Assembly (NCBI GenBank): GCA_902792435.1
Contig: CADAZN010000002.1
Location: 96,283-160,282, forward strand
Length of the DNA: 64,000 nt
Source: an uncultured Bacteroidales bacterium
GTDB lineage: Bacteria > Bacteroidota > Bacteroidia > Bacteroidales > Muribaculaceae
Direction: 5' to 3'
A program made the position numbers and the translations under genes. The notes beneath the pieces were generated by a model. That model worked only from the letters and a program-made list of their open reading frames with translations. It did not search any database and was not told the origin of the DNA. The stretch's first letter is position 1; each line of letters opens with the position of its first letter. Shown here in pieces: positions 1 to 64,000 of this stretch.

Positions 1-138
1 CAAAATTACACATAATTTCAAAATAAACACCTCATCTTCGATTAATTTATCTTAATTTCATTATGATTATTCTTCTTATTTTTACTGATAAAATCTGCAT
101 TATTTAGCAATTTAAAATGAAAAAACTTCGTTATTCGT

Positions 139-169
139 TTTGTTTTTCTCTTAACTTGCACTAATTTTG
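139..169 (+). promoter_or_regulatory. Promoter of ruvX (short or no leader)
   Basis: A TTTG at 139-142 and a TAATTTTG at 162-169 are 19 bases apart, the Bacteroidetes -33/-7 arrangement. The ATG of ruvX starts only nine bases after the last G of the -7 box, so the transcript would have almost no leader. Positions 1-138 are AT-rich and show no gene. Confidence 0.7.
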
Positions 170-177
170 CACGATTT

Positions 178-603
178 ATGGGACGCATACTAGCTATAGA
201 CTACGGACGCAAGCGTTGCGGCATTGCCGTCACCGACCCACTCAAGATAATTGCCAATGGTCTTGAGACTGTTGCCACGCATAAGCTCATGGACTTCCTC
301 AAGGACTATATGAGCCGCGAGCAAGTTGAGTTGATAGTCATTGGCCAACCCACTCAGCTTAATGGTGAGCCCAGCGAGAGCATGCGCTACATCACACCGT
401 TCATCAACCGGCTCAAGAAGGAGATGCCCAACATGCCAATCACTATGGTCGACGAGCGTTTCACATCAACAATCGCCCACCAGGCGATGATTGACGGAGG
501 GATGAAGAAGAGCGACCGCCGCGACAAGGCACGCGTCGACACTATAGCAGCTAGCATCATCCTCAACGATTATCTACAAAGCTTACAATTTAAAGGACTA
601 TGA
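178..603 (+). CDS. ruvX: RuvX/YqgF pre-16S rRNA processing nuclease
   Basis: This is a 141-residue RNase H-fold protein of the YqgF/RuvX family, which matures the 5' end of 16S rRNA and is also annotated as a putative Holliday junction resolvase. The N-terminal stretch AIDYGRKRCGIAVTDP carries the first catalytic aspartate (D8); VIGQP and the VDERFTS motif follow at the usual places. Length is normal for the family. The ATG at 178 is fixed by the canonical MGRILAIDYG start. The stop overlaps the ATG of def by four bases (ATGA), so the two are probably translationally coupled. It acts in the cytoplasm. Confidence 0.93.
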   Translation: MGRILAIDYGRKRCGIAVTDPLKIIANGLETVATHKLMDFLKDYMSREQVELIVIGQPTQLNGEPSESMRYITPFINRLKKEMPNMPITMVDERFTSTIAHQAMIDGGMKKSDRRDKARVDTIAASIILNDYLQSLQFKGL

Positions 604-1172
604 TATTACCTATTTATATTTACGGGCAACCCGTATTACGCAAAGTAGCTGAACCTATCGACAAAGACTATCCAGGTCTTGACGAACTTATCCAGAATAT
701 GAAGGACACGATGTACGACAGTGACGGAATCGGCATCGCAGCGCCACAAGTGGGCGTGAGTGCTAGAGTAGTCTACATCGACGTCGACGCTCTGAGCGAC
801 AAGTTCCCTGAGCTCAAAGACAAGCGCCTGGTGCTCATCAACCCCGAAATCACTGTCGACGAAACAAGCCCCACCGAAACACGCGAAGAAGGATGCTTGA
901 GCGTGCCTGGCATACACGAGAACGTTACACGCCACACAAAGATTCACATCCACTACTTCGACGAGAACTGGCAGGAGCATGACGAGGACATCGACACCTA
1001 TCTTGCACGCGTCATCCAGCACGAGTGCGACCACCTCGAGGGCCATGTCTTTATCGACCACATCTCGGCTATCCGCAAGCAGATGATTCGCAGCAAGCTC
1101 AACAACATGCTCAAGGGCAAAGTCGACTGCGACTACCGCGTCAAAGTCTACAAACCCAGCAGAAAACACTAA
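600..1172 (+). CDS. def: Peptide deformylase
   Basis: Peptide deformylase removes the formyl group from the N-terminal methionine of new proteins. All three metal-site motifs are present in the 190 residues: GIAAPQVG near residue 43, EEGCLS at 96-101 with the metal-binding Cys99, and HECDH at 141-145 (HExxH, two His ligands and the catalytic Glu). It overlaps ruvX by four bases and is followed 14 bases later by guaD, so it sits inside a four-gene plus-strand run. Nothing is missing or unusual. Confidence 0.97.
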   Translation: MILPIYIYGQPVLRKVAEPIDKDYPGLDELIQNMKDTMYDSDGIGIAAPQVGVSARVVYIDVDALSDKFPELKDKRLVLINPEITVDETSPTETREEGCLSVPGIHENVTRHTKIHIHYFDENWQEHDEDIDTYLARVIQHECDHLEGHVFIDHISAIRKQMIRSKLNNMLKGKVDCDYRVKVYKPSRKH

Positions 1173-1186
1173 TAATTTAATATAAA

Positions 1187-1672
1187 ATGTTGGTTACTAT
1201 TACCGAAACCGACAAAAGGTTCATCAAAATGGCTTGTGAACTGGCAAGTGAGAATATAGACAACGGCGGTGGACCATTTGGCGCAGTGATAGTGAAGAAC
1301 GGTGAAGTTGTGGCTACAGGATGTAACTGCGTGACCACAATTTGCGACCCAACGGCACATGCCGAAGTGAACGCCATTCGCGAGGCATGCCACAAACTTA
1401 AGAACTTCAAACTCGAAGACTGTGTAATCTACTCAAGTTGTGAACCTTGCCCCATGTGCCTTAGTGCCATCTATTGGGCTGGTATCAGCAAAATTTATTA
1501 TGCCAACAACAAGCACGATGCAGCAGCCATCGACTTTGACGACAAATTCATCTACGAAGAGATTGCAAAACCTTATGAGTTGCGCAACATCCCCATCATT
1601 CATGTAGAAGACGAACATGCAATCGACCACTTTAAGAAATGGTCGTCAAAAGTAGACAAAATCGAATACTAA
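1187..1672 (+). CDS. guaD: Guanine deaminase of the cytidine-deaminase fold
   Basis: The 161-residue protein has the zinc site of the CDA-like deaminases: H58-A-E60 (HAEVNAI) and PCPMC with C88 and C91. The C-terminal segment FDDKFIYEEIAKPYELRNIP closely matches what I recall of the Bacillus GuaD guanine deaminase and is not expected in TadA, so guanine to xanthine plus ammonia is the likely reaction. TadA (tRNA A34 editing) is the alternative, but the domain-swapped C-terminal tail favours GuaD. It lies between def and nagB with small gaps; nothing in the context ties it to purine salvage. Confidence 0.85.
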   Translation: MLVTITETDKRFIKMACELASENIDNGGGPFGAVIVKNGEVVATGCNCVTTICDPTAHAEVNAIREACHKLKNFKLEDCVIYSSCEPCPMCLSAIYWAGISKIYYANNKHDAAAIDFDDKFIYEEIAKPYELRNIPIIHVEDEHAIDHFKKWSSKVDKIEY

Positions 1673-1693
1673 ATATATAAAACAACTAATGAT

Positions 1694-2503
1694 ATGAGAC
1701 TTATTATTGAACCTAACTATGAGCAGGTGTCGGCTTGGGCAGCCAATTATGTGGCTTCACGCATCAATGCCGCTAACCCTACTCCCGAGAAACCATTTGT
1801 GCTGGGTTGCCCTACAGGTAGCTCACCATTGGGCATGTACCGCAAGCTCATCGAGCTTAACAAAGCTGGCAAAGTGTCGTTCCAGAATGTTGTCACTTTC
1901 AATATGGACGAGTATGTGGGGCTGCCCGAGGAGCACCCCGAGAGCTATCACAGCTTCATGTGGAACAACTTCTTCTCGCACATCGACATCAAGCCCGAGA
2001 ATGTCAACATCCTTAACGGCAATGCCGAGGATCTCGAAAAAGAGTGTGCCGAATATGAGGCACGTATCGAGGCTGCTGGAGGCATCGACCTCTTTATGGG
2101 CGGTGTGGGTCCCGACGGGCACATCGCCTTCAACGAGCCTGGTTCGTCGCTCACATCACTCACTCGCATGAAGACTCTCACTCAAGACACCATCATCGCA
2201 AACAGCCGATTCTTTGACGACGACGTTAACAAAGTGCCCAAAACCGCGCTGACCGTGGGCGTGGGGACCGTCATGGCTGCCCGCAGCGTGATGATTATCG
2301 TGAACGGATACAAGAAGGCTCGCGCCTTGCAGCAGGCTGTTGAAGGCGGTGTTTCTCACATGTGCACCCTGAGCGCCCTGCAAATGCACCGCAAGGCTAT
2401 CATCGTGTGCGACGAGGATGCCACCGCGGAACTCAAGGTTGGCACCTACCGCTACTTTAAGGACATTGAGAGCCAGCATCTCGATCCTGACACAATGCTC
2501 TAA
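1694..2503 (+). CDS. nagB: Glucosamine-6-phosphate deaminase
   Basis: NagB converts glucosamine 6-phosphate to fructose 6-phosphate and ammonia, the last step of amino-sugar use. The 269 residues contain the substrate-binding [10 protein letters not shown] near residue 38, the general base D72 in NMDEYVGLP, and [16 protein letters not shown] around residues 136-151, which supplies the ring-opening D-x-H pair and Glu. Length matches the hexameric E. coli enzyme. It is the last gene of the plus-strand run and is followed by a strong hairpin terminator at 2530. Confidence 0.96.
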
Positions 2504-2529
2504 TCGCATTTACAAACACATTATAGATG

Positions 2530-2560
2530 AAAAAGACCGACAACTTGTCGGTCTTTTATT
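2530..2560. terminator. Bidirectional terminator between nagB and the DUF58 gene
   Basis: A 12-base stem (AAAAGACCGACA with TGTCGGTCTTTT) with a three-base loop lies between two convergent genes. The A-run before and T-run after the stem suit termination from both sides. Confidence 0.85.
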
Positions 2561-2578
2561 TGCATTGCCCCCGGTGTG

Positions 2579-3889
2579 TCAAAACGAATGTGCTGCCTTC
2601 ATCTCCAAGTATCGGTTAATCACATCAACAGTGAGGTTCTGGGGCTTTGTGAGCAAGGCATAAATGCCACATTGCCTTAACGCGGCGACCACATTCCGCT
2701 TCTCATGAACCACATTCTTGGCGATAGCATGGCAATAATAGTCTTGAATGTCGCGTGAGGGTTCCTTGCTGTAAGCATCAAGCTCGGTATCCTCGAAGAA
2801 CACCACCAGCACCACATGATTGTTGGCGAGCTGCTTGAGGTAAGGCAGCTGGCGATGCAACGCATTCTCGCCATAAAAGTTGGTGTAGATGATGAGCAAG
2901 CTGCGCTTAGTAACAAACCGCCTGACGTTGACACAAAGCGAGGAAAAATCGCTCTCGCCAAAGGTGGTTTCCTGATGATAAAGATTGTCGAGAATGGCCC
3001 GCATGTGGCCCGCGCCGCGCTCAGGACGAACCATAGTGTCAAACTGCTTCTCAAAGGTAATCACTCCGGCCTTGTCTTCCTTGTGCATCGCAACATAGCT
3101 GAGCACAAGCGAAGCATTGATAGCATAGTCCAGCAGAGTCATGCTGTCAAATGCCTGTTGCATCACTCTGCCCTTGTCAATCACATTCACCACTTGCTGC
3201 GACTTCTCATCGGTGTAAACGTTAACCATGAGCTTGTTGCGCCTGGCTGTTGCCTTCCAGTTAATAGTGCGATAGTCGTCACCACTCACATAGTCCTTGA
3301 TTTGCTCAAACTCGGTGTTGTTGCCAATGCGCCTAATCTTCTTTATGCCCAGTTCAGTAAGATTGTTGCTGATGGCAAGCAGTTCATACTGATTGAGCAT
3401 CAAGTAACTGGGATAGACCTTAATGTCCTGCTCTTCTCCACAAGTGAAGCGCCGCTGAACCAAGCCTATGGGCGAGGAAGCAAACACACGTATCTTTCCA
3501 AAGCCATACACTCCGCGCTTGGTGGGGCGCAAATGATAAGTGATGATTTTTCCCTCATTCTTGCGTACCTTGAGGGCAAAGTTCAAATCTCGACGCTGGA
3601 ACACAAAGGGTATCTCGTCGATCACGTTGAGCTTGACAGGGAAACTATAACTACTCTCCAGCCTTATCTCCACCTTGTTTTCGTCGCCATTGGAAAAACG
3701 CTCGGCACACACGCGGCTAGCCTCCAAGCCACGCTTGCTATAGAGCAGCACCAAGTCGATGACCAGCAAAACAACCATCAACACTAATGCCCAAACAGCA
3801 ACCCCATAGCAAAATCGGAACCAGAATCCTGCCACAAACAGCAGAATAATAGCTGTCATCACGATGTAAAACCGACGAGTGAGAAACAT
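2579..3889 (-). CDS. DUF58 domain protein
   Basis: A 436-residue protein with two N-terminal membrane segments (about residues 7-48), a beta-rich middle part, and the DUF58 signature near residues 203-215 (SGDDYRTINWKATARR). DUF58 proteins accompany MoxR ATPases and carry a von Willebrand A-like fold; they are proposed to be assembled or remodelled by MoxR, but the molecular role is unsettled. It is last in a six-gene minus-strand cluster, 12 bases after moxR, and is probably cotranscribed with it. No function beyond the family can be read. Confidence 0.88.
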   Translation of the reverse strand: MFLTRRFYIVMTAIILLFVAGFWFRFCYGVAVWALVLMVVLLVIDLVLLYSKRGLEASRVCAERFSNGDENKVEIRLESSYSFPVKLNVIDEIPFVFQRRDLNFALKVRKNEGKIITYHLRPTKRGVYGFGKIRVFASSPIGLVQRRFTCGEEQDIKVYPSYLMLNQYELLAISNNLTELGIKKIRRIGNNTEFEQIKDYVSGDDYRTINWKATARRNKLMVNVYTDEKSQQVVNVIDKGRVMQQAFDSMTLLDYAINASLVLSYVAMHKEDKAGVITFEKQFDTMVRPERGAGHMRAILDNLYHQETTFGESDFSSLCVNVRRFVTKRSLLIIYTNFYGENALHRQLPYLKQLANNHVVLVVFFEDTELDAYSKEPSRDIQDYYCHAIAKNVVHEKRNVVAALRQCGIYALLTKPQNLTVDVINRYLEMKAAHSF

Positions 3890-3901
3890 GGCTATTAAAG
3901 T

Positions 3902-4870
3902 TTATTTTGGAACCTCAATCTTGTCGAGCAACGCTTGGGCCAGTCTCTCGACAGTGAAGCCCTGCATCTCGGCGTCAGGCGTTATTATCAAGCGATGCTC
4001 AAGCACTGGAGGCACAATGGTCTTGATATCGTCGGGGGAAACAAAATCGCGGCCCTGCAACAATGCATAGGCCTTTGCTCCCTGAAGAATGCAAATCGAG
4101 GCGCGTGGCGAAGCTCCAAGCTGAATGGCTTGGCTCAAGCGTGTTTGTTGAGTAATTTGAGCTATGTAATTGAGCAATGAGCTGTCGACCACAACCTTGT
4201 CGAGGCATGAGCGCAATTGCAGCAACTCCTCGACGCTCAAAATTGGTTTTATCGATTCCAGTTTTACCATCTTGGCGTTAGCCTGATGACGCTCCAATAT
4301 CTTCACCTCCTCGTCATAGGAAGGATAACCCATGTTAACCTTCATCATGAAACGGTCGAGCTGAGCCTCGGGCAAGCGATAAGTGCCTTCTTGTTCCACA
4401 GGGTTCTGAGTGGCAAGCACTGTGTAAAGTGGAGACATGTGACGTGTCACGCCATCAATAGTGCTTTGACGCTCTTCCATCACCTCAAACAATGCCGCCT
4501 GTGTCTTGGCTGGAGCACGATTTATCTCGTCGACAAGAACAATCTGCGAGAAAACTGGGCCCTTGTGAAACTCAAACTCCTGAGTCTTGATGTTGAACAC
4601 GTTAGTTCCCAAAACATCACTCGGCATAAGGTCGGGGGTGAACTGAATCCTCTTGAAATCGGCATCAATGAGCTTTGATATCAATCGAGTCAGCAACGTC
4701 TTTGCCACACCAGGCACACCCTCCACCAGCACATGACCATCGGCAAGAATGGCGGTCAATATCATGTCTATTGCCCTGTCCTGGCCAACTATCACTGTTG
4801 CGATCGACTCACGCAGTCGGTCAACTTTCTCCTGAAATTCGCTTAAGTCAAATCTGCTATTTGCATCCAT
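3902..4870 (-). CDS. MoxR-family AAA+ ATPase
   Basis: The 322 residues form a single AAA+ module: Walker A GVPGVAKT at 51-58, Walker B VLVDEIN with D114 and E115, sensor 1 TQNP, and a C-terminal lid. This is the MoxR pattern; such ATPases act as chaperones for metal-containing or vWA-domain partners. The partner here is most likely the DUF58 protein just downstream, and the membrane proteins upstream (DUF4350, DUF4129) complete a conserved Bacteroidetes cluster. Cytoplasmic, possibly docked on the membrane proteins. Confidence 0.93.
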   Translation of the reverse strand: MDANSRFDLSEFQEKVDRLRESIATVIVGQDRAIDMILTAILADGHVLVEGVPGVAKTLLTRLISKLIDADFKRIQFTPDLMPSDVLGTNVFNIKTQEFEFHKGPVFSQIVLVDEINRAPAKTQAALFEVMEERQSTIDGVTRHMSPLYTVLATQNPVEQEGTYRLPEAQLDRFMMKVNMGYPSYDEEVKILERHQANAKMVKLESIKPILSVEELLQLRSCLDKVVVDSSLLNYIAQITQQTRLSQAIQLGASPRASICILQGAKAYALLQGRDFVSPDDIKTIVPPVLEHRLIITPDAEMQGFTVERLAQALLDKIEVPK

Positions 4871-4897
4871 ATCTTTTCGTTTTTTATAATTCTTAGT

Positions 4898-6169
4898 TTA
4901 GCTTTCCACAATGCAGTTCATGAAGTCGATGAGCTGTTTTGTTTCATTATCGCTTATTTTTATCTCATCATCGGCCTTAAGCTGTTTCAGCCGATTTATT
5001 GACTCGGTTATAGTCGTAGTGTCAAGGCCCGACACGCTCGCTAGCAACGCCATGTTTTCCTTAAGGTCGACCTCATCGTCAACGTTGACAAGATGCTTGC
5101 GCAACATCGCTTGTGAGAAATGCTTGAATTGGTCTCTTACCATCGCCGCATTGTCATGGTGGCGATAATGCATCAAGCCTATGTGCCTGACCATTGCTAT
5201 CGTCGGGTTCTCGGGTTCCTTAATCACTGGAATCACCCGTTGACGACGACGAGCCGTGAAGAAAAGTGACAGAACTATTGTTAACAAGGCGAGATACACC
5301 GCCCATCTCAACGAGTCATATTTAAGGAAAACTCGTAATGGCGACTGCGACTTGTAATAATCCTCATCAGCATCTGGCACATAACGATAATCATACCTTA
5401 CAATCCCACGCTTGCCTCCCAGGCTGATGAGTCGCATCATCAATTCGGCGCCTCCTCGTTCCAAGACATTATAATTAGTGAATAGCTGAGGGTAGGTAAC
5501 AAGCACAAATCGGCCTTTACCCACATTGCGGGTTGCAGCAACCACACGGTTCATTGAGTTGCCTATTGTCATCACTGGAGTCCAAACTGTTGAATCCGAA
5601 AGAGCACCCTTGGGATTATTCTGATTAAAAATGTTAATTACCGAATAGTCGATGTCAAATCGCCTGAATCGATAATCCCTCGCCTTAAAGGTTCTGTCAC
5701 CCCTCCAACGCAGCGTTGTGGTGTCGGCATTAGCAAAATAATGACTTAGACTATAGGTTTCAAACGAATAACTCCTTTCGGTCGCAACATCGAGAATGTT
5801 GCACAACGTGTCGCACAAGCCATCAGCGTTTACCCAAATAATGCTCTTGCCGCATTCCATAATTTCAAGCAATGTGTCAATCTCTTCTTTGTCATAATCG
5901 GTCAAGGGATAGTCAATGAACAACAACGTGGAGTCATTCTTGCTTTCCTTGTCGTCATCAACACACAGGTAACCTGGCTTCATCCTATACCCATCTTTAA
6001 GGCTTGCCTCCAAAATGCTGTCAACAAGTTTTCCGCCAAACGGATTAGGGTCGTTGTGAGCGTAGGTGGGTTCTTCCCATTTAAATTTCTTGGGAATCTT
6101 TATCTCCACGACGATAACCATTACCATGAGTAGTATTATCGCCACAACAAATCCTTTGCTAAGCTTCAT
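4898..6169 (-). CDS. DUF4350 membrane protein
   Basis: This 423-residue protein starts with a membrane anchor (residues about 7-24), then has a large extracytoplasmic DUF4350 region with LLFIDYPLTDYD, and a second membrane segment near residue 290 (AVYLALLTIVLSLFFTA) followed by a basic cytoplasmic tail. DUF4350 domains resemble the glutamine-amidotransferase-like fold found in membrane clusters next to MoxR; no catalytic residues can be assigned here. Its ATG overlaps the stop of the DUF4129 gene (6166-6169), which indicates coupling. Confidence 0.8.
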   Translation of the reverse strand: MKLSKGFVVAIILLMVMVIVVEIKIPKKFKWEEPTYAHNDPNPFGGKLVDSILEASLKDGYRMKPGYLCVDDDKESKNDSTLLFIDYPLTDYDKEEIDTLLEIMECGKSIIWVNADGLCDTLCNILDVATERSYSFETYSLSHYFANADTTTLRWRGDRTFKARDYRFRRFDIDYSVINIFNQNNPKGALSDSTVWTPVMTIGNSMNRVVAATRNVGKGRFVLVTYPQLFTNYNVLERGGAELMMRLISLGGKRGIVRYDYRYVPDADEDYYKSQSPLRVFLKYDSLRWAVYLALLTIVLSLFFTARRRQRVIPVIKEPENPTIAMVRHIGLMHYRHHDNAAMVRDQFKHFSQAMLRKHLVNVDDEVDLKENMALLASVSGLDTTTITESINRLKQLKADDEIKISDNETKQLIDFMNCIVES

Positions 6170-6864
6170 GCCGGGCCTCCTTCCTCTTGACCAGCTGCGG
6201 CCACCTTAGAATCTTTCACGCGCTCAACTATCGATTCATAGTTGCCAACAATGCCATCAAGCACCGATTGGTTGGCATCACGATCGCCATATCTAACAAG
6301 CACATAGGTGCGCGTCAATTGCGTGAAAGCGGCTTGCTTGTATTCTCTAGTGTATTGAGCTGGTGTTTTGTAGATGCGCCAGTCAATAACTTCATGGTCG
6401 CTAAGGAACTTCAGGCACTGCAAGTATCGCAATCTAACAGCCTCACGATAGTCGTCACGCCCCACTGCCGCTGCTATCTCCTTGTCGAAGTCGATGCCGT
6501 AAATGGTTTCCTCCCCCACTTCATAGTCATCGGCCGCTTTCTCTTTCTTCTTGAAGAAGAACATCTTTTTCTTATAGATATAGTAAAGTATCGTCACAAG
6601 CGCTACTGCAGCAATTCCAATCCACACCCAGCGCATCAGGTTGTTGGAATTGATTATGGCGTCAGGCGAGTTGAAAAGGCTGCTCAGCACGTCGTCGAGC
6701 CAACGGCCAAAGTCGTCCTTCACTTTCTCCAGCAACGACTTTTGCTCTACTGTTATCTCTGAATTATAATCGTAGTTGCCATCGTTAATTATCTTTTTTA
6801 ACAACGACGAGTCGCAAACTATAGTATCGCTAACGTTTATTCCCACATTCACCTTCATTATCAT
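6166..6864 (-). CDS. DUF4129 membrane protein
   Basis: A 232-residue protein with one clear transmembrane segment near residues 79-99 (MRWVWIGIAAVALVTILYYI), a basic stop-transfer KKKMFFFKKKEK, and a C-terminal cytoplasmic DUF4129 region (DDYREAVRLRYLQCLKFL). The stretch before the membrane segment has no signal peptide, although many family members have one; the ORF begins right after the stop of the upstream gene (two-base gap), so a longer form is not possible in this frame. Function is unknown; the family is nearly always found with MoxR and DUF58. Confidence 0.78.
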   Translation of the reverse strand: MIMKVNVGINVSDTIVCDSSLLKKIINDGNYDYNSEITVEQKSLLEKVKDDFGRWLDDVLSSLFNSPDAIINSNNLMRWVWIGIAAVALVTILYYIYKKKMFFFKKKEKAADDYEVGEETIYGIDFDKEIAAAVGRDDYREAVRLRYLQCLKFLSDHEVIDWRIYKTPAQYTREYKQAAFTQLTRTYVLVRYGDRDANQSVLDGIVGNYESIVERVKDSKVAAAGQEEGGPA

Positions 6865-6866
6865 TA

Positions 6867-7769
6867 CTATAAGTTTGCAAAATCATCAATATCGCTGGCA
6901 ATAGCCAGGTCATCTTGCTCTCGAGCATTGCTGCCATAGTGATAAACCAACGTTGTTATCACCAGCGACATCGACAGGTAACCAAAGAAGGTTTGCACTA
7001 TAAGGAACAGATACAGAACGATATCATAGGTGACACTTAGAGCTGCTGTCGGCGTGCCACTATAACTTAGGCTATTAGTTGCAAATGCAAAAACGAGCAT
7101 AGGCATTCCTGTAACCGATTGAATGATCATCACAACAAGCACCATCGAGAACATCAGCCCAAACAAGTTGCCCCAAGAAGCCGAAGCATGACTGAAACAA
7201 CGATTGAAGGCCTCACGCAAGTTAACCGATTCTAGCACATAATGAATGGGCACAATCATTAATATAAAAAACAACAATGCGTAAATCAAGAAAACCAACA
7301 ATGAGATAAATGGCAACAGCATAAAAAAGAACACCAACAGCGAGCTCAATGCCATTATTACTATTATGGGTAACATTGCTTTCAACACTCGCTTGAGATT
7401 ATGCCACATTTGAGATTTCACATCTCGAAATGTGAGCATCGACAAGTCGCCGTCACTGCTACCTTGATAATACTGAAACAATGTGAGAATCAGGGTGTAA
7501 GTAAAGCATAAAACGATTAATGATAAAATCATCGATGACAAGACTCCAAGATCTGTTTCATTATTAAAACTATCGTCGCTCATGGAGCGAACGATGGTGA
7601 ACATGCCACCACTTTGAATCAAGGCAAGTGGTAACATCATGTAGATAGAGAACCGTAATGCCACACGCCAATTCTGCCTTAAAAAATCTATCGCAGCATT
7701 GATCTTCTCGCCCAGGGTGCGACGGGCATAAAGCGGTATCTTGGTGCTTGTGTCACTCGTTGTTGCCAT
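6867..7769 (-). CDS. Multi-pass membrane protein of the MoxR/DUF58 cluster
   Basis: About 300 residues with six or so hydrophobic segments (for example around ALRFSIYMMLPLALI and LLVFFFMLLPFISLLVFLIY). I do not recognise a named domain. The start is placed at ATG 7769 (MATTSDTS), because the upstream part of the open frame lies inside the SpoIIM-like gene and looks like a shadow. The 17-base overlap with that gene and the tight packing downstream show it belongs to the same operon. A role as a membrane subunit of the MoxR-associated complex is inference from position. Confidence 0.72.
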   Translation of the reverse strand: MATTSDTSTKIPLYARRTLGEKINAAIDFLRQNWRVALRFSIYMMLPLALIQSGGMFTIVRSMSDDSFNNETDLGVLSSMILSLIVLCFTYTLILTLFQYYQGSSDGDLSMLTFRDVKSQMWHNLKRVLKAMLPIIVIMALSSLLVFFFMLLPFISLLVFLIYALLFFILMIVPIHYVLESVNLREAFNRCFSHASASWGNLFGLMFSMVLVVMIIQSVTGMPMLVFAFATNSLSYSGTPTAALSVTYDIVLYLFLIVQTFFGYLSMSLVITTLVYHYGSNAREQDDLAIASDIDDFANL

Positions 7770-8715
7770 AATGCGATAACCAGTAAGGATAAATAATGTA
7801 ATAAAACACCACAAATATTGCCGACGTTGAAATCAGCAATACTTTGAACCACAATGGCCACTCAACATGGCGAGTCAGGAAACCCTCGATAAATGCGGCA
7901 ACCACGAGCACCGGCACCGTGCCTACCACAATCTTGAGCCCACGCTTTGAACTCCTGCGCAACGACTCGAGGCGACTGTAGGTGCCAGGAAACAGCCAAC
8001 CATTTCCTAAGGCTATTCCTGCCGCTCCAGCAACAACTATCGCACTCAGCTCAAGGGTGCCATGAAGCATCACTGCTGTCCACGACTGTGCAAGAACTCC
8101 CTGGCTGTACAGAAAAGTGAAAAAGGCACCAAGCATCACTCCGTTTGAGAAGATAAGATACCCCACTGCTATGCTGGTGAAAATTCCAGCGGCAAAAGCC
8201 AAGAATGCGACTTGAACGTTATGAAACATGAGACTTAGGAACGACTCGGTTGCTCCACCCATGGAGTAAACGTTCATGGGCCGACCATGCTTTATGTTGT
8301 CGAGAGTCATGTCGATGTAATAATCGCCCATAATGAGTCGCGGGAAAGAGTCTTCATATAGCGTGGAGACCACTCCTATCAAAGCAGCGACAACAAATAT
8401 TGCGAGCGACATCAAGAGATACTTGCGCTCCCGCCACATCGTGAGTGGCACTTCCCTAGTCCAGTAGGTGATCACTCGGCGCCAATTCTCATGTTTCTCC
8501 TTGTAAATCTCATTATGTAGCTTTATGGTCAAGTCGTTGAGATAGGAAGTTATCTCCGAGTTGGGATAATGCGACTGGGCAAAAGCAAGATCCGCAGAAA
8601 CATCTATATAGACATCGGCCTTGTGAGAAGGAGATTCACACTCTCCACGGCTTATCTGGTACTCAAAATTCCGCCATTTGCCGATGTTTTGCTTAATAAA
8701 AACTGATTCCCGCAT
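7753..8715 (-). CDS. SpoIIM-like (stage II sporulation protein M family) membrane protein
   Basis: The 320-residue protein opens with MRESVFIKQNIGKWRNFE, the typical start of the SpoIIM-like family of non-sporulating bacteria, followed by a long soluble part and at least four membrane segments, with the conserved small-residue-rich stretch around GYLIFSNGVMLGAFFTF and HGTLELSAIVVAGAAG. The organism does not sporulate in any known relative; the family name is historical. It is the first gene of the minus-strand MoxR/DUF58 operon and shares an overlapping divergent promoter with the RDD gene. Confidence 0.85.
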   Translation of the reverse strand: MRESVFIKQNIGKWRNFEYQISRGECESPSHKADVYIDVSADLAFAQSHYPNSEITSYLNDLTIKLHNEIYKEKHENWRRVITYWTREVPLTMWRERKYLLMSLAIFVVAALIGVVSTLYEDSFPRLIMGDYYIDMTLDNIKHGRPMNVYSMGGATESFLSLMFHNVQVAFLAFAAGIFTSIAVGYLIFSNGVMLGAFFTFLYSQGVLAQSWTAVMLHGTLELSAIVVAGAAGIALGNGWLFPGTYSRLESLRRSSKRGLKIVVGTVPVLVVAAFIEGFLTRHVEWPLWFKVLLISTSAIFVVFYYIIYPYWLSHYGNNE

Positions 8716-8744
8716 GTTAAAGAAAAATGTTACGCCGTTTAGAA

Positions 8745-8774
8745 TTGCAAAAATAAATAATTTTACTATATTTG
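8745..8774 (+). promoter_or_regulatory. Promoter of the RDD gene, overlapping the divergent one
   Basis: A TTG at 8745-8747 and TATATTTG at 8767-8774, 19 bases apart, point to the plus strand. The ATG of the RDD gene is at 8799. Confidence 0.75.
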
Positions 8775-8778
8775 CAAA
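8748..8778 (-). promoter_or_regulatory. Promoter of the SpoIIM/MoxR operon, overlapping the divergent one
   Basis: Read on the minus strand, TTTG (8778-8775) and TATTTTTG (8755-8748) are 19 bases apart, placing a start of transcription about 30 bases before the ATG at 8715. The boxes interleave with the plus-strand promoter: each uses one half of a TTTGCAAA or ATTGCAAA palindrome. Confidence 0.65.
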
Positions 8779-8798
8779 AACTAAAGAGCACTTTTCTC

Positions 8799-9545
8799 AT
8801 GGCGAACATAAAAATCACTACAGGGCAACACGTTAACGTTGAGCAGCGCATGGCGAGTGTTGGCGACAGGATTTATGCACAGATTCTTGACACTATTTTC
8901 ATTTCCATCTATTTTGTCATTATCACCACATTGGTTGGCATGCTTGCCTCAGCTGCCTATTTCGCCAAGAACACCAGCTTTTTAGCAGCAATCTTGTTTT
9001 TAGCCTATCTGCCCATCGTCATCTACCACCCCGTGTCGGAATTTTTCTTCAATGGCGCGAGCCCTGGCAAGAAGATTCTAAAGCTGCAAGTGGTGAAAAT
9101 CGACGGCTCGGCGCCCTCGCTGGGCGATTATCTCACCCGATGGGCTATCTTCCTAATCGAGTGCCTGATAATGCCAGGAATCGCTCTGCTGTGCATTCTG
9201 TTCAACAAGAACGGGCAGCGACTTGGCGACCTCATGGCTGGCACTGTCGTCATCAAGAGGGATGGTTACCAAAAGTATTATTTTGACTTGAGCAACTTTG
9301 GATATGTCAACCCTGGCTACAAGCCCTACTATCCTGAGGCAGCTACCCTCTCGATGCGACAAGCCGAAGTGATTAGGCAAACTCTCGTGAACAATAACGC
9401 CAACAGGCATTATTACATCGACTTGCTGAGCAACACCGTGAGGCAACATCTACGCATTCCGCCGCTTGAGGGCGGCAACAACGAAGCCTTCCTCAACACT
9501 ATCCTGAACGATTATCGGTTCTACTCCTCAACAATCGAAATCTAG
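8799..9545 (+). CDS. RDD family membrane protein
   Basis: A 248-residue protein whose N-terminal half is an RDD domain: RIYAQILDTIFI, then a pair of membrane helices, SPGKKILKLQVV, and a third hydrophobic stretch with the closing motif RLGDLMAGTVVIKR. The C-terminal 90 residues are soluble and not recognised. RDD proteins are small integral membrane proteins of unclear role, sometimes linked to ion transport. The start is ATG 8799, since the frame upstream contains the -7 promoter box. It is divergent from the SpoIIM/MoxR operon and probably belongs to the same functional unit. Confidence 0.85.
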   Translation: MANIKITTGQHVNVEQRMASVGDRIYAQILDTIFISIYFVIITTLVGMLASAAYFAKNTSFLAAILFLAYLPIVIYHPVSEFFFNGASPGKKILKLQVVKIDGSAPSLGDYLTRWAIFLIECLIMPGIALLCILFNKNGQRLGDLMAGTVVIKRDGYQKYYFDLSNFGYVNPGYKPYYPEAATLSMRQAEVIRQTLVNNNANRHYYIDLLSNTVRQHLRIPPLEGGNNEAFLNTILNDYRFYSSTIEI

Positions 9546-9755
9546 CGAACTGTTAATGATGTTGCAAAGCCTCTTTAAGGGACCATTTGCGAGCTGGGCG
9601 GCACAGGAGGTCGCCTTATAACCGCATCTGATTCCTTCAAGCTTGCTGATGGCCTCCTCGGCTTTCATTCCTTGAACTAGGCGTGCGATGCCTTGCAGGT
9701 TTCCATGGCAACCGCCATAGAAAATCACACTGCTTATCGCGCCGTGATCATCAAG
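9528..9755 (-). pseudogene. Truncated TSCPD-domain protein with a repeat array in place of its N-terminus
   Basis: The reading FYGGCHGNLQGIARLVQGM...LEGIRCGYKATSC is the core of the small TSCPD-domain family (about 80 residues, TIGR03905-like, unknown function). The similarity begins at LDDHGAISS (9755) and stops at the edge of a GGGATGA repeat array, so roughly the first 15-20 residues are gone. The closing motif reads TSCAAQLA where family members have TSCPDQLA. Only a GTG at 9728 could start translation. The frame is open back to the crp stop codon at 9831-9833, in phase with it. The 3' end overlaps the convergent RDD gene by 18 bases. Confidence 0.7.
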
Positions 9756-9756
9756 G

Positions 9757-9830
9757 GGGATGAGGGATGAGGGATGAGGGATGAGAGATGAGGGATGAGG
9801 GATGAGGGATGAGGGATGAGGGATGAGGGA
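9757..9830. repeat. Tandem 7-base array (GGGATGA, ten and a half copies)
   Basis: Ten copies plus four bases, with one variant unit (GAGATGA at 9785-9791). The array begins on the base next to the crp stop codon (9831-9833) and ends where the TSCPD gene similarity begins. Confidence 0.95.
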
Positions 9831-10511
9831 TTATTTCTTGAGCCAATCCAGGAGGGCCTTTCGGTCGTTTATCTCAATGACGCTGTTGCTCGTGGCGCTG
9901 ATTAGCCCCGCATCGATGAGCTCGCCGATAGTAGTCATCAAAGCTGGACGTCGGGCTCCCAAGATGCGGCACAGGTCGCGCTGCCTGAACTCAAGAACTA
10001 TGTGCTCCGAACGTTGACTGGTGAAAGCGCCAACGAGCATCACAAGCCTCTCGGTGACCGACACCTGCTCGGCGTTGATGATTTGCGTCTTCACAGCTTG
10101 CGAGTTCCTTGAGAGGTAGTTGAGGATGTTGTAGATAAACACGGGGTCGCTCTGCAGCATCGCCATGTAGTCATTTTTCGCCACTTGCAGAGTGCCACAT
10201 TCTTCACAAGCCCTAACGGTGAATGGGTAGCTGGTATCTAACCCGAAAAGGTAATCGGGAGCTATCACTTCGGGCCCCGTGAGCTCATGCGACAGGCTGA
10301 ATTTTAACTTTCGGCTCTCGTAGGTGACCCTTACCCTTCCCGAGATAATGAATCTCACATGGGTGCATGGGTCTCCACGGTCAATTATTTTCTCCCCCCT
10401 CTTGAATTTCAAGAAGTGGAAAGGAACTTTCTCGACGGTCTCTCTCAACCGCTCGTGACTCACGCCCTGAAAAAGAGGCAAATGAAGCAACGTATCAAAA
10501 ATATTTGTCAT
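9831..10511 (-). CDS. Crp/Fnr-family transcriptional regulator
   Basis: A 226-residue regulator with an N-terminal cyclic-nucleotide-binding-type barrel (RFIISGRVRVTYESRKL) and a C-terminal winged helix (RDLCRILGARRPALMTTIGELIDAGLIS). There are no cysteine clusters of the Fnr type, and the residues that bind cAMP in Crp are not conserved, so the ligand is unknown. Its ATG lies inside the first unit of the 7-base array toward hisS and its stop touches the next array, so it has no ordinary flanking sequence. It may be transcribed from hisS or from the array itself; what it regulates is unknown. Confidence 0.88.
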   Translation of the reverse strand: MTNIFDTLLHLPLFQGVSHERLRETVEKVPFHFLKFKRGEKIIDRGDPCTHVRFIISGRVRVTYESRKLKFSLSHELTGPEVIAPDYLFGLDTSYPFTVRACEECGTLQVAKNDYMAMLQSDPVFIYNILNYLSRNSQAVKTQIINAEQVSVTERLVMLVGAFTSQRSEHIVLEFRQRDLCRILGARRPALMTTIGELIDAGLISATSNSVIEINDRKALLDWLKK

Positions 10512-10845
10512 ATGTCATATGTCAGTTGTCAGTTATCAGTTGTCAGTTCTCAGTTGTCAGTTATCAGTTCTCACTAATCACTCATCACTAATCACTCATC
10601 ACTAATCAGTTGTCAGTTCTCACTAATCACTAATCACTCATCACTAATCACTCATCACTAATCAGTTGTCAGTTCTCAGTTATCAGTTGTCAGTTATCAG
10701 TTGTCAGCTCTTAGCTCTTAGCCTATAGCCTATAGCTTATAGCTCATAACTCCCTAATCACTAATCACTAATCACTAATCACTAATCACTAATCACTAAT
10801 CACTCATCACTAATCACTAATCACTCATCTCCAATCTCTAATCAC
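10508..10845. repeat. Array of about 47 variable 7-base units between hisS and crp
   Basis: Read on the plus strand, units such as TCATATG, TCAGTTG, TCAGTTA, TCAGTTC, TCACTAA, TCACTCA, TTAGCTC and ATAGCCT follow in steps of seven, with one short unit near 10746-10754. The first unit contains the crp start codon and the last contains the hisS stop codon, so the whole 330-base space is repeat. No ordinary promoter or gene is seen in it. Confidence 0.93.
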
Positions 10846-12206
10846 TGCTTCAGCATCTCGATTGCGACATCGAGGGTGTAGCTCTGCTGAGCGCCTGTTG
10901 CCATGTCCTTGATAGAGATAGTGCCCGATGTGAGCTCGCTCTCACCTACCATAGCAACATAAGGCGTGCCCTTGGCGTTGGCGTAGTTCATTTGCTTCTT
11001 CATCTTTGCGGGCTCAGGATAAAGCTCGCACGAGATTCCAGCAGCACGCAACTGCGACATGTGCTGCAAGCAACATTGCGACTCCTTGTCGCCAAAGTTG
11101 ATGAATATCACCTTAGTTGTAGCTATGGTATCGGCTGGATACAAGTCGAGTGTGTTGAGCACATCAAAGATGCGGTCGGCACCAAAGCTGATGCCCACGC
11201 CCGAGAGCCCATCCATTCCAAACACCCCTGTTAGATTGTCGTAACGACCTCCACCGGTGATGCTTCCCATCTCAACGTCAAGAGCCTTGACCTCGAGAAT
11301 GGTTCCCGTGTAATAGTTCAAGCCACGAGCAAGCGACACATCTAGCTCCACCTCGCTCTTGAGACCTAACGACTGAGCAGTGCTGAGCACATATTTCAGC
11401 TCCTCGATGCCCAGCTGGCCCACCTGCGATGTTGCCAGCAACGATTCCAGTGTCGATAGCTTCTCTTGGTTGGTTCCGCTCAAGGTGAGCAATGGCCGCA
11501 ATGTGTCAAGCGCCTGTTGCGACAAGCCCTTCTGTGCAAGTTCGGCGTTCACGTTATCAAATCCTATCTTGTCAATCTTGTCGATTGCCACTGTGATGTC
11601 GACAATCTTGTCGGGGGCGCCTATCACCTCGGCTATGCCACTTAATATCTTGCGGTTATTGAGCTTGATAACAATGTTGATGCCAAAGCGCTTGAACACC
11701 TCATCAATCATCGACACCAGCTCCACCTCATTTACCAATGAGTCGCTGCCAACCACGTCGGCATCACACTGATAGAACTCACGATAACGGCCACGCTGGG
11801 GACGATCGGCGCGCCACACGGGCTGGATTTGATAGCGCTTGAAGGGCATTTGTAGGTCGTTGCGATGCTGCACCACATAGCGCGCAAAGGGCACTGTGAG
11901 GTCGTAGCGAAGGCCTTTCTCACTCACCTTTGTAATCAAATGAATGTAGTCTTTGCGTGCCAACAGTTCATCGGGTGCCGACTTCAGGAAGTCACCACTG
12001 TTAAGAATCTTGAATAACAGTTTGTCACCCTCCTCGCCATATTTACCCATCAACGTCGACAGGTTCTCCATGGCTGGGGTCTCTATTTGTTGAAAACCAT
12101 AGAGCAGAAACACGCTCTTAATTGTATCGAAAATATAGTTGCGTTTTGCCATCTCGAGTGGCGAAAAGTCACGCGTACCTTTGGGAATCGATGGTTTCTG
12201 TGCCAT
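10842..12206 (-). CDS. hisS: Histidyl-tRNA synthetase
   Basis: HisRS attaches histidine to tRNA-His. The 454 residues show the class II core: GTRDFSP near residue 10, motif 2 [14 protein letters not shown], the histidine-binding [13 protein letters not shown] and GGGRYDNL, then an anticodon-binding domain ending the chain. The protein is complete. Its TGA stop lies inside the last unit of the 7-base array that fills the space to crp. It starts at ATG 12206, preceded by an AT-rich gap shared with the divergent acetyltransferase gene. Confidence 0.97.
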
Positions 12207-12300
12207 TATTTGATTATTTTTTGAATCTTTTTTCTTGAATTTGCAAAATTACATAGTTTTTATTTAAAAAAAAAATGTTAATAGTTAAATGTTTATTTTC

Positions 12301-12332
12301 TTTGCCACTTTGAGAAATCTTGTGTATATTTG
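12301..12332 (+). promoter_or_regulatory. Promoter of the acetyltransferase-nitroreductase pair
   Basis: TTTG at 12301-12304 and TATATTTG at 12325-12332, 20 bases apart; the ATG follows at 12348, so the frame upstream of it is not translated. Confidence 0.75.
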
Positions 12333-12347
12333 CCAGAAAAAAGAGAT

Positions 12348-12821
12348 ATGAGAATAAGAAGAGCCGAAAATCGTGACATTCCACGCATTCATGAGCTGCT
12401 CACTCAAGTCAACAACGTTCACGCACAAGGGCGCCCCGACATCTTTAAGAGCGGGAACCGAAAATATACCGATGAGCAACTTGTGGAGATTATTGATAAT
12501 CAAGATAAAACTCCCATCTTTGTATTGGTCAATGATGAAGATGTGGTGTTGGGATACTGCTTTAGCATTGTTGAGCAGTTTATCAATGACAATAACCGCA
12601 CCGACATAAAGACTCTTTATATTGATGACCTGTGTGTCGACGAGACTTTTCGCCGCCAGCACATTGCCAAGCGGTTGTTTGACCATGTGACATCCTGGGC
12701 ACGCAGCAACGGCTTCTACAACATCACGCTCAACGTGTGGGAGTGCAATCCAGGGGCAAGAGCCTTCTACGACAAGTGCGGCATGAAACCCCTCAAAACC
12801 TATCTCGAAACAATATTATGA
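12348..12821 (+). CDS. GNAT-family N-acetyltransferase
   Basis: A 157-residue single-domain GNAT acetyltransferase. The acetyl-CoA binding strand-loop appears as IDDLCVDETFRRQHIAKRLF (R/Q-x-x-G/A variant near residues 90-110), followed by LNVWECNPGARAFYDKCGM, the usual end of the fold. It most resembles small-molecule or protein N-acetyltransferases of the RimI-like group, but the substrate cannot be told. The start at 12348 is set by the promoter just upstream. The TGA overlaps the ATG of the nitroreductase gene, so the two are cotranscribed. Confidence 0.85.
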   Translation: MRIRRAENRDIPRIHELLTQVNNVHAQGRPDIFKSGNRKYTDEQLVEIIDNQDKTPIFVLVNDEDVVLGYCFSIVEQFINDNNRTDIKTLYIDDLCVDETFRRQHIAKRLFDHVTSWARSNGFYNITLNVWECNPGARAFYDKCGMKPLKTYLETIL

Positions 12822-13498
12822 CTATGGACCTAATAGAAGCTATCAAGGCGAGGCATTCGGTGCGTCACTATCTTGACCGTCCTATCGAAGCCGAGAAAAT
12901 CGAGCGGCTACAACAGCTCGCCAGCAACTACAACAAGCTGAGCGGGCTCCACATTCAGCTCATAACCAATGAGCCACGCTCCTTTGGCGAGAGCCTGCTA
13001 GCGCGCTACGGCAAGTTCAGCGGTGTGAGCAACTATTTTGCCATGATAGGGAAAAGGGGCGACAACCTCGACGAGACCGTCGGGTATTATGGCGAGAAAC
13101 TGGTGCTCGAAGCGCAAATGATGGGGCTCAACACTTGCTGGGTTGCTCTTTCCTACAAGAAAATCGCCAGCGTTCTGAGCATCGACGAGGATGAGAAACT
13201 TGTTTGCCTCATCGCTCTAGGATATGGAGCCACACAAGGAGTTGATCACAAAAGGAAATCTCCCGACAAAGTAAGCCTCATCGACGTGAAAACTGCTCCG
13301 CAGTGGTACAAGCAGGGAGTGGCGTGCGCACTACTCGCTCCCACCGCTATCAACCAGCAGAAGTTCAAATTTGCAATCACCGCCTCAGGCACCGTGAAAG
13401 CCAAGGCTGGCCTGGGGCCCTATGCAAAGATTGACCTAGGCATTGTAAAATATCACTTCGAAATAGGAGCGGGAATCAACAATTTCACGTGGGAATAA
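12818..13498 (+). CDS. Nitroreductase family protein (TM-nitroreductase type)
   Basis: A 226-residue FMN-dependent nitroreductase-fold protein. It begins MDLIEAIKARHSVRHYLDRP, the family's FMN-binding start, and has the tandem half-domain arrangement (ACALLAPTAINQQKFKF) of the putative TM nitroreductases, in which both halves sit in one chain. It likely reduces a small substrate with NAD(P)H, but the substrate is unknown. The start is ATG 12818 (or 12824 two codons later), four bases inside the acetyltransferase gene, which argues for coupled translation. Confidence 0.82.
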   Translation: MTMDLIEAIKARHSVRHYLDRPIEAEKIERLQQLASNYNKLSGLHIQLITNEPRSFGESLLARYGKFSGVSNYFAMIGKRGDNLDETVGYYGEKLVLEAQMMGLNTCWVALSYKKIASVLSIDEDEKLVCLIALGYGATQGVDHKRKSPDKVSLIDVKTAPQWYKQGVACALLAPTAINQQKFKFAITASGTVKAKAGLGPYAKIDLGIVKYHFEIGAGINNFTWE

Positions 13499-13528
13499 TG
13501 TGTTGACACTTGAGCTGATAAACCATTT

Positions 13529-13575
13529 TTTGAATCAAAAGTAGTGACAATTTAATAATTTTGCACTAATTTTGC
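13529..13575 (+). promoter_or_regulatory. Doubled -7 box before the nucleotidyltransferase-aminotransferase gene
   Basis: Two TAATTTTG boxes (13556-13563 and 13567-13574) lie 11 bases apart, with a TTTG at 13529-13532 upstream at a spacing of 23 from the first, which is looser than usual. The unit TTGCACTAATTTTGC at 13561-13575 also occurs before ruvX. Confidence 0.55.
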
Positions 13576-13612
13576 ATAAACGATTTTTTTCACGAAATAA
13601 CATTTATACACG

Positions 13613-15424
13613 ATGCAAGCGATAATACTGGCAGCCGGCATGGGTCGCCGATTGGGCGAGCTCACTCAGGGAAACACTAAGTGCATGATCAAGGTCAACG
13701 GGGTGCGCCTCATCGATCGAATGCTCACGCAGCTGTGTGCGCTCAACCTCAATCGCGTGGTGATTGTGGCAGGCTACAAGGGCAAAGAACTTGTGGAGCA
13801 CATAGGTGACCGATACAACGACAGGCTCAAGATAGAGTGGGCCTGGAACCCAGTGTATGACAAGACCAATAACATCTACTCGCTCTCGATTGTTAAGCAA
13901 CAATTGCAAGAAGATGACACATTGCTCATTGAGAGCGACCTGATTTTTGATGACAAGATGTTCAGCATGATCCTCGCCAACCCCTACCCCAACCTGGCAC
14001 TCGTTGCTAAATATGAGACCTGGATGGATGGAACCATGGTGTGCATCGACAGCGACAACAACATCGTGAACTTCGTGCCCCGCAAGGCCTTCAACTATGA
14101 CGAAGTCGACAGCTACTACAAAACTGTCAACATCTACAAGTTCAGCCGCGAGTTCAGCGAGAGAGTATATGTGCCATTCCTCGACGCCTATTGCCGCGTG
14201 ATGGGCAATAACGAGTACTACGAACAAGTGCTACGCGTAATCACTTTGCTCGACAAGGCCGAGCTCAAAGCGCTGCCTATTGGCAACGAGCGATGGTATG
14301 AGATTGACGACGTGCAGGACCTCGACATAGCTGAGAACATCTTTGCCAGCGAACATGAGAGGCTGGGCAAGTTCAACAAGCGCTATGGCGGCTACTGGCG
14401 ATTCCCCAAGATGCTCGACTATTGCTACCTCGTGAACCCCTTCTTCCCGCCCAAGCGCATGAAAGACGAACTGCGCGCCAACTTCGACGTGCTGCTAACG
14501 CAGTATCCTTCAGGGATGCAGGTAAACGCGCTGCTGGCTGGCAAGTATTTTGGAATCAGGCAGGAGATGGCAGTAGCGGGCAATGGTGCTGCCGAGCTTA
14601 TCAAGACGTTGATGGCAAGTCTGGAGGGGAAAATGGGCGTGGTGCTGCCCACCTTTGAGGAATATCCTAACCGCGTTGAACGCTCAAGGCTTGTGACTTT
14701 CGCCCCTGACAATGCCGACCTGCGTTACACAGCCAGCGACCTCATGCATTACTTTGAAGACAAAGAAATAAGAACCCTGCTACTAGTCAATCCAGATAAC
14801 CCCTCGGGCAATTTTATACCTAAGAACGAGATTCTTGAGCTAGCCATGTGGTGCAAGAACCGTGGCATGAGGCTCGTTGTAGACGAATCATTTGTCGATT
14901 TTGCCGACGATTATGCCACCAGCTCCTTGCTCAAGAACGAGATTCTGCTGCAACACCCCAACTTGGTGGTTATGAAGAGCATCAGCAAGAGCTATGGCGT
15001 GCCGGGTCTGCGACTTGGCGTTATGGCCAGCAGCGACGTGGAGCTAATTGCTCACGCCAAGAAAGATGTTGCAATTTGGAACATCAACTCCTTCGCCGAG
15101 TTCTACATGCAAATTTTCAATAAGTACGAGCAATTCTACAAAGCTGCATGTGCCAAATTCATCGAGGAGCGCAAGCGCTTTAAGTCCGAGCTGAGCAAGA
15201 TTCATTATCTAAGGGTAATCCCGTCGCAAGCCAATTACTTCCTTTGCGAGGTGACCGATGGCTTTACGGCAAGTGAACTCACCCAGATTCTCCTGAACCG
15301 CCACAATATCCTCATCAAGGATTGTAGCAACAAGACCAGTCTTGAAGGCAAGAACTATGTACGCATCGCCATTCGCAACACCGACGACAACAACAAGTTA
15401 ATTCAAGCACTACTCTCACTATGA
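13613..15424 (+). CDS. Bifunctional nucleotidyltransferase-aminotransferase fusion
   Basis: The 603 residues join two enzymes. Residues 1 to about 235 are a LicC-like NTP transferase: LAAGMGRRLGELTQGNTK (GxGxR nucleotide loop and Lys), LLIESDLIFD and WYEIDDVQDLDIAE metal-site acidic residues. Residues from about 270 to the end are a PLP aminotransferase of the HisC/CobD type: GNGAAELI, NPDNPSGNFI, VVDESFVDF and the PLP lysine K459 in SISKSYGVPGLRLG, with a closing arginine in YVRIAIRN. The enzyme probably makes an amino-alcohol or amino-acid phosphate and activates it with CTP or another NTP. The next gene starts at its stop (ATGA). With the LicD gene nearby, a surface phospho-decoration pathway is inferred. 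The substrate is unknown; no PEP mutase is present for a phosphonate route. Confidence 0.85.
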   Translation: MQAIILAAGMGRRLGELTQGNTKCMIKVNGVRLIDRMLTQLCALNLNRVVIVAGYKGKELVEHIGDRYNDRLKIEWAWNPVYDKTNNIYSLSIVKQQLQEDDTLLIESDLIFDDKMFSMILANPYPNLALVAKYETWMDGTMVCIDSDNNIVNFVPRKAFNYDEVDSYYKTVNIYKFSREFSERVYVPFLDAYCRVMGNNEYYEQVLRVITLLDKAELKALPIGNERWYEIDDVQDLDIAENIFASEHERLGKFNKRYGGYWRFPKMLDYCYLVNPFFPPKRMKDELRANFDVLLTQYPSGMQVNALLAGKYFGIRQEMAVAGNGAAELIKTLMASLEGKMGVVLPTFEEYPNRVERSRLVTFAPDNADLRYTASDLMHYFEDKEIRTLLLVNPDNPSGNFIPKNEILELAMWCKNRGMRLVVDESFVDFADDYATSSLLKNEILLQHPNLVVMKSISKSYGVPGLRLGVMASSDVELIAHAKKDVAIWNINSFAEFYMQIFNKYEQFYKAACAKFIEERKRFKSELSKIHYLRVIPSQANYFLCEVTDGFTASELTQILLNRHNILIKDCSNKTSLEGKNYVRIAIRNTDDNNKLIQALLSL

Positions 15425-16446
15425 TAAATATTTGCATCTGCGGTGGCGGTTCACTTGGCCACACCATTGCTGGTTTTGTCGCTTCGCAAAAAGATTACAA
15501 TGTTAGTGTCTTGACTCGTAGCCCGCACCGATGGAGTAAATCGATTGAAATCACCGATTTGAACAACAAGCATTTTATAGGGGAATTATCATGTGTTACC
15601 GATAACCCTTCGTTAGTTGTTTCTAATGCTGATATTGTACTGCTGTGCCTGCCAGGTCCTGCTATTAAAGATGTTCTGAAAAAGATAAGGCCATATCTAA
15701 ACAATAACACTTTTGTTGGAACTGTAGTGTCGAGTACTGGCTTTTTCTTTATGGCCACTCAACTTCTGCCATGTGACATACCTATTTTTGGGTTCCAGCG
15801 TGTGCCGTTTATTGCCCGTGTCAAAGAATATGGTAAAAGTGCCAACTTATTAGGTTATAAACCAAGTCTTAGCGTTGCTATTGAACACTCATCCTATGAA
15901 AAAAAGCGAGAGTTGGCATTGTTGCTTGAGCGCATTTTCAACGTCCCTATAAAATTGTTAAGCAGTCATTATGAGGTGAGTCTCACCAACAGCAATCCAC
16001 TGCTTCACACCTCTCGAATTTATACTCTTTGGAAAGACTGGAAGCCAGGCATCAAGTATGACCACTGTCCGCTATTTTATGCAGATTGGACCATCGAGGC
16101 AGCTCATTATTATATTAATATGGACCGTGAATTTCAAGCATTGCTCAAGTTGCTTCCAGTAACACAAGGAGCTATTCCTAATGTTCTTGACTACTATGAG
16201 AGTCACGATGAGAAATCGCTATGTGACAAACTCGCCTCTATTCCAGCGTTCAAAAGTATAATGGCTCCAATGATTGGTAATGATGATGATGGTTATGTGC
16301 CAGATTTCAATAGTCGCTACTTTACAGAAGATTTTCCTTATGGTCTATATTCTATTGTGAAAGTGGCAAAAGACATTAATTTCTCAACACCTGTAATTGA
16401 CGAGGTCTTTCAGTGGGGAATGGACGTAATTGCTCAAAACCAGTAG
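15421..16446 (+). CDS. NAD/NADP octopine/nopaline dehydrogenase-like protein
   Basis: A 341-residue two-domain dehydrogenase. The N-terminal Rossmann fold reads CICGGGSLGHTIAGF, with VLLCLPGPAIKDVL near residue 80; the C-terminal all-helical domain holds NSNPLLHTSRIYTLW, where the histidine matches the catalytic position of the opine dehydrogenase family. Such enzymes reductively join an amino acid to a keto acid, and relatives occur in capsule and O-antigen clusters. It is translationally coupled to the fusion gene (four-base overlap) and runs 13 bases into the convergent licD. Base composition is more AT-rich than that of the housekeeping neighbours. Confidence 0.83.
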   Translation: MINICICGGGSLGHTIAGFVASQKDYNVSVLTRSPHRWSKSIEITDLNNKHFIGELSCVTDNPSLVVSNADIVLLCLPGPAIKDVLKKIRPYLNNNTFVGTVVSSTGFFFMATQLLPCDIPIFGFQRVPFIARVKEYGKSANLLGYKPSLSVAIEHSSYEKKRELALLLERIFNVPIKLLSSHYEVSLTNSNPLLHTSRIYTLWKDWKPGIKYDHCPLFYADWTIEAAHYYINMDREFQALLKLLPVTQGAIPNVLDYYESHDEKSLCDKLASIPAFKSIMAPMIGNDDDGYVPDFNSRYFTEDFPYGLYSIVKVAKDINFSTPVIDEVFQWGMDVIAQNQ

Positions 16447-17216
16447 GCTTCAAAATCGTGGTGCACCCGTTTTTCAACAGGAGGCAGAGTCATGTAATCG
16501 CCATAAGTCTTCTCAAGATATTCCTTGTAGCCCACCATCGTCTTATAGTTTTTGCCCTCAAAAAGGATGTCGACATCGCTCGAAATGCAGCTCGATGAGA
16601 AACACCCTTCAATGCCAGGACCAGCCTCGGTCATGTTGCACACTAGCGATGATGGCTTGTTGTGAGCAATCAGTCTGTCGAGTTCATTGTTGATGCTTTT
16701 AACGCTCCTTGGCCAATGTTTATAAACAATATAGGCCCATCGAGAGTATAATGGGTTATTGTGAGATATTTTGCACCGCCTTATCTTGTTGAGAAACCTC
16801 TTGCGCTTGAAAACTTTCTGCCTAACCGACAAATCTTCGCTCACATAATCAACCGGAAACACATCGACATAAACCCCTATTTCAAAGCCGGGAGTTTCTT
16901 GCTCCACCACCCTTGTTTTAGTATCTACAACTTTAGCAAAAGTGTAGTAGTAATTCGCTTCGGTGCGTGGGTTGATAACATAATATCTTCCCGACTCGCT
17001 ACTGAATTTCGCAAGAAACTGCTCATAACTCTCGCGAGGCATATACAAGTCGATGTCGTCGTCCCATGGAATATATCCTTGATGGCGCACAGCTCCAAGC
17101 AGTGTGCCGCTCGAAAGAAAATAGATGATGCCTTCACGCTGGCAAAACTCATGAATCTCGTCAAGTATCGAAATCTGTATCGACCTCAATTCGGTAATAT
17201 CGGTTATTCGTCTCAT
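16434..17216 (-). CDS. LicD-family phosphotransferase
   Basis: LicD-family proteins transfer phosphocholine-like groups from a nucleotide carrier onto glycans, or belong to the wider nucleotidyltransferase-fold set. The signature FLSSGTLLGAVRHQGYIPWD is followed directly by the acidic cluster DDIDLYMPR near residues 52-60, the metal site of the fold. The start is put at ATG 17216 (MRRITDITELRSIQ), since the first ten codons of the longer frame (from 17246) contain a good -7 box. It converges with the opine dehydrogenase gene, overlapping by 13 bases. As transferase it would complete a pathway with the fusion enzyme; the acceptor is unknown. Confidence 0.85.
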   Translation of the reverse strand: MRRITDITELRSIQISILDEIHEFCQREGIIYFLSSGTLLGAVRHQGYIPWDDDIDLYMPRESYEQFLAKFSSESGRYYVINPRTEANYYYTFAKVVDTKTRVVEQETPGFEIGVYVDVFPVDYVSEDLSVRQKVFKRKRFLNKIRRCKISHNNPLYSRWAYIVYKHWPRSVKSINNELDRLIAHNKPSSLVCNMTEAGPGIEGCFSSSCISSDVDILFEGKNYKTMVGYKEYLEKTYGDYMTLPPVEKRVHHDFEAYWF

Positions 17217-17224
17217 AGTCTCTG

Positions 17225-17254
17225 CAAAGTTAGTCTTTTTATCCATTATTTCAA
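17225..17254 (-). promoter_or_regulatory. Probable licD promoter with minimal leader
   Basis: Minus-strand TTG (17254-17252) and TAACTTTG (17232-17225) are 19 bases apart. The inferred ATG follows nine bases after the last G, the same geometry as at ruvX. No other -7 box was found between this gene and gpmI. Confidence 0.5.
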
Positions 17255-17296
17255 CAAAAAAATGTGATGATAATTGTAAAAAAATGTTGTTTATTT

Positions 17297-17327
17297 TTTG
17301 TAATGCGCCTAAAATGATATATATTTG
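17297..17327 (+). promoter_or_regulatory. Promoter of gpmI
   Basis: TTTG at 17297-17300 and TATATTTG at 17320-17327, 19 bases apart. The leader to the ATG at 17394 would be about 62 bases. Confidence 0.8.
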
Positions 17328-17393
17328 CAGTCCTAATAAAGTTTTATTAAGGAAAGATAAATTGAAGTTCTAAACTTAAATTTACCTAATTTG

Positions 17394-18911
17394 ATGAGTA
17401 ACAGAGCATTATTAATAATCCTTGACGGTTGGGGCATTGGCGACCACTCTAAGAGTGATGCCATTTTCTCAACACCAACCCCCTATTGGGACTACTTGAT
17501 GGAAACTTTTCCACACAGTCAGCTCCAAGCCAGCGGTGAAAATGTTGGTTTACCCGATGGACAGATGGGCAATAGCGAAGTTGGACACCTCAACATAGGC
17601 GGCGGACGTGTTGTCTATCAAGATCTCGTCAAGATTAATAAAGCCATTAAGGACAAGTCTATCCTTGAGAATCCTGAAATCGTCAATGCGTTCAATTATG
17701 CCAAAGAGAATGGCAAAGCTATGCATTTCATGGGATTAACAAGTGATGGCGGTGTTCATAGCTCACTAGACCATTTGTTTGCCTTATGCGACATTGCACA
17801 TGATTATGAGTTGAAGGATGTTTTCATCCACTGCTTCATGGATGGCCGCGACACCGACCCTGAGAGCGGAAAAGGTTTTGTCGGCCAGCTTGAAGAGCAT
17901 TGCGCCAAGAGTTCAGGAGTGGTTGCTACTGTTACAGGACGCTATTATGCAATGGATCGCGATAAGCGATGGGAACGCATCAAGATGGCCTATGACCAGC
18001 TGGTTCATGGCGAAGGCCGTAAGAGCGACAATATGGTTCAAGCCATACAAGAATCATATGACGAGGGCGTTACCGACGAGTTTATCAAACCCATTGTAAA
18101 CTCAACTGTTGATGGCCGCATCAAAGATGGAGATGTTGTAATCTTCTTTAATTTCCGTAATGACCGAGCCAAGGAGTTGACAATCGTTCTCACTCAACAA
18201 GACATGCCAGAAGTTGGGATGACCACCATTCCCAACCTACAATATTACTGCATGACGCCTTACGATGCTTCATTCACTGGAGTGCATGTTATCTTCAAGA
18301 AAGACAATGTTGACAACACTCTAGCACAATATCTTGCATCACAAGGTAAGCGACAGCTACATATTGCCGAGACCGAAAAATATGCTCACGTCACTTTCTT
18401 CTTCAACGGCGGTCGTGAGGAGCCTTTTGAGAACGAAGATAGAATTCTTGTTCCTTCGCCCAAAGTGGCTACCTATGACCTCAAGCCTGAAATGAGCGCC
18501 TACGAAGTAAAAGACAAGCTGATTGAAGCAATCAAAGAAACTAAGTATGACTTTATTGTAGTGAACTATGCTAACGGCGACATGGTAGGTCACACAGGTG
18601 TTTATGACGCCATTGTGAAAGCTGTTGAGACCATCGACAACTGCCTGCACGACACCGTGGAAGCTGCCAAGGAGGCTAATTATGAGATCATCATCATTGC
18701 CGATCATGGCAACTGCGATAATGCTATCAACAAGGACGGCACCCCCAACACTGCCCATTCACTCAATCCAGTACCATTCATCTTTGTAAGCAACAACAAG
18801 AATGCTACTGTGAATGATGGTAGACTTGCCGATGTCGCTCCATCGATACTACAAATTATGGAACTAGCCCAACCAACCGACATGACAGGAACCGGGCTCA
18901 TTAATAAGTAA
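17394..18911 (+). CDS. gpmI: 2,3-bisphosphoglycerate-independent phosphoglycerate mutase
   Basis: GpmI interconverts 3- and 2-phosphoglycerate in glycolysis using a phosphoserine intermediate and manganese. The 505 residues have the alkaline-phosphatase-type metal sites: [10 protein letters not shown] at the start, [14 protein letters not shown] with the phosphorylated serine near residue 60, HCFMDGRDT, and near the C-terminus [11 protein letters not shown] and [11 protein letters not shown] 17394 is preferred to the TTG one codon earlier. The gene has its own promoter and terminator and stands alone. Confidence 0.97.
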
Positions 18912-18970
18912 GATAATTTTTCATTAAATACACAACACATTTTTTTCATTTCATATACTCGTTTTACTAT

Positions 18971-19012
18971 GATGACTCAACGCAGTGAATGCATTGGGTC
19001 ATCTCTTTTTTA
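18971..19012 (+). terminator. Terminator after gpmI
   Basis: A stem of GATGACTCAA with TTGGGTCATC (one G-T pair), extended by GCA/TGCA after a mismatch, followed by TCTTTTTT. Confidence 0.8.
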
Positions 19013-19073
19013 GAATGTTAACACTAGCTCTCAGTTTATTGGCCTTCTCAAGGGAGGAATTGATGTAAATAAA

Positions 19074-19105
19074 TTTGGCAGTTCATTTTGGTTGTTGTAA
19101 TTTTG
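19074..19105 (+). promoter_or_regulatory. Promoter of tgt
   Basis: TTTG at 19074-19077 and TAATTTTG at 19098-19105, 20 bases apart, ending 19 bases before the ATG at 19125. Confidence 0.78.
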
Positions 19106-19124
19106 CACTATAATTTGGATAACT

Positions 19125-20255
19125 ATGGACTACAAAGTAGTAGCAACAAATAATGACAGTAAAGCTCGTGCCGGAGTGATAACTACCGACCATGGAGAGA
19201 TTATGACCCCTATCTTCATGCCTGTTGGCACGGTTGGCTCGGTAAAAGCTGTTCACATGAGTGAACTGCGCGACGACATCAAGGCACAAATCATTTTGGG
19301 CAACACCTATCACCTGTACTTGCGTCCAGGCATGGACATTATTGAACGTGCAGGTGGATTGCACAAGTTCAACAGCTGGGATCGCCCCATTTTAACCGAC
19401 AGTGGCGGATTTCAGGTCTTCTCCCTCAGCGAGAACCGCAAGCTAAAAGAAGAAGGTGTCACATTTCGAAGCCATATTGATGGTTCGAAACATCTTTTCA
19501 CACCCGAGAAGGTTGTTGACATCCAACGAAGCATAGGCAGCGACATTATGATGGCTCTCGATGAATGCCCGCCAGGAACAAGTGACTACCGTTATTCCGA
19601 GAAATCACTCAGGTTGACCCAACATTGGTTAGAGCGCGGATGGAAACACTTCAAAGAAACACAGCCTCGCTATGGACATAGCCAAGCATTCTTCCCAATT
19701 GTTCAGGGTTGTACCTATACCGACTTGCGTCAAGATGCAGCAAAGCATGTCGCCGATTTGGGAGCTGAAGGTAACGCAATTGGCGGACTTGCCGTTGGCG
19801 AACCTGTTGAAGTCATGTATGATATGATAGAGGTCGTCAACGAAATCCTCCCCGAGGATCGTCCTCGATACCTGATGGGAGTAGGCACACCTGCCAATAT
19901 TCTTGAAGCTATCGATCGTGGTGTTGACATGATGGACTGTGTGATGCCAACACGCAACGGCCGAAACGGTATGCTATTTACGCAGCATGGAATCATGAAC
20001 ATGCGCAACAAGAAATGGGCCGACGATTTCACCCCTTTACAAGAAGATGGCGCATCGATTGTTGACCATGTTTATAGTAAAGCTTACGTTCGCCACCTAT
20101 TCATCGCTAACGAGCTACTAGCAATGCAAATTGCCAGTATCCACAACCTAGCATTCTACCTGTGGTTAGTTACCGAAGCTCGCAACCACATTATTTCTGG
20201 AGACTTCAAAACATGGAAGACATCAATGATAGAAAGAGTAACTAGGAGACTTTAA
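19125..20255 (+). CDS. tgt: tRNA-guanine transglycosylase (queuosine pathway)
   Basis: Tgt exchanges guanine 34 of certain tRNAs for a queuosine precursor. The 376 residues show GNTYHLYLRPG, the catalytic TDSGGFQVFSL near residue 88, GGLAVGEP and GVDMMDCVMPTRNGRNG with the nucleophilic aspartate. Where most bacterial enzymes carry the zinc ligands CxCxxC, this one reads EDGASIVDHVYSKAYVRHL, with no cysteine, although the later IHNL histidine is kept. As I recall, Bacteroidetes Tgt proteins share this loss, so it is probably lineage-wide rather than damage. The lptF/G-like gene follows after three bases. Confidence 0.95.
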   Translation: MDYKVVATNNDSKARAGVITTDHGEIMTPIFMPVGTVGSVKAVHMSELRDDIKAQIILGNTYHLYLRPGMDIIERAGGLHKFNSWDRPILTDSGGFQVFSLSENRKLKEEGVTFRSHIDGSKHLFTPEKVVDIQRSIGSDIMMALDECPPGTSDYRYSEKSLRLTQHWLERGWKHFKETQPRYGHSQAFFPIVQGCTYTDLRQDAAKHVADLGAEGNAIGGLAVGEPVEVMYDMIEVVNEILPEDRPRYLMGVGTPANILEAIDRGVDMMDCVMPTRNGRNGMLFTQHGIMNMRNKKWADDFTPLQEDGASIVDHVYSKAYVRHLFIANELLAMQIASIHNLAFYLWLVTEARNHIISGDFKTWKTSMIERVTRRL

Positions 20256-20258
20256 ACA

Positions 20259-21572
20259 ATGGCTTTAACTCGCAGGTTCAAAAAAGGATCAGACTCCATT
20301 TTACAGAACAGTAAGCAATGGGGACTCGTTGAGGAGAGCACAAATGATGTGCGCTCTGAATATGATTTCACCCAAATGGTAATACCCCAAGCACCTGCCG
20401 AGGATTTACAACAGAGCGAAATGCTCGTAGATGACCCTGAACCAACTGCGAACAACAATTCACCACAACCTAAAGCCATCCCTCAAAAGCCAAAACGTCC
20501 TTGGATAAAGCACTTTGATGCTTACATAATAAAGAAGTTCCTTGGAACGTTCATTTTCGCAATCTTGTTACTGCTAGCGATTGTCGTAATGTTTGACATC
20601 AACGAGAAGCTTGATGCCATGCTTACAGCGCCTCTAAAAGAGACAGTGTTCAAGTATTTCTTGAACTTCCTACCATACTTTGCCAACCAGTTTGCCCCGC
20701 TATTTGTATTCATCACTGTTATCTTTTTCACTTCAAAGCTTGCCGACCATAGTGAGATAATTGCCATGATGTCAAGCGGAATAAGCTTCAAGAGGCTGAT
20801 GGTTCCATATCTAGTCAGTGCCACTATTATCGCCATTGGCACTCTCCTACTATCTCTATATGTGATTCCTCCCGCAAATGTTAAGCGCATTGAGTATACT
20901 AACCAATGGGTAAAAAATAAGCGAGTGGATTTTGGAGACAATATTCAATTGCAAGTTCGCCCTGGAGTGATGGCCTTCATGTCGCGTTATGATAACACAA
21001 CTAAACGAGGCTATCGTTTTACAATGGAACAGTTCGACGGCAACAGGCTAGTTTCTCGCATCACAGCCAACGATGTGCATTACGATTCTTTGGGACGATG
21101 GACCCTTAATGATTACACTGTCAGGAAATTTGAAGGACTAAAGGAAACACTCACTAAAGGCACAAAAATCGACACATTGCTCAACATCGATCCACGAGAT
21201 TTCCTTATTGCCAAGAACGACCAAGAGATGCTCACGTCGCCAGAGCTTAGGCGATATATCAACAAGCAGAAAGCACGTGGTGTGGCTAATCTCCAACAGT
21301 TTGAATTGGAATATGAGAAGCGATTTGCCATGACAGCTGCAGCATTCATCTTGACGGTTATTGGCCTCTCGCTATCGTCTCGCAAAGTGCGAGGAGGAAT
21401 GGGAGTAAATATTGGCATTGGACTACTATTAAGTTTCTCCTACATCTTGTTTATGACTGTCACACAGACATTTGCCATCAGTGGCTACACATCTCCAAGG
21501 CTCGCCATGTGGATACCAAACATAATCTATACCATAATAGCAATTGTCCTCTATCACCGTGCGGCACAATGA
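20259..21572 (+). CDS. LptF/LptG (YjgP/YjgQ) family LPS export permease
   Basis: A 437-residue membrane protein of the LptF/LptG family, the permease part of the ABC system that lifts lipopolysaccharide out of the inner membrane. After a soluble 80-residue N-terminal extension, membrane helices start at FDAYIIKKFLGTFIFAIL (about residue 87), then the characteristic FFTSKLADHSEIIAMMSSGIS, a periplasmic beta-rich middle, and three C-terminal helices. The long N-terminal extension is unusual compared with E. coli (about 360 residues). It follows tgt by three bases with a good TAGGAGA site. Whether it is LptF or LptG is not clear. Confidence 0.88.
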   Translation: MALTRRFKKGSDSILQNSKQWGLVEESTNDVRSEYDFTQMVIPQAPAEDLQQSEMLVDDPEPTANNNSPQPKAIPQKPKRPWIKHFDAYIIKKFLGTFIFAILLLLAIVVMFDINEKLDAMLTAPLKETVFKYFLNFLPYFANQFAPLFVFITVIFFTSKLADHSEIIAMMSSGISFKRLMVPYLVSATIIAIGTLLLSLYVIPPANVKRIEYTNQWVKNKRVDFGDNIQLQVRPGVMAFMSRYDNTTKRGYRFTMEQFDGNRLVSRITANDVHYDSLGRWTLNDYTVRKFEGLKETLTKGTKIDTLLNIDPRDFLIAKNDQEMLTSPELRRYINKQKARGVANLQQFELEYEKRFAMTAAAFILTVIGLSLSSRKVRGGMGVNIGIGLLLSFSYILFMTVTQTFAISGYTSPRLAMWIPNIIYTIIAIVLYHRAAQ

Positions 21573-21630
21573 TTTGTCTATAATATCTAATTTGGATCCA
21601 TCTACTCTTTGGTTCTCAAATACTCGACAA

Positions 21631-23118
21631 ATGTTTCTCATGGTGTCATTAAGCATAGTCTTAGTGCCGTTGCTTCTATTGTTTCTTTCTATAGATTCTC
21701 CATTTTTCGAGATTTGGGGCAGAACTGATTCATCATGGTATTTTACAGCAGGAAAAGCATGGGTTGAAGGAATGATACCCTATGTAGACTTTAGCGACTC
21801 TAAAGGTCCATTGTTGTGGCTTATTTATGGCTTGGGATATCTTATTAGTAATAATGACTTTGTAGGAGTCTGGATTCTAACATGCATCAGCTATTGGATT
21901 ACGATATGGTTCATATATGGTATAGTACTATTGTTTATCGATTCACGATGGGTTGCTTTACTAGTTGGGATATTAATGCTTTGGTGTTATTTCAATCCTT
22001 TTATGCATTATGAAACAAGACCCGAAGATTTCTGCCAGCCATTTATCGCCATGTCTATGTGGGCAACGTGTCGAGTATTGTATTGTAAAGCCGAAGCACG
22101 ACATCACATAGAACGACTTATGCGTCAAGGCGCGTGGATAATCGGAATTGCAATAGGCGCATCATTATTGATAAAGTTTACAATTGCTATGATGATTACC
22201 TTCTTTGCAATTGTTCTTTGTTCTTATTCTTGGTATTCAAAAGCAATAGCCATGAAAAGCTTAGTTTGGAGAATAGGCTCAGGAATTTTGCTGGTGTGCT
22301 TACCGTTTGTTTTTTATTTTTGTTTCTTGGGGAATTTAGATGATTTTATTAAAGAATATTTTGTTCTCACATCCAAGATTTCCTCTCATTCCCCAAGGCT
22401 GAATATTGTTAAATGGATTTTGGGCGGGGGCTTTTTATCAAGTCTCATTATTTTAATGTCGTTGAGCACGGGAACTGTATTCCTATTAGTGAAAAATTAT
22501 GCATGGGCTCCATTAGCAACATTTTGGTGGTTTTTACTTATTACAGTCCAAAACGCCGAATGGACTTACTATTATTATAGTTGTTTAATTTTTGCCGTGT
22601 TTGGTTTTATATCAATATCAATATTAGCCTCAAAGCTTTTAATAAATAGAAAACTAAATACTGTACTCTATGTGCTAGTTCTTTGTGGAATAGGATATGC
22701 TTCATTCTATCATGCGTCAAACAACTTAGCAAATTTCAAACTAGTGGAACACGACAATGACCCATTAAAAGATATGGGGACAGAATATTATCATCATGTT
22801 GATATAGTAAAAAAAGTGTACAAACCTCACATTGTATTTTTTAACTACAACAATAAGGTTAATGTGGCCGATGCAACATGTGGTTTACCTGGTTGCAAAT
22901 ATTGGGCGAAACAATTTGGCGCCAATAATATGCAAGAAATGCAGTATGTCCAAATAAAAGAGAAAAAGCCACATTTCATTTATATTAAGAAAAGTGACTT
23001 TAAAAATAGAGAGAGAGTTGAGAGCCTTGGGTATTTCTGCTTAATTCAACCGGGGAAATTCTACAATGCATTTCTATATGCCTCGCCCCAACTAAAGAAA
23101 CTATACCAAGAAGACTAA
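21631..23118 (+). CDS. GT-C type membrane glycosyltransferase-like protein
   Basis: About 495 residues with some ten hydrophobic segments. The first extracytoplasmic loop reads WGRTDSSWYFTAGKAW and then GMIPYVDFSDSKGPLLW, the pattern of GT39/ArnT-like transferases of the RgtA/B/C/D-like group that use polyprenyl-linked sugars at the outer face of the inner membrane. The soluble C-terminal part (about 120 residues) is not recognised. The start is uncertain: ATG 21631 is the first ATG, while TTG codons at 21574 and 21589 are alternatives. It is clearly more AT-rich than lptF/G and tgt, which suggests later acquisition. Donor and acceptor are unknown. Confidence 0.72.
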   Translation: MFLMVSLSIVLVPLLLLFLSIDSPFFEIWGRTDSSWYFTAGKAWVEGMIPYVDFSDSKGPLLWLIYGLGYLISNNDFVGVWILTCISYWITIWFIYGIVLLFIDSRWVALLVGILMLWCYFNPFMHYETRPEDFCQPFIAMSMWATCRVLYCKAEARHHIERLMRQGAWIIGIAIGASLLIKFTIAMMITFFAIVLCSYSWYSKAIAMKSLVWRIGSGILLVCLPFVFYFCFLGNLDDFIKEYFVLTSKISSHSPRLNIVKWILGGGFLSSLIILMSLSTGTVFLLVKNYAWAPLATFWWFLLITVQNAEWTYYYYSCLIFAVFGFISISILASKLLINRKLNTVLYVLVLCGIGYASFYHASNNLANFKLVEHDNDPLKDMGTEYYHHVDIVKKVYKPHIVFFNYNNKVNVADATCGLPGCKYWAKQFGANNMQEMQYVQIKEKKPHFIYIKKSDFKNRERVESLGYFCLIQPGKFYNAFLYASPQLKKLYQED

Positions 23119-23150
23119 TTCTATTTGTTTAATTAGAGCCTTGTTTTTCT

Positions 23151-23867
23151 TTAGAGCGCAATGGCTGCTTCAAGAGCGAGGTGCATCATTGTGCGGAAAG
23201 AATTTTGTCGGTCTTCAGCACTAATAGCCACATCCTCGACTAGCGAGTCGCTGATAGTTAGGATACATGCAGCACGTTTTCCAAGAACGTTGGCATTGTG
23301 GAAGAGTGCAAAGCTTTCCATCTCGACGCAATCAACACCTGTGCGTTCACGAGTCACTTGCCAAGGCTCGCTATTGGGGCCTCCATAGAAGACATCACTT
23401 GAGTAAACCTTTCCAAGATGGTAAGGAATATCGAGTTCCTGGGCCTTTTTAATGATGACATCGTTGATCTCAGCGCTTGGAGAGAGTTCATGGCTTGTCT
23501 CACCGTTGTGGACCAAAGCATAAGATGATGCACTATAGGATGCGCTTGCAATCACCACATCGTGAACAGCAAGGTCCTTGGTATAGCTCCCTGCCGAACC
23601 AATACGGATGATATTCTCCACATCATAGAATGTGTAGAGTTCATGGCTATAAATGCCAATGCTGGGCATTCCCATTCCGCTAGCCATTACTGACACAGGC
23701 ACACCTTTATAAGTGCCAGTGAATCCAAGCACATTGCGAACAGAAGTTACAAGTTGGGGATTTTCAAGGAAATTCTCAGCAATAAACTTGGCACGCAGTG
23801 GGTCGCCAGGCATTAACACGGTTTTAGCAAAAGCACCATCAAGTGCGTTGATGTGAGGAGTGGACAT
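23151..23867 (-). CDS. deoD: Purine nucleoside phosphorylase, DeoD type
   Basis: DeoD splits purine (deoxy)nucleosides with phosphate in the salvage pathway. The 238 residues contain VLMPGDPLRAKFIAE near residue 17, IGIYSHELY, IIRIGSAGSY, the substrate-site VEMESFALF and ILTISDSL, with the catalytic aspartate in SDS. Length matches the hexameric bacterial enzyme. It is downstream of the lytic transglycosylase gene on the same strand, 43 bases away. Confidence 0.95.
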   Translation of the reverse strand: MSTPHINALDGAFAKTVLMPGDPLRAKFIAENFLENPQLVTSVRNVLGFTGTYKGVPVSVMASGMGMPSIGIYSHELYTFYDVENIIRIGSAGSYTKDLAVHDVVIASASYSASSYALVHNGETSHELSPSAEINDVIIKKAQELDIPYHLGKVYSSDVFYGGPNSEPWQVTRERTGVDCVEMESFALFHNANVLGKRAACILTISDSLVEDVAISAEDRQNSFRTMMHLALEAAIAL

Positions 23868-23910
23868 AAGAATAGTAAGTTATAATTTATAAAAATGATT
23901 GTACAAAAGG

Positions 23911-25407
23911 CTATTTCTTCTTGTTTCTCTTGGCTTCATACTCACGGAACACACGGTAAGCATTCTCAACCTGTCGAACATAGTTAATAGTCTCGGTGCC
24001 ACGGCAGTATCCATAGCTACAAACTGGATCGTTGTAGAACTCGGGGTGCGTCTTCCAAAGCAGAGCTTCCTCGACATTAGAATACCAAATTTTAGGGTTC
24101 TTTTCATACTTTTGTGCCAATTTCATGGCATCAATAATGTGCCCTACTCCAGCATTGTAGGCGCCCAAGGTGAATCGCATACGTTCCGCGCTATTAGGGA
24201 TATAGCTTTGTAAGAACTTGTTAGTCTTAGAAATAATGAGGCTAGCAACATAAACGCTCTTCTCAGGATCCTTGAGGTCTTCTTGCGAGAATCCGTAGCT
24301 ATGAGCTGTGCTAGGCATAATTTGCATCAAGCCTTGCGCATCGGCCCAAGACACTGCTTGAGGATTGAAGTTCGACTCCACATAAGCAACCGCAGCCAGC
24401 AAAGTCCATTCCACGCCAGCCGTAGCAGCATACTTCTTAAACAGCTGATCGTAGGCAGAAATATCACCTTCCTTACGAGAATAGATCTTCTTCAAATCCT
24501 GCTCAGTGGCTGGACTCTGGGAGTTCTCTACGAGGTTGTTCAACGAATCACTCATCGCTTTCATTGAGTCGCGATGGTGCTTATTCATTTCAAAATATCG
24601 TTGCTTAATCTCTCTAGCCTTAGCAATGGTGTTGTCATTCTTAGCCCATTCATTGATAGTGTCGGCAAGCCATTTCCAATCTTTTCCCACTGCCCATGAG
24701 GAGCGTTGCATAAATCCCACCTTCAGACTAATATTAATACTGTCGTTGTAGGTCTTATTGATTTGTGCAATATCGCTATCGGCAATTGTGAAAGGTAATC
24801 GACCGCTAGCAACCATATCAATGAGATCCTCACTGATGAGAGAGTCATTCTCGAGAGCATGAATCTTAATACCACCACCTATCTCACTATCAAGGTTTTT
24901 CAATCTAGCTTCATAGTTAGAACCATGAATCACATAAATGTCTTTTCCAATTAGCTGAGTCACATTGTTAAGAGTGTCTTTTCCAGCTCGTTGCACAAGA
25001 ACCTGAAATGTTTCATTTTGTGCACCGCAATGTATAACATGCTGCTTGTATTCGGCAGTGATTGGAATTTCATAGGCGGCAACATGCACTTTGTTATTCT
25101 CAACATAATTAATGAGTTCCTTCATACTGCTAGCCACATGGAACTTTATACCCATTTTGTTTTCACGGGCAAAAGCGCAAATTCTCTCATAGTCATAACC
25201 AAGAGTATCCCCTTTGAGAATGAAGAAACTAGCGGGACTATATATTGTTCCCACAACCAAGGTATCGGGGAACTCATGTTTAACAGCAATCGTGGGCAGC
25301 GACTTGGCTGCATCCTTTGATGTCTCCTGCTGAGATTTGTTGTTGCAAGAAGTCACAAGGGTTACGAGCAGAGACAAAACCAAGATATGTGATAGTAAAG
25401 CCTTCAT
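23911..25407 (-). CDS. MltF-like membrane-bound lytic murein transglycosylase
   Basis: A 498-residue lipoprotein: an N-terminal lipobox (LVTLVTSCNN, Cys about residue 21), a periplasmic solute-binding domain of the SBP_bac_3 type (residues about 45-270), and a C-terminal SLT lysozyme-like domain with the catalytic glutamate in AAVAYVESNFNP, then AQGLMQIMP and FTLGAYNAGVGH. This is the MltF architecture: the transglycosylase cuts peptidoglycan glycan strands with 1,6-anhydro ends, and the binding domain regulates it. A coiled, charged linker (residues about 275-320) joins the domains. Confidence 0.9.
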   Translation of the reverse strand: MKALLSHILVLSLLVTLVTSCNNKSQQETSKDAAKSLPTIAVKHEFPDTLVVGTIYSPASFFILKGDTLGYDYERICAFARENKMGIKFHVASSMKELINYVENNKVHVAAYEIPITAEYKQHVIHCGAQNETFQVLVQRAGKDTLNNVTQLIGKDIYVIHGSNYEARLKNLDSEIGGGIKIHALENDSLISEDLIDMVASGRLPFTIADSDIAQINKTYNDSINISLKVGFMQRSSWAVGKDWKWLADTINEWAKNDNTIAKAREIKQRYFEMNKHHRDSMKAMSDSLNNLVENSQSPATEQDLKKIYSRKEGDISAYDQLFKKYAATAGVEWTLLAAVAYVESNFNPQAVSWADAQGLMQIMPSTAHSYGFSQEDLKDPEKSVYVASLIISKTNKFLQSYIPNSAERMRFTLGAYNAGVGHIIDAMKLAQKYEKNPKIWYSNVEEALLWKTHPEFYNDPVCSYGYCRGTETINYVRQVENAYRVFREYEAKRNKKK

Positions 25408-25497
25408 GTATCGTGTTGTTGTGTCGCAGCAAAAAATGGTGATTTCAATTATATATATAAATAGGTATATATAAACATAACACCAAAAATGGTTAAT

Positions 25498-26349
25498 TTA
25501 TTGTATTGATGAAAGTATAATCATAACTATGACAGTGGTTGGGGCAGCAAAGAGGAGACTATCAATTCGGTCTAAAACACCGCCATGTCCTGGAATAATA
25601 TTTCCAGAATCCTTAACACCTGCGCATCGCTTGAGTAGAGACTCAAAGAGATCACCCAATGTTCCTGAAATAACTACCCCTATTCCAAAAATAATCCATG
25701 CATCAAGGGCGAAGTTATTAGGATTAAGCATTTGGGAGACAGCATCAACTTGTGAGATAACAATTGCTGCTGCTATAACAGCAACCGCGCCACCCACAAC
25801 ACCTTCCCAAGATTTCTTAGGACTAATGCGCTCAAACAATCTGTGCTTGCCAATTGCACATCCTACAAGGAACGCACCTGTATCATAGAGCCATAAGAAA
25901 ATAAACAAACATAAAACAAGTTCAGGCGAGAAGTTGGAAGCCAAAGTGTTTAGCAGAGACAGAGGTAGTGCCACATAAAGAAAAGAACTTAGCGACTGTC
26001 GTACATCGGCAATGGAGTTACGTTCGGGCAAATAAAGTTGTATTATCAATCTCACCAGCAAGAATACCGCTACAGGAACAAGGCATAAACCATGGTTTAT
26101 TCCAGAGTTATAGTAGGCAAAGAATGAAAGAAAAAGCGCTACTCCCCCAGCACAATCTACAGTCTTTAACAGTGTTGTAGATGGTTTTCCATCATGGTTG
26201 AATAGCCTAGAAGCTTCTAGCATACCAAGAATCACGAAACAACAGAACAAAATCACAAACAATATTTTGCTCACGTTCCACAACAATAATGCCGCAACTA
26301 TCAATGCAACGTAGATGCCGCCATATAATGCCCGAGTAGCTATATTCAT
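25498..26349 (-). CDS. cdsA: Phosphatidate cytidylyltransferase
   Basis: CdsA makes CDP-diacylglycerol from phosphatidate and CTP, the branch point of phospholipid synthesis. The 283 residues have eight or so membrane segments, the ISPKKSWEGVVGG motif near residue 175 and the family signature LLKRCAGVKDSGNIIPGHGG followed by VLDRIDSL close to the end, including both metal-binding aspartates. It has its own promoter and is upstream of the mltF-like and deoD genes on the same strand. Confidence 0.96.
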   Translation of the reverse strand: MNIATRALYGGIYVALIVAALLLWNVSKILFVILFCCFVILGMLEASRLFNHDGKPSTTLLKTVDCAGGVALFLSFFAYYNSGINHGLCLVPVAVFLLVRLIIQLYLPERNSIADVRQSLSSFLYVALPLSLLNTLASNFSPELVLCLFIFLWLYDTGAFLVGCAIGKHRLFERISPKKSWEGVVGGAVAVIAAAIVISQVDAVSQMLNPNNFALDAWIIFGIGVVISGTLGDLFESLLKRCAGVKDSGNIIPGHGGVLDRIDSLLFAAPTTVIVMIILSSIQ

Positions 26350-26386
26350 ATTATCTAGAATTTTTAAAGATTCAGAAACAACCTTG

Positions 26387-26418
26387 CAAAGTTATGCCAA
26401 AAATCGAAGAATTGCAAA
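26387..26418 (-). promoter_or_regulatory. Promoter of cdsA
   Basis: Minus-strand TTTG (26418-26415) and TAACTTTG (26394-26387), exactly 20 bases apart, about 38 bases before the ATG. Confidence 0.82.
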
Positions 26419-26489
26419 TATAATGTATAAAACAAGTGTAGAGGTAGGGGCAATACAAGAATAAGCAATAAGGAATCATAAGAAACACG

Positions 26490-26615
26490 ATAATCACTAG
26501 AATCAGTGGAATCACTGGAATCAGTGGAATCACTGGAATCAGTGGAATCACTGGAATCATTGGAATCAGTGGAATCATTGGAATCATTGGAATCATTGGA
26601 ATCACTGGAATCAGT
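26490..26615. repeat. Tandem 9-base array (GGAATCACT/AGT/ATT), 14 units
   Basis: Fourteen 9-base units in which the seventh to ninth bases alternate among ACT, AGT and ATT. Because nine is a multiple of three, all frames stay open, giving Ser-Asp-rich and Ile-Pro-rich phantom reading frames. It lies upstream of the cdsA promoter. From 26616 to 26877 the sequence is AT-rich and I see no gene. Confidence 0.93.
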
Positions 26616-26877
26616 CAACTATTTTCAGGGATAAGAGTGACTAGGAACTACTATGAATAACTAGTGGCAGAATGTCAAAGAACTCTTGCTATATTCAGCA
26701 AGAGCAAAAATAAAATAGATTGATGTATTAAAACAACATTGAAATAATGAAATAATTGCAAAATTTAATTAGCACTACCATATATATAAAGATTTACATC
26801 ATGATGCGATAAATATCAACAAACATGCCACCCTACCTACTGTTTTTGATAGTTTTTTCAAAAAAGTTGCCAAAATA

Positions 26878-26909
26878 TTTGGTTTATAAAATAAACTACT
26901 TTATCTTTG
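26878..26909 (+). promoter_or_regulatory. Promoter of the membrane protein/winged-helix pair
   Basis: TTTG at 26878-26881 and TATCTTTG at 26902-26909, 20 bases apart; the ATG follows at 26969. Confidence 0.8.
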
Positions 26910-26968
26910 CAACGGATTTATAAATCTAAACAACTTTTTTATTCACCATTTAGTTATGTAAGGAAAAT

Positions 26969-27604
26969 ATGGAAGACAAGAAATTAAACAATCAAGAGAG
27001 CTTGGAGTTGATTACCAGAATGATCAACAAGACCAAGCGACAAATGCACATTGGTCAAGGCAACCTACTGCTGTGGTGGGGCTACGTTAGTGCTATCGTT
27101 GGACTGCTTGTAGGTGTGTCATTAATTGTTACCAAAGGAAACCCTGCCTGCAACTGGCTCTGGTTCCTCATCTGGATAGTTGGTGGCATTGGTATGCTAG
27201 TCATCAATCGCAAGGACCGAGGTCGCATTGAGAAAGAACCGAAGACCTACGTAGACCGTTTAACTAGCAACTTGTGGTTGACTAATGGATGTGCTTTTGC
27301 CTTCGGTACATTATTGTCAATTGGGTTTAGCTTCTTTGGCAAAGACACATGGATAGTTATGCTTATCCTTGCCTTTTTACTATGCGGTTTTAGTGCAAAC
27401 ATGCAAGGATGCATCATTCAAGAGAAATCGATGAAAATTGGCGGAGGATTTACCTTGTTTGCAGGAATCTTTGTTATGTGCTGTGTATTTGCTAAGGTGC
27501 CACTTGCCGTAGAATGGGTAATTCCCCTCTTCGTGCTATGCTTCGTTGTAACGATGATTATTCCCGGACATATTTTGAATGCTAAAGCCAAGAAGCAATG
27601 CTAA
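26969..27604 (+). CDS. Hypothetical membrane protein next to a winged-helix regulator
   Basis: A 211-residue protein with a short charged N-terminus (MEDKKLNNQESLELITRMIN) and about six membrane segments in three pairs (for example GNLLLWWGYVSAIVGLLVG and WFLIWIVGGIGMLVI). No named domain is recognised. It overlaps the start of the winged-helix gene by seven bases. Pairs of a small membrane protein and a PadR/MarR-like wing are common in Bacteroidetes, and the regulator may control its own operon; that is inference from arrangement only. Confidence 0.7.
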   Translation: MEDKKLNNQESLELITRMINKTKRQMHIGQGNLLLWWGYVSAIVGLLVGVSLIVTKGNPACNWLWFLIWIVGGIGMLVINRKDRGRIEKEPKTYVDRLTSNLWLTNGCAFAFGTLLSIGFSFFGKDTWIVMLILAFLLCGFSANMQGCIIQEKSMKIGGGFTLFAGIFVMCCVFAKVPLAVEWVIPLFVLCFVVTMIIPGHILNAKAKKQC

Positions 27605-27885
27605 AGGAACTCAACCCATTGTTGCATTCACAGTTGCGCTTGGCTATTATGTCTATCTTGATGAACTGCGAAGAAGCTAGCTTCGTCTACATCAAAGAAC
27701 AAACTCAGGCCACAGCTGGCAATCTGAGTGTGCAGCTCGACAAACTAGTATCGGCAGGATATATCACTGTCGAGAAGAAATTCCAGGGAAAGAAACCGCT
27801 CACCTTGTGCAGCGTGACCGATGCTGGGAAAAAAGCGTTTGAAGAATATGTCAACGCGTTACGCGACTACCTTAAAGTAGAATAG
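27598..27885 (+). CDS. Small winged-helix transcriptional regulator
   Basis: A 95-residue protein that is almost only a winged helix: LRLAIMSILMNCEEASF, then recognition helix QATAGNLSVQLDKLVSAGYI, the wing VEKKFQGKKPLTLCSVTDAG and a C-terminal dimerisation helix. It belongs to the HTH_34/MarR-like small regulators. Translation starts inside the last codons of the membrane protein gene, so the two are coupled. A ligand site is not apparent. Confidence 0.85.
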   Translation: MLKELNPLLHSQLRLAIMSILMNCEEASFVYIKEQTQATAGNLSVQLDKLVSAGYITVEKKFQGKKPLTLCSVTDAGKKAFEEYVNALRDYLKVE

Positions 27886-27890
27886 CAGGC

Positions 27891-27947
27891 ATGGTTGTCA
27901 TTGTTTTATTAGTAGTCGTTATAGCTATAGGATGTGTCACTCTTTAA
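27891..27947 (+). CDS. Possible tiny hydrophobic peptide (18 residues)
   Basis: Five bases after the winged-helix stop, an ATG opens the frame MVVIVLLVVVIAIGCVTL. An AGCAGG stretch precedes it at a usable distance. All residues but the last few are hydrophobic, enough for a single membrane helix. It might be a real small membrane peptide of this operon, or chance; there is no conservation evidence here. Confidence 0.25.
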   Translation: MVVIVLLVVVIAIGCVTL

Positions 27948-28001
27948 AAACCTATAGGCTATACTCCAAGCAATAAAGAAGACAACTACACTTGAATAGA
28001 C

Positions 28002-28040
28002 ATAAAAGCCCAATCGCAAAACGCTGATTGGGCTTTTATT
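28002..28040. terminator. Bidirectional terminator between the winged-helix operon and tnaA
   Basis: Arms AAAAGCCCAATC (28004-28015) and GATTGGGCTTTT (28025-28036) form a perfect 12-base stem with A/T tracts on both sides, between convergent genes. Confidence 0.88.
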
Positions 28041-28060
28041 ATTTTAATTGCTTTAAAGAA

Positions 28061-29437
28061 TTATCCTAAGCGACGAAGTTTCACTGTGAAGTGGCGCATC
28101 AAAGGAGCTTCCCATTCGATGGCAACACCACGAGTTATCTCGTTGCGACGATCATAAACGTTCTTGAGAGCAGCAGCAATCACGTTCATGTGATTGTCGG
28201 TGTAAACACGACGAGCAATGCAGAGACGGAGCAAGTCGAGACCACCAAAGCGGTTCTCACGAGTCACGGGATCACGGTCGGCGAGGATGTAACCAATCTC
28301 GCAACCACGGATACCAGCCTCAAGATAGAGCTCGCAAGTAAGAGTCTGAGCAGGGAACTCCTCCTTAGGCACATTGCAGAGCACCTTGTCGGCATCGATA
28401 AAGAGAGCGTGACCACCAACAGGACGCTGGTAAGGAATACCGTACTCGTCAAGTTTGCTAGCGAGGTACTGCACCTGATGGATGCGAGTCTCAAGCATAT
28501 CGAAGTTGGTGTTCTCGTCAAGACCTACTGCCAGTGCGTTAAGGTCGCGACCGTTAAGACCACCATAGGTCAAGAAACCCTCGAAGGGAATACAGAACAA
28601 CTTAGCGCCCTCATACCACTCTTCATTGTTGGTAGCAATAAAACCACCCATGTTAACGAGACCGTCTTTCTTGGCACTCATTGTCATAGCGTCAACATAG
28701 CTGTACATCTCACGAGCGATTTCCTTGATAGTCTTGTCGGCATAGCCTTCCTCACGAGTTTTGATGAAATAAGAGTTCTCGGCAAAGCGAGCACTGTCCA
28801 TAACCACTGGAACACCATACTTGTGGCAGAGTTCGCAAGTCTCCTTGATATTCTTCATTGAAACGGGCTGACCACCAACGGTATTGTTAGTAACAGTAAG
28901 CACCATGAAAGGAACATTGCCCTTGTTCTCAACGAGAACTTTCTCGAGTTTCTCAAGCGAAACATTACCCTTGAAAGGAATCTCAAGCTGAGTGTCCTTA
29001 GCCTCGTCGATAGTAACATCGATTGCTTTAGCCTTACGAGCCTCAATGTGGCCCTTGGTGGTGTCGAAGTGAGCGTTGCCAGGAACGACATTGCCTTCCT
29101 TAACAAGATAAGAGAAAAGTACGTTCTCGGCTGCACGGCCCTGGTGAGTAGGAATAACATACTTAAAACCAAAGATGCGTTGCACCACTTCCTGGAATTT
29201 ATAGAAGGAAGTTGCACCAGCATAGCTCTCATCGCCAAGCATCATAGCCGACCACTGACGGTCGCTCATGGCACCTGTACCCGAGTCGGTAAGACAGTCG
29301 ATGTAAACCTGCTCTGCTTTAAGCATAAACACATTGTTGTGAGCTTCTTTGAGCCACTGCTCGCGCTGCTCGCGAGTGCTCTTGGTCAAAGGCTCAATCA
29401 TTTTAATTTTCCACGATTCTGCAAATGGTAGTTCCAT
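28061..29437 (-). CDS. tnaA: Tryptophanase
   Basis: Tryptophanase splits tryptophan to indole, pyruvate and ammonia with PLP, and also works on cysteine and serine. The 458 residues show LTDSGTGAMSD, IPTHQGRAAE, the PLP lysine region MSAKKDGLVNMGG and VGGHALFID. Residues that separate it from tyrosine phenol-lyase favour tryptophanase: Asp in HFDTTKGH (Thr in the lyase) and Ile in RGCEIG (Arg in the lyase). It would make this gut bacterium an indole producer. The gene stands alone behind a leader of about 245 bases with a small ORF and competing hairpins. Confidence 0.93.
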   Translation of the reverse strand: MELPFAESWKIKMIEPLTKSTREQREQWLKEAHNNVFMLKAEQVYIDCLTDSGTGAMSDRQWSAMMLGDESYAGATSFYKFQEVVQRIFGFKYVIPTHQGRAAENVLFSYLVKEGNVVPGNAHFDTTKGHIEARKAKAIDVTIDEAKDTQLEIPFKGNVSLEKLEKVLVENKGNVPFMVLTVTNNTVGGQPVSMKNIKETCELCHKYGVPVVMDSARFAENSYFIKTREEGYADKTIKEIAREMYSYVDAMTMSAKKDGLVNMGGFIATNNEEWYEGAKLFCIPFEGFLTYGGLNGRDLNALAVGLDENTNFDMLETRIHQVQYLASKLDEYGIPYQRPVGGHALFIDADKVLCNVPKEEFPAQTLTCELYLEAGIRGCEIGYILADRDPVTRENRFGGLDLLRLCIARRVYTDNHMNVIAAALKNVYDRRNEITRGVAIEWEAPLMRHFTVKLRRLG

Positions 29438-29546
29438 AATATATATATTATTTTTAGATTTTAATGTTGTTAATAATTTAGTTACTTGAGAAAAAGTCGC
29501 ACAAGTAAATCCTGCATTATAGCAGTAAAAAATAAAAAAGGATGAG

Positions 29547-29594
29547 GCAACAATAATTCTTGTTGCGAAAAATGATTGTAATCAGCAACAATAA
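29547..29594 (-). promoter_or_regulatory. Three competing hairpin arms in the tnaA leader
   Basis: In the transcript, TTATTGTTGC (29594-29585), GCAACAA (29566-29560) and a second TTATTGTTGC (29556-29547) occur in that order. The middle arm can pair with the first or the third, not both. The second pairing is followed, after six bases, by a run of T (TTTTTTATTTTTT), like an intrinsic terminator. This is the layout of an attenuator. Confidence 0.5.
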
Positions 29595-29668
29595 AAGTGA
29601 TCTATCTCTTTGATGTTAAGAAATATACGATATAAAATCGGAGATGTCCTTGGTCTATTAAAAAGCAT
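29582..29668 (-). CDS. Possible 28-residue leader peptide of tnaA
   Basis: An ATG about 15 bases after the predicted transcription start opens a 28-codon frame that begins MLFNRPRTSP and ends EIDHFYCC. Its last codons and its stop lie within the first of the three hairpin arms. There is no tryptophan codon, unlike TnaC of E. coli; two Cys codons come just before the stop. Whether it is translated is unknown. Confidence 0.4.
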   Translation of the reverse strand: MLFNRPRTSPILYRIFLNIKEIDHFYCC

Positions 29669-29686
29669 ATCTGTACTAATGTTTTG

Positions 29687-29717
29687 CAAAATTACATAAA
29701 AAGCGAAAGAAATCAAA
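29687..29717 (-). promoter_or_regulatory. Promoter of tnaA
   Basis: Minus-strand TTTG (29717-29714) and TAATTTTG (29694-29687), 19 bases apart. Transcription would start near 29683. From 29718 to 29902 I see only AT-rich sequence. Confidence 0.75.
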
Positions 29718-29902
29718 CAAAAAGTTAGCTTTATTAATCTTTATTAAGAAAAGACCTTTCAGTACACCCGCCAAAGCCTACTAACATTATAGATAACAAG
29801 AAAAAACAACAACAAATATTAACTCACAAAACTAGTAGCATGAAAGTGAAGTTGCAAGTTAAACGATTGCAGGTGCATAACAGACAAAATGAAAACAAAA
29901 GT

Positions 29903-29934
29903 TTTGTCAATTTGTTATAAAACAATTAATTTTG
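29903..29934 (+). promoter_or_regulatory. Promoter of the small winged-helix gene
   Basis: TTTG at 29903-29906 and TAATTTTG at 29927-29934, 20 bases apart, 44 bases before the ATG. Confidence 0.8.
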
Positions 29935-29978
29935 CAGTGTTTTTATAAACAAGAAGTTTTACAAAAAAGATTATTATT

Positions 29979-30188
29979 ATGAACGTAGAAACAATTGGTC
30001 TGTGGGCAGGCGCAGTTTGGAATTCACTGAACGATGCCAATGGCACTCAGGACATGAAAGGTTTGAAAAAAGTAACAAAACTTAAAGAGAAAGAAATTTT
30101 TGCTGCTATCGGTTGGCTCGCCCGTGAAGGTAAGGTCAATGTAGCCTCTGATGAGGAAGGCAAGCAAATTGAGGTTACTTTGCTTTGA
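29979..30188 (+). CDS. Winged helix-turn-helix domain protein (DUF2582-like)
   Basis: A 69-residue protein that reads NVETIGLWAGAVWNSLN, then LKKVTKLKEKEIFAAIGWLAREGKV and a short beta hairpin. It matches the small winged-helix family formerly called DUF2582, frequent in Bacteroidetes as a stand-alone gene. DNA binding is plausible but unproven. It has a clear promoter and a terminator at 30210, so it forms a single-gene unit. Confidence 0.85.
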   Translation: MNVETIGLWAGAVWNSLNDANGTQDMKGLKKVTKLKEKEIFAAIGWLAREGKVNVASDEEGKQIEVTLL

Positions 30189-30209
30189 GGTTTATCAAGA
30201 ATCTATTAT

Positions 30210-30243
30210 CTGGAGCAAGACATTAGTCCTGCTCCAGTTTTTT
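30210..30243 (+). terminator. Terminator after the winged-helix gene
   Basis: Arms CTGGAGCA (30210-30217) and TGCTCCAG (30230-30237), followed by TTTTTT. Confidence 0.85.
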
Positions 30244-30304
30244 ATACCCATCTTGTTCCACAAGACGTGTGGTAAAAGAATTATCTGTTAGATTAGAATC
30301 ATTG

Positions 30305-31567
30305 TTATCTACCAGAGTAGATAATTCCAAATCCAACGAAGTGGTCATAACGCTCGCCAAAGGGGCGGTCATAGACTTTGACGAGATATTCGTTTGACGT
30401 TTGGAACTTGTCGCCTTCTATCATGGCGGTCTGTCCTACCCCACTGCCGTTGGGAACCCAAAGGAACTGGTAGTTGTAGGCACCTTGTTTGAGGAGGATG
30501 TCGCAGTTATAGGTTCCATAGTTTGGGTCGTAACGCATAAGGCATTGCTCAGGTGGCATGCCCAGAGTGAACTCACCCTGCACAAAAAGATTTCCTCCTT
30601 GCAGTTTCTCGCCAGTATATAATGTAAAATGCGTGACAATGTAGTCGCTCTCAACCATTGAGTCAAAAGCGCCAGACTTCCTAATAGTAAAACGGCCATA
30701 TTGAGTCTTATCATAAAGGTACCCACCGTTAGCGCGTGGCTCGTTGCGGTAAAGCGTAGCATGGTAGAAAGGCTCAAAATACTGAAATTTCTCCACTCCC
30801 ATGTTCATTGAATTGATGTTTACCATCTCGATGCGCCGGTACTCATTTCCTGCGTGGAAAATCAGGTCGCGATTGTGCTCAAATGTCACCTTGTTTGCAC
30901 TAACCATCAATGGTTTCGTAACCATAACTTCGTTATCAGGGCGGGAATTTTGAGACACTACTACTGCAAGCTCGTTAAATGGATCACTTATTCTCCCTCC
31001 GTCACGCGTAGTAACCACCACATTCACCTGTTGGTTGTGAGCATTGTAATCCACGTCGGTGTTAGTGCTAACCTCAGCATAAACTCCCATTGTGTTTTCA
31101 CTCACCGAAAAACGTGTTTGGAAGAGCACATCGTCAGGATCATCTTGCCTATAGACCTTGAGCAAATAGTTTCCGCTCTTAGTAATAATGAAGTCGTTGT
31201 TAGGTATTGTAAAATTATAGTTGAAATAGTGAACAAAAGTTGCCTCACTAGGCTTATATTCCTCTATGTCGGCCTGGTTGAATCCATCTATATACTCACT
31301 CTCCACCAGTTGTGAAGGCTGCCAATTGGCATCACAATGGGTCACACTGTAACGGAAATACTGAATCTCGAGGTCTAAGTAGTCGAAGTTCACATTCAAC
31401 ACATCATCACTCCCCAAGACATAGATGGGTGGAAAGTACATATTGCTGATGGGCGCAATTTTAAGCGACTTCACATTAGGATTGAAAATGTGAATCTGCG
31501 TGTCTTCGGCCGACAGTTTTGCTACTGCCATAAGGCACATTATAATAATATACAAGTATTTCTTCAT
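30305..31567 (-). CDS. DUF5103 secreted protein
   Basis: A 420-residue protein with a signal peptide (MKKYLYIIIMCLMAVAKLSA) and a beta-rich DUF5103 chain (YFRYSVTHCDANWQPSQLVE, NDFIITKSGNYLLKVY). The family is confined to Bacteroidetes and has no known function; the fold suggests two beta-sandwich domains, perhaps for binding at the cell surface. ATG 31567 is chosen because a -7 promoter box overlaps the longer open frame. It is preceded by one copy of a 109-base direct repeat. Confidence 0.85.
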   Translation of the reverse strand: MKKYLYIIIMCLMAVAKLSAEDTQIHIFNPNVKSLKIAPISNMYFPPIYVLGSDDVLNVNFDYLDLEIQYFRYSVTHCDANWQPSQLVESEYIDGFNQADIEEYKPSEATFVHYFNYNFTIPNNDFIITKSGNYLLKVYRQDDPDDVLFQTRFSVSENTMGVYAEVSTNTDVDYNAHNQQVNVVVTTRDGGRISDPFNELAVVVSQNSRPDNEVMVTKPLMVSANKVTFEHNRDLIFHAGNEYRRIEMVNINSMNMGVEKFQYFEPFYHATLYRNEPRANGGYLYDKTQYGRFTIRKSGAFDSMVESDYIVTHFTLYTGEKLQGGNLFVQGEFTLGMPPEQCLMRYDPNYGTYNCDILLKQGAYNYQFLWVPNGSGVGQTAMIEGDKFQTSNEYLVKVYDRPFGERYDHFVGFGIIYSGR

Positions 31568-31591
31568 AATAGATATAAATTTGAATTTTGA

Positions 31592-31622
31592 CAAAGTTAC
31601 AACCTTTTGGTTTAAAATGCAA
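31592..31622 (-). promoter_or_regulatory. Promoter of the DUF5103 gene
   Basis: Minus-strand TTG (31622-31620) and TAACTTTG (31599-31592), 20 bases apart. The -33 part lies in copy A of the 109-base repeat. Confidence 0.7.
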
Positions 31623-31713
31623 TATTCATTTCTTTAAATAGCTGTACATAAACCGATTGCGAGTGTGTTCTTTGTCGCCCTCATGTGCCCTCGACAATAA
31701 TCCGACAATTTTT
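31605..31713. repeat. 109-base direct repeat, copy A
   Basis: It aligns without gaps to 32329-32437 at roughly 84 percent identity by eye. On the minus strand its first 85 bases read as KIVGLLSRAHEGDKEHTRN and on to YSYLKK and a stop, without a start codon. Confidence 0.88.
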
Positions 31714-31714
31714 A

Positions 31715-32302
31715 TTATTTCTTGGTAATTTCAGCATTTTCCAATTTTATCGCTCCGAGAGAGATTAATGGCTTCTCAAAAGAGGACAATGGCGAGAGTG
31801 CGTAAGGCAATACGCTCTGGAATGGGAACCCTGCCATTATTCCTTTGAGGTAGTATATGTCTCCCTCGACGAATTTTGCCGCATCTTCACGAGATTGTGG
31901 TACCGCGACTTGCAGCTCAAGACCGAGTTCAGTCTCTGTAGCATCTTTTTTATACTGGAACGCAACGATATAGCGACCACCATCTTTGACGATGCCATTA
32001 CATTCAAACGGCAGCTCCTCGATTAGTGGCATGTGCTTGCCCTTGAACTGGAGCGCGTACTTCTTGAGGTCTTTTGCTATGTCTTCACAGATGATCTCGT
32101 TCTTGATGTCGCCTGGGTGTGCCTTGTAGATTGAGTCTGCCACATGAGCGAAGATAGATTTTTTCACTTCGGGTGCTTTTTTCTCATCCGTAACATTTGC
32201 CACGGCAACGCTGTCCGTCGTGTCGTTTACACCATTTTGTCCTGTTGGCTGGCATGAGCATAAGAGTGCTGCCAGCGATACGATTGCTAATACCTTTTTC
32301 AT
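31715..32302 (-). CDS. Hypothetical lipoprotein
   Basis: A 195-residue protein with a lipoprotein signal (MKKVLAIVSLAALLCSCQ, Cys17 as lipobox cysteine) and a threonine/aspartate-rich linker before a compact domain (IFAHVADSIYKAHPGDIKNE, then FECNGIVKDGGRYIVAFQY). I do not recognise the domain. It is flanked on both sides by copies of the 109-base repeat, which suggests it entered or was duplicated as a unit. Probably exported to the envelope. Confidence 0.75.
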   Translation of the reverse strand: MKKVLAIVSLAALLCSCQPTGQNGVNDTTDSVAVANVTDEKKAPEVKKSIFAHVADSIYKAHPGDIKNEIICEDIAKDLKKYALQFKGKHMPLIEELPFECNGIVKDGGRYIVAFQYKKDATETELGLELQVAVPQSREDAAKFVEGDIYYLKGIMAGFPFQSVLPYALSPLSSFEKPLISLGAIKLENAEITKK

Positions 32303-32328
32303 AATTGTCTTTTTTTATTAGTTGCACA

Positions 32329-32437
32329 TTTTGGTTTAAAATGCAATGTTCTTTTCTTTAATATGCTGTATAGCACCTAATTACAAGTGTGTTCTTTGTC
32401 GCTCTCATGCGCCTTGGACAATAATCCGACAATTTTT
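32329..32437. repeat. 109-base direct repeat, copy B
   Basis: The partner of 31605-31713. Here the minus-strand coding-like tail has a TAG after HTCN, so the reading is broken earlier than in copy A. It begins four bases past the stop of the next gene. Confidence 0.88.
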
Positions 32438-32440
32438 GCA

Positions 32441-33319
32441 TCAATTCCAGCCTGTAACCTTGCCGTTCTTGAAATAAACATAATCTTTAGAATAGACCCA
32501 CTGTTCACCATAACTGGCGCTGTTGATAGACTTGGGTTTTCCCCATGCCAGCTCAACAAGTTCTTTGGGCATCCCTATTGCGATTTCATCATTCAATGCA
32601 GTGTTGCATAGTCGTTGGCCGTATTTTCTCACCAACTTGTCCATCTTTGCCTTCTCGACAAACCAGTCACTATAAAAGGCGATGTGCTCGCCCTTCGCAT
32701 TTGAGCACATGTAACGCACATAAGCAACTGCGCCTGATGAAGGCACAATAATAAGCTCCTCGAATGTCCATTTGTCACCTGGTTTAAGATGTACAGCCTT
32801 TCCTGTATTGAAGTCTGAAATATCATCTCTTTCAACACCTTTAAAAAGGAAAGACTTTCCTTTGTGCGTCTTTTCATATTTGTCCTTGAATCCGAGGACG
32901 AGGAATGGGAAATCATATTCTGAGTCGCTAAACTTCCAATAGACTGTGTCATTCTCGCTTTCGTTCACAAGCGTAAGGTAATAGTCTCTATCGTATGATG
33001 TGCGTCCTCCATACACCACATCAACCACTCGCAACGTCTTTCCTGCTAATTCATCGTAAGGGATGCGTCCAGAGATGTAACCTGTTTTCTCCCTGGTCAT
33101 CTCATACCCATAATTTTGCAGTTGTTCCGATTTCGGAATGACAAAGAACTCTTGCCCGATGTAACGCTTAATCTCATCAAGGTTTTTCTCACAGACGATG
33201 TAAGTGCTGTCGTATGGAGCAACAGGTTTTGCTACCCTTTGAGCTGGTTCTGCTACCCTCACCTGCGCATAAAGCGCAAGTGGGAGAATTACCAATATGA
33301 TTACTACTACTTTATTCAT
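32441..33319 (-). CDS. Hypothetical secreted protein
   Basis: A 292-residue protein with a signal peptide (MNKVVVIILVILPLALYAQ) and a mature part containing IGQEFFVIPKSEQL, TLRVVDVVYGGRTSYDRDYY and a C-terminal IGMPKELVELAWGKPKSINS that looks like the small SmpA/BamE-like or 'GxPxxxVxxxxG' hinge found at the end of several secreted proteins. No family name can be given. It sits in a minus-strand group with the lipoprotein and DUF5103 genes, separated from them by the repeat copies. Confidence 0.75.
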   Translation of the reverse strand: MNKVVVIILVILPLALYAQVRVAEPAQRVAKPVAPYDSTYIVCEKNLDEIKRYIGQEFFVIPKSEQLQNYGYEMTREKTGYISGRIPYDELAGKTLRVVDVVYGGRTSYDRDYYLTLVNESENDTVYWKFSDSEYDFPFLVLGFKDKYEKTHKGKSFLFKGVERDDISDFNTGKAVHLKPGDKWTFEELIIVPSSGAVAYVRYMCSNAKGEHIAFYSDWFVEKAKMDKLVRKYGQRLCNTALNDEIAIGMPKELVELAWGKPKSINSASYGEQWVYSKDYVYFKNGKVTGWN

Positions 33320-33380
33320 TATTCAGAATGTTTGATGGTTATTTCTATTGCGAGTTCGTCTATGTGTACCGCAAAGGTAG

Positions 33381-33784
33381 TCAAAAATTTTTATCTGAAG
33401 CTATAAAGTCGCCGACTTTTCGGATTGCCTCGCTCGCCATGTCGGGAGTGACCTTGATGTAGGAGTACAGCATCTTGTTCTTGCCTGCACCGAGAGAGTG
33501 ACCAATAATGTAGTCTATGACACTCTCATTCCCTCCCAGTGCGAAAGCGTGCTGGGCGAAGGATTTGCGTGCGCTATAGAAATGAGATTAGGCATCATGT
33601 GCATGATAGAAGCAACGAACTCGGCGCACGACAGTCCCTCGACGTACGGCGCCTCGTCTATGATGCGTTGTACCTCCTGCATGCGCGGGAGTGGTTTAGT
33701 GTTTAAGTATGTGGCATCGTCACGCTTTACGACTTTGCCGTTCTTCCACTCAAATTTGGGGCTGAAAGTCATATTTACATACAT
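33381..33784 (-). pseudogene. Remnant of a tyrosine recombinase (integrase)
   Basis: The 3' part on the minus strand reads HFYSARKSFAQHAFALGGNE and then VIDYIIGHSLG, ending in a YSYIKV stretch, the C-terminal catalytic region of Bacteroidetes phage-type integrases (R-K, H-x-x-G and the nucleophile Tyr region). The 5' part, in another frame, reads FSPKFEWKNGKVVKRDDATY and resembles the start of such enzymes. The middle, about 200 or more residues, is missing, and a frameshift joins the two near 33585. It marks an old insertion of mobile DNA. Confidence 0.72.
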
Positions 33785-33895
33785 TCTAAACCTCTAAAAT
33801 TTCGCTAATTAGATGATTATCGGGCATTTTTTGCTCAATCTACTCAATTAGGTAAATATTTTGGTTTAAAACAGCAAACATTTAAGTATAATAAC

Positions 33896-33903
33896 TATAT
33901 TTG
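33896..33903 (+). promoter_or_regulatory. -7 box before the methionine sulfoxide reductase gene
   Basis: TATATTTG ends 23 bases before the ATG. A good -33 partner is not seen at the usual distance. Confidence 0.55.
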
Positions 33904-33925
33904 CACGACAAAAAATTTCCATACT

Positions 33926-34387
33926 ATGGCAAAACAAGAGAAATATGAAGAAGTGTTGCCTCAGATTGTGGCAATGATTGAAGGTGAGAATAATGCCGTG
34001 AGCGTGATGGCCAATGTAACAGCAGCGCTACATGAGGCTTTTGGATGGTGGTGGACAGGATTCTACACTGTGAATGGCGACCGCCTAGAGTTGGGCCCAT
34101 TTCAAGGGCCAGTGGCATGCTACCGCATCAAGCGCGGTCGCGGAGTGTGTGGCACAGCATGGGACCACGATGAAACAATCATTGTTCCCGACGTTGAGCA
34201 ATTTCCTGGCCATATCGCCTGCAGCAGCCTCTCTCGCAGCGAAATAGTGGTTCCTGTTCACAATAGCGATGGCGAGGTGGTTGCTGTTCTCGACATCGAC
34301 AGTAAGGAGCTAAACACCTTTGACGAAACTGACAAAACACATCTCGAAAAACTCGTAAAAAACATCTCAAAATCGCTAAATTGGTGA
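33926..34387 (+). CDS. msrC: Free methionine-(R)-sulfoxide reductase (GAF domain)
   Basis: The 153 residues form a single GAF domain of the fRMsr type, which reduces free methionine R-sulfoxide with thioredoxin. The three redox cysteines, C65 (VACYRI), C75 (GVCGTAW) and C99 (GHIACSS), have the spacing 10 and 24 found in E. coli fRMsr. WWWTGFYTV and FDETDKTHLEKLV complete the fold. A role in repair of oxidised methionine fits an anaerobe that meets oxygen. It is a single gene with its own -7 box. Confidence 0.93.
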   Translation: MAKQEKYEEVLPQIVAMIEGENNAVSVMANVTAALHEAFGWWWTGFYTVNGDRLELGPFQGPVACYRIKRGRGVCGTAWDHDETIIVPDVEQFPGHIACSSLSRSEIVVPVHNSDGEVVAVLDIDSKELNTFDETDKTHLEKLVKNISKSLNW

Positions 34388-34425
34388 CAAAAGTGTCCAA
34401 AAACATGTTATAAAACATATTTTTC

Positions 34426-34456
34426 TTGGCCAAATCAGGAAAAATACGTACCTTTG
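34426..34456 (+). promoter_or_regulatory. Promoter of a unit of small ORFs
   Basis: TTG at 34426-34428 and TACCTTTG at 34449-34456, 20 bases apart, with no long gene downstream before the terminator at 34727. Confidence 0.7.
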
Positions 34457-34468
34457 CGGCGTCAATTG

Positions 34469-34518
34469 ATGAAAAGAATAGTATTATGACATTAAGATCG
34501 AAGATTACGATCAACTAA
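34469..34518 (+). other. Two overlapping leader-size ORFs
   Basis: MKRIVL (34469-34489) and MTLRSKITIN (34486-34518) overlap by four bases (ATGA). The second spans an inverted repeat GATCG/CGATC at 34496-34512. They precede the 41-codon ORF at 34535. Confidence 0.3.
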
Positions 34519-34534
34519 CCAAAAATTATTGAGT

Positions 34535-34660
34535 ATGGAAAACAAAACAACAAAAAGGGGTATCAATCATGGCATAGAGTTGCCAAATCACGCTTATCAC
34601 CCCAACGTCTCACTGAGACAAACTACGAGAAGTGGCTACATTGCGTGGCCCAATAAATGA
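34535..34660 (+). CDS. Possible small protein of 41 residues
   Basis: An ATG-started frame of 41 codons begins MENKTTKRGINHGIELPNHA and ends in YIAWPNK. It is hydrophilic and slightly basic, with no signal or membrane segment. It is the only sizeable frame between a good promoter and a terminator, which supports a transcript; the transcript may instead be a small RNA. I do not recognise the sequence. Confidence 0.35.
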   Translation: MENKTTKRGINHGIELPNHAYHPNVSLRQTTRSGYIAWPNK

Positions 34661-34726
34661 GTTACTAACCCGCAGTTCACTAATGGTGAGCTACACAAAA
34701 GAGAGAAATCAATTTATTAAAATAAT

Positions 34727-34760
34727 GAGGATGCACCCAACGGATGCATCCTCAATTTTA
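34727..34760. terminator. Terminator between the small-ORF unit and nfnB
   Basis: Arms GAGGATGCA (34727-34735) and TGCATCCTC (34745-34753), followed by AATTTTATT. It can serve both convergent transcripts. Confidence 0.8.
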
Positions 34761-34776
34761 TTATATCATTGATTGA

Positions 34777-36234
34777 TTACTCGCCCAGGAGTTGCTTTGC
34801 CATGTTTTGGGCGGCACGGCGACCGTCGCCCATAGCAAGGATAACTGTAGCACCACCACGCACGATATCGCCACCAGCATAGAGGTCGCCAATGTTACTT
34901 TGCATAGTCTCCTCGTTGACAACGATGGTGTTGCGGCGACTAACGTCAAGTCCCTCGATTGAGCGAGGCACGAGCTGGTTGGGCGAAACACCCACAGCCA
35001 CAATCACGATGTCAACAGGGATCTCCTCGATGGCACCCTCAACAGGCACTGGTGAGCGACGACCGCTTGCATCGGGCTCACCAAGCTCCATGCGCTGGAT
35101 GCGCATAGCCTTGATGTGTCCCTTCTCGTCGCCAATGTACTCGATGGGGTTGTGCAGAGTCATGAACTCTACGCCCTCTTCCTTGGCATGGCCAACTTCC
35201 TCACGACGGGCAGGCATCTCCTCCTCGCTGCGGCGATAGACTAGAATAACGCGCTTGGCACCCATACGCAATGCAGTGCGAGTTGAGTCCATAGCGGTGT
35301 TTCCACCACCAATTACAGCGATTGTCTCACCATGCATCACAGGAGTGTCGCCACCACGGCCAGCGCTCATCAGGTTGATGCGAGTGAGGTATTCGTTACT
35401 TGACATAACTCCGATGAGGTTCTCACCGGGAATATCCATGAAGCGTGGGAAACCAGCACCTGAGCCAACGAACACGCCCTTGAAGCCTTGCTCATGCAAG
35501 TCATCGTAGGTAATGGTCTTGCCCACGAGCACGTCTTTCTCAAACTTAACGCCCATTTTGCGCAGGCCTTCAATCTCGTAGTCCACGATACTGTTTGGTA
35601 AACGGAACTCGGGGATACCATACTTGAGCACACCACCAATCTCATGTAGAGCCTCAAATACTGTTACGTCAAAGCCTTGCTTTGCCATGTCGCCAGCAAA
35701 TGACAATCCAGAAGGACCACTACCAATAACGGCTACTTTAATGCCATTGGCAGGTTTCATAGGAGGCACCTCTTGCTCGGTGTTGTTGCGCTGCCAGTCG
35801 GCGGCAAAGCGCTCCAGATAACCAATAGCCACAGCGGGCTGGTTCATCTTCAGGCGGATGCATTTGCTCTCACATTGCTTCTCCTGTGGACAAACACGGC
35901 CACAAACTGCTGGCAATGAGCTAGTCTCCTTAAGAGTTGCGGCAGCCTGAGCAAACTCGCCACGCTCAATGTTCTTGATGAACTTGGGGATGTTGATGCC
36001 CACTGGGCAGCCAGTGACACACTGTGGATTGGGGCAATCGAGACAGCGAGTAGCCTCGAGTACAGCCTGCTCGGCATTAATGCCCTGATTTACCTCCTCG
36101 TTACAAGTGATGCGATAGGCAGGGTCAAGCTGGGGCATCTCAACGCGTGCTATGTTGTTTCTCTCTTTTGCAGTCTTCGACTTGCGCAGTTCCTCGCGCC
36201 AAGCCTCATTGCGAGATTCGTTATAGTTTTCCAT
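34777..36234 (-). CDS. nfnB: NfnB/GltD-like NADPH-binding iron-sulfur flavoprotein
   Basis: A 485-residue protein commonly labelled glutamate synthase small chain (gltA). It has an N-terminal double [4Fe-4S] region (RCLDCPNPQCVTGCPVG, then CGRVCPQEKQCESKCI) and two dinucleotide-binding folds (AVIGSGPSGLSFAGDMAKQG for FAD and IAVIGGGNTAMDSTRTALRM for NADPH). No large glutamate synthase subunit is nearby; instead the NfnA-like gene lies 20 bases upstream. The pair therefore fits the electron-bifurcating NADH-dependent ferredoxin:NADP oxidoreductase NfnAB, or the similar Sud enzyme. That assignment is by gene pairing. Confidence 0.85.
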   Translation of the reverse strand: MENYNESRNEAWREELRKSKTAKERNNIARVEMPQLDPAYRITCNEEVNQGINAEQAVLEATRCLDCPNPQCVTGCPVGINIPKFIKNIERGEFAQAAATLKETSSLPAVCGRVCPQEKQCESKCIRLKMNQPAVAIGYLERFAADWQRNNTEQEVPPMKPANGIKVAVIGSGPSGLSFAGDMAKQGFDVTVFEALHEIGGVLKYGIPEFRLPNSIVDYEIEGLRKMGVKFEKDVLVGKTITYDDLHEQGFKGVFVGSGAGFPRFMDIPGENLIGVMSSNEYLTRINLMSAGRGGDTPVMHGETIAVIGGGNTAMDSTRTALRMGAKRVILVYRRSEEEMPARREEVGHAKEEGVEFMTLHNPIEYIGDEKGHIKAMRIQRMELGEPDASGRRSPVPVEGAIEEIPVDIVIVAVGVSPNQLVPRSIEGLDVSRRNTIVVNEETMQSNIGDLYAGGDIVRGGATVILAMGDGRRAAQNMAKQLLGE

Positions 36235-36254
36235 TTTTCTTGTTTTTAGCGGGT

Positions 36255-37031
36255 TTACATTTTCAAGCGCATTAATAACTCGTCGAAGTCAATCTCATGA
36301 GCGTCGAACTCAGGACCCTCAACACACACGAAGCGAGTCTTGCCACCAACGCTTACACGACATGCGCCACACATACCAGTACCATCAACCATGATAGCAT
36401 TGAGCGATGCCTCGGTTGGGACCTCATACTTTTTGGTCAGCAACGAAACAAACTTCATCATGATAGCAGGACCGATGGTCACTACCTTATCAACCTTCTC
36501 ACGCTTGATAACCTCTTCTACACCAGCAGTCACAAGGCCTTTGGTGCCATAGCTACCATCATCAGTCATAATGATAACATCATCGCTCGAAGCACGGACC
36601 TCATCCTCAAGAATAATCAAGTCCTTGGTACGACCTGCCAAAACACTGACAACACGGTTGCCAGCCTCTTTCATTGCGCGGATAATAGGCAGCAATGGAG
36701 CCACACCTACACCACCACCGCAACAGAGCACGGTACCGTAGTTCTCGATGCGAGTAGCCTGTCCCAGAGGACCAACCACGTCGGTCAGGAACTCACCTGG
36801 CTCAAGGGCACAAATCTTGCGGGTTGAATCACCTACTGCCTGAATCACAAGTGTGATGGTGCCAGCTGCAGGATCGCTATCGGCGATAGTTAATGGAATT
36901 CTCTCACCCTTCTCACCACAGCGCACAATCACAAAGTGACCTGCACGGCGAGCTTTAGCAATGAGGGGTGCTTCAACAACGAGCTTAGTAACATTCTCGC
37001 TGAAACGTTGTTTGCTTACAATCTTGTTCAT
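36255..37031 (-). CDS. nfnA: NfnA-like FAD/NAD(P) and [2Fe-2S] subunit
   Basis: A 258-residue ferredoxin-reductase-type protein often called sulfide/dihydroorotate dehydrogenase-like. It has the FAD-binding barrel (ERIPLTIADSDPAAGTITLV), an NAD-binding region (CCGGGVGVAPLLPIIRAMKE) and C-terminal cysteines for a [2Fe-2S] cluster in GTGMCGACRVSVGG and RFVCVEGP. With the downstream NfnB it would couple NADH and reduced ferredoxin to NADPH formation in the cytoplasm. A -7 box precedes it at 37106. Confidence 0.85.
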   Translation of the reverse strand: MNKIVSKQRFSENVTKLVVEAPLIAKARRAGHFVIVRCGEKGERIPLTIADSDPAAGTITLVIQAVGDSTRKICALEPGEFLTDVVGPLGQATRIENYGTVLCCGGGVGVAPLLPIIRAMKEAGNRVVSVLAGRTKDLIILEDEVRASSDDVIIMTDDGSYGTKGLVTAGVEEVIKREKVDKVVTIGPAIMMKFVSLLTKKYEVPTEASLNAIMVDGTGMCGACRVSVGGKTRFVCVEGPEFDAHEIDFDELLMRLKM

Positions 37032-37105
37032 TGTTTATAGTTAATGTGAATTAGTTATTTCGCTTTAATAAGAGCCCTAAAAGAGCCTCTATTTTTTTGA
37101 ACGTG

Positions 37106-37113
37106 CAAAGGTA
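37106..37113 (-). promoter_or_regulatory. -7 box of the nfnAB pair
   Basis: Minus-strand TACCTTTG, about 75 bases before the ATG at 37031; a clear -33 element was not found. Confidence 0.5.
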
Positions 37114-37223
37114 AGGAGAATTTCTGAAATAAGACTCCTATAATTAATAAACTTTTCAACAAATGTTTATGATAGGGTTTCATAAATGAATCCTATAGCA
37201 TAATCAATGATACACCGCCGGGC

Positions 37224-39443
37224 TTAATGGCTGGTTCGTTGCACATCTTTCACACCCTTCAAGTTCTTGATTTTCTTGATGAGAGCATCAAGCATGTCAA
37301 GGCTGTTAATGCCAATGCCTAGAAATCCCTCAAAAATGCCACCAATGCTGTTGATTGACACACTTCGCAGCATGGTGTCACCCTCCTTGTTGATGAGGGA
37401 AGTGATATTTGCAACAATTCCTATATCGTCATTACCCACAACTTTGAGTGTAACTGCATATTGTTTTCCTAATTTACCACTCCACTGCGAGCGAATGATG
37501 CGGTAGGGATACTTCTCGATCAAGTGCTTCACATTGCCACAATCTCGCCGATGAATCTTTATGGCACCATCGCTTGCAATGAATCCCACAATTGAATCGC
37601 CATAAATAGGATTACAACACTTTGAAAGCTTGTAGTTGATTCCTTTCACGTTGTTACCAATGACTAGGATATCATCAGCGCCATGGTCGTCTTCGTCAGC
37701 CTTGTGCTGAAGCACAAAGTTCTGAGCCGTTTCATGAGGCTTGGTCGACTCTTGCTGTTTAGCTACAAAATCGAGATATTCATCGACCAAGACCACAATG
37801 TCGACCTTCTCATCATTGACATCAACAAAGAAATCGGTTATGGTTTTGTATCCCTTCTTGTTGATGAAGCGGCTCATTGTGGGTTCATCGATTTCGATTT
37901 TACGATTTTTAAATCGACGGTGAAGAAGTTCGCGACCCATATCAGCTTTCTTGGTTCGAGCTTCATTCAGAGCCAACCGAATCTTGTTCCTTGCCCTACT
38001 TGTCTTGACGATATTCATCCAGTCGACGCGTGGCACCTGAGTTGATGAGGTTAAAATCTCGACCGTGTCGCCACTACACAGCTTGTAATTAATTTTCTGG
38101 TTCTTGCCATCAATTTTAGCGCCAATGCACTGACATCCAATTCTAGAGTGTATTCTAAATGCAAAATCGAGCACCGTAGCACCCTTTGGAAACCGGAATA
38201 CATCGCCACGAGGAGTAAATACAAAAACCTCTTCGTCATATAGGTTGGCGTGCATGTCACGGATGAGATCCATGCGGTTTTTGCTTCCCTCTTCGAGAAC
38301 CTCGCGCACATTCTGCATCCATTGGTCTATGCCACCTCCATCGGTTTTCACGCCCTTGTAGCGCCAGTGTGCGGCAAGACCCATCTCTGCAATCTCGTCC
38401 ATTCGTTCAGAACGTATCTGAACTTCAACCCACTTGTCGTCCTTTCCCTTAAAAGTGCCGTGCAGAGACTCATAGCCATTACTCTTGGGCATAGAAATCC
38501 AATCACGCATGCGAGCAGGATTAGCTTGGTAGATGTCACCTATAAGAGAATAGGTGTACCAGCAATCCCGTTTCTCATATTCCTTGGGGGTATCGATGAT
38601 GATGCGTATGGCAAAAAGGTCATAGATGTCGTTAAAGTCCACTTGCTTTGTTTTCATCTTATTCCAAATTGAATTAATCGACTTGGTACGCCCTTTCATA
38701 TGGCACTTGATGTGCTCACGCTCAAGCACATCCTTGATGGGTGCTGTGAATTTTTCAATATACTTATCGCGCTCAACTTTTGTTTCATTAAGGCGTTGGG
38801 CGATCTTGTTATACACATCTCGCTGCAAGTATTTGAGAGAGAGGTCTTCAAGATCAGTCTTGATTTGGTAAAGTCCCAACTTGTGGGCAAGTGGCGCATA
38901 GAGGTAGCGTGATTCTAGCGATATGTCGCGCACAAATTTTTCGTCCTCATGGTTGTTGATGTAGCTCATCAATCCCCTGCGGTCAACAATCATAATCATC
39001 ACCACACGAATGTCTTGCGCAAGAGTCACCAACAGTTTGCGGAAATTCTCATCCTCAACAGCAGACTGCTTTTTATAAATCTTAGAAATCTTAATAAGGC
39101 CATGCACCAGTCTTGCCACATCGTCACCAAACATCTCAGTTATCTCTATCTCTGAAACGTGCCCGAGACGACATAGGTTATAGACGAGAATTGCTATCGT
39201 CATATTGCGGTCGAGGGCGATGTTGTCGTGTAGCAGCTCGGCGGTGCGCAGTGTTCTGATAACAGGGTTGATGCCATACTTATCGCGATGATAAACACCT
39301 GCCTTGACGCCACTTCTTATTAGTGACTGCAAATAGTGCACATCGTCGATAGTTATCTCGTCACGCAAGTTGTTCCATAATTTGCTAATTGATTTGAACA
39401 ACATTGCCCGCTCATGAGCATTAAAAAAAGCAGTTTCTGTCAT
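37224..39443 (-). CDS. RelA-type (p)ppGpp synthetase with inactive HD domain
   Basis: The 739 residues have the long Rel layout: HD region (1-200), synthetase (about 225-365), TGS (FVFTPRGDVFRFPKGATVLD) and a C-terminal ACT domain. The synthetase looks intact (KGRTKSINSIWNKM, MPKSNGYESLHG, EVQIRSERMDEIAEMGLAAH). The HD motif does not: where hydrolases have HDxxEDT this protein reads VYNLCRLGHVS, and the earlier metal histidine is Asn in INPVIRT. It should make but not degrade (p)ppGpp, so another gene must hydrolyse it. The start is ATG 39443, after the promoter at 39472. Confidence 0.9.
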   Translation of the reverse strand: MTETAFFNAHERAMLFKSISKLWNNLRDEITIDDVHYLQSLIRSGVKAGVYHRDKYGINPVIRTLRTAELLHDNIALDRNMTIAILVYNLCRLGHVSEIEITEMFGDDVARLVHGLIKISKIYKKQSAVEDENFRKLLVTLAQDIRVVMIMIVDRRGLMSYINNHEDEKFVRDISLESRYLYAPLAHKLGLYQIKTDLEDLSLKYLQRDVYNKIAQRLNETKVERDKYIEKFTAPIKDVLEREHIKCHMKGRTKSINSIWNKMKTKQVDFNDIYDLFAIRIIIDTPKEYEKRDCWYTYSLIGDIYQANPARMRDWISMPKSNGYESLHGTFKGKDDKWVEVQIRSERMDEIAEMGLAAHWRYKGVKTDGGGIDQWMQNVREVLEEGSKNRMDLIRDMHANLYDEEVFVFTPRGDVFRFPKGATVLDFAFRIHSRIGCQCIGAKIDGKNQKINYKLCSGDTVEILTSSTQVPRVDWMNIVKTSRARNKIRLALNEARTKKADMGRELLHRRFKNRKIEIDEPTMSRFINKKGYKTITDFFVDVNDEKVDIVVLVDEYLDFVAKQQESTKPHETAQNFVLQHKADEDDHGADDILVIGNNVKGINYKLSKCCNPIYGDSIVGFIASDGAIKIHRRDCGNVKHLIEKYPYRIIRSQWSGKLGKQYAVTLKVVGNDDIGIVANITSLINKEGDTMLRSVSINSIGGIFEGFLGIGINSLDMLDALIKKIKNLKGVKDVQRTSH

Positions 39444-39471
39444 TTTTCTATCTTTTGAGCAAAAAATCACC

Positions 39472-39503
39472 CAAAATTAATTTTTTCTTTGTAACTTTAC
39501 AAA
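39472..39503 (-). promoter_or_regulatory. Promoter of the Rel synthetase gene
   Basis: Minus-strand TTTG (39503-39500) and TAATTTTG (39479-39472), 20 bases apart, 28 bases before the ATG. Confidence 0.78.
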
Positions 39504-39548
39504 TTAATTACAACTAATTAGCAACAAATCACAAAAACATACACTATC

Positions 39549-41069
39549 ATGCTTAACGAAAAAGACCTACAACAACTTGAAAACAAAGGTATAACTGCCG
39601 ATAAACTTGAAGCGCAAATAAAACGTTTTGAGACTGGCTTTCCACAGCTGCGCATCCATTCGGTAGCAACAGTGGGTAATGGCATTATGCGTTTGAATGA
39701 GAAAGATATCAACCACTACATAAAGCTTTGGCGCCAGTCGCAGCAAGATGGAGTGACGATTGAGAAGTTTGTTCCAGCCTCGGGTGCTGCAAGCCGAATG
39801 TTCAAGAACATGTTCGCCTTCATGACATCGGGCAGAACAGCTCCAGAGACCGACTTCGAGAAGCAATATTTTGACAACATCAACCACTTCGCTTTTTTCT
39901 CCAGCCTTAACAAGTCGTGCGAGCTGCTTTACAAGGACTCTATACCTCAACTCATCCAAAATGGAAAATATGTTGAGATTGTAAAGGCGATGCTCGAAAA
40001 AGAAGGCTTAAACTATGGTTTCCTTCCCAAAGCCCTGTTGCTTTTCCACAAGGCATCGGGCGGAGATGTTCACACCTCACTCGAAGAGCATCTGGAAGAG
40101 GGCGCTCAGTATGCTGCCAATGGTAAGCGAGAGGTCAACATTCACTTCACCGTATCACCTGAACACCGCAAAGAATTTGACAAGTTGCTCAAATCCAAGC
40201 TCTCAATGATGGAGCAAGTGTGGGGAGTGAAATACAATGTGACAATGAGCGAGCAGAAACAGTCGACCGACACAGTTGCTGTAAATCTTGACAACACTCC
40301 TTATCGTGATGGTGATGGCAACCTATTCTTCCGCCCAGCAGGTCATGGTGCCCTGCTCGAGAACCTTAACGAGCGTGATGCCGATGTGGTGTTTGTTAAG
40401 AATATTGACAACGTAGTGCCACTAAGATTGCGTAATGCTACAGTTCGCTACAAGAAGGCTATTGGTGGCTATCTAATTGATGTTCAGCGTGCCATAGCCA
40501 AGCATCTCTTAACTCTTGATAAGGGCGCTAATGCTAATGAGCTGAAGAGCATTCTGAAATTTGTAGAGAATCGCCTCTGCACCCGCAATGAGGCTACAGA
40601 CGGCATGGACGAGAAGCAACTGACCGAATATTTGCGTGGCAAGCTCAACCGACCAATAAGAGTGTGCGGTATGGTACTCAACGAGGGTGAGCCTGGTGGC
40701 GGTCCTTACCTAGCCTACAACGCTGATGGCAGCTACTCGCCACAAATCCTTGAGGCAGCACAAATCGACCAAAACGACCCTGCGGCTGCCCGGCTGATGA
40801 AGAGTGGCACTCACTTCAACCCCGTTGACCTTGTGTGCTATATTAAGGACTACGAGGGTAAGAAGTTTGATTTAAAGCAATTTGTTGACCAAGAGACTGG
40901 ACTAATTTCAATGAAATCAACTGGTGGCGTGGATATTAAGGCGCTTGAACTTCCTGGACTTTGGAACGGCTCAATGAGCGATTGGAACACCATCTTCGTT
41001 GAGGTGCCTATTGAGACTTTCAACCCAGTTAAGACTGTCAACGATCTGTTGCGTCCTCAGCACCAATGA
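39549..41069 (+). CDS. DUF4301 family protein
   Basis: A 506-residue cytoplasmic protein of the Bacteroidetes family DUF4301 (FVPASGAASRMFKNMFAFMT near residue 76; GGPYLAYNADGSYSPQILEA; KSGTHFNPVDLVCYIKDYEG). The segment PASGAASRMFK resembles a nucleotide or sugar-phosphate binding loop of NTP transferases, so an activated-sugar role is possible, but this is a guess. It is divergent from the Rel gene and has no obvious partner downstream. Confidence 0.85.
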   Translation: MLNEKDLQQLENKGITADKLEAQIKRFETGFPQLRIHSVATVGNGIMRLNEKDINHYIKLWRQSQQDGVTIEKFVPASGAASRMFKNMFAFMTSGRTAPETDFEKQYFDNINHFAFFSSLNKSCELLYKDSIPQLIQNGKYVEIVKAMLEKEGLNYGFLPKALLLFHKASGGDVHTSLEEHLEEGAQYAANGKREVNIHFTVSPEHRKEFDKLLKSKLSMMEQVWGVKYNVTMSEQKQSTDTVAVNLDNTPYRDGDGNLFFRPAGHGALLENLNERDADVVFVKNIDNVVPLRLRNATVRYKKAIGGYLIDVQRAIAKHLLTLDKGANANELKSILKFVENRLCTRNEATDGMDEKQLTEYLRGKLNRPIRVCGMVLNEGEPGGGPYLAYNADGSYSPQILEAAQIDQNDPAAARLMKSGTHFNPVDLVCYIKDYEGKKFDLKQFVDQETGLISMKSTGGVDIKALELPGLWNGSMSDWNTIFVEVPIETFNPVKTVNDLLRPQHQ

Positions 41070-41133
41070 TGATTAAACCAATGATAATTTCTTCAATCAA
41101 ATAATATATTCACTATAACGACGATAATAATTC

Positions 41134-41547
41134 ATGAAAAAAGCATTATTGATTTTTGCGGCAATATTCACCATGTGGACCGTTGCCAGTGCCCAAAGCA
41201 CGAGTAAAGTAAAAGAGATTAATCAAGCAGAGTTTGTTGCTTTGTTCGACATGAATACTGGCACCATAGCACAGCCATCGGTATTTGACTTCAACGCCAC
41301 CTGGTGTGGACCTTGCCGCCAGCTGGCTCCAGCCCTGGAGCAGCTCGCTGCCGAATATGAGGGCCGTGTTAACTTCTACAGCATCGATGTCGACAAGAAC
41401 AAGGAGCTGGCTAAAATGCTTGAAATTCAAAGTATTCCTTACGTGCTGTTTTTCGGCACTAATGGCGATGACCCTGAGGAGATGATAGGACTCAGAACTA
41501 AGGAAGAAGTGAAGACTTATATTGAAAAAATTTTGAAATCTAAATAA
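41134..41547 (+). CDS. Exported thioredoxin-family protein
   Basis: A 137-residue protein with a signal peptide (MKKALLIFAAIFTMWTVASAQ) and one thioredoxin fold: WCGPC at 57-61 (C58, C61) and the cis-proline P102 in QSIPYV. It likely works on disulfides in the periplasm. The downstream gene begins eight bases after its stop, so they are probably cotranscribed. Confidence 0.92.
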   Translation: MKKALLIFAAIFTMWTVASAQSTSKVKEINQAEFVALFDMNTGTIAQPSVFDFNATWCGPCRQLAPALEQLAAEYEGRVNFYSIDVDKNKELAKMLEIQSIPYVLFFGTNGDDPEEMIGLRTKEEVKTYIEKILKSK

Positions 41548-41555
41548 TAGACATT

Positions 41556-42086
41556 ATGAAACGAATAATTTTAGCGTTGCTGCTCATCAGCATGATGGCA
41601 GCACTACCCTGCACCATGCAGGCAAAAAAGAGAGTTACTCGCAAAAAAGCCAATACTGAGAACCTTGCTGGCCTTACTCCCCTAGAGCGAAAAATCGTGG
41701 GAAAGCACCTACTCACACTCCAGTGGATTTCATGGAAAGGCTACGGTTCGGTAGTGATTAAGAAAGAAGCCGACGGTACACTCTCATGCCGTGGAGGGCA
41801 GTTTGCCCGTGACTGTTACAAAGCAGGTGATGTCGACGATGAGTGCTACACTAATGGCGACTACATCAAGCTCGACGGTACAATTGAAATTATCGACGAG
41901 ACACATCTTGTATTCACCGGCGACATCCGCCAGAAGATCTATCACATGAACAATGGAGAAGAAATCCTGCGGCAAGGCACCTACAACTTTGTGCAGAAGG
42001 AGAATCGCCACTACTGGCGCATGCAGGAGATGACAAATCCTGTTGACGAGTGTGTCGACTACATCGACATCTATTTCAAGCGATAA
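41556..42086 (+). CDS. Hypothetical secreted protein downstream of thioredoxin
   Basis: A 176-residue protein with a signal peptide (MKRIILALLLISMMAALPC, then TMQAKKR) and a basic stretch, followed by a beta-rich domain (ERKIVGKHLLTLQWISWKGY, HLVFTGDIRQKIYHMNNGEE). Five cysteines lie in the mature part (SCRGG, RDCYK, DECYT, DECVD), so it could be a substrate or partner of the thioredoxin encoded before it. I do not recognise a family. Confidence 0.72.
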   Translation: MKRIILALLLISMMAALPCTMQAKKRVTRKKANTENLAGLTPLERKIVGKHLLTLQWISWKGYGSVVIKKEADGTLSCRGGQFARDCYKAGDVDDECYTNGDYIKLDGTIEIIDETHLVFTGDIRQKIYHMNNGEEILRQGTYNFVQKENRHYWRMQEMTNPVDECVDYIDIYFKR

Positions 42087-42100
42087 ACATCTCTTTTGCA

Positions 42101-42146
42101 AAACAATGGCACCATCTCATGTGATTTTAAGGTGATGCCATTGTTT
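42101..42146. terminator. Bidirectional terminator between the secreted protein and rarA
   Basis: Arms AAACAATGGCA (42101-42111) and TGCCATTGTTT (42136-42146) form a perfect 11-base stem between convergent genes; T-runs follow on either strand. Confidence 0.85.
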
Positions 42147-43427
42147 TTATTTATCATTTCCCCATCGCTTGTCTTGCCTTTCTTTGAGTTTAGCTTCGGC
42201 AGCGGTGTGAGGTTGTGGATTCCAAATTTTAGTATATTTCAACTCCTTGGGCAAGTAATCCTGGTTAACGAAATGTCCAGGGAAATCGTGGGCATATTTA
42301 TAATCGGCCCCATAACCTAGTTCCTTCATGAGCTTTGTTGGGGCGTTGCGAAGGTGTAATGGAACTGGAAGATTACCCGTTTGCTCCACAAGCCGCAAAG
42401 CATCGTCGATTGCAAGGTAGGCGCTATTGCTCTTCTCGCATGTGGCCAGATAGATTGCGCACTCGCTCAAAGGGATGCGAGCTTCGGGCCAACCTATCTT
42501 GTTGATGATGTCGAAGGTGGCATTGGCGAGCAACAAGGCATTAGGATTGGCGAGACCGATGTCCTCGGCAGCGAGGATGCACAGGCGTCGTGCAATGAAC
42601 TTAGGATCCTCGCCACCGGCAATAAGCCGCGCGAGCCAATAGACTGCAGCGTCGGGGTCACTGCCACGAACAGACTTAATGAACGCCGAAATGATATCGT
42701 AGTGCATCTCGCCATTTTTGTCGAAAGCGAGTGGATTTTGCTGCAAGCGGTCGGTGACAATCTTGTCATTGATGACAAAAGGCTCGTGGGCATCGAGTGA
42801 CTGATAAATCAAGTCAAGGATATTGAGCAATTTGCGTGCATCACCACCGCTGTAGCGCAGCATCGCTTCGGTCTCCTCTACCCTAACCTCACGGTCCTTG
42901 AAGATGCGGTCGGTCTTGATTGCACGGTCAAGGAGCTGGAGCAGGTCATCATTCTCAAGTGGCTGAAGCACATAAACCTGCGCGCGAGAGAGAAGCGGAC
43001 GAATAACCTCGAATGAAGGATTCTCGGTTGTTGCGCCAATGAGAGTGACTGTGCCATTCTCAACGGCCCCGAGCAACGAGTCCTGTTGCGACTTGTTAAA
43101 ACGGTGAATCTCGTCGATGAATAGCACTGGGCGCCCGCGGGTAAAGATGCTACCCGCATCGGCACGGCAGCGATCAAGCACTTCGCGCACCTCTTTCACG
43201 CCACTAGTCACGGCGCTGAGCGTATAGAATGGCACTTGCGTCTGCTCGGCAATGATGCGCGCGAGGGTGGTCTTACCCACTCCCGGTGGTCCCCACAGGA
43301 TAAATGAGGAGATGTTTCCGCTCTCAATCATGCGGCGTATCACAGCACCCTCGCCCACCAGATGCTTTTGCCCTATATAGTCGTCGAGCGATTTAGGCCT
43401 CATTCGCTCGGCAAGAGGTTCGTACAT
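42147..43427 (-). CDS. rarA: Replication-associated recombination protein A (RarA/MgsA)
   Basis: RarA is an AAA+ ATPase related to clamp loader subunits that acts at stalled replication forks. The 426 residues have Walker [14 protein letters not shown] near residue 46, Walker [16 protein letters not shown], sensor [11 protein letters not shown] and the C-terminal tetramer domain ([20 protein letters not shown]). It starts [20 protein letters not shown]. Directly upstream of its ATG lie 7-base repeats, part of the compound array that fills the space to the nitrilase gene. Confidence 0.96.
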
Positions 43428-43465
43428 AGTTTTGAGTAATGAGTATTGAGTTTTGAGTTTTTTTT
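43428..43465. repeat. Short 7-base array touching the rarA start codon
   Basis: Units GAGTAAT, GAGTATT, GAGTTTT and GAGTTTT (43434-43461) follow AGTTTT next to the rarA ATG. The same unit series recurs at 43551. Confidence 0.85.
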
Positions 43466-43550
43466 ACGACAATTAAAGACTATATATTTTTTTCATTAAA
43501 TGTTGTTTTCTTAGCCATTCGGCTTTTGAGTATTATAGACAATTGACTTT

Positions 43551-43732
43551 GAGTTTTGAGTAATGAGTATTGAGTATCAAGAAAACAAGAGAACAAGAGA
43601 ACAAGAGAACAAGAGAACAAGAAAACAAGAAAACAAGAAAACAAGAAAACAAGAAAACAAGAGAACAAGAGAACAAGAGAACGAGAGAACAAGAGAACGA
43701 GAGAACGAGAGGACAAGTATCAAGTATCAAGG
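43551..43732. repeat. Compound array of 7- and 8-base units next to the nitrilase stop
   Basis: Four 7-base units (GAGTTTT, GAGTAAT, GAGTATT, GAGTATC) are followed by about sixteen 8-base units (AAGAGAAC and AAGAAAAC types, some with ACGAGAG) and then 7-base AAGTATC units. The nitrilase stop codon (43727-43729) lies inside the last unit. Confidence 0.9.
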
Positions 43733-44521
43733 AGCGAGAGTGAAACTGTCGGCATCTCTCCAAGCAGGGAACTTCTCGCGGAAACGAGCCAAATCGGCTG
43801 GTGAGAGGTCGGCTTCAATCACTGGCGAAGTGCCACGCTGACCTATAATTTTTCCTTTATAGTCAATTATCAACGAGCCGCCTAATGCATATTCCAATCC
43901 ATTAGGGTCGGTTCCACAACGGTTAACTCCACACACATAGCACTCATTCTCGATTGCTCGTGCTTGAAGCAAAGTTTTCCAAGCATTAAGGCGCACCTTG
44001 GGCCAATTGGCGACAACAATCAGCACATCATATTCGTTGTTCACATTGCGGCAAAAGACTGGAAAACGAAGGTCATAGCACACAATCATCTTGATGTTCA
44101 TGCCTCTAAACCTAATAATTGGAGCATTAGTAACACCATGATTATAAACCTTGTGCTCTCCCGACATTGTGAACAGATGTCGCTTGTCATAAAAAGCCTC
44201 GTCGTCGTTGGGCTCAAGGAAGAAAGCGCGATTATAAAGCTGACTTGCTGTGCTTGCAAGGAAACTTCCAGCTATCGCCACATTGTGATAGTGCGACAAT
44301 TCTTTAAGATATTTAATTGTGTCACCCGTGTTTCGCTCGGCAAGGCCTGCGGCTTGCTGGTCAACAATAAAACCGGTGGTGAAGAGCTCAGGAAGAATGA
44401 CAATGTCGGTTTCCTCACTCACATTCTGAATATTCCGACCTAGCTGCTTAAGGTTTTCATACTTATCACCCCAAGCCACATTATCCTCGATTAAAGCAAC
44501 ACGCAAGTTTCGCGAAATCAT
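43727..44521 (-). CDS. Nitrilase-family carbon-nitrogen hydrolase
   Basis: A 264-residue omega-amidase-like enzyme of the nitrilase superfamily. The triad is present: Glu45 in VILPELFTTGF, Lys113 in YDKRHLF and Cys148 in MIVCYDLRFPVF. The last segment resembles the Nit2/YafV omega-amidase group, which hydrolyses alpha-ketoglutaramate, but other small amides are possible. It lies 11 bases after the acyltransferase gene, with no link in function apparent. Its stop codon is inside a repeat unit. Confidence 0.9.
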   Translation of the reverse strand: MISRNLRVALIEDNVAWGDKYENLKQLGRNIQNVSEETDIVILPELFTTGFIVDQQAAGLAERNTGDTIKYLKELSHYHNVAIAGSFLASTASQLYNRAFFLEPNDDEAFYDKRHLFTMSGEHKVYNHGVTNAPIIRFRGMNIKMIVCYDLRFPVFCRNVNNEYDVLIVVANWPKVRLNAWKTLLQARAIENECYVCGVNRCGTDPNGLEYALGGSLIIDYKGKIIGQRGTSPVIEADLSPADLARFREKFPAWRDADSFTLAP

Positions 44522-44532
44522 AATGTTATTGT

Positions 44533-45093
44533 TTATTTGTTTTCCAATCCAGTGGTAAATTTCTCGGGATATTTTCCCAGAGCGTCAACAGTGTCGTAAT
44601 AATGCTTGATAGCAATCATATCGGCATCAATATCATCACTAGCCTCAAAAATGCGATCAAGACAAACTATCTTTTTCTCATAGTTGAAGTATCCCAGGAC
44701 AATGGGCACACCTGCATCGCGTGCAATGTAAAGAACTCCTTTGTGCCAATTTGGATTACGGCTGCGAGTACCCTCAGGGGTAACAGCAATAGCCAAATTG
44801 TCATGCTTTTTGAAACTATCGACTACACCTCCAGTTACATTGGTGCGTCGCTGACGCGAGACAGGAATACCTCCAAGAGCTTTTAATAGATATTTCAAAG
44901 GGAAAAAGAACCATGTATCTTTCATTAAGAAACCAGCTCTCATTCCCACCGAATGAATGGCTAACTCACCCATAATAAAGTCCCAATTACTAGTGTGAGG
45001 TGCGACACAAATGACACACTTCTTCAGGTCTGGAATATTCACAACGAATTTCCAGCCATGGTTCTTCATTATCCGGCTTGCAATCTTTCTCAA
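44533..45093 (-). CDS. 1-acyl-sn-glycerol-3-phosphate acyltransferase-like protein
   Basis: A 186-residue PlsC-type acyltransferase with the HxxxxD motif APHTSNWDF near residue 33, GGIPVSRQRR and the TPEGTRSR motif. It lacks membrane helices at the N-terminus and is short, as in the Bacteroidetes subfamily that is close to LpxL/PlsC hybrids, so the acceptor is uncertain. The best match to family starts is TTG 45093 (MRKIASRIMKNHGWKF); ATG 45069 is possible. No ATG lies further upstream before a stop. Confidence 0.83.
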   Translation of the reverse strand: MRKIASRIMKNHGWKFVVNIPDLKKCVICVAPHTSNWDFIMGELAIHSVGMRAGFLMKDTWFFFPLKYLLKALGGIPVSRQRRTNVTGGVVDSFKKHDNLAIAVTPEGTRSRNPNWHKGVLYIARDAGVPIVLGYFNYEKKIVCLDRIFEASDDIDADMIAIKHYYDTVDALGKYPEKFTTGLENK

Positions 45094-45112
45094 GTTGTTT
45101 GTGAATTATTAA

Positions 45113-45157
45113 TAGTTGGGTTCCATAAAACTCAAAACGACTTACAGAACCCAACTA
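45113..45157. other. Inverted repeat between two minus-strand genes
   Basis: Arms TAGTTGGGTTC (45113-45123) and GAACCCAACTA (45147-45157) are perfect over 11 bases. No strong T-run follows, so it is only a possible terminator of the gene at 45167. Confidence 0.5.
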
Positions 45158-45166
45158 ATATATAAA

Positions 45167-45493
45167 TTATTTCTTGGCAAGGTTGTTCATTTGAGTCACA
45201 ATCTTCTCAGCCTCCTCTTTCATAAAGTTGCTGATTCCCTTTTCCACAGCCTTGAAATAGGAGCGACGTGCCTTGCGGTATTCCTTACCATTCTCAAAGT
45301 CCTTAGGAACCCTGTCAAAATCAACCGAAACACGTTTCATTGCTTTATTTTGCAGTATTGCGACATCGAGAACAATGTTATCCCAATCCTCGGGATTAGT
45401 GTTTTCAAAAGTGCCTTGAGCAAAGAAGCACTCCCCTGCCATCTCACTACAAGTGTAAGCAATAGCTTTTTTCAATTGTCGTTTGTTTGCCAT
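45167..45493 (-). CDS. Hypothetical small cytoplasmic protein
   Basis: A 108-residue, mostly helical and charged protein (MANKRQLKKAIAYTCSEMAG at the start; RVPKDFENGKEYRKARRSYF; KEEAEKIVTQMNNLAKK at the end). No signal peptide, membrane segment or known motif is seen. I recognise it only as a type of small protein common in Bacteroidales. It stands between the acyltransferase and phosphohexomutase genes, each separated by a hairpin, so it may be its own unit. Confidence 0.72.
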   Translation of the reverse strand: MANKRQLKKAIAYTCSEMAGECFFAQGTFENTNPEDWDNIVLDVAILQNKAMKRVSVDFDRVPKDFENGKEYRKARRSYFKAVEKGISNFMKEEAEKIVTQMNNLAKK

Positions 45494-45521
45494 AATTATT
45501 TGATAGTTATTAAATTGTTAA

Positions 45522-45553
45522 AAACCGCTGGTGATGAGAAATACATCACCAGC
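45522..45553 (-). terminator. Terminator after the phosphohexomutase gene
   Basis: Arms GCTGGTGATG (45527-45536) and CATCACCAGC (45544-45553); on the minus strand GGTTTTTAA follows the stem. Confidence 0.82.
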
Positions 45554-45571
45554 AATATAAGAAGAATAAAC

Positions 45572-47326
45572 TTAATCGGCAATGCCTAAGTCACGGCAAA
45601 TAGTGTCGATCTTAGCATCGGCCCAATCGTTCTTGGCATCATATTGGTCGGCACTTTCGAGCTTGTCGTGCACCTCGATGTAGAACTTAATCTTAGGCTC
45701 AGTTCCCGAAGGACGAATCGAAACCTTGGTGCCATCTTCGGTATAATACTGCAGCACGTTGCTAGTAGCAGGCATATCGAGCTTAGTTATCTTACCTGTC
45801 TTAACATCAAGCTCCTCAAGGCTCTGGAAGTCCTTGATAGTCACAACAGGCGAACCAGCGATTTCCTTTTGAGGGTTCTCGCGGAAGTTCTTCATCATTG
45901 CCACGATTTCCTCGGCACCGCTCTTGCCCTTGCGTACAACCGAAATGCCGCGCTCCTTAGAATAACCATAATTCATGTAAAGGTCGATGAGCATTTCGTT
46001 CATTGTCATGCCCTTCTCCTTAGCCCAAGCAGCAATCTCGCACATCAAGGGAATAGATGAAACAGAATCCTTGTCGCGGGCAAAAGTCTCGGGCAAGAAG
46101 CCATAGCTTTCCTCGCCACCACCCAGGTAGCGTCCCTTACCTTCCATCTCACGCATTACAGTGGCTATCCACTTAAAGCCTGTGTAGCAGTCAAACATCT
46201 TGACTCCGAGCTTGTCGGCCATGCGCTTGATAGTCTCGCTGGTGACAATAGTCTTAACGATGTATTCATCGCCCTTGAGCTTGCCAAGCTCACGGTTGCG
46301 AGTGAGCAGATAGTAGTGGAAAATGATTTGAATCTGGTTTCCATTAACGAGCTCATATTTGCCCTTGTTGTTCTTGAACACAACGCTGATGCGGTCGGCA
46401 TCGGGGTCGCTGGCAAGAGCAATGTCGGCTTGAGTTTCCTCGGCCTTATCAATAGCCATCTGCATTGTAGGCGCATTCTCGGGGTTAGGCGACTCAACAG
46501 TTGGGAAATCACCGCTCATCACGTCCTGCTCAGGCACATGGATGATGTTCTTGAATCCCCAACGCTCAATAGAACGAGGAATGATATAGCGTCCAACACC
46601 ATGGATTGGAGTGTAGACAATCTTCAGGTCGCTGTGACGAGCATTCACCTCGGGACTGAGCGAGAGGGTGTAAATGTCCTCGATGTACTTATCATCAAGT
46701 TCTTTGCCAATAATTTCAATCAAGTCGGGATTTCCCTCAAACTTGATTTCGCTCACATCCTTAATGTTATTCACATAGTTGATAATGTTAACATCATGAG
46801 GTGATACTACCTGTGCACCATCATCCCAATAGGCTTTGTAACCGTTATATTCCTTTGGATTGTGAGAAGCAGTAATGTTCACACCGCTCTGGCATCCAAG
46901 CAGGCGAATGCCATAAGAGACCTCGGGAGTGGGACGTGGTCCCTCAAAGAGATAAACCTTGATGCCATTGGCACTGAAGATATTGGCAACAGTCTCGGCA
47001 AAGAGGCGGCTATTGTTGCGCACGTCATGGCCCACAATCACCTTGCGCTCTGGCAGGTCTTTGAAGGCCTCGTTGATGTAGTTGGCCAATCCTTGAGTTG
47101 CAGCGCCCACTGTGTATATATTCATTCGGTTGCTACCAGGGCCCATAATGCCACGCAGTCCACCAGTACCAAACTCCAGGTCCTTGTAGAAGGCTTCGAT
47201 GAGCTCGGTTTTGTCCTCGGCCTCAATCATAGCTTTGACTTGAGCTTTAGTTTCCTCGTCGTAACCCTCTCCAAGCCATTGCTGTGCTTTCAAAGTTAAC
47301 TCTTGAATCAATTTCTCGTCATTCAT
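45572..47326 (-). CDS. Phosphoglucomutase/phosphomannomutase family protein
   Basis: A 584-residue alpha-D-phosphohexomutase of the long PGM2/PgcA-like type. The phosphoserine loop reads NITASHNPKEYNG, the metal loop ASDPDADR, the sugar-binding loop GGEESYG and the phosphate-binding loop RPSGTEPKIKF, so it is complete. It interconverts hexose 1- and 6-phosphates for cell-surface glycan and glycogen synthesis. It has 85 bases upstream toward the M18 peptidase gene and its own terminator. Confidence 0.94.
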   Translation of the reverse strand: MNDEKLIQELTLKAQQWLGEGYDEETKAQVKAMIEAEDKTELIEAFYKDLEFGTGGLRGIMGPGSNRMNIYTVGAATQGLANYINEAFKDLPERKVIVGHDVRNNSRLFAETVANIFSANGIKVYLFEGPRPTPEVSYGIRLLGCQSGVNITASHNPKEYNGYKAYWDDGAQVVSPHDVNIINYVNNIKDVSEIKFEGNPDLIEIIGKELDDKYIEDIYTLSLSPEVNARHSDLKIVYTPIHGVGRYIIPRSIERWGFKNIIHVPEQDVMSGDFPTVESPNPENAPTMQMAIDKAEETQADIALASDPDADRISVVFKNNKGKYELVNGNQIQIIFHYYLLTRNRELGKLKGDEYIVKTIVTSETIKRMADKLGVKMFDCYTGFKWIATVMREMEGKGRYLGGGEESYGFLPETFARDKDSVSSIPLMCEIAAWAKEKGMTMNEMLIDLYMNYGYSKERGISVVRKGKSGAEEIVAMMKNFRENPQKEIAGSPVVTIKDFQSLEELDVKTGKITKLDMPATSNVLQYYTEDGTKVSIRPSGTEPKIKFYIEVHDKLESADQYDAKNDWADAKIDTICRDLGIAD

Positions 47327-47410
47327 AATTGTAAGAATATTTTAAAGTTAAAATTATTTTCCACAAAGATAGTATTATTTTGCCAATTCAGCAAAAAATA
47401 ATTATTCACA

Positions 47411-48703
47411 TCAACTGAAGAAAGTCTTGAAAACTTTTATCATGTTGACATGATCATCGCAAGAAGCGGTCTCGCGGGCTGAGTGCATAGCAAGCAACGG
47501 GTTGCCAACGTCAACACCCTCAATGTCGATTTGTCCAGTGAGAATGTTGCCAAGAGTTGAGCCACCTACCACATCACTATGATTGATAAAGTACTGACAA
47601 GGCGAACCAGCTTCATCGCACAGGTTCTTGAAAATGGCTGCTGAATGAGCATCACTCATATACTTGCAGTTGGCATTAATCTTGATGCAAGGACCACTTC
47701 CCATTGCCGGATGGTTGGTTGGATCGTACTTCTCGTTGTAGTTGGGGTGATGGGCATGAGCATTGTCGGCACTCACGAGGAATGTTTTCTGCAATGCTAC
47801 ACAGTAGTCGTCGAAATTGCAACCCTGACTCTCGGCCATGCGTTGCAGCACGTTGGCAAGCACTGGCGAACCAGCACCCTGCTTTGTTCCACTACCCGTC
47901 TCCTCGTTGTCGAAGATGGCAGCGATGCATGTGCATTGCTCATCGGCAGCCTCGGTAATGGCGGTGATAGCCGCATGAGCCATGCTGAGGTCGTCGAGAC
48001 GTCCCGACGAGATGAACTCGTTGTTGAGCCCGAAGGTGCATGCTGGAGTAGTATCATAGAGCAAGAGATCAAAGTCAAGAATCTCATCAACTGTAACACC
48101 AAGCTCCTGAGCCACGAGATATACAAGCATGTTATCAGTCTCGAAGTCCTTGGTCACCTTAGCAATAATGGGGAGCATGTCCTTCTGCTTTGACAATGGA
48201 TTTCCTTCATTAACAGCACGGTTAAAATGGATGGCAAGATGCGAAATCTGCATCAGCGGTCGATCAATCTTAATATTGCGCGACACAACCTGAAGCGGGC
48301 TGTCACCCTTGAGAATCACACGACCAGCTATTGAGAGGGGGCGGTCAAACCATGTGTAGAGGATGGGGCCACCATAAACCTCGGTGTTGAGTTTCACTAT
48401 GCCACCGTCGCATCTCATCGCAGCATTAGGCTTGATGCGGAAGCATGGCGAGTCGCTGTGAGCAGCCACAATCTTATAGCCAGTTTCCTTGATAGGCTTG
48501 TTGCCAACTTTGACTGCAAAGATTGCAGAATCGTTCTTGGTGAAGAAGAACTTCTCGCCAGCCTTGGCGTCCATTTTTTCCTTGAGCGACTTCTCCTTAA
48601 AACCGTTCTCCACAAGCATTTTCTTGATTGTGTCGACAGCAAGGAAGTTGCATGGACTGTTGTCCATGAATTTAAGTAACGAGTCAATGTATTTGCTTTT
48701 CAT
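47411..48703 (-). CDS. apeB: M18 family aminopeptidase
   Basis: A 430-residue zinc aminopeptidase of family M18 (aspartyl aminopeptidase type). Metal and catalytic residues appear in AAHSDSPCFRI (His and Asp near residue 82), SSGRLDDLSMAHAAI, IFDNEETGSGTKQGA and SDNAHAHHPN, and the closing HSARETASCDD. It trims acidic or other N-terminal residues from peptides in the cytoplasm. It is last in the yicC-gmk-nadD-DUF5063 run, 15 bases downstream. Confidence 0.93.
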   Translation of the reverse strand: MKSKYIDSLLKFMDNSPCNFLAVDTIKKMLVENGFKEKSLKEKMDAKAGEKFFFTKNDSAIFAVKVGNKPIKETGYKIVAAHSDSPCFRIKPNAAMRCDGGIVKLNTEVYGGPILYTWFDRPLSIAGRVILKGDSPLQVVSRNIKIDRPLMQISHLAIHFNRAVNEGNPLSKQKDMLPIIAKVTKDFETDNMLVYLVAQELGVTVDEILDFDLLLYDTTPACTFGLNNEFISSGRLDDLSMAHAAITAITEAADEQCTCIAAIFDNEETGSGTKQGAGSPVLANVLQRMAESQGCNFDDYCVALQKTFLVSADNAHAHHPNYNEKYDPTNHPAMGSGPCIKINANCKYMSDAHSAAIFKNLCDEAGSPCQYFINHSDVVGGSTLGNILTGQIDIEGVDVGNPLLAMHSARETASCDDHVNMIKVFKTFFS

Positions 48704-48718
48704 ATTTTATGTTTTGTG

Positions 48719-49240
48719 TTAATAGTTTCCAAAGTCATCATTAGTTTTCAGCGAATGAATAGCACGAAGGACGTTGCACAGAGTTTGGCCCCAATATTCT
48801 GAGAAATTCTCCTTACACATGCTCAGAATGTGACGTTGCTCCTCGGTGTTCAGGTCTCGCAATGAAGCCACCAGGTTGTAAAACTCTTGATAAAGATCGG
48901 CAAGGTTCTCGGATATAGAAGTAGCGATGGGAGAATCGGAATATTTCATATCCTCAAGAAAAACTTCAAGATACACATCATCCTCACCCATTAAAGCACT
49001 AATGCTACCTCTCACCGCTTCATAGGTTGGCTCATCAAGAGCTTGGCTTATAAACGCGTCGCTAAAGTCAAGATTGGGCTCGATGTCTAAAACCGTGATA
49101 TAAATGCGCGGCAATAATTTCATCATAGAGTCAACAAAACCCTCTCGAGAGTAATCGGCACAATTTTCCACAATCTCACAATATTCATTGGTGAGAGCAA
49201 TGAAAGCCAAACTCGTGGGCGACAGTTTTTCGTAATCCAT
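48719..49240 (-). CDS. DUF5063 domain protein
   Basis: A 173-residue acidic, helical protein (YEKLSPTSLAFIALTNEYCE; FVDSMMKLLPRIYITVLDIE; SEYWGQTLCNVLRAIHSL). DUF5063 is a Bacteroidetes-rich family of unknown role. The ATG at 49240 is used because it comes ten bases after the nadD stop; the longer frame from 49273 overlaps nadD and has no support. Being between nadD and the M18 peptidase on one strand it is probably cotranscribed. Confidence 0.82.
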   Translation of the reverse strand: MDYEKLSPTSLAFIALTNEYCEIVENCADYSREGFVDSMMKLLPRIYITVLDIEPNLDFSDAFISQALDEPTYEAVRGSISALMGEDDVYLEVFLEDMKYSDSPIATSISENLADLYQEFYNLVASLRDLNTEEQRHILSMCKENFSEYWGQTLCNVLRAIHSLKTNDDFGNY

Positions 49241-49250
49241 AATCTTGCTA

Positions 49251-49829
49251 TTACATGTAAAGATTGTTTTCAATAATGTATTTTTCTACAGGCTCGGGCA
49301 CATAAAAACTCACGCTCTTTAATTGAGCGAGGCGTTCACGAACCTGTGTAGAAGACACCTCAATGAGCGGAGCGTCAACCACCGACACCCTATCACTATA
49401 CTTATCAGGAATAACGATGTCGAATCCACGTCGAGGATAGATTAAGATGTGATATTTAGAAATAATTTCGTCACCAGCTTTCCAGCGGTCAAAAAGGCAC
49501 CAGTTGTCGGCACCAATCACAAGATACAGCTCGTCATCAGGAAACTTCTTCTGTATGGCATTAAGAGTATCGATTGTGTAGGATGGCTTTGGCAAGTCGA
49601 ACTCAAATGCCGAAGTCACTACGTTTTCTAAGCGGCGCGACACCAGTTCGGTCATGCGCAATCGATGATAATCGCTGGCTAACGACGAATTTTCCTTTAA
49701 GGGGTTTTGAGGCGACACCATGAGCCACAGCGTGTCAATTTCGCTGTTCTCAACTATATAACTGGCAATAAGTGCATGTCCCACATGGATAGGGTTGAAC
49801 GAACCGCCAAAGATGCCTATCTTTCTCAT
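49251..49829 (-). CDS. nadD: Nicotinate-nucleotide adenylyltransferase
   Basis: NadD adenylates nicotinate mononucleotide in NAD synthesis. The 192 residues show the nucleotidyltransferase start GIFGGSFNPIHVGHALIA, the substrate region PSYTIDTLNAI, VIGADNWCLFDRWKAG and the ISSTQVRERL-type ending (EVSSTQVRERLAQ). The ATG overlaps the gmk stop by four bases (49826-49829), showing coupling. Confidence 0.96.
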   Translation of the reverse strand: MRKIGIFGGSFNPIHVGHALIASYIVENSEIDTLWLMVSPQNPLKENSSLASDYHRLRMTELVSRRLENVVTSAFEFDLPKPSYTIDTLNAIQKKFPDDELYLVIGADNWCLFDRWKAGDEIISKYHILIYPRRGFDIVIPDKYSDRVSVVDAPLIEVSSTQVRERLAQLKSVSFYVPEPVEKYIIENNLYM

Positions 49830-50401
49830 TTTCCCTTAATGAACTCTGTTATTATCTCTCTGGCCTGGGCAACTGCATCGGCAAGCACATCATTCACCAC
49901 ACAATAATCATATTTATCGGCAAACGACAGTTCATAGGCGGCTCGGTCTACTCGATTGTTAATATCCTCTAGGCTATCTGTTCCACGAGACAGCAGTCGC
50001 TGGCGCAATGTTTCAATAGAAGGGGGAGAGATAAACAATGCCAGTGCCTTATTTCCATATATCTTCTTAACATCAATGCCACCAAGCACATCAAGATCCA
50101 ATACCACATTGTGACCTTTGCTAGTAATGCGTTTTATCTCACTCTTAAGAGTGCCATAATAACGACCCTCATATACTTCATGATACTCGGCAAACTCATC
50201 GTGCTTGATACGTTGCCTGAAATCTTCGAGGGTTAGGAAATAGTACTCCACGCCATGTTTTTCACTACCACGCGGTGGTCGAGTAGTAGCCGATATGGAG
50301 AACTCTAATTTAAGCTCTTCCTGCTTCATTAGCTCAGCAATAATCGTTGACTTTCCAGTTCCAGATGGTGCTGAAATGATTATCAATTTACCTTTAGCCA
50401 T
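49826..50401 (-). CDS. gmk: Guanylate kinase
   Basis: Gmk converts GMP to GDP with ATP. The 191 residues carry the P-loop SAPSGTGKSTI at 9-19, the GMP-binding SISATTRPPRGSEKHGVEYY, and the lid and C-terminal RAAYELSFADKYDYCVVND. Its start codon at 50401 abuts a repeat-filled spacer, and its stop overlaps nadD. Nothing is missing. Confidence 0.96.
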   Translation of the reverse strand: MAKGKLIIISAPSGTGKSTIIAELMKQEELKLEFSISATTRPPRGSEKHGVEYYFLTLEDFRQRIKHDEFAEYHEVYEGRYYGTLKSEIKRITSKGHNVVLDLDVLGGIDVKKIYGNKALALFISPPSIETLRQRLLSRGTDSLEDINNRVDRAAYELSFADKYDYCVVNDVLADAVAQAREIITEFIKGK

Positions 50402-50506
50402 ATATTTTCAGTTGTCAGTTATGAGTTATGAGTTGTCAGTTTTAGTTCTTCTTCCTCTCGCTCTCCGCTCTCACTCTCCTCTCTCGCTCTCCTCTCTCGC
50501 TCTCCA
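50402..50506. repeat. Repeat-filled spacer between yicC and gmk
   Basis: From the gmk ATG come 7-base units (CAGTTGT, CAGTTAT, GAGTTAT, GAGTTGT, CAGTTTT), then a CT-rich part made of CTCTCGCTCTCC-like units that runs to the yicC stop codon at 50507. Confidence 0.85.
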
Positions 50507-51382
50507 CTAAAGCACGTTTAGAACCTGTTCTTTAATCTGCTCGAGATTATCTTTCATCTCCACGACAATTCTCTGCATCTCGGCGTGGTTAGATTTAGAT
50601 CCTGTAGTGTTAATCTCACGTCCCATTTCCTGGGAGATGAAGCCCAGTTTCTTGCCTTGACGCTCAGGGCCGTCAAGAGTCTCGATAAAATAGTTCAAGT
50701 GATTTTGAAGACGAATCTTCTCCTCGGTGATATCCAGCTTCTCAATATAGAAAATAAGCTCTTGCTCAAGACGGTTTTTGTCGTAGTCAACATTCTCGAG
50801 CTGTTCAAGCTGCTCAATGAGTCGAGACTTTATTTTCTCGGTGCGTGTGGTCTCGTGTTGCTCAATTTCGTTAAGCAGCAGCTGAATGGCTTGAATCTTA
50901 TCCTTGAAGAAATGATAGAGCTTCTCGCCCTCTTGCTTGCGGAATGAAACCGTGGCCTGCAAAGCCTGACGAACAACTTCGCGAACGCCATCGAGCTCTT
51001 CTTGAGCAACTTCTTCGTTCAAGTCCTGCTTAAACACATCAGGCATGCGCAAGAGAGTTGTATACCAATCCTGTGGTTCAGGTAAATTCAGCTCACGTGA
51101 GACATTCTCAACTTGCGCCTTATAGCTGCGCAGCATCTCCACATTGAGCTGAGAAGCATTGGCATTATCAATCGACTCACAAGTGACATAGACATCAACC
51201 TTGCCTCGCCCCAACTCACGAGCGATGGTGTTGCGCAACTCCAATTCCAACTCACGATAAAGCAATGGAACTTTAACCGACAAGTCCATCTGCTTACTAT
51301 TCAGCGATTTTATTTCGGCAGTTATTTTCTTGTTAGATGCCACCAGAGTAGCCTTGCCGAAACCTGTCATAGATTGTATCAT
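50507..51382 (-). CDS. YicC/YloC family endoribonuclease
   Basis: A 291-residue protein that starts MIQSMTGFGKATL, the hallmark of the YicC/YloC family, now known to include RNases acting on small RNAs or mRNA. The middle is helical (EVAQEELDGVREVVRQALQA) and the C-terminal DUF1732 part reads IRLQNHLNYFIETLDGPERQ and GRKLGFISQEMGREINTTGS-like (QGKKLGFISQEMGREINTTG). ATG 51382 follows from that start and from a -7 box at 51405. It heads the run with gmk and nadD. Confidence 0.93.
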   Translation of the reverse strand: MIQSMTGFGKATLVASNKKITAEIKSLNSKQMDLSVKVPLLYRELELELRNTIARELGRGKVDVYVTCESIDNANASQLNVEMLRSYKAQVENVSRELNLPEPQDWYTTLLRMPDVFKQDLNEEVAQEELDGVREVVRQALQATVSFRKQEGEKLYHFFKDKIQAIQLLLNEIEQHETTRTEKIKSRLIEQLEQLENVDYDKNRLEQELIFYIEKLDITEEKIRLQNHLNYFIETLDGPERQGKKLGFISQEMGREINTTGSKSNHAEMQRIVVEMKDNLEQIKEQVLNVL

Positions 51383-51404
51383 AATAACATTTCGGATTTT
51401 CATG

Positions 51405-51412
51405 CAAATATA
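51405..51412 (-). promoter_or_regulatory. -7 box of the yicC-gmk-nadD run
   Basis: Minus-strand TATATTTG, 22 bases before the ATG. A TTG lies 22 bases upstream, slightly far for a -33 element. Confidence 0.55.
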
Positions 51413-51531
51413 AGAAATATTTCTTATTTGTAACCAATCATCCATGCTATAAATTCCAAAATATTTGTTTAAGTCATTGCCACCCCCACCAAATCACGGC
51501 TTGTGCCACCATATGATTAATTAAAATTGTG

Positions 51532-51539
51532 TATCTTTG
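51532..51539 (+). promoter_or_regulatory. -7 box of the second nitroreductase gene
   Basis: TATCTTTG, 17 bases before the ATG at 51556; no good -33 element at the standard distance. Confidence 0.5.
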
Positions 51540-51555
51540 CAAAAAAATCAATGAT

Positions 51556-52302
51556 ATGAACCTAAAATATTTTTATGACCGAGCAACAGTGAGAGAATAC
51601 AGCTCACAAGATATTGAAAATGACAAGCTTAACGAGATGATTGAAGCAGCGAGTCATGCACCAACCACTGGCGGAATGCAGCTTTATAGTGTGGTGGTAA
51701 CACGCGACAAAGCGATGAAGGAGAAACTTGCGCCTTGTCATTCTGGCCAGCCAATGGTGACAACAGCTCCTGTAGTGCTTACCTTCTGCGCCGATTTCAA
51801 TCGTTTTGTAACCTGGTGCGAAGCTTCGAATGCCGAACCTGGCTACGATAATTTCCAATCGCTGATGAGTGCAATTCTAGATGTTACAATCTTTGCACAG
51901 CAATTCAACACCATTGCCGAAATGAATGGTCTTGGTTGCTGCTACTTGGGAACAACGACATATAACGCACAAGAGATTGCCGATGTGCTAAACCTCCCCG
52001 CCCGCGTTGTGCCCATCGTCACGCTTACCGTGGGTTACCCAGCTAGCAAAGAACAATTAAAGACCGATCGCTTGCCTCTTGATGGAATAATACATCAAGA
52101 ACAATACAGCGAAATGACAGCTGATGTAGTGAAAAACATTTACCATCACAAAGAGTCGCTCAAGGTAAACAAAGAGTTTGTGGAAGAGAATGGTAAAGAA
52201 ACACTTGCACAAGTGTTTACCGATGTGCGCTACCCACGTGAGACCAATGAGCTATTCTCTAGAAAATTCCTGGATTTTTTAAAAGAACAAAACTACATGT
52301 AA
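51556..52302 (+). CDS. Nitroreductase family protein
   Basis: A 248-residue FMN-dependent nitroreductase of the NfsA/FRP-like group: FYDRATVREYSSQDIENDKL at the start, EAASHAPTTGGMQLYSVVV for FMN binding, NGLGCCYLGTTTYN, and PIVTLTVGYPASKE near residue 155. A C-terminal helical extension of 60 residues follows. It probably reduces nitro compounds or quinones with NAD(P)H; the natural substrate is not known. The start is set by the -7 box upstream. It is unrelated to the TM-type nitroreductase at 12.8 kb. Confidence 0.88.
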   Translation: MNLKYFYDRATVREYSSQDIENDKLNEMIEAASHAPTTGGMQLYSVVVTRDKAMKEKLAPCHSGQPMVTTAPVVLTFCADFNRFVTWCEASNAEPGYDNFQSLMSAILDVTIFAQQFNTIAEMNGLGCCYLGTTTYNAQEIADVLNLPARVVPIVTLTVGYPASKEQLKTDRLPLDGIIHQEQYSEMTADVVKNIYHHKESLKVNKEFVEENGKETLAQVFTDVRYPRETNELFSRKFLDFLKEQNYM

Positions 52303-52306
52303 TAGA

Positions 52307-52337
52307 AAATCCCCGGCGCCAGAGCGCTGGGGATTTT
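52307..52337 (+). terminator. Terminator after the nitroreductase gene
   Basis: AAAATCCCC-GGCGC pairs with GCGC-TGGGGATTTT, a GC-rich stem flanked by A and T runs. From 52338 to 52486 no gene is seen; a small GAGAC/GTCTC hairpin lies at 52366-52378. Confidence 0.85.
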
Positions 52338-52486
52338 GCAAGCTGTAAAAAAGGTTTGTAAAGATGAGACACACGTCTCACATTGGTAGCGGTCGTTCTT
52401 TCAGCATCAACGGGCAGCGCCTCACCAATGTCAAAACATAGTTTTGCCGCTGTTTTCGGCTTGCACCATTGGTCAACAAGCTACCT

Positions 52487-54160
52487 TTATTCTCCACCCT
52501 GCTCGTAGTAGAGGGTGCATGAAGTCTGGTCGCACATCTCAGGAGAACCAAAGTACTGTATTGGTCCAGGATAGATGTAGCAAGTCTCCTTAGCCCAAAG
52601 TTTGCGACTGTTAGCAAACACCTTGAATGGCTTGCCCTTGAGGTCAACAAGCGCTTTCTTGATAACAGGCTTCTGCTTGCCATTGCGGTGCTCCATGTTC
52701 ATCATCATAGTGATGGGGATACCACCAACCTCCCACTCAGCAGCAGGTTTTGCGAGGTGGCGAATCGCCGACATATAGCCAGTAGCACCAGCATTGATAA
52801 GCATTGTTGCATTGAAACCAAGAGCATAGCAATAGTCAGCATCAAAGTTTGATGGGTCGGCGCAGCGGCCTTCGTAACCAAAGAAGTGATGCTGAGTCTT
52901 GAACTTACCTACAAAGCGGCCCTCATCTTTCATCTTCTGGAGCTTCTTAGCAACCATCTCGCTGAGCAATTTCTCAGTCTCGATGAGCGAAAGCTGAACG
53001 TTTCCGTGAGGATCGCGATCAAGAGTGAGCTGACGTGCCACGGTTGGAGGCAGTGTTTCAAAGCGAACCTTGTTCTCTGGGCTCAATTTTGAGAGCACAA
53101 ACTCGCGTTGCTCGTCGAGATGCAACTTCGAGAAGTCGGGGTGTTCAGCAAGAATATCGTTGAGCTCGTCGATGAGCTTCTTCATTGCTGGCATAAACTC
53201 CACGAGTCCTTCGGGAATGAGCACAATGCCATAGTTCTTACCCTTAGCGGCGCGAGCAGCAACCACTTGTGCGATGTCGTTAACCACATCGTCAAGGTAC
53301 ATGCCCTTAGCAGCAACTTCCTCGCCAATCACGCAATAGTTGGGCTGAGTCTGCAATGCACACTCGAGAGCGATGTGTGAAGCCGAGCGACCCATGAGCT
53401 TGATGAAGTGCCAATATTTCTTAGCACTGTTACAGTCGCGCTCCACGTTACCAATAAGCTCGCTATAAAGCTTAGTGGCTGTATCAAATCCAAATGAAAT
53501 CTCAACTTTTTCATTCTTCAAGTCGCCATCGATAGTTTTGGGCACGCCTATCACCTGAACAGGAACGTTCTTGGCCTTGTAATACTCGGCAAGTATGGCA
53601 GCGTTAGTGTTGCTGTCATCACCACCAATAATTACGATAGCCTTGATGTTGAGTTCGTTGATAATTTGCAATCCCTTCTCAAACTGCTCGGGTTTTTCAA
53701 GCTTGGTGCGACCCGAACCAATCATATCAAATCCACCACAATTGCGGTAATCGTCAATGATTTCACGAGTGAGCTCCTTGTAATCGTGGTCGATAAGCCC
53801 CTCAGGACCCATCAAGAAGCCGTAAAGACGGCTGTTCTCGTTGAGGGCCTTGATACCGTCGAAAATACCACAAATCACATTGTGACCACCAGGAGCCTGG
53901 CCACCCGACAAGATGACACCAACATTGCAAGGCTCATCGCTGTGCATTGTTGTTGCATTCTCGTCTCTTACAAAAGTAAGCTCGGGAAGACCGTAAGTGT
54001 TAGGGAATAACTTCTTGATATCTTCCTGGTCGCCTGCCGACTTTGTAGCAGCTCCACGAACAACCTTTACAGGGCCCTGCAAAGCTGCAGGAAGCTTGGG
54101 CTGATAGGACGAACGCAATTGTTGAAGAATACTTTTCTGCTTAAATTTTAAAATATCCAT
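52487..54160 (-). CDS. pfp: Diphosphate-fructose-6-phosphate 1-phosphotransferase
   Basis: A 557-residue PPi-dependent phosphofructokinase of the long type. GGDDSNTNAA near residue 180 has Asp where ATP-dependent enzymes have Gly (GGDGS), the change that favours pyrophosphate over ATP. PKTIDGDLKN, MGRSASHIALECAL and VILSGGQAPGGHNV complete the active site. It works in both directions and saves ATP in glycolysis. It stands alone on the minus strand. Confidence 0.95.
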   Translation of the reverse strand: MDILKFKQKSILQQLRSSYQPKLPAALQGPVKVVRGAATKSAGDQEDIKKLFPNTYGLPELTFVRDENATTMHSDEPCNVGVILSGGQAPGGHNVICGIFDGIKALNENSRLYGFLMGPEGLIDHDYKELTREIIDDYRNCGGFDMIGSGRTKLEKPEQFEKGLQIINELNIKAIVIIGGDDSNTNAAILAEYYKAKNVPVQVIGVPKTIDGDLKNEKVEISFGFDTATKLYSELIGNVERDCNSAKKYWHFIKLMGRSASHIALECALQTQPNYCVIGEEVAAKGMYLDDVVNDIAQVVAARAAKGKNYGIVLIPEGLVEFMPAMKKLIDELNDILAEHPDFSKLHLDEQREFVLSKLSPENKVRFETLPPTVARQLTLDRDPHGNVQLSLIETEKLLSEMVAKKLQKMKDEGRFVGKFKTQHHFFGYEGRCADPSNFDADYCYALGFNATMLINAGATGYMSAIRHLAKPAAEWEVGGIPITMMMNMEHRNGKQKPVIKKALVDLKGKPFKVFANSRKLWAKETCYIYPGPIQYFGSPEMCDQTSCTLYYEQGGE

Positions 54161-54306
54161 ATTATTACCTATAAATGTTTTTTAACTATTAACCTATATT
54201 TTTTGCAAAGTTCGTAAAAAATGAAATTTCTTGCAATAAGAAAATGTTTAAAAAATCTTTATAGGGCATGTATACCGATTGCATAAAACTTATTTGTCCA
54301 TAAAAA

Positions 54307-54345
54307 CTAAGGCACAGGCCAAGAAATATTTGACCTGCGCCTAAT
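54307..54345 (-). terminator. Terminator after the secreted CBM protein gene
   Basis: Arms around CTAAGGCACAGGCCA (54307-54321) and TGACCTGCGCCTAA (54331-54344) pair with two G-T pairs and one mismatch; the minus-strand transcript continues with TTTTTAT. Sequence from 54346 to 54365 is empty. Confidence 0.78.
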
Positions 54346-54365
54346 GTCTTTATTATTAATCTTTA

Positions 54366-56282
54366 TCAACTACCAAGCATTATGGTATATACTGCAGTGA
54401 TATCGGCTGCGGTAATCTGTCCGTCGCCAGTTTGGTCACCATTCACCAGATGAGATTCATCATTGTTAAGCAAGTAGTCATAGAGAGCAGTCACGTCGGC
54501 CGCAGTTACTGTTCCGTCGCCATTAACATCGCCGGGGACGGCAGCATTCTCACCACACACAAACTTCACATGATACAGATGGCCTCCATTGTCGTAACGC
54601 AGGCGGTCACCCACTTCATCAAGATAGCCGGAGATGAAATCAAAACTCAGAATGTATTTTTGCCCAACCTCAAGTCCCTGAAGGACATCAAGATTGATGT
54701 TTTCAGCAACCCATTTTCCATCATCTGTTTTAGTGGCGTGAATAGAAAGCCATCCGTCATTAGCTTCACCTTCTTTATATATAGCGTAATCCATGAAAAT
54801 CTCATCCACGTCAACATTCACATCTACCTCAAAGCGGTTCAGATAGAAGTAATTTATGGGAGCTTCAATAATCACATCGTCAAAGCCTGTCGCCGGCAGT
54901 TGTTCAGTAAATACATCATTATCTACTTTTGAGGTAACCTTTACTGCTGTGATAGCAGGTGCATTTCCTTCCATATTGAGGATATACTGGCAGTTGTAGC
55001 TCTGCTTGTAATTATTCCACACATCATAAACGGGCTGAGTATAAACAGTGACATAGAACATCTTATCAGCTGGCAATGAATTGGGGCTTAATGTCATAGT
55101 TCCTTCACATTTGACATCCATCTCATCCATGTGTTGACCTGCATTCAGAAGACAGCCGTCGGGAAGTGTATAGTCTTTTTTCAGATTGAAGCCAACTTTA
55201 TGGAGATTATTGTAGTCAATAAACTGATTAGGCAACAATTGAACATCGCCAAGATAAAGACGCTTGATGTTGTCCTGAGCTGTCATCGCCTCTCCTGCCA
55301 TCTGCTGAGTCACAGCCATGAACATGGGTTCCCAATAGTTGGGGTCACTAAGGTCACTTTGCGAGAAATAGGCGGGTTTTGATGGATCGATAGGCTCGAT
55401 TTTCAACTGAAATTGTGGACCATGATCTTTTTCCCACTCATAAGTGTCAAGGATGAATCGATAGTTGCCATCACTTTTAATACCTTCAAACTTTATGTAA
55501 TTGTCAGTTATTACAGGTTCCAGCAATTCAATTCCACCGCCACCACTATTAGGAACAGTGTATAGCAACTTGCCAGCGAGGTTGTAAACACCACCTGCAA
55601 CATAATCGAGGTCGGAAGTCTGAGTCGAACCATTGTTGAAGATGATACCTGTAGGGCTGTCGCCTTCCACGATGTCAGGACCTATCCACTGGTAGACTGG
55701 ATTTCCGTCGGTAGTGTTGCCAATCAAAGTGATTGGATCACCGGGCCAAATACCACTCTGGGTGAAGTTAGTGCTAGTAATACCATTCCAAGCCCACACG
55801 TTGCACTTGGTCCAAGAAATAGGAGCCACGAAATAAGCAAACTCCTTGCCTTCAACATAAACCACAGTATTGGGCAGTGTGTTTACATCAAAACCTGTAT
55901 CGGTGATGTAAGTACTTGTAACATCCTCATATTCACCTTCTTCAATATCAAAAACAAAGAAAGCTGTGCCAGTAACACCACGAATATCAGCGGTTTGAAC
56001 AAAAGGTTCAACGCCATCAATACCTCCATCGTTAAAGATGATGTTTATGGCGTCTTCTTCAAAAGTCTGAGTAAACCATACCTTGCCATCAACAGTGGTG
56101 TAGACATGAGTCGCATCCATCAGTGTGCCAGGCCATTCGCCATTTAGAGCAGTACCGGCACCATCCCACACATATAGAAAGGGAGCATCGCCAGTAGTGG
56201 TGCGCACATTAATAGTAACAGTAGCACTTGCACTGATTGCAAAAAGAGCTACAGCAAAAAAAAGAGTAAAAAATTTCTTCAT
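54366..56282 (-). CDS. Large secreted protein with starch-binding-like and dockerin-like regions
   Basis: The 638 residues begin with a signal peptide (MKKFFTLFFAVALFAISASA). Two modules near residues 25-110 and 145-245 carry the pattern of CBM26-type starch-binding domains (APFLYVWDGAGTALNGEWPG; NVWAWNGITSTNFTQSGIWP; IIFNDGG and IIFNNGS). A beta-rich middle follows, and the C-terminus has two calcium-loop repeats of the dockerin type (DVNGDGTVTAADVTALYDYL and DQTGDGQITAADITAVYTIM). It is probably an exported glycan-binding protein. No SusC/SusD pair or cohesin is nearby, so its surface attachment is not explained. Confidence 0.8.
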   Translation of the reverse strand: MKKFFTLFFAVALFAISASATVTINVRTTTGDAPFLYVWDGAGTALNGEWPGTLMDATHVYTTVDGKVWFTQTFEEDAINIIFNDGGIDGVEPFVQTADIRGVTGTAFFVFDIEEGEYEDVTSTYITDTGFDVNTLPNTVVYVEGKEFAYFVAPISWTKCNVWAWNGITSTNFTQSGIWPGDPITLIGNTTDGNPVYQWIGPDIVEGDSPTGIIFNNGSTQTSDLDYVAGGVYNLAGKLLYTVPNSGGGGIELLEPVITDNYIKFEGIKSDGNYRFILDTYEWEKDHGPQFQLKIEPIDPSKPAYFSQSDLSDPNYWEPMFMAVTQQMAGEAMTAQDNIKRLYLGDVQLLPNQFIDYNNLHKVGFNLKKDYTLPDGCLLNAGQHMDEMDVKCEGTMTLSPNSLPADKMFYVTVYTQPVYDVWNNYKQSYNCQYILNMEGNAPAITAVKVTSKVDNDVFTEQLPATGFDDVIIEAPINYFYLNRFEVDVNVDVDEIFMDYAIYKEGEANDGWLSIHATKTDDGKWVAENINLDVLQGLEVGQKYILSFDFISGYLDEVGDRLRYDNGGHLYHVKFVCGENAAVPGDVNGDGTVTAADVTALYDYLLNNDESHLVNGDQTGDGQITAADITAVYTIMLGS

Positions 56283-56327
56283 AACGCAGAATTTTTAATT
56301 AAAATTTAATGAATAGTTGGATATATT

Positions 56328-56669
56328 TTAGGATTTTAGCGAGCCAATAGCATTGTCAAGTTGTATCAATTGCTCCTTGACTTGTTTGAGCCTGTCGACG
56401 ACCTCCCATTGCTTCGACACACCGTCACGGTTGCGCTTTATCATAGCTTGCGCAGCGTCGAGCTTAAGACCTTTTTCCTTAACTAAATAATAGATCATCT
56501 TAATGGTCTCGATGTCTTTGACTGTGTAAACCCTGATGTTTTTGGTGTTGCGCTTAGGCTTGATAACCGTAAACTCCTTTTCCCAGAACCTAAGGGTTGA
56601 AGTGGGAACATTTAAAATTTCGGCTACATCGCCTATTTTATAGAATTTCTTGCTTAGCTTGTCGTCCAT
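56328..56669 (-). CDS. MerR-family transcriptional regulator
   Basis: A 113-residue protein with the MerR winged helix at its N-terminus (YKIGDVAEILNVPTSTLRFW, then EKEF, with the VYTVKDIETIKMIYYLVKEK helix), followed by a coiled-coil tail (VVDRLKQVKEQLIQLDNAIG). It has no effector domain or cysteines. This short type is common in Bacteroidetes near exported proteins. It lies upstream of the secreted CBM protein on the same strand, 45 bases away, but whether it controls it is unknown. Confidence 0.9.
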   Translation of the reverse strand: MDDKLSKKFYKIGDVAEILNVPTSTLRFWEKEFTVIKPKRNTKNIRVYTVKDIETIKMIYYLVKEKGLKLDAAQAMIKRNRDGVSKQWEVVDRLKQVKEQLIQLDNAIGSLKS

Positions 56670-56731
56670 TGATTGATGTATATTTTTATAAATTTGTATA
56701 TAAATAGTGTTTCTATTACAAGTAAATTTAT

Positions 56732-56739
56732 TACCTTTG
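56732..56739 (+). promoter_or_regulatory. -7 box far upstream of alaS
   Basis: TACCTTTG lies about 155 bases before the alaS ATG, giving a leader of about 150 bases. Confidence 0.5.
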
Positions 56740-56803
56740 CCCGAAATTTTGATAAATTAGGCTGTGCCTCTGATAATTTAGAACAAGTTCTATTACCAAC
56801 TGG

Positions 56804-56853
56804 CTTGCACTAATTTTCGTGCTAAATTACAACGTTTTTGTAATTTATGCAAG
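56804..56853 (+). promoter_or_regulatory. Inverted repeats in the alaS leader
   Basis: A perfect 10-base inverted repeat (TAAATTACAA at 56823-56832, TTGTAATTTA at 56838-56847) is enclosed by CTTGCA (56804-56809) and TGCAAG (56848-56853). An inner GCAC/GTGC pair lies at 56807-56822. Either a leader RNA structure or a protein site is possible. Confidence 0.5.
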
Positions 56854-56893
56854 AAAACAATAGGTAAATCAATAAAAACTACACATAATAATT

Positions 56894-59509
56894 ATGTTGA
56901 CAGCAAAAGAAATCAGAGAATCTTTCAAGAAGTATTTTGAGGAACACGATCATCACATTGTTCCGTCGGCTCCCATGGTAATTAAAGACGACCCTACACT
57001 CATGTTTACCAATGCCGGCATGAACCAGTTTAAGGACATCATTTTGGGCAACAAAGAGCCACAATGGCGTCGAGTTGCCGACTCACAGAAGTGCCTTCGT
57101 GTGAGCGGTAAGCATAACGACCTTGAGGAGGTAGGCCATGACACCTATCATCACACCATGTTTGAGATGCTTGGTAACTGGTCATTTGGTGATTATTTCA
57201 AGAAAGAAGCCATTGACTATTGCTGGGAATATCTCGTTGATGTGCTGAAGCTTGACCCAAGCATGATGTATGCAACAGTGTTTGAAGGCTCACCTAGCGA
57301 AGGCCTAGAGCGCGATAACGAGGCTGCAAGCTATTGGGAGAAACATTTACCCAAAGATCACATCATCAATGGCAATCGCCACGACAACTTCTGGGAGATG
57401 GGCGATACCGGTCCCTGCGGACCATGCTCCGAACTTCACATCGACCTTCGCAGCGATGAGGAGAAAGCCGCGATTCCAGGAGCCGAGCTCGTCAACAAAG
57501 ACAATCCTCAAGTTATAGAGATTTGGAACCTTGTGTTCATGCAATATAACCGCAAGGCCGATGGCAGCCTCGAGCCCCTTCCCGCCAAGGTGATTGACAC
57601 CGGCATGGGCTTTGAGCGCCTGTGCATGGCTTTGCAAGGCAAGAAGTCAAACTATGATACCGACGTATTCCAGCCACTCATCAAGAAGATTGGTTTGCTC
57701 GCAGGCAAGGAATATGGAAAAGACCATGATATCGATGTGGCAATGCGAGTTATTGCCGACCATGTTCGCACAATTGCCTTCTCCATCGCCGACGGCCAGT
57801 TGCCAAGCAACGCCAAAGCCGGATATGTGATTCGTCGCATCTTGCGCCGCGCTGTCCGCTATGGCTATACTTTCCTTGGCTTCAAAGAGTCATTTATGCA
57901 CTTGCTTGTCGACACTCTTATCGAGTCGATGGGCGAAGCTTATCCCGAGCTTCCCGCCCAAGCCGACCTTATCAAGCATGTTATCAAAGAAGAGGAAGAT
58001 GCCTTCTTGCGCACTCTTGAGACTGGCATGAAGATGATTGAAGGTGTGATAGCAAAGGCTAAATCGGACAATCAGACCGAAATTGACGGTGCTGTGGCAT
58101 TCACCTTATATGACACCTACGGCTTCCCTCTCGACCTTACTGAACTCATCCTCAAGGAAAACAACATGACAGTCAATAAGGAGCAGTTTGACAATGAGAT
58201 GGCAAAACAAAAACAGCGTGCACGCAACGCTGCTGCAGTTGAGGCCAGCGACTGGGTAGAACTTCAGGATGGTGTGACCGAGTTTGTGGGTTACGACCTC
58301 ACCGAGTGCGAGACCAAGATACTGCGCTACCGTCATGTTGTTCAAAAGAAGAACGAATACTTCCAAGTGGTACTTGCTACTACCCCATTCTATGCTGAAA
58401 TGGGTGGTCAAGTGGGCGACAAGGGATGGCTCATCAATGGCGATGAGAAGATTGAAGTAATCGACACCAAACGTGAGAACAACTTGCCAGTTCACATCAT
58501 CAAGAAGATGCCAACCGACCCTAGTGCAACATTCGTAGCTCGTATCAATACTGATGCGCGTCAAGCTATTGCTTGCAACCACACCGCTACCCACTTGTTG
58601 CACTACGCTCTGCGTCAGGTGCTCGGCACCCATGTTGAACAAAAAGGATCCTATGTTGATGCCAACATGCTGCGCTTCGACTTCTCGCACTTTAAGAAAA
58701 TGACACCCGAAGAGATTCGTGAAGTGGAACATCGCGCCAACGCTCTCGTGCGTGAATCCATCATTCGTGAGGAACATCGTGAAGTTCCCATTGCCGAAGC
58801 TCGCGAAATGGGCGCCATGGCACTCTTTGGAGAGAAATATGGCGACAAGGTGCGCGTCATCAAGTATGGCGACTCAGTGGAACTCTGCGGTGGAACACAC
58901 GTTGCCAACTCGGGCAACATCGGCATGATTAAGATTATTAGCGAGAGCTCAATCGCTGCTGGCATACGACGCATAGAGGCCATCACCGCCGCTAATGTTG
59001 AGGATGCCATCGACAGTCTTGAAGACACTCTCAAGGGTGTTAAGGAATTCTTCAACAACGCCCCCGATATTATGACTGCCATCAAGAAGTCGGTTAGCGA
59101 GAACGCCGAGCTCCACAAGCAGGTTGATGAATTTATGAAGGAACGCGTGAAGATGCTTAAGGAGAGATTATACTCAACGTCTACGATGATTGGAGACACT
59201 GCTGTGCTTAAGCTAGTTGGCCAATTCCCTCCAGAAATAGTTAAAGGCCTAGCACTCTCCATCAAAGGCGACAAGCAACCCAAGGTGGCATTTGTTGCTG
59301 CTACGCATCACAACGACAAACCTATGCTTACAATCGCCCTAAGCGACGACCTCGTTAAAGAAGGGAAAAATGCAGGTATGATTATTCGCGAAGCCGCCAA
59401 GTTGATCCAAGGCGGTGGTGGAGGCCAGCCAGGCTTTGCCCAAGCAGGTGGCAAGAATGCCGGAGGACTTGATGCTGCTCTTAATAATATAATTGAACTA
59501 CTGGCATAG
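56894..59509 (+). CDS. alaS: Alanyl-tRNA synthetase
   Basis: AlaRS charges tRNA-Ala. The 871 residues have the class II core ([51 protein letters not shown]), the editing domain with the zinc residues in [11 protein letters not shown] and VELCGGTHV, and the C-Ala domain with the [14 protein letters not shown] stretch near the end. Length is normal. It has a long leader with inverted repeats. It is followed by a separate gene, DUF5606. Confidence 0.97.
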
Positions 59510-59609
59510 CCATTGTTTTGTTGAAAGGAAACAAGGGAAAAGAAGACGTTGTCCACTTTTCAATTGTTATAATAATAGATATTTTTAAACTTAAATTAAA
59601 TAAGAAATT

Positions 59610-60035
59610 ATGTTGAAAGAAATTTTAGCAATCTCGGGGCGTCCCGGATTATACCGTCTTGTAAAATACGGTAAAAACATCATTATTGTTGAAAACATCA
59701 CAGATAAAAAACGCAGCACAGCACATTCACGCGACAAAGTTATCTCTCTTAGCGATATCTCAATGTATACCGATAGCGGCGACAAGCCACTTGGCGAAGT
59801 GCTCGAAGCAATTAAAACCAAATATGACGCAAAGCCTCTCAATGCAGCCGACTACAAAGAGCCAGCAGCACTGCAGGAGTTTTTCAAGGGTGTAGTACCC
59901 GATTTTGATGTTGACCGTGTTTATAACACCGACATCAAGAAGCTCATCAACTGGTATAATCTTCTTATCAACAGCGGCATGACCGACTTCCTTCCAAAAG
60001 AAGAGGAGAAAGAAGAGGAGCCTAAAGCTGAATAA
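59610..60035 (+). CDS. DUF5606 domain protein
   Basis: A 141-residue protein beginning MLKEILAISGRPGLYRLVKY, a stretch conserved in the Bacteroidetes family DUF5606, and ending in a Glu-rich tail. An N-terminal beta-barrel-like segment (IIIVENITDKKRSTAHSRDK) and a C-terminal helix pair (TDIKKLINWYNLLINSGMTD) are suggested. Function is unknown. It often follows alaS or tRNA genes; here the spacing of 100 bases and the strong terminator at 60051 show it may be cotranscribed from its own or the alaS promoter. Confidence 0.86.
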   Translation: MLKEILAISGRPGLYRLVKYGKNIIIVENITDKKRSTAHSRDKVISLSDISMYTDSGDKPLGEVLEAIKTKYDAKPLNAADYKEPAALQEFFKGVVPDFDVDRVYNTDIKKLINWYNLLINSGMTDFLPKEEEKEEEPKAE

Positions 60036-60050
60036 AACCTAATTCAATAC

Positions 60051-60098
60051 AATGCTCTAAAGGTGTGGTTCAAAACTCATGCACCTTTAGAGCATTTT
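60051..60098 (+). terminator. Terminator after the DUF5606 gene
   Basis: A perfect 15-base stem, AATGCTCTAAAGGTG (60051-60065) with CACCTTTAGAGCATT (60082-60096), followed by TTTC. Confidence 0.88.
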
Positions 60099-60105
60099 TC
60101 ATATC

Positions 60106-60804
60106 ATGTTTTACACAAAGTTGCCATATCGTTACATCTTAATTATAATGCTTACCTTATTAAGTATTATAACAACTGGATGTGGCACAACTTCACCAAA
60201 CATCGACGACTACAGTGCCTTCCCATTAGGAAAGCCACGAACAACACGTAACGAAAGGAAAAAGACTGACAACAAAGAAACTAAGGACAAAAAAGACACT
60301 AAGGACAAGAGAAACAAACGTCACGACAAACGAGCACCATCGACTAACGACAAGCACGACACTCAAAGCGGTAGCTCAGAACAATGGAAACAACTCGACA
60401 TCAAACTGGGCCGCCATGACAACAAGGAGCTTTACGATGAGATAAAGAGCTGGCTTGGCACGCCTTACCAAGGTGGATCACACAAAAAACAGAAAGGCAC
60501 CGACTGCTCAGGCTTTGTAATGGAAATATACCTTAAAGTCTATAACATGATGATTGAGCGCAACAGCGCACGAATTTATACCAAAAACTGTGAGCCAATA
60601 GCTGTTGAAGAGCTGCGTGAAGGCGACTTAGTTTTCTTCCATAATGGAGATGGCGAGAGTATTAGCCATGTGGGCATATATCTTAAAGAGAACAAGTTTG
60701 CCCATGCTTCATCGTCACGAGGAGTGGTTATTGATGACCTCACATCACGTTATTACACCAAGCATTTCTACGGAGCAGGTCGAGTTATAGGGAAAAAGTA
60801 TTAG
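60106..60804 (+). CDS. NlpC/P60 family lipoprotein hydrolase
   Basis: A 232-residue lipoprotein. An N-terminal signal ends in LSIITTGCGTT (lipobox Cys about residue 26), then a very basic and acidic low-complexity linker of about 60 residues (repeats of KDKKDTKDKRNKR type), then an NlpC/P60 peptidase with catalytic Cys in GTDCSGFVMEIY, His in SISHVGIYL and a third polar residue in FAHASSSRG. It should cut peptidoglycan stem peptides, in the envelope. It overlaps the convergent comEC by four bases. The linker is the unusual part. Confidence 0.9.
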   Translation: MFYTKLPYRYILIIMLTLLSIITTGCGTTSPNIDDYSAFPLGKPRTTRNERKKTDNKETKDKKDTKDKRNKRHDKRAPSTNDKHDTQSGSSEQWKQLDIKLGRHDNKELYDEIKSWLGTPYQGGSHKKQKGTDCSGFVMEIYLKVYNMMIERNSARIYTKNCEPIAVEELREGDLVFFHNGDGESISHVGIYLKENKFAHASSSRGVVIDDLTSRYYTKHFYGAGRVIGKKY

Positions 60805-62882
60805 TAATATTTTTGGTAGGCACCCGACTGCTTAATATTATAATAAGGTATCCTTGACGATTTACATTCATTGTCAAATACAACGTTGTCGTCTCCGTAG
60901 ATTCCTCCCGACAGCATAATTGTGTCACATTCAATCAACTCTTTTAAGCGTGAGATTTGGGAATGAAATCCCTTGGTTACTAAAGCCACATCAAATTTCA
61001 ATGCGACACTATCCTCGCGAATGTAATTCTTCCACTTACCTTTACCCGCAACAACTATTCCAGTCCCCATAACGTTGGCATAAGGCGGATCAAAAACCGC
61101 TCCTGGTAGCTGACATTTGGTGCTGTCAATCAACCTAATACTGTCAATGTTGTGATGAGCAAGAAATGCACGGTTCCACCGCTTGAAGTTTTCCACATCA
61201 AAATCATTTGGCACATCGGGCACCCAAAGCAGAGCATTATTGTCATTGAAATAAAGTACTGGCGTAGAATTGAAAGAGTTGAAAATCACCAATCCACGAC
61301 GCGGTGCCATCGAATCCTGCACCAAGCCACAAGCAACACCTAATATCAAGACTACTCCTGCAGCAAGCAGCATACGTGCGTTGCGCTTGTAAATCCACAA
61401 AAACAAGAGAATAAGCACGGAATAATATACCACCACAGCAACCCATGTGACATAGATACTGCCACTAGGTGGTGAGATTGTCGACATCCAACCGGCCATG
61501 GTTTCGATAGCGTCAACAATCCAATCGATGACCTGCGATAATCCTGCAATTCCTCCCCCCATCGCCAGCAACACTATAGCCAATGCGCCCAGTACCATAA
61601 ACACAGGTATCAATGGCATAATCAACACATTTGAGAACATCGACAGCAACGACAAAGTGTTGAAATAATAGGCTGTGAGAATTATCGTTGTCACCATCGC
61701 CACTAGCGATGTCACAAACGTGGTGCATAGGTAGTTGAGAATCTTGTTGTCGGGGAACTTGACATCAAATGCCTTATAGAACACTAAGAGTGAGACCACA
61801 GTTATAAAACTGAGCTGGAAGCCCACGCCGAAGAGCGAATTAGGCGAGAAAACCAAGATTGCAAGAGCAGCAGCGGCAACGGAGTTGAGCGGAGACGATT
61901 TGCGGTAAAAGATTTGCGACATAAACACAAAAGCTATCATCACCGTGGCTCTAATCACCGAAGGAGACATTCCTGTCAAGACATCATAGGCAATCAACAC
62001 CAGCATGGTGAGAACAAGACGCAACTTCTTGCCACGCACATAGTCAAGAGGAAATAGCAGGAACCATATAATCAGCGTAATGACAGCCACATGCAAACCG
62101 CTCAATGCGAGCACATGAGCCACTCCAGCTTGTGAGAAGCTGTCACGCACCATAGGCTGTATGAAATCATCGTTTCCCAACAACATAGCAATAATCAGTG
62201 CTTGCGAGTTGGGCGACAGTTGTGAGTTCAGGACCCTGTGCTGCAATTCACTCCTAAGGTTAAAGGCTCTTGTCAAAAGTGTGTTAGATACCCCTACCCT
62301 TTCAACGTCTCTCACATCGGTGTGTTGCCTGTAAAGAATGCCCTTGTCGTGCATATAACGTCTATAGTCCATCTCATCGGGGTTGCCCATGTTAGTTACC
62401 CTCGCAAGATCTAGCCCAAAAGCGATGAGATGCCCAGCAACGAGGTCATAGTCACAACCACGAGTCGACAACAAAATGTGTGCGTCTCTAAATGGGACGT
62501 GTGAGTTATCGTTAAGTTTGAGCAGCTTCACTTGCATCAGCATGCTCTGCTCATTATATTTTACCGATTCTATTCGGGCGCAGACCGTCTTACCATTCAA
62601 GCTCTCAACATCAAGCTCTTCAGGCTCAGCCACACATGAAGCTGCCCATCCCATAGCCACCATCACAAGCGATAATGGAACGATTCGGAATTGTCGAGCA
62701 CGCACGCTCTTAGCTATTGATATGCTCGAGCGGCGCATCCACAGGAGAGTCACAACGGCCACAACAAGCAAGGCAAGAGGAACAAAAATGCTATCTACAA
62801 AACGAAAAAGGATAATGCCCACAACAAAGGGAAGCAGTATCCTCAGAACTGGCAAACGTGACAAAACACTAACGTTGCCCAT
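60801..62882 (-). CDS. comEC: ComEC/Rec2-family protein
   Basis: A 693-residue multi-pass protein of the ComEC/Rec2 family, the channel for DNA uptake. N-terminal membrane helices, a DUF4131-like OB region (about 90-200), and the Competence domain (FSQAGVAHVLALSGLHVAVI, MSPSVIRATVMIAFVFM) are present. The C-terminal part, where a metallo-beta-lactamase domain is expected, runs for about 150 residues but shows no HxHxDH motif (AFLAHHNIDSIRL, DVALVTKGFHSQISRL), so it looks like a degenerate or lost nuclease domain, as in other Bacteroidetes ComEC. It follows aroE by 15 bases. Confidence 0.9.
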   Translation of the reverse strand: MGNVSVLSRLPVLRILLPFVVGIILFRFVDSIFVPLALLVVAVVTLLWMRRSSISIAKSVRARQFRIVPLSLVMVAMGWAASCVAEPEELDVESLNGKTVCARIESVKYNEQSMLMQVKLLKLNDNSHVPFRDAHILLSTRGCDYDLVAGHLIAFGLDLARVTNMGNPDEMDYRRYMHDKGILYRQHTDVRDVERVGVSNTLLTRAFNLRSELQHRVLNSQLSPNSQALIIAMLLGNDDFIQPMVRDSFSQAGVAHVLALSGLHVAVITLIIWFLLFPLDYVRGKKLRLVLTMLVLIAYDVLTGMSPSVIRATVMIAFVFMSQIFYRKSSPLNSVAAAALAILVFSPNSLFGVGFQLSFITVVSLLVFYKAFDVKFPDNKILNYLCTTFVTSLVAMVTTIILTAYYFNTLSLLSMFSNVLIMPLIPVFMVLGALAIVLLAMGGGIAGLSQVIDWIVDAIETMAGWMSTISPPSGSIYVTWVAVVVYYSVLILLFLWIYKRNARMLLAAGVVLILGVACGLVQDSMAPRRGLVIFNSFNSTPVLYFNDNNALLWVPDVPNDFDVENFKRWNRAFLAHHNIDSIRLIDSTKCQLPGAVFDPPYANVMGTGIVVAGKGKWKNYIREDSVALKFDVALVTKGFHSQISRLKELIECDTIMLSGGIYGDDNVVFDNECKSSRIPYYNIKQSGAYQKYY

Positions 62883-62897
62883 AATCTTTGAAAATTA

Positions 62898-63659
62898 CTA
62901 TTCAGTCCAAATTCTATATGACTCAAAAGCCTGAAGCAGAAGCATCTCAAGGCCACTTTTCACCGTTGCCCCATTCTCCTGGGCCTTTCTCATGAACATC
63001 GTCTCGCTGGGATTGTAAACCAAGTCATAGCACAAATGCTGGGGAGTGATAAATCGATAAGGAATATCGGGGCATTCCTCTGTGTTGGGATAAGTGCCTA
63101 ACGGTGTAGTGTTAACAATGATTTTGTGATCATTAATCATTTGCTTGGTCAGCTCCTCATAGGTAACTGTGTTTGACGACTTGCGCCTTGACACGTAGCT
63201 CACATCAATATCCAAGCTCTCGAGCGCTTCCTTAACAGCAAGGCTGGCTCCCCCAGTTCCTAGCACCAATGCCGAGTGCATCTCAGGAGTTAACAACGAT
63301 GAGATAGAGTTCTTGAACGCTATAGAGTCAGTGTTATAGCCAATCAACTTGATTCCTGCAGTGTTACGATTCTTAATAATCTTAATCACATTGACAGCGC
63401 CAACACTCTTGGCCGACTCATCAAGCTCATCAAGATAAGGTATTACCGACACTTTAAAAGGCATAGTTACATTCAGACCGTCAAGGTTGGAATACTCACT
63501 AAAGATGCTCATCAACTCACTGATGTCATTAAGCTCAAAATTAAAATATTGCGCATTAATACCCTCCGAGAAAAACTTCTGATTAAAGAAGTCCATCGAG
63601 AAGGAATGAATGAGCGATGTGCCTATCAGTCCATATATTTTACCTTCGTCGGTCACCAT
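62898..63659 (-). CDS. aroE: Shikimate dehydrogenase
   Basis: AroE reduces 3-dehydroshikimate with NADPH in the aromatic amino acid pathway. The 253 residues have GLIGTSLIHSFSMDFFNQKF with the substrate-binding serines, GLNVTMPFKVSVIPYLDELD with the catalytic lysine (K in PFK), the nucleotide fold VLGTGGASLAVKEAL, and the C-terminal SGLEMLLLQAFESYRIW. Length is slightly short but normal for the phylum. It starts the minus-strand pair aroE-comEC. Confidence 0.95.
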   Translation of the reverse strand: MVTDEGKIYGLIGTSLIHSFSMDFFNQKFFSEGINAQYFNFELNDISELMSIFSEYSNLDGLNVTMPFKVSVIPYLDELDESAKSVGAVNVIKIIKNRNTAGIKLIGYNTDSIAFKNSISSLLTPEMHSALVLGTGGASLAVKEALESLDIDVSYVSRRKSSNTVTYEELTKQMINDHKIIVNTTPLGTYPNTEECPDIPYRFITPQHLCYDLVYNPSETMFMRKAQENGATVKSGLEMLLLQAFESYRIWTE

Positions 63660-63920
63660 AATGTACCTTTTTTAACGATTGCTATATATATTTTGCAAAA
63701 TTAATCAAAAATGATAGCTTTACAAATTTTTTTAGAGGTTTTTTATCACAAAACAACATTTATTTAACAAAGTGACACTATTCACACACCATTTGTGATA
63801 AGTTGTCACCTTTCCTTCTCAGTGTCACAATCAAACAACTTCTACAACCCATCAACAACTTAGACCTGTATTGTTCTACCAAATTTTAGGATTAGTCACA
63901 TTGTCTTATCCTGAAAAAAG

Positions 63921-63949
63921 TTGACAGTTAAAGAGCCCAAAACTGTCAA
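63921..63949 (+). promoter_or_regulatory. Perfect inverted repeat before a gene start at the window edge
   Basis: TTGACAGTT (63921-63929) and AACTGTCAA (63941-63949) are a perfect 9-base pair of arms four bases before the ATG at 63954. It could be an operator or an RNA hairpin over the start. From 63660 to 63920 I see no gene; TGTCAC/GTGACA recurs at 63772, 63804 and 63823. Confidence 0.5.
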
Positions 63950-63953
63950 AAAG

Positions 63954-64000
63954 ATGGAACTAAGACAACCTTACAGTCGCCACCCCGAGTGGTTCAAATT
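63954..64000 (+). CDS. Possible start of a gene that continues beyond the window
   Basis: An ATG at 63954 opens a frame, MELRQPYSRHPEWFK, that is still open at the window end. Only 15 codons are visible, so no product can be named. Confidence 0.35.
   Translation, partial: MELRQPYSRHPEWFK

Follow-up and report, generated by a model that had tools for sequence, protein, structure and literature searches.

What could a gut-type bacterium make with a nucleotidyltransferase fused to a PLP enzyme, an opine-dehydrogenase homologue (ODH) and a LicD-family phosphotransferase, three genes that adjoin one another in the window (the whole 64,000-nucleotide stretch of DNA analysed here)? An earlier note, made from the letters alone, had proposed that an amino-alcohol or amino-acid phosphate is NMP-activated, perhaps alkylated by the dehydrogenase, and put on a surface glycan. 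That pathway outline is still the best reading of the sequence and the gene identities stand, but the aminotransferase assigned to the fusion gives way to a probable decarboxylase.

Layout of the cassette

In the list of open reading frames (ORFs), the fusion of 603 aa comes first, then the ODH homologue and then a convergent LicD gene:

13613..14347, + strand: N-terminal nucleotidyltransferase (NT) domain, LicC/PntC-like (PF12804/PF00483; relatives LicC 1jyk and PntC 6pd1)
14348..15424, + strand: C-terminal PLP domain, CobD/SMUL_1544-like, with Lys459 (TIGR01140 score, Foldseek, diagnostic columns)
13613-15424, + strand: whole fusion, 603 aa (ORF and Pfam)
15421..15424, + strand: ATGA stop/start overlap of fusion and ODH (TGA 15422-15424, ATG 15421-15423)
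15421..16446, + strand: ODH, opine-dehydrogenase-family NAD(P)H enzyme, 341 aa (PF02317, AlphaFold/Foldseek, invariant residues)
16434..17246, - strand: LicD-family phosphotransferase, 270 aa (PF04991)
16434..16446, no strand: 13 bases shared by the convergent ODH and LicD genes (ORF ends; equal length in six related loci)

ORF coordinates and Pfam bear out the gene identities, the ATGA coupling and the 13-base overlap with a facing LicD that had been claimed. The fusion matches NTP_transf_3/NTP_transferase and Aminotran_1_2 (E 3.3e-34), ODH matches Octopine_DH (PF02317; E 2.6e-28, 99.4 bits versus a cut-off of 30), and LicD is placed in its family by PF04991 (E 4.7e-42, 145 bits versus 22.6). 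Of 25 fusion-ODH pairs that are direct neighbours, 15 have the ATGA-type spacing of -4. The identical 13-base overlap recurs in six loci (L054, L055, L110, L111, L112, and L118), and hence the arrangement is more than chance.

The fusion is predicted to make CDP-ethanolamine

The best solved match of the NT profile is LicC (1jyk, E 3.2e-19), a relation that places the domain with LicC, and PntC (6pd1) is also among the nearest. E107 is invariant (24/24) and aligns with E104 of Tde-PntC, a Glu described in PMC6697681 as close to the substrate amine. Glu107, as in PntC, hints at an amine smaller than LicC's phosphocholine, and the domain is probably a CTP:phosphoethanolamine cytidylyltransferase.

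The PLP domain had been read as a HisC/CobD-like aminotransferase with its PLP lysine at Lys459. The lysine holds: its counterparts in the alignment are the PLP lysines K216 of CobD and K214 of E. coli HisC, and it is kept in 84 of 86 aligned fusions, the window's included. The choice of reaction does not, as profile, Foldseek and residues make a decarboxylase more likely. The best NCBIfam profile is TIGR01140 (CobD), yet its 194 bits fall short of the cut-off of 290.55 for membership; hisC (TIGR01141) reaches 146 bits against 276.55, and hisD is absent from the window's genome. The best solved relative of the PLP domain is 6oux, the SMUL_1544 decarboxylase. By Foldseek E-value, 6oux and Salmonella CobD come ahead of all HisC-named entries among the matches listed, and CobD structures score adjacent to SMUL_1544. 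An entry deposited as HisC, 3ftb, ranks second by sequence and fourteenth by Foldseek, amid decarboxylases.

Residues at diagnostic columns, picked post hoc from the finished alignment, lean the same way: N324, F427, W489, N492, and R588 are each present in 85-86 of the 86 fusions, are common to CobD and SMUL_1544, and are absent from two HisC references; 3ftb has Lys at R588. CYLxNP, S300, and S426 are common to the fusion and SMUL_1544 but not CobD, as is K574, which one HisC reference also has. Since the profiles, the structural ranking by Foldseek and the diagnostic residues favour SMUL_1544/CobD over HisC, the PLP domain is most likely a decarboxylase of the CobD/SMUL_1544 kind, and probably an O-phosphoserine decarboxylase; the amine would then be obtainable from O-phosphoserine without a kinase or mutase. 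Two positions differ from all five references: 569, equivalent to CobD R323, is Arg in every reference, whereas 75 of the 86 fusions have Lys, nine Ser, one Arg and one Glu, and 395 is Asp in 86/86 versus Asn. These differences show that the substrate site has changed and, like the ranks of 3ftb, weigh against the decarboxylase reading.

We searched the whole of the window's genome, an assembly that is 93% complete, for markers of better-known pathways. Neither PEP mutase nor choline kinase gave a match there, so that the earlier statement that both are missing, and that ordinary phosphonate and choline routes are inadequate, extends from the locus to the genome. PEP mutase, whose presence would have placed the fusion among PntC-AEPT systems, exceeded its cut-off in G383 alone of the 13 fusion genomes (410 bits) and in 0 of 14 control genomes. 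CbiB is absent from all 13 fusion genomes, the window's included (present in 8 of 14 control genomes), and hisD is found in five of the 13 (control 13/14). With CbiB, hisD, PEP mutase, and choline kinase missing here, the cobalamin, histidine, phosphonate, and choline routes are not the explanation. Assignment to cobalamin or histidine synthesis, which the earlier note would have taken as refutation, is likewise opposed by profile scores far under their cut-offs.

An exchangeable reductase beside the fusion

The AlphaFold model of ODH (pLDDT 94.9) has octopine dehydrogenase as its top Foldseek match, and H196, R299, and D304, invariant in 21/21, align with H212, R324, and D329 of that enzyme, which we take to be its catalytic residues. 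Pfam score, fold and aligned His/Arg/Asp thus place ODH among opine dehydrogenases; we predict that it is a CDP-ethanolamine N-(1-carboxyalkyl) synthase. The window's order was sampled with 393 genomes: an ODH match at E <=1e-8 turned up in 17 of them and the fusion in 13, as a single ORF in 12 and split in G266. Six genomes possess a close ODH, at 36-100% identity (a boundary set after viewing the list), and all six carry the fusion, whereas none of the 11 with a distant ODH alone (<=32%) does. Ignoring kinship, the probability of six in six is 3.5e-10, or 1.1e-8 for five in five without the window's own genome. The close ODH adjoins the fusion in four of the six and lies on a separate contig in G194 and G293. 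A second ODH subfamily sits in a polysaccharide locus (L055 506-1708).

We surveyed 91 fusion loci for a reductase within three genes: 29 have ODH, 34 have OCD/mu-crystallin, four have both, and 24 have neither. The earlier note had made it a refutation if the three genes were found apart in most genomes, and this is partly so: the exact trio (fusion, ODH, and LicD nearby) occurs at 21/91 loci and, among the 13 order-level fusion genomes, only in the window's own. Where ODH is missing, however, OCD, also a C=N reductase, often takes its place, so that 67/91 loci have one or the other. OCD belongs to a different family from ODH; of 14 solved relatives of its profile, seven are named imine reductases, dehydrogenases or mu-crystallin and seven (putative) cyclodeaminases. 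Where the reductase is the next gene downstream, it lies on the fusion's strand in 25/25 cases for ODH and 34/38 for OCD. A quick tree requires a minimum of 18 ODH/OCD changes at orthologous loci. L118 (ODH) and L127 (OCD) share 80% identity in the fusion, 89% in LicD, 86% in the flippase, and 79-91% in three genes further out, while the reductases do not match each other. In one clade of three genomes (L114, L116, and L119), the stop/start is gone and NT, PLP domain and ODH form a triple fusion of 943-946 aa. Triple fusion, tight spacing and exchange at exactly that slot link the reductase with what the fusion makes.

Among the 24 loci with neither reductase, L173 and L177 end at once, L145 has 122 unknown bases, and L161 has an ODH four genes off; most have room for one. 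We also opened six distant loci from a plasmid collection. Three (Gloeothece, Priestia, and Fusobacterium) have another amine modifier, a methyl-, formyl- or acetyltransferase, adjoining the fusion; the annotation of the Pseudonocardia and Erwinia loci shows no amine modifier. In Fusobacterium, the top three PDB matches of a gene that overlaps the fusion are all free serine kinase, weak (E 0.012) and with a shared DGHHR.

LicD and alternative transferases

LicD lies within six genes of the fusion at 56/91 loci and a flippase-like gene at 57/91; 34/91 have neither LicD nor a CDP-alcohol enzyme in view. A CDP-alcohol phosphotransferase occupies LicD's place at L067, comes next after the Erwinia fusion, and is last in 9/9 operons in which NT and a CobD-like enzyme are unfused (33-35% group), all of which points to CDP as the activated nucleotide. 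Psd was found in 22/22 genomes, so the CDP-alcohol operon is no substitute for the usual phosphatidylethanolamine route. The predicted role of LicD itself is to pass the modified phosphoethanolamine on to a glycan.

A predicted pathway and its alternatives

We give slightly better than an even chance to the reading that a modified phosphoethanolamine is both made and attached by the cassette (phosphoserine, CDP-ethanolamine, an N-(1-carboxyalkyl) derivative, then LicD). O-phospho-L-serine, which cells normally form on the way to serine, would be decarboxylated by the PLP domain, and the NT domain would convert the resulting phosphoethanolamine with CTP to CDP-ethanolamine. ODH would join the amine to an alpha-keto acid, most likely pyruvate, and reduce the imine with NAD(P)H to CDP-N-(1-carboxyethyl)ethanolamine. 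From this product LicD would place N-(1-carboxyethyl)ethanolamine phosphate on a glycan, either lipid-linked or at the surface. OCD/mu-crystallin, often in ODH's stead, would probably use another keto acid or give the opposite configuration. The modifier in some distant bacteria may be an N-methyl-, N-formyl- or N-acetyltransferase. All substrates, the step order, keto acid, stereochemistry, and acceptor are what we infer; gene identities, fusion, triple fusion, slot exchange, decarboxylase-like signatures, and the missing B12, His, phosphonate, and choline-kinase markers can be read in the sequence.

If the PLP domain were instead a true HisC-like transaminase, a phospho-ketone of the dihydroxyacetone phosphate type could yield serinol phosphate, to be CMP-activated and N-alkylated. 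It shares the fold superfamily, a 146-bit hisC score, 3ftb as second-best solved relative and a substrate site altered at 569 and 395, and serinol is known from the Campylobacter jejuni capsule according to published abstracts. F427, however, is kept in 85/86 fusions where both HisC references have the Tyr that contacts PLP, W489/N492 and R588 are CobD-type (Lys in 3ftb), and SMUL_1544 and Salmonella CobD rank above every HisC-named entry in the Foldseek matches listed; we consider a transaminase unlikely. A CobD-like L-threonine-O-3-phosphate decarboxylase, which would build the headgroup on (R)-1-aminopropan-2-ol phosphate, draws on the best profile (194 bits) and on the CobD structures beside SMUL_1544, but would require a threonine kinase. 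CYLxNP, S300, and S426 are as in SMUL_1544 (K574 likewise, though shared with one HisC reference), the Fusobacterium neighbour is serine-kinase-like by its weak match, and CbiB is missing in 13/13 fusion genomes, which leaves this reading decidedly improbable.

It is also quite unlikely that the fusion supplies plain CDP-ethanolamine to LicD while ODH or OCD acts elsewhere, for example on a glycan amino sugar or in making a free opine. The 24 loci without either reductase within three genes, the separate contigs in G194 and G293, and the second ODH subfamily inside a polysaccharide locus would fit, but triple fusion, spacing and exchange at that slot argue otherwise. An ordinary aminoethylphosphonate, cobalamin or histidine enzyme has very little probability. 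The fusion's domain order is that of PntC-AEPT (6pd1/6pd2, top Foldseek matches), and G383 has a PEP mutase over cut-off and five of 13 fusion genomes hisD; against this, PEP mutase is found in 1/13, CbiB in 0/13, and hisD in no more than those five, none of the three is in the window's genome, and the PLP half is class I/II versus 6pd1's named class V. For the window's genome this reading is already contradicted, unless those genes fall within the ~7% that the assembly lacks.

The modified-phosphoethanolamine reading can be widened; the exchangeable slot and wider distribution were no part of the first reading. With a little under even confidence, we propose a widespread modular headgroup system in which the fused enzyme makes CDP-ethanolamine from phosphoserine, an interchangeable enzyme (ODH, OCD, or a methyl-, formyl- or acetyltransferase) edits the amine, and attachment falls to LicD or to a CDP-alcohol transferase. 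Such a system would be independent of environmental ethanolamine or choline, and frequent modifier exchange would alter surface charge and antigenicity with the rest of the pathway intact. It would be a clear case of different-family enzymes repeatedly swapped at one pathway position, and would give commensal bacteria of gut and rumen a route to a family of phosphate decorations that are zwitterionic and carry a modified amine.

Comparison with known systems

The cassette has in common with Lic phosphocholine decoration (LicABC, LicD, and a flippase) a LicC-like cytidylyltransferase, LicD, and an amine-bearing phosphate on a surface glycan. The cassette differs in a genome without a choline kinase match, a headgroup predicted to come from phosphoserine via the fused PLP enzyme, and a reductase-modified amine. 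No flippase adjoins LicD at the window locus; in Proteus mirabilis O18, licD overlaps the flippase gene wzx (PMC8027243). The PntC-AEPT phosphonyl tailoring fusion has an N-terminal cytidylyltransferase, a C-terminal PLP enzyme, and LicD-like genes nearby (PMC6697681), and thus the same two parts and neighbours, with E104 for E107 here. Yet the cassette's PLP domain is CobD-like rather than an AEP transaminase, ODH or OCD is added, the two-domain models fail to superpose whole (TM 0.36, rmsd about 22), and PEP mutase is over cut-off in a single fusion genome. SMUL_1544 and CobD (6oux, 1lc5-1lkc) share fold, PLP lysine, and diagnostic residues, but the cassette's domain is fused to a nucleotidyltransferase, lacks CbiB in its genomes, and has mostly Lys for Arg at 569. 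Octopine and opine dehydrogenases (3c7a, 1bg6) share the fold and aligned invariant His, Arg, and Asp, whereas the predicted amine partner here is CDP-ethanolamine, not an amino acid.

The predicted headgroup corresponds in predicted structure to N-[(R)-1-carboxyethyl]ethanolamine phosphate (R-Cet-EtnP), which presumably belongs to P. mirabilis serogroup O14. R-Cet-EtnP is a known bacterial polysaccharide component, named in a figure legend covering K. pneumoniae capsules and P. mirabilis O-polysaccharides (PMC9630907); the excerpt of that paper contains no gene assignment for it. If our reading is right, the ODH version would supply genes for making N-(1-carboxyethyl)ethanolamine phosphate and offers candidate gene families for a residue of known structure for which the excerpted literature gave no gene assignment. 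The cassette could thereby explain how the carboxyethyl-ethanolamine phosphate of other bacteria is made.

A modular gene cassette around an NT-PLP fusion

The system to which the cassette in the window belongs is wider and more modular than the earlier note supposed. ORF and Pfam analysis bore out the arrangement described there, in which a 603-aa fusion of a nucleotidyltransferase (NT) and a PLP domain is followed by a coupled opine dehydrogenase homologue (ODH; PF02317) and a convergent LicD gene:

13613-15424, plus strand: fusion (NT and PLP domains)
15421-16446, plus strand: ODH, translationally coupled to the fusion
16434-17246, minus strand: LicD gene, convergent with the ODH gene

The closest named relatives that we found for this ODH (80%) come from Muribaculaceae MAGs of buffalo and yak rumen, and a contig scan with the ODH as query returned three loci. 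Upstream of the fusion (12330-13498) are a GNAT acetyltransferase and a TM1586-type nitroreductase, neither of which belongs to the kinds of gene labelled as fusion neighbours at other loci. Beyond LicD (17246-18911) there is no flippase, unlike at loci L054, L055, L110-L112, and L118; the 506-aa gene that follows LicD is, by eye, phosphoglycerate mutase-like.

In an order-level sample of 393 genomes, the fusion was found in 13 and any ODH match in 17. All six genomes with a close ODH are among the 13 fusion genomes, as are none of the 11 with a distant ODH only. An OCD/mu-crystallin enzyme (OCD; PF02423) exceeded the cut-off in three of the 13 (G139, G034, and G383), always adjoining the fusion, and none of these three genomes has a close ODH. 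A family search, positive in 74 of 297 genomes, yielded 75 more loci, with three partial places (G510 and two in G446) excluded. Together with 19 loci and the window, 95 loci were scanned; the fusion is present in 91, the three named loci included. The loci are not independent of one another by descent, and some genomes contribute two. Neighbours were labelled by phmmer against our own queries at bit thresholds, with misses possible and with Pfam applied to a sample. Within three genes of the 91 fusions, we found ODH at 29 loci (three fused in), OCD at 34, both at 4, and neither at 24. Within six genes, LicD is present at 56 loci, a CDP-alcohol transferase at 1, and neither of the two at 34, while a flippase-like gene is present at 57. 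The exact trio (ODH or both reductases, plus LicD) accounts for 21/91 loci, and any reductase plus LicD for 43/91.

Some loci depart from these arrangements. The close ODH and the fusion lie on separate contigs in G194 and G293 (ODH at L069 5165-6214 and L070 8499-9506). OCD and ODH stand in tandem behind the fusion at L135, L157, L164, and L166, and may carry out two successive N-modifications. A further ODH subfamily, with a longer protein (400 aa), was seen at L055 (506-3601), next to a GH88-like gene and a WecG/TagA glycosyltransferase, and at L108, where the neighbours are equal in size.

Exchange at the reductase position

Judged from sequence comparison, ODH and OCD replace each other at orthologous loci. 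The two belong to separate Pfam families, and a direct comparison found weak similarity confined to the region that binds the nucleotide (blastp E 0.06; hhalign probability 12%, E 0.0025). L118 has ODH whereas L127 has OCD, and between these loci the fusion matches at 80%, LicD at 89%, the flippase at 86%, three genes beyond the flippase at 79-91%, and genes on the opposite side at 51-77%. Similarly, a triple fusion (L116) and a 607-aa fusion with a convergent OCD (L115) match at 72-97% over the fusion and its neighbours. Such single-chain NT-PLP-ODH proteins were found at L114, L116, and L119 (G655, G594, and G629; one genus).

On a tree of the fusions, the fewest ODH/OCD changes came to 18, a count that wrong branches would inflate and in which parsimony does not distinguish replacement from the loss of one enzyme where an ancestor had both. 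When only well-supported branches are considered, the ODH label must still change 14 times. Against shuffled labels, ODH required 18 changes versus a mean of 23.7 (4/500 shuffles as low) and OCD 23 versus 26.4 (45/500). The tree is a quick LG+G4 reconstruction in which 20 of 83 inner branches are open and three long rows are flagged; it and the column counts below cover 86 of the 91 fusions, excluding four because of their length (L066, L068, L131, and L177) and one that has 10 unknown residues (L145).

Octopine dehydrogenase comes nearest to the ODH model, with N-(1-D-carboxylethyl)-L-norvaline dehydrogenase second, and the aligned His, Arg, and Asp are kept. Among the solved relatives of the OCD profile, pyrroline-2-carboxylate reductase is the best; others include alanine dehydrogenase, iminosuccinate reductase, and mu-crystallin, as well as lysine and ornithine cyclodeaminases. 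Both families use a nicotinamide cofactor and act at C-N bonds, and therefore their common substrate should be an amine.

The PLP half as a candidate decarboxylase

The general idea of the earlier note, an activated amine phosphate modified by the dehydrogenase and attached to a surface glycan, held up, but the PLP half, which the note labelled an aminotransferase, more probably is a decarboxylase. Of the NCBIfam profiles, CobD scores highest at 194 bits, with hisC at 146, both below cut-off. Among solved structures, its relatives by sequence are 6oux (best), 3ftb, and Salmonella CobD (1lc5). In the Foldseek list, 6oux goes under the title "SMUL_1544, a decarboxylase"; arguments from names are limited, because 3ftb was deposited as HisC. 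With the predicted fusion structure (pLDDT 88.8), the top Foldseek match across both domains is PntC-AEPT, although the two do not superpose over their full length (TM 0.36, rmsd ~22). For the PLP domain, E-values place SMUL_1544 and Salmonella CobD ahead of 3ftb, 3fkd, and other HisC-named entries.

We aligned 86 fusions with five references (CobD, SMUL_1544, 3ftb, and two HisC). N324, F427, W489, and N492 of the fusions match CobD, SMUL_1544, and 3ftb, whereas both HisC references differ; R588 matches CobD and SMUL_1544, with Lys in 3ftb and other residues in both HisC references. CYLxNP, S300, and S426 are common to the fusions and SMUL_1544 and absent from CobD. Position 569 is Lys in 75/86 fusions versus Arg in all five references, and Asp395 is present in 86/86 versus Asn in all five; within this alignment, Lys569 and Asp395 appear as features of the fusion family alone.

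Two fusions have no Lys at the PLP-lysine column (L059 8631-10478, with SISSSSG, and L181 6039-7859), and their PLP half may have decayed; neither locus has ODH or OCD within three genes. At L068 (8503-10453; G266), two separate ORFs encode the NT and PLP domains, the fusion being broken between them.

The activating nucleotide and known routes

The nearest relatives of the NT half are LicC and PntC. Its E107 aligns with Tde-PntC E104, for which PMC6697681 gives Asp105 as the equivalent LicC residue (the printed 1jyk numbering was fitted to D105 by our own count); this favours a small primary amine. CDP is supported as the activating nucleotide because LicD occurs at fusion loci, because a CDP-alcohol transferase replaces LicD in L067 and stands behind the Erwinia fusion, and because an unfused NT and CobD-like pair precedes a CDP-alcohol transferase at nine loci. 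This last operon was found at 9/9 loci of a 33-35% group (L187-L195, e.g., L187 710-3273; Pfam check in two) and has no ODH or OCD. We rejected it as a replacement for phosphatidylserine decarboxylase, since Psd is present in 22/22 genomes, the nine with the operon included. Another CobD-like group, more remote at 28-32% and present in five genomes, adjoins peptidase C26 genes, not a CDP-alcohol transferase, at the three loci that were scanned. The stand-alone CobD-like genes of L046, L048, and L051 adjoin a peptidase C26 gene of the gamma-glutamyl hydrolase type, L046 additionally has a glutamine-synthetase-like gene, and perhaps these belong to another small-amine pathway.

Known pathways do not account for the fusion in the window's genome. 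A cobalamin route is rejected by CbiB, which has no match there and is over cut-off in 0/13 fusion genomes of the order, and a histidine route in the window's genome by the lack of any hisD match or of HisC over cut-off; hisD exceeds its cut-off in 5/13. The earlier note had seen no PEP mutase or choline kinase in the window, and profile searches of the assembly (2.96 Mb, 93% complete; window on contig C2) confirmed both absences genome-wide. The phosphonate route is thus rejected there for want of a PEP mutase match (over cut-off in 1/13 fusion genomes), as is a choline/ethanolamine kinase route, PF01633 having no match (E 0.001 or better in 5/13, over cut-off only in G101 and G286).

Relation to known systems

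Opine dehydrogenases usually set a D (R) centre. N-[(R)-1-carboxyethyl]ethanolamine phosphate is reportedly a residue of Proteus mirabilis serogroup O14, and its R configuration fits that usual outcome. We infer that this residue may be tied to the gene set. It is listed in PMC9630907, both in the glossary and in the legend of a figure showing capsules of K. pneumoniae and O-polysaccharides of P. mirabilis; the word "carboxyethyl" is absent from the available part of a Proteus serotyping paper (PMC5560731). The fusion-reductase-flippase-LicD order at many fusion loci resembles the licABC-wzx-licD order of Proteus O18, as given in PMC8027243.

The component families of the cassette are already known. 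The literature searched, which leaves out most subscription journals, yielded no published account of the cassette or of bacterial phosphoserine-based CDP-ethanolamine synthesis; within it, the gene combination, the inferred phosphoserine origin, and the exchanging reductase position are new.

Amine modifiers beside distant homologues

Distant fusion homologues partly agree with the amine-modifier pattern. Thirteen records of a plasmid collection cover at least 80% of the fusion, and we opened H1, H2, H3, H5, H6, and also H4, which matches in three pieces. Gloeothece has consecutive fusion, methyltransferase, and LicD genes. In Fusobacterium vincentii (fusion 48% identity), a formyltransferase gene overlaps the fusion start by 4 bases and LicD lies farther upstream; the three best PDB matches of an overlapping downstream DUF1015 gene are free serine kinase, weakly (E 0.012). 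This record (L196, NZ_CP084075.1) is filed as a plasmid, yet at 2.1 Mb it is chromosome-sized. In Priestia, the gene 2 bases upstream of the fusion encodes an acetyltransferase of the AAC(3) family, which scores far below the cut-off for aminoglycoside enzymes, and LicD is absent from the stretch examined. The annotation of the Pseudonocardia and Erwinia fusion loci includes no amine modifier.

A Rhizobium sp. 007 plasmid (L203 3920-8815) has consecutive genes for NT, CDP-alcohol transferase, CobD-like PLP enzyme, ODH, and methyltransferase; just upstream are partial extra copies of the NT and CDP-alcohol genes and an IS6 transposase. ODH matches occur in 46 plasmid records, two Proteus among them, and those opened in Paraburkholderia, Burkholderia, and Serratia lie in other gene contexts. 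On Paraburkholderia and Burkholderia plasmids (L201 and L202), two ODH genes adjoin methyltransferase, phytanoyl-CoA dioxygenase, and tyrosinase genes.
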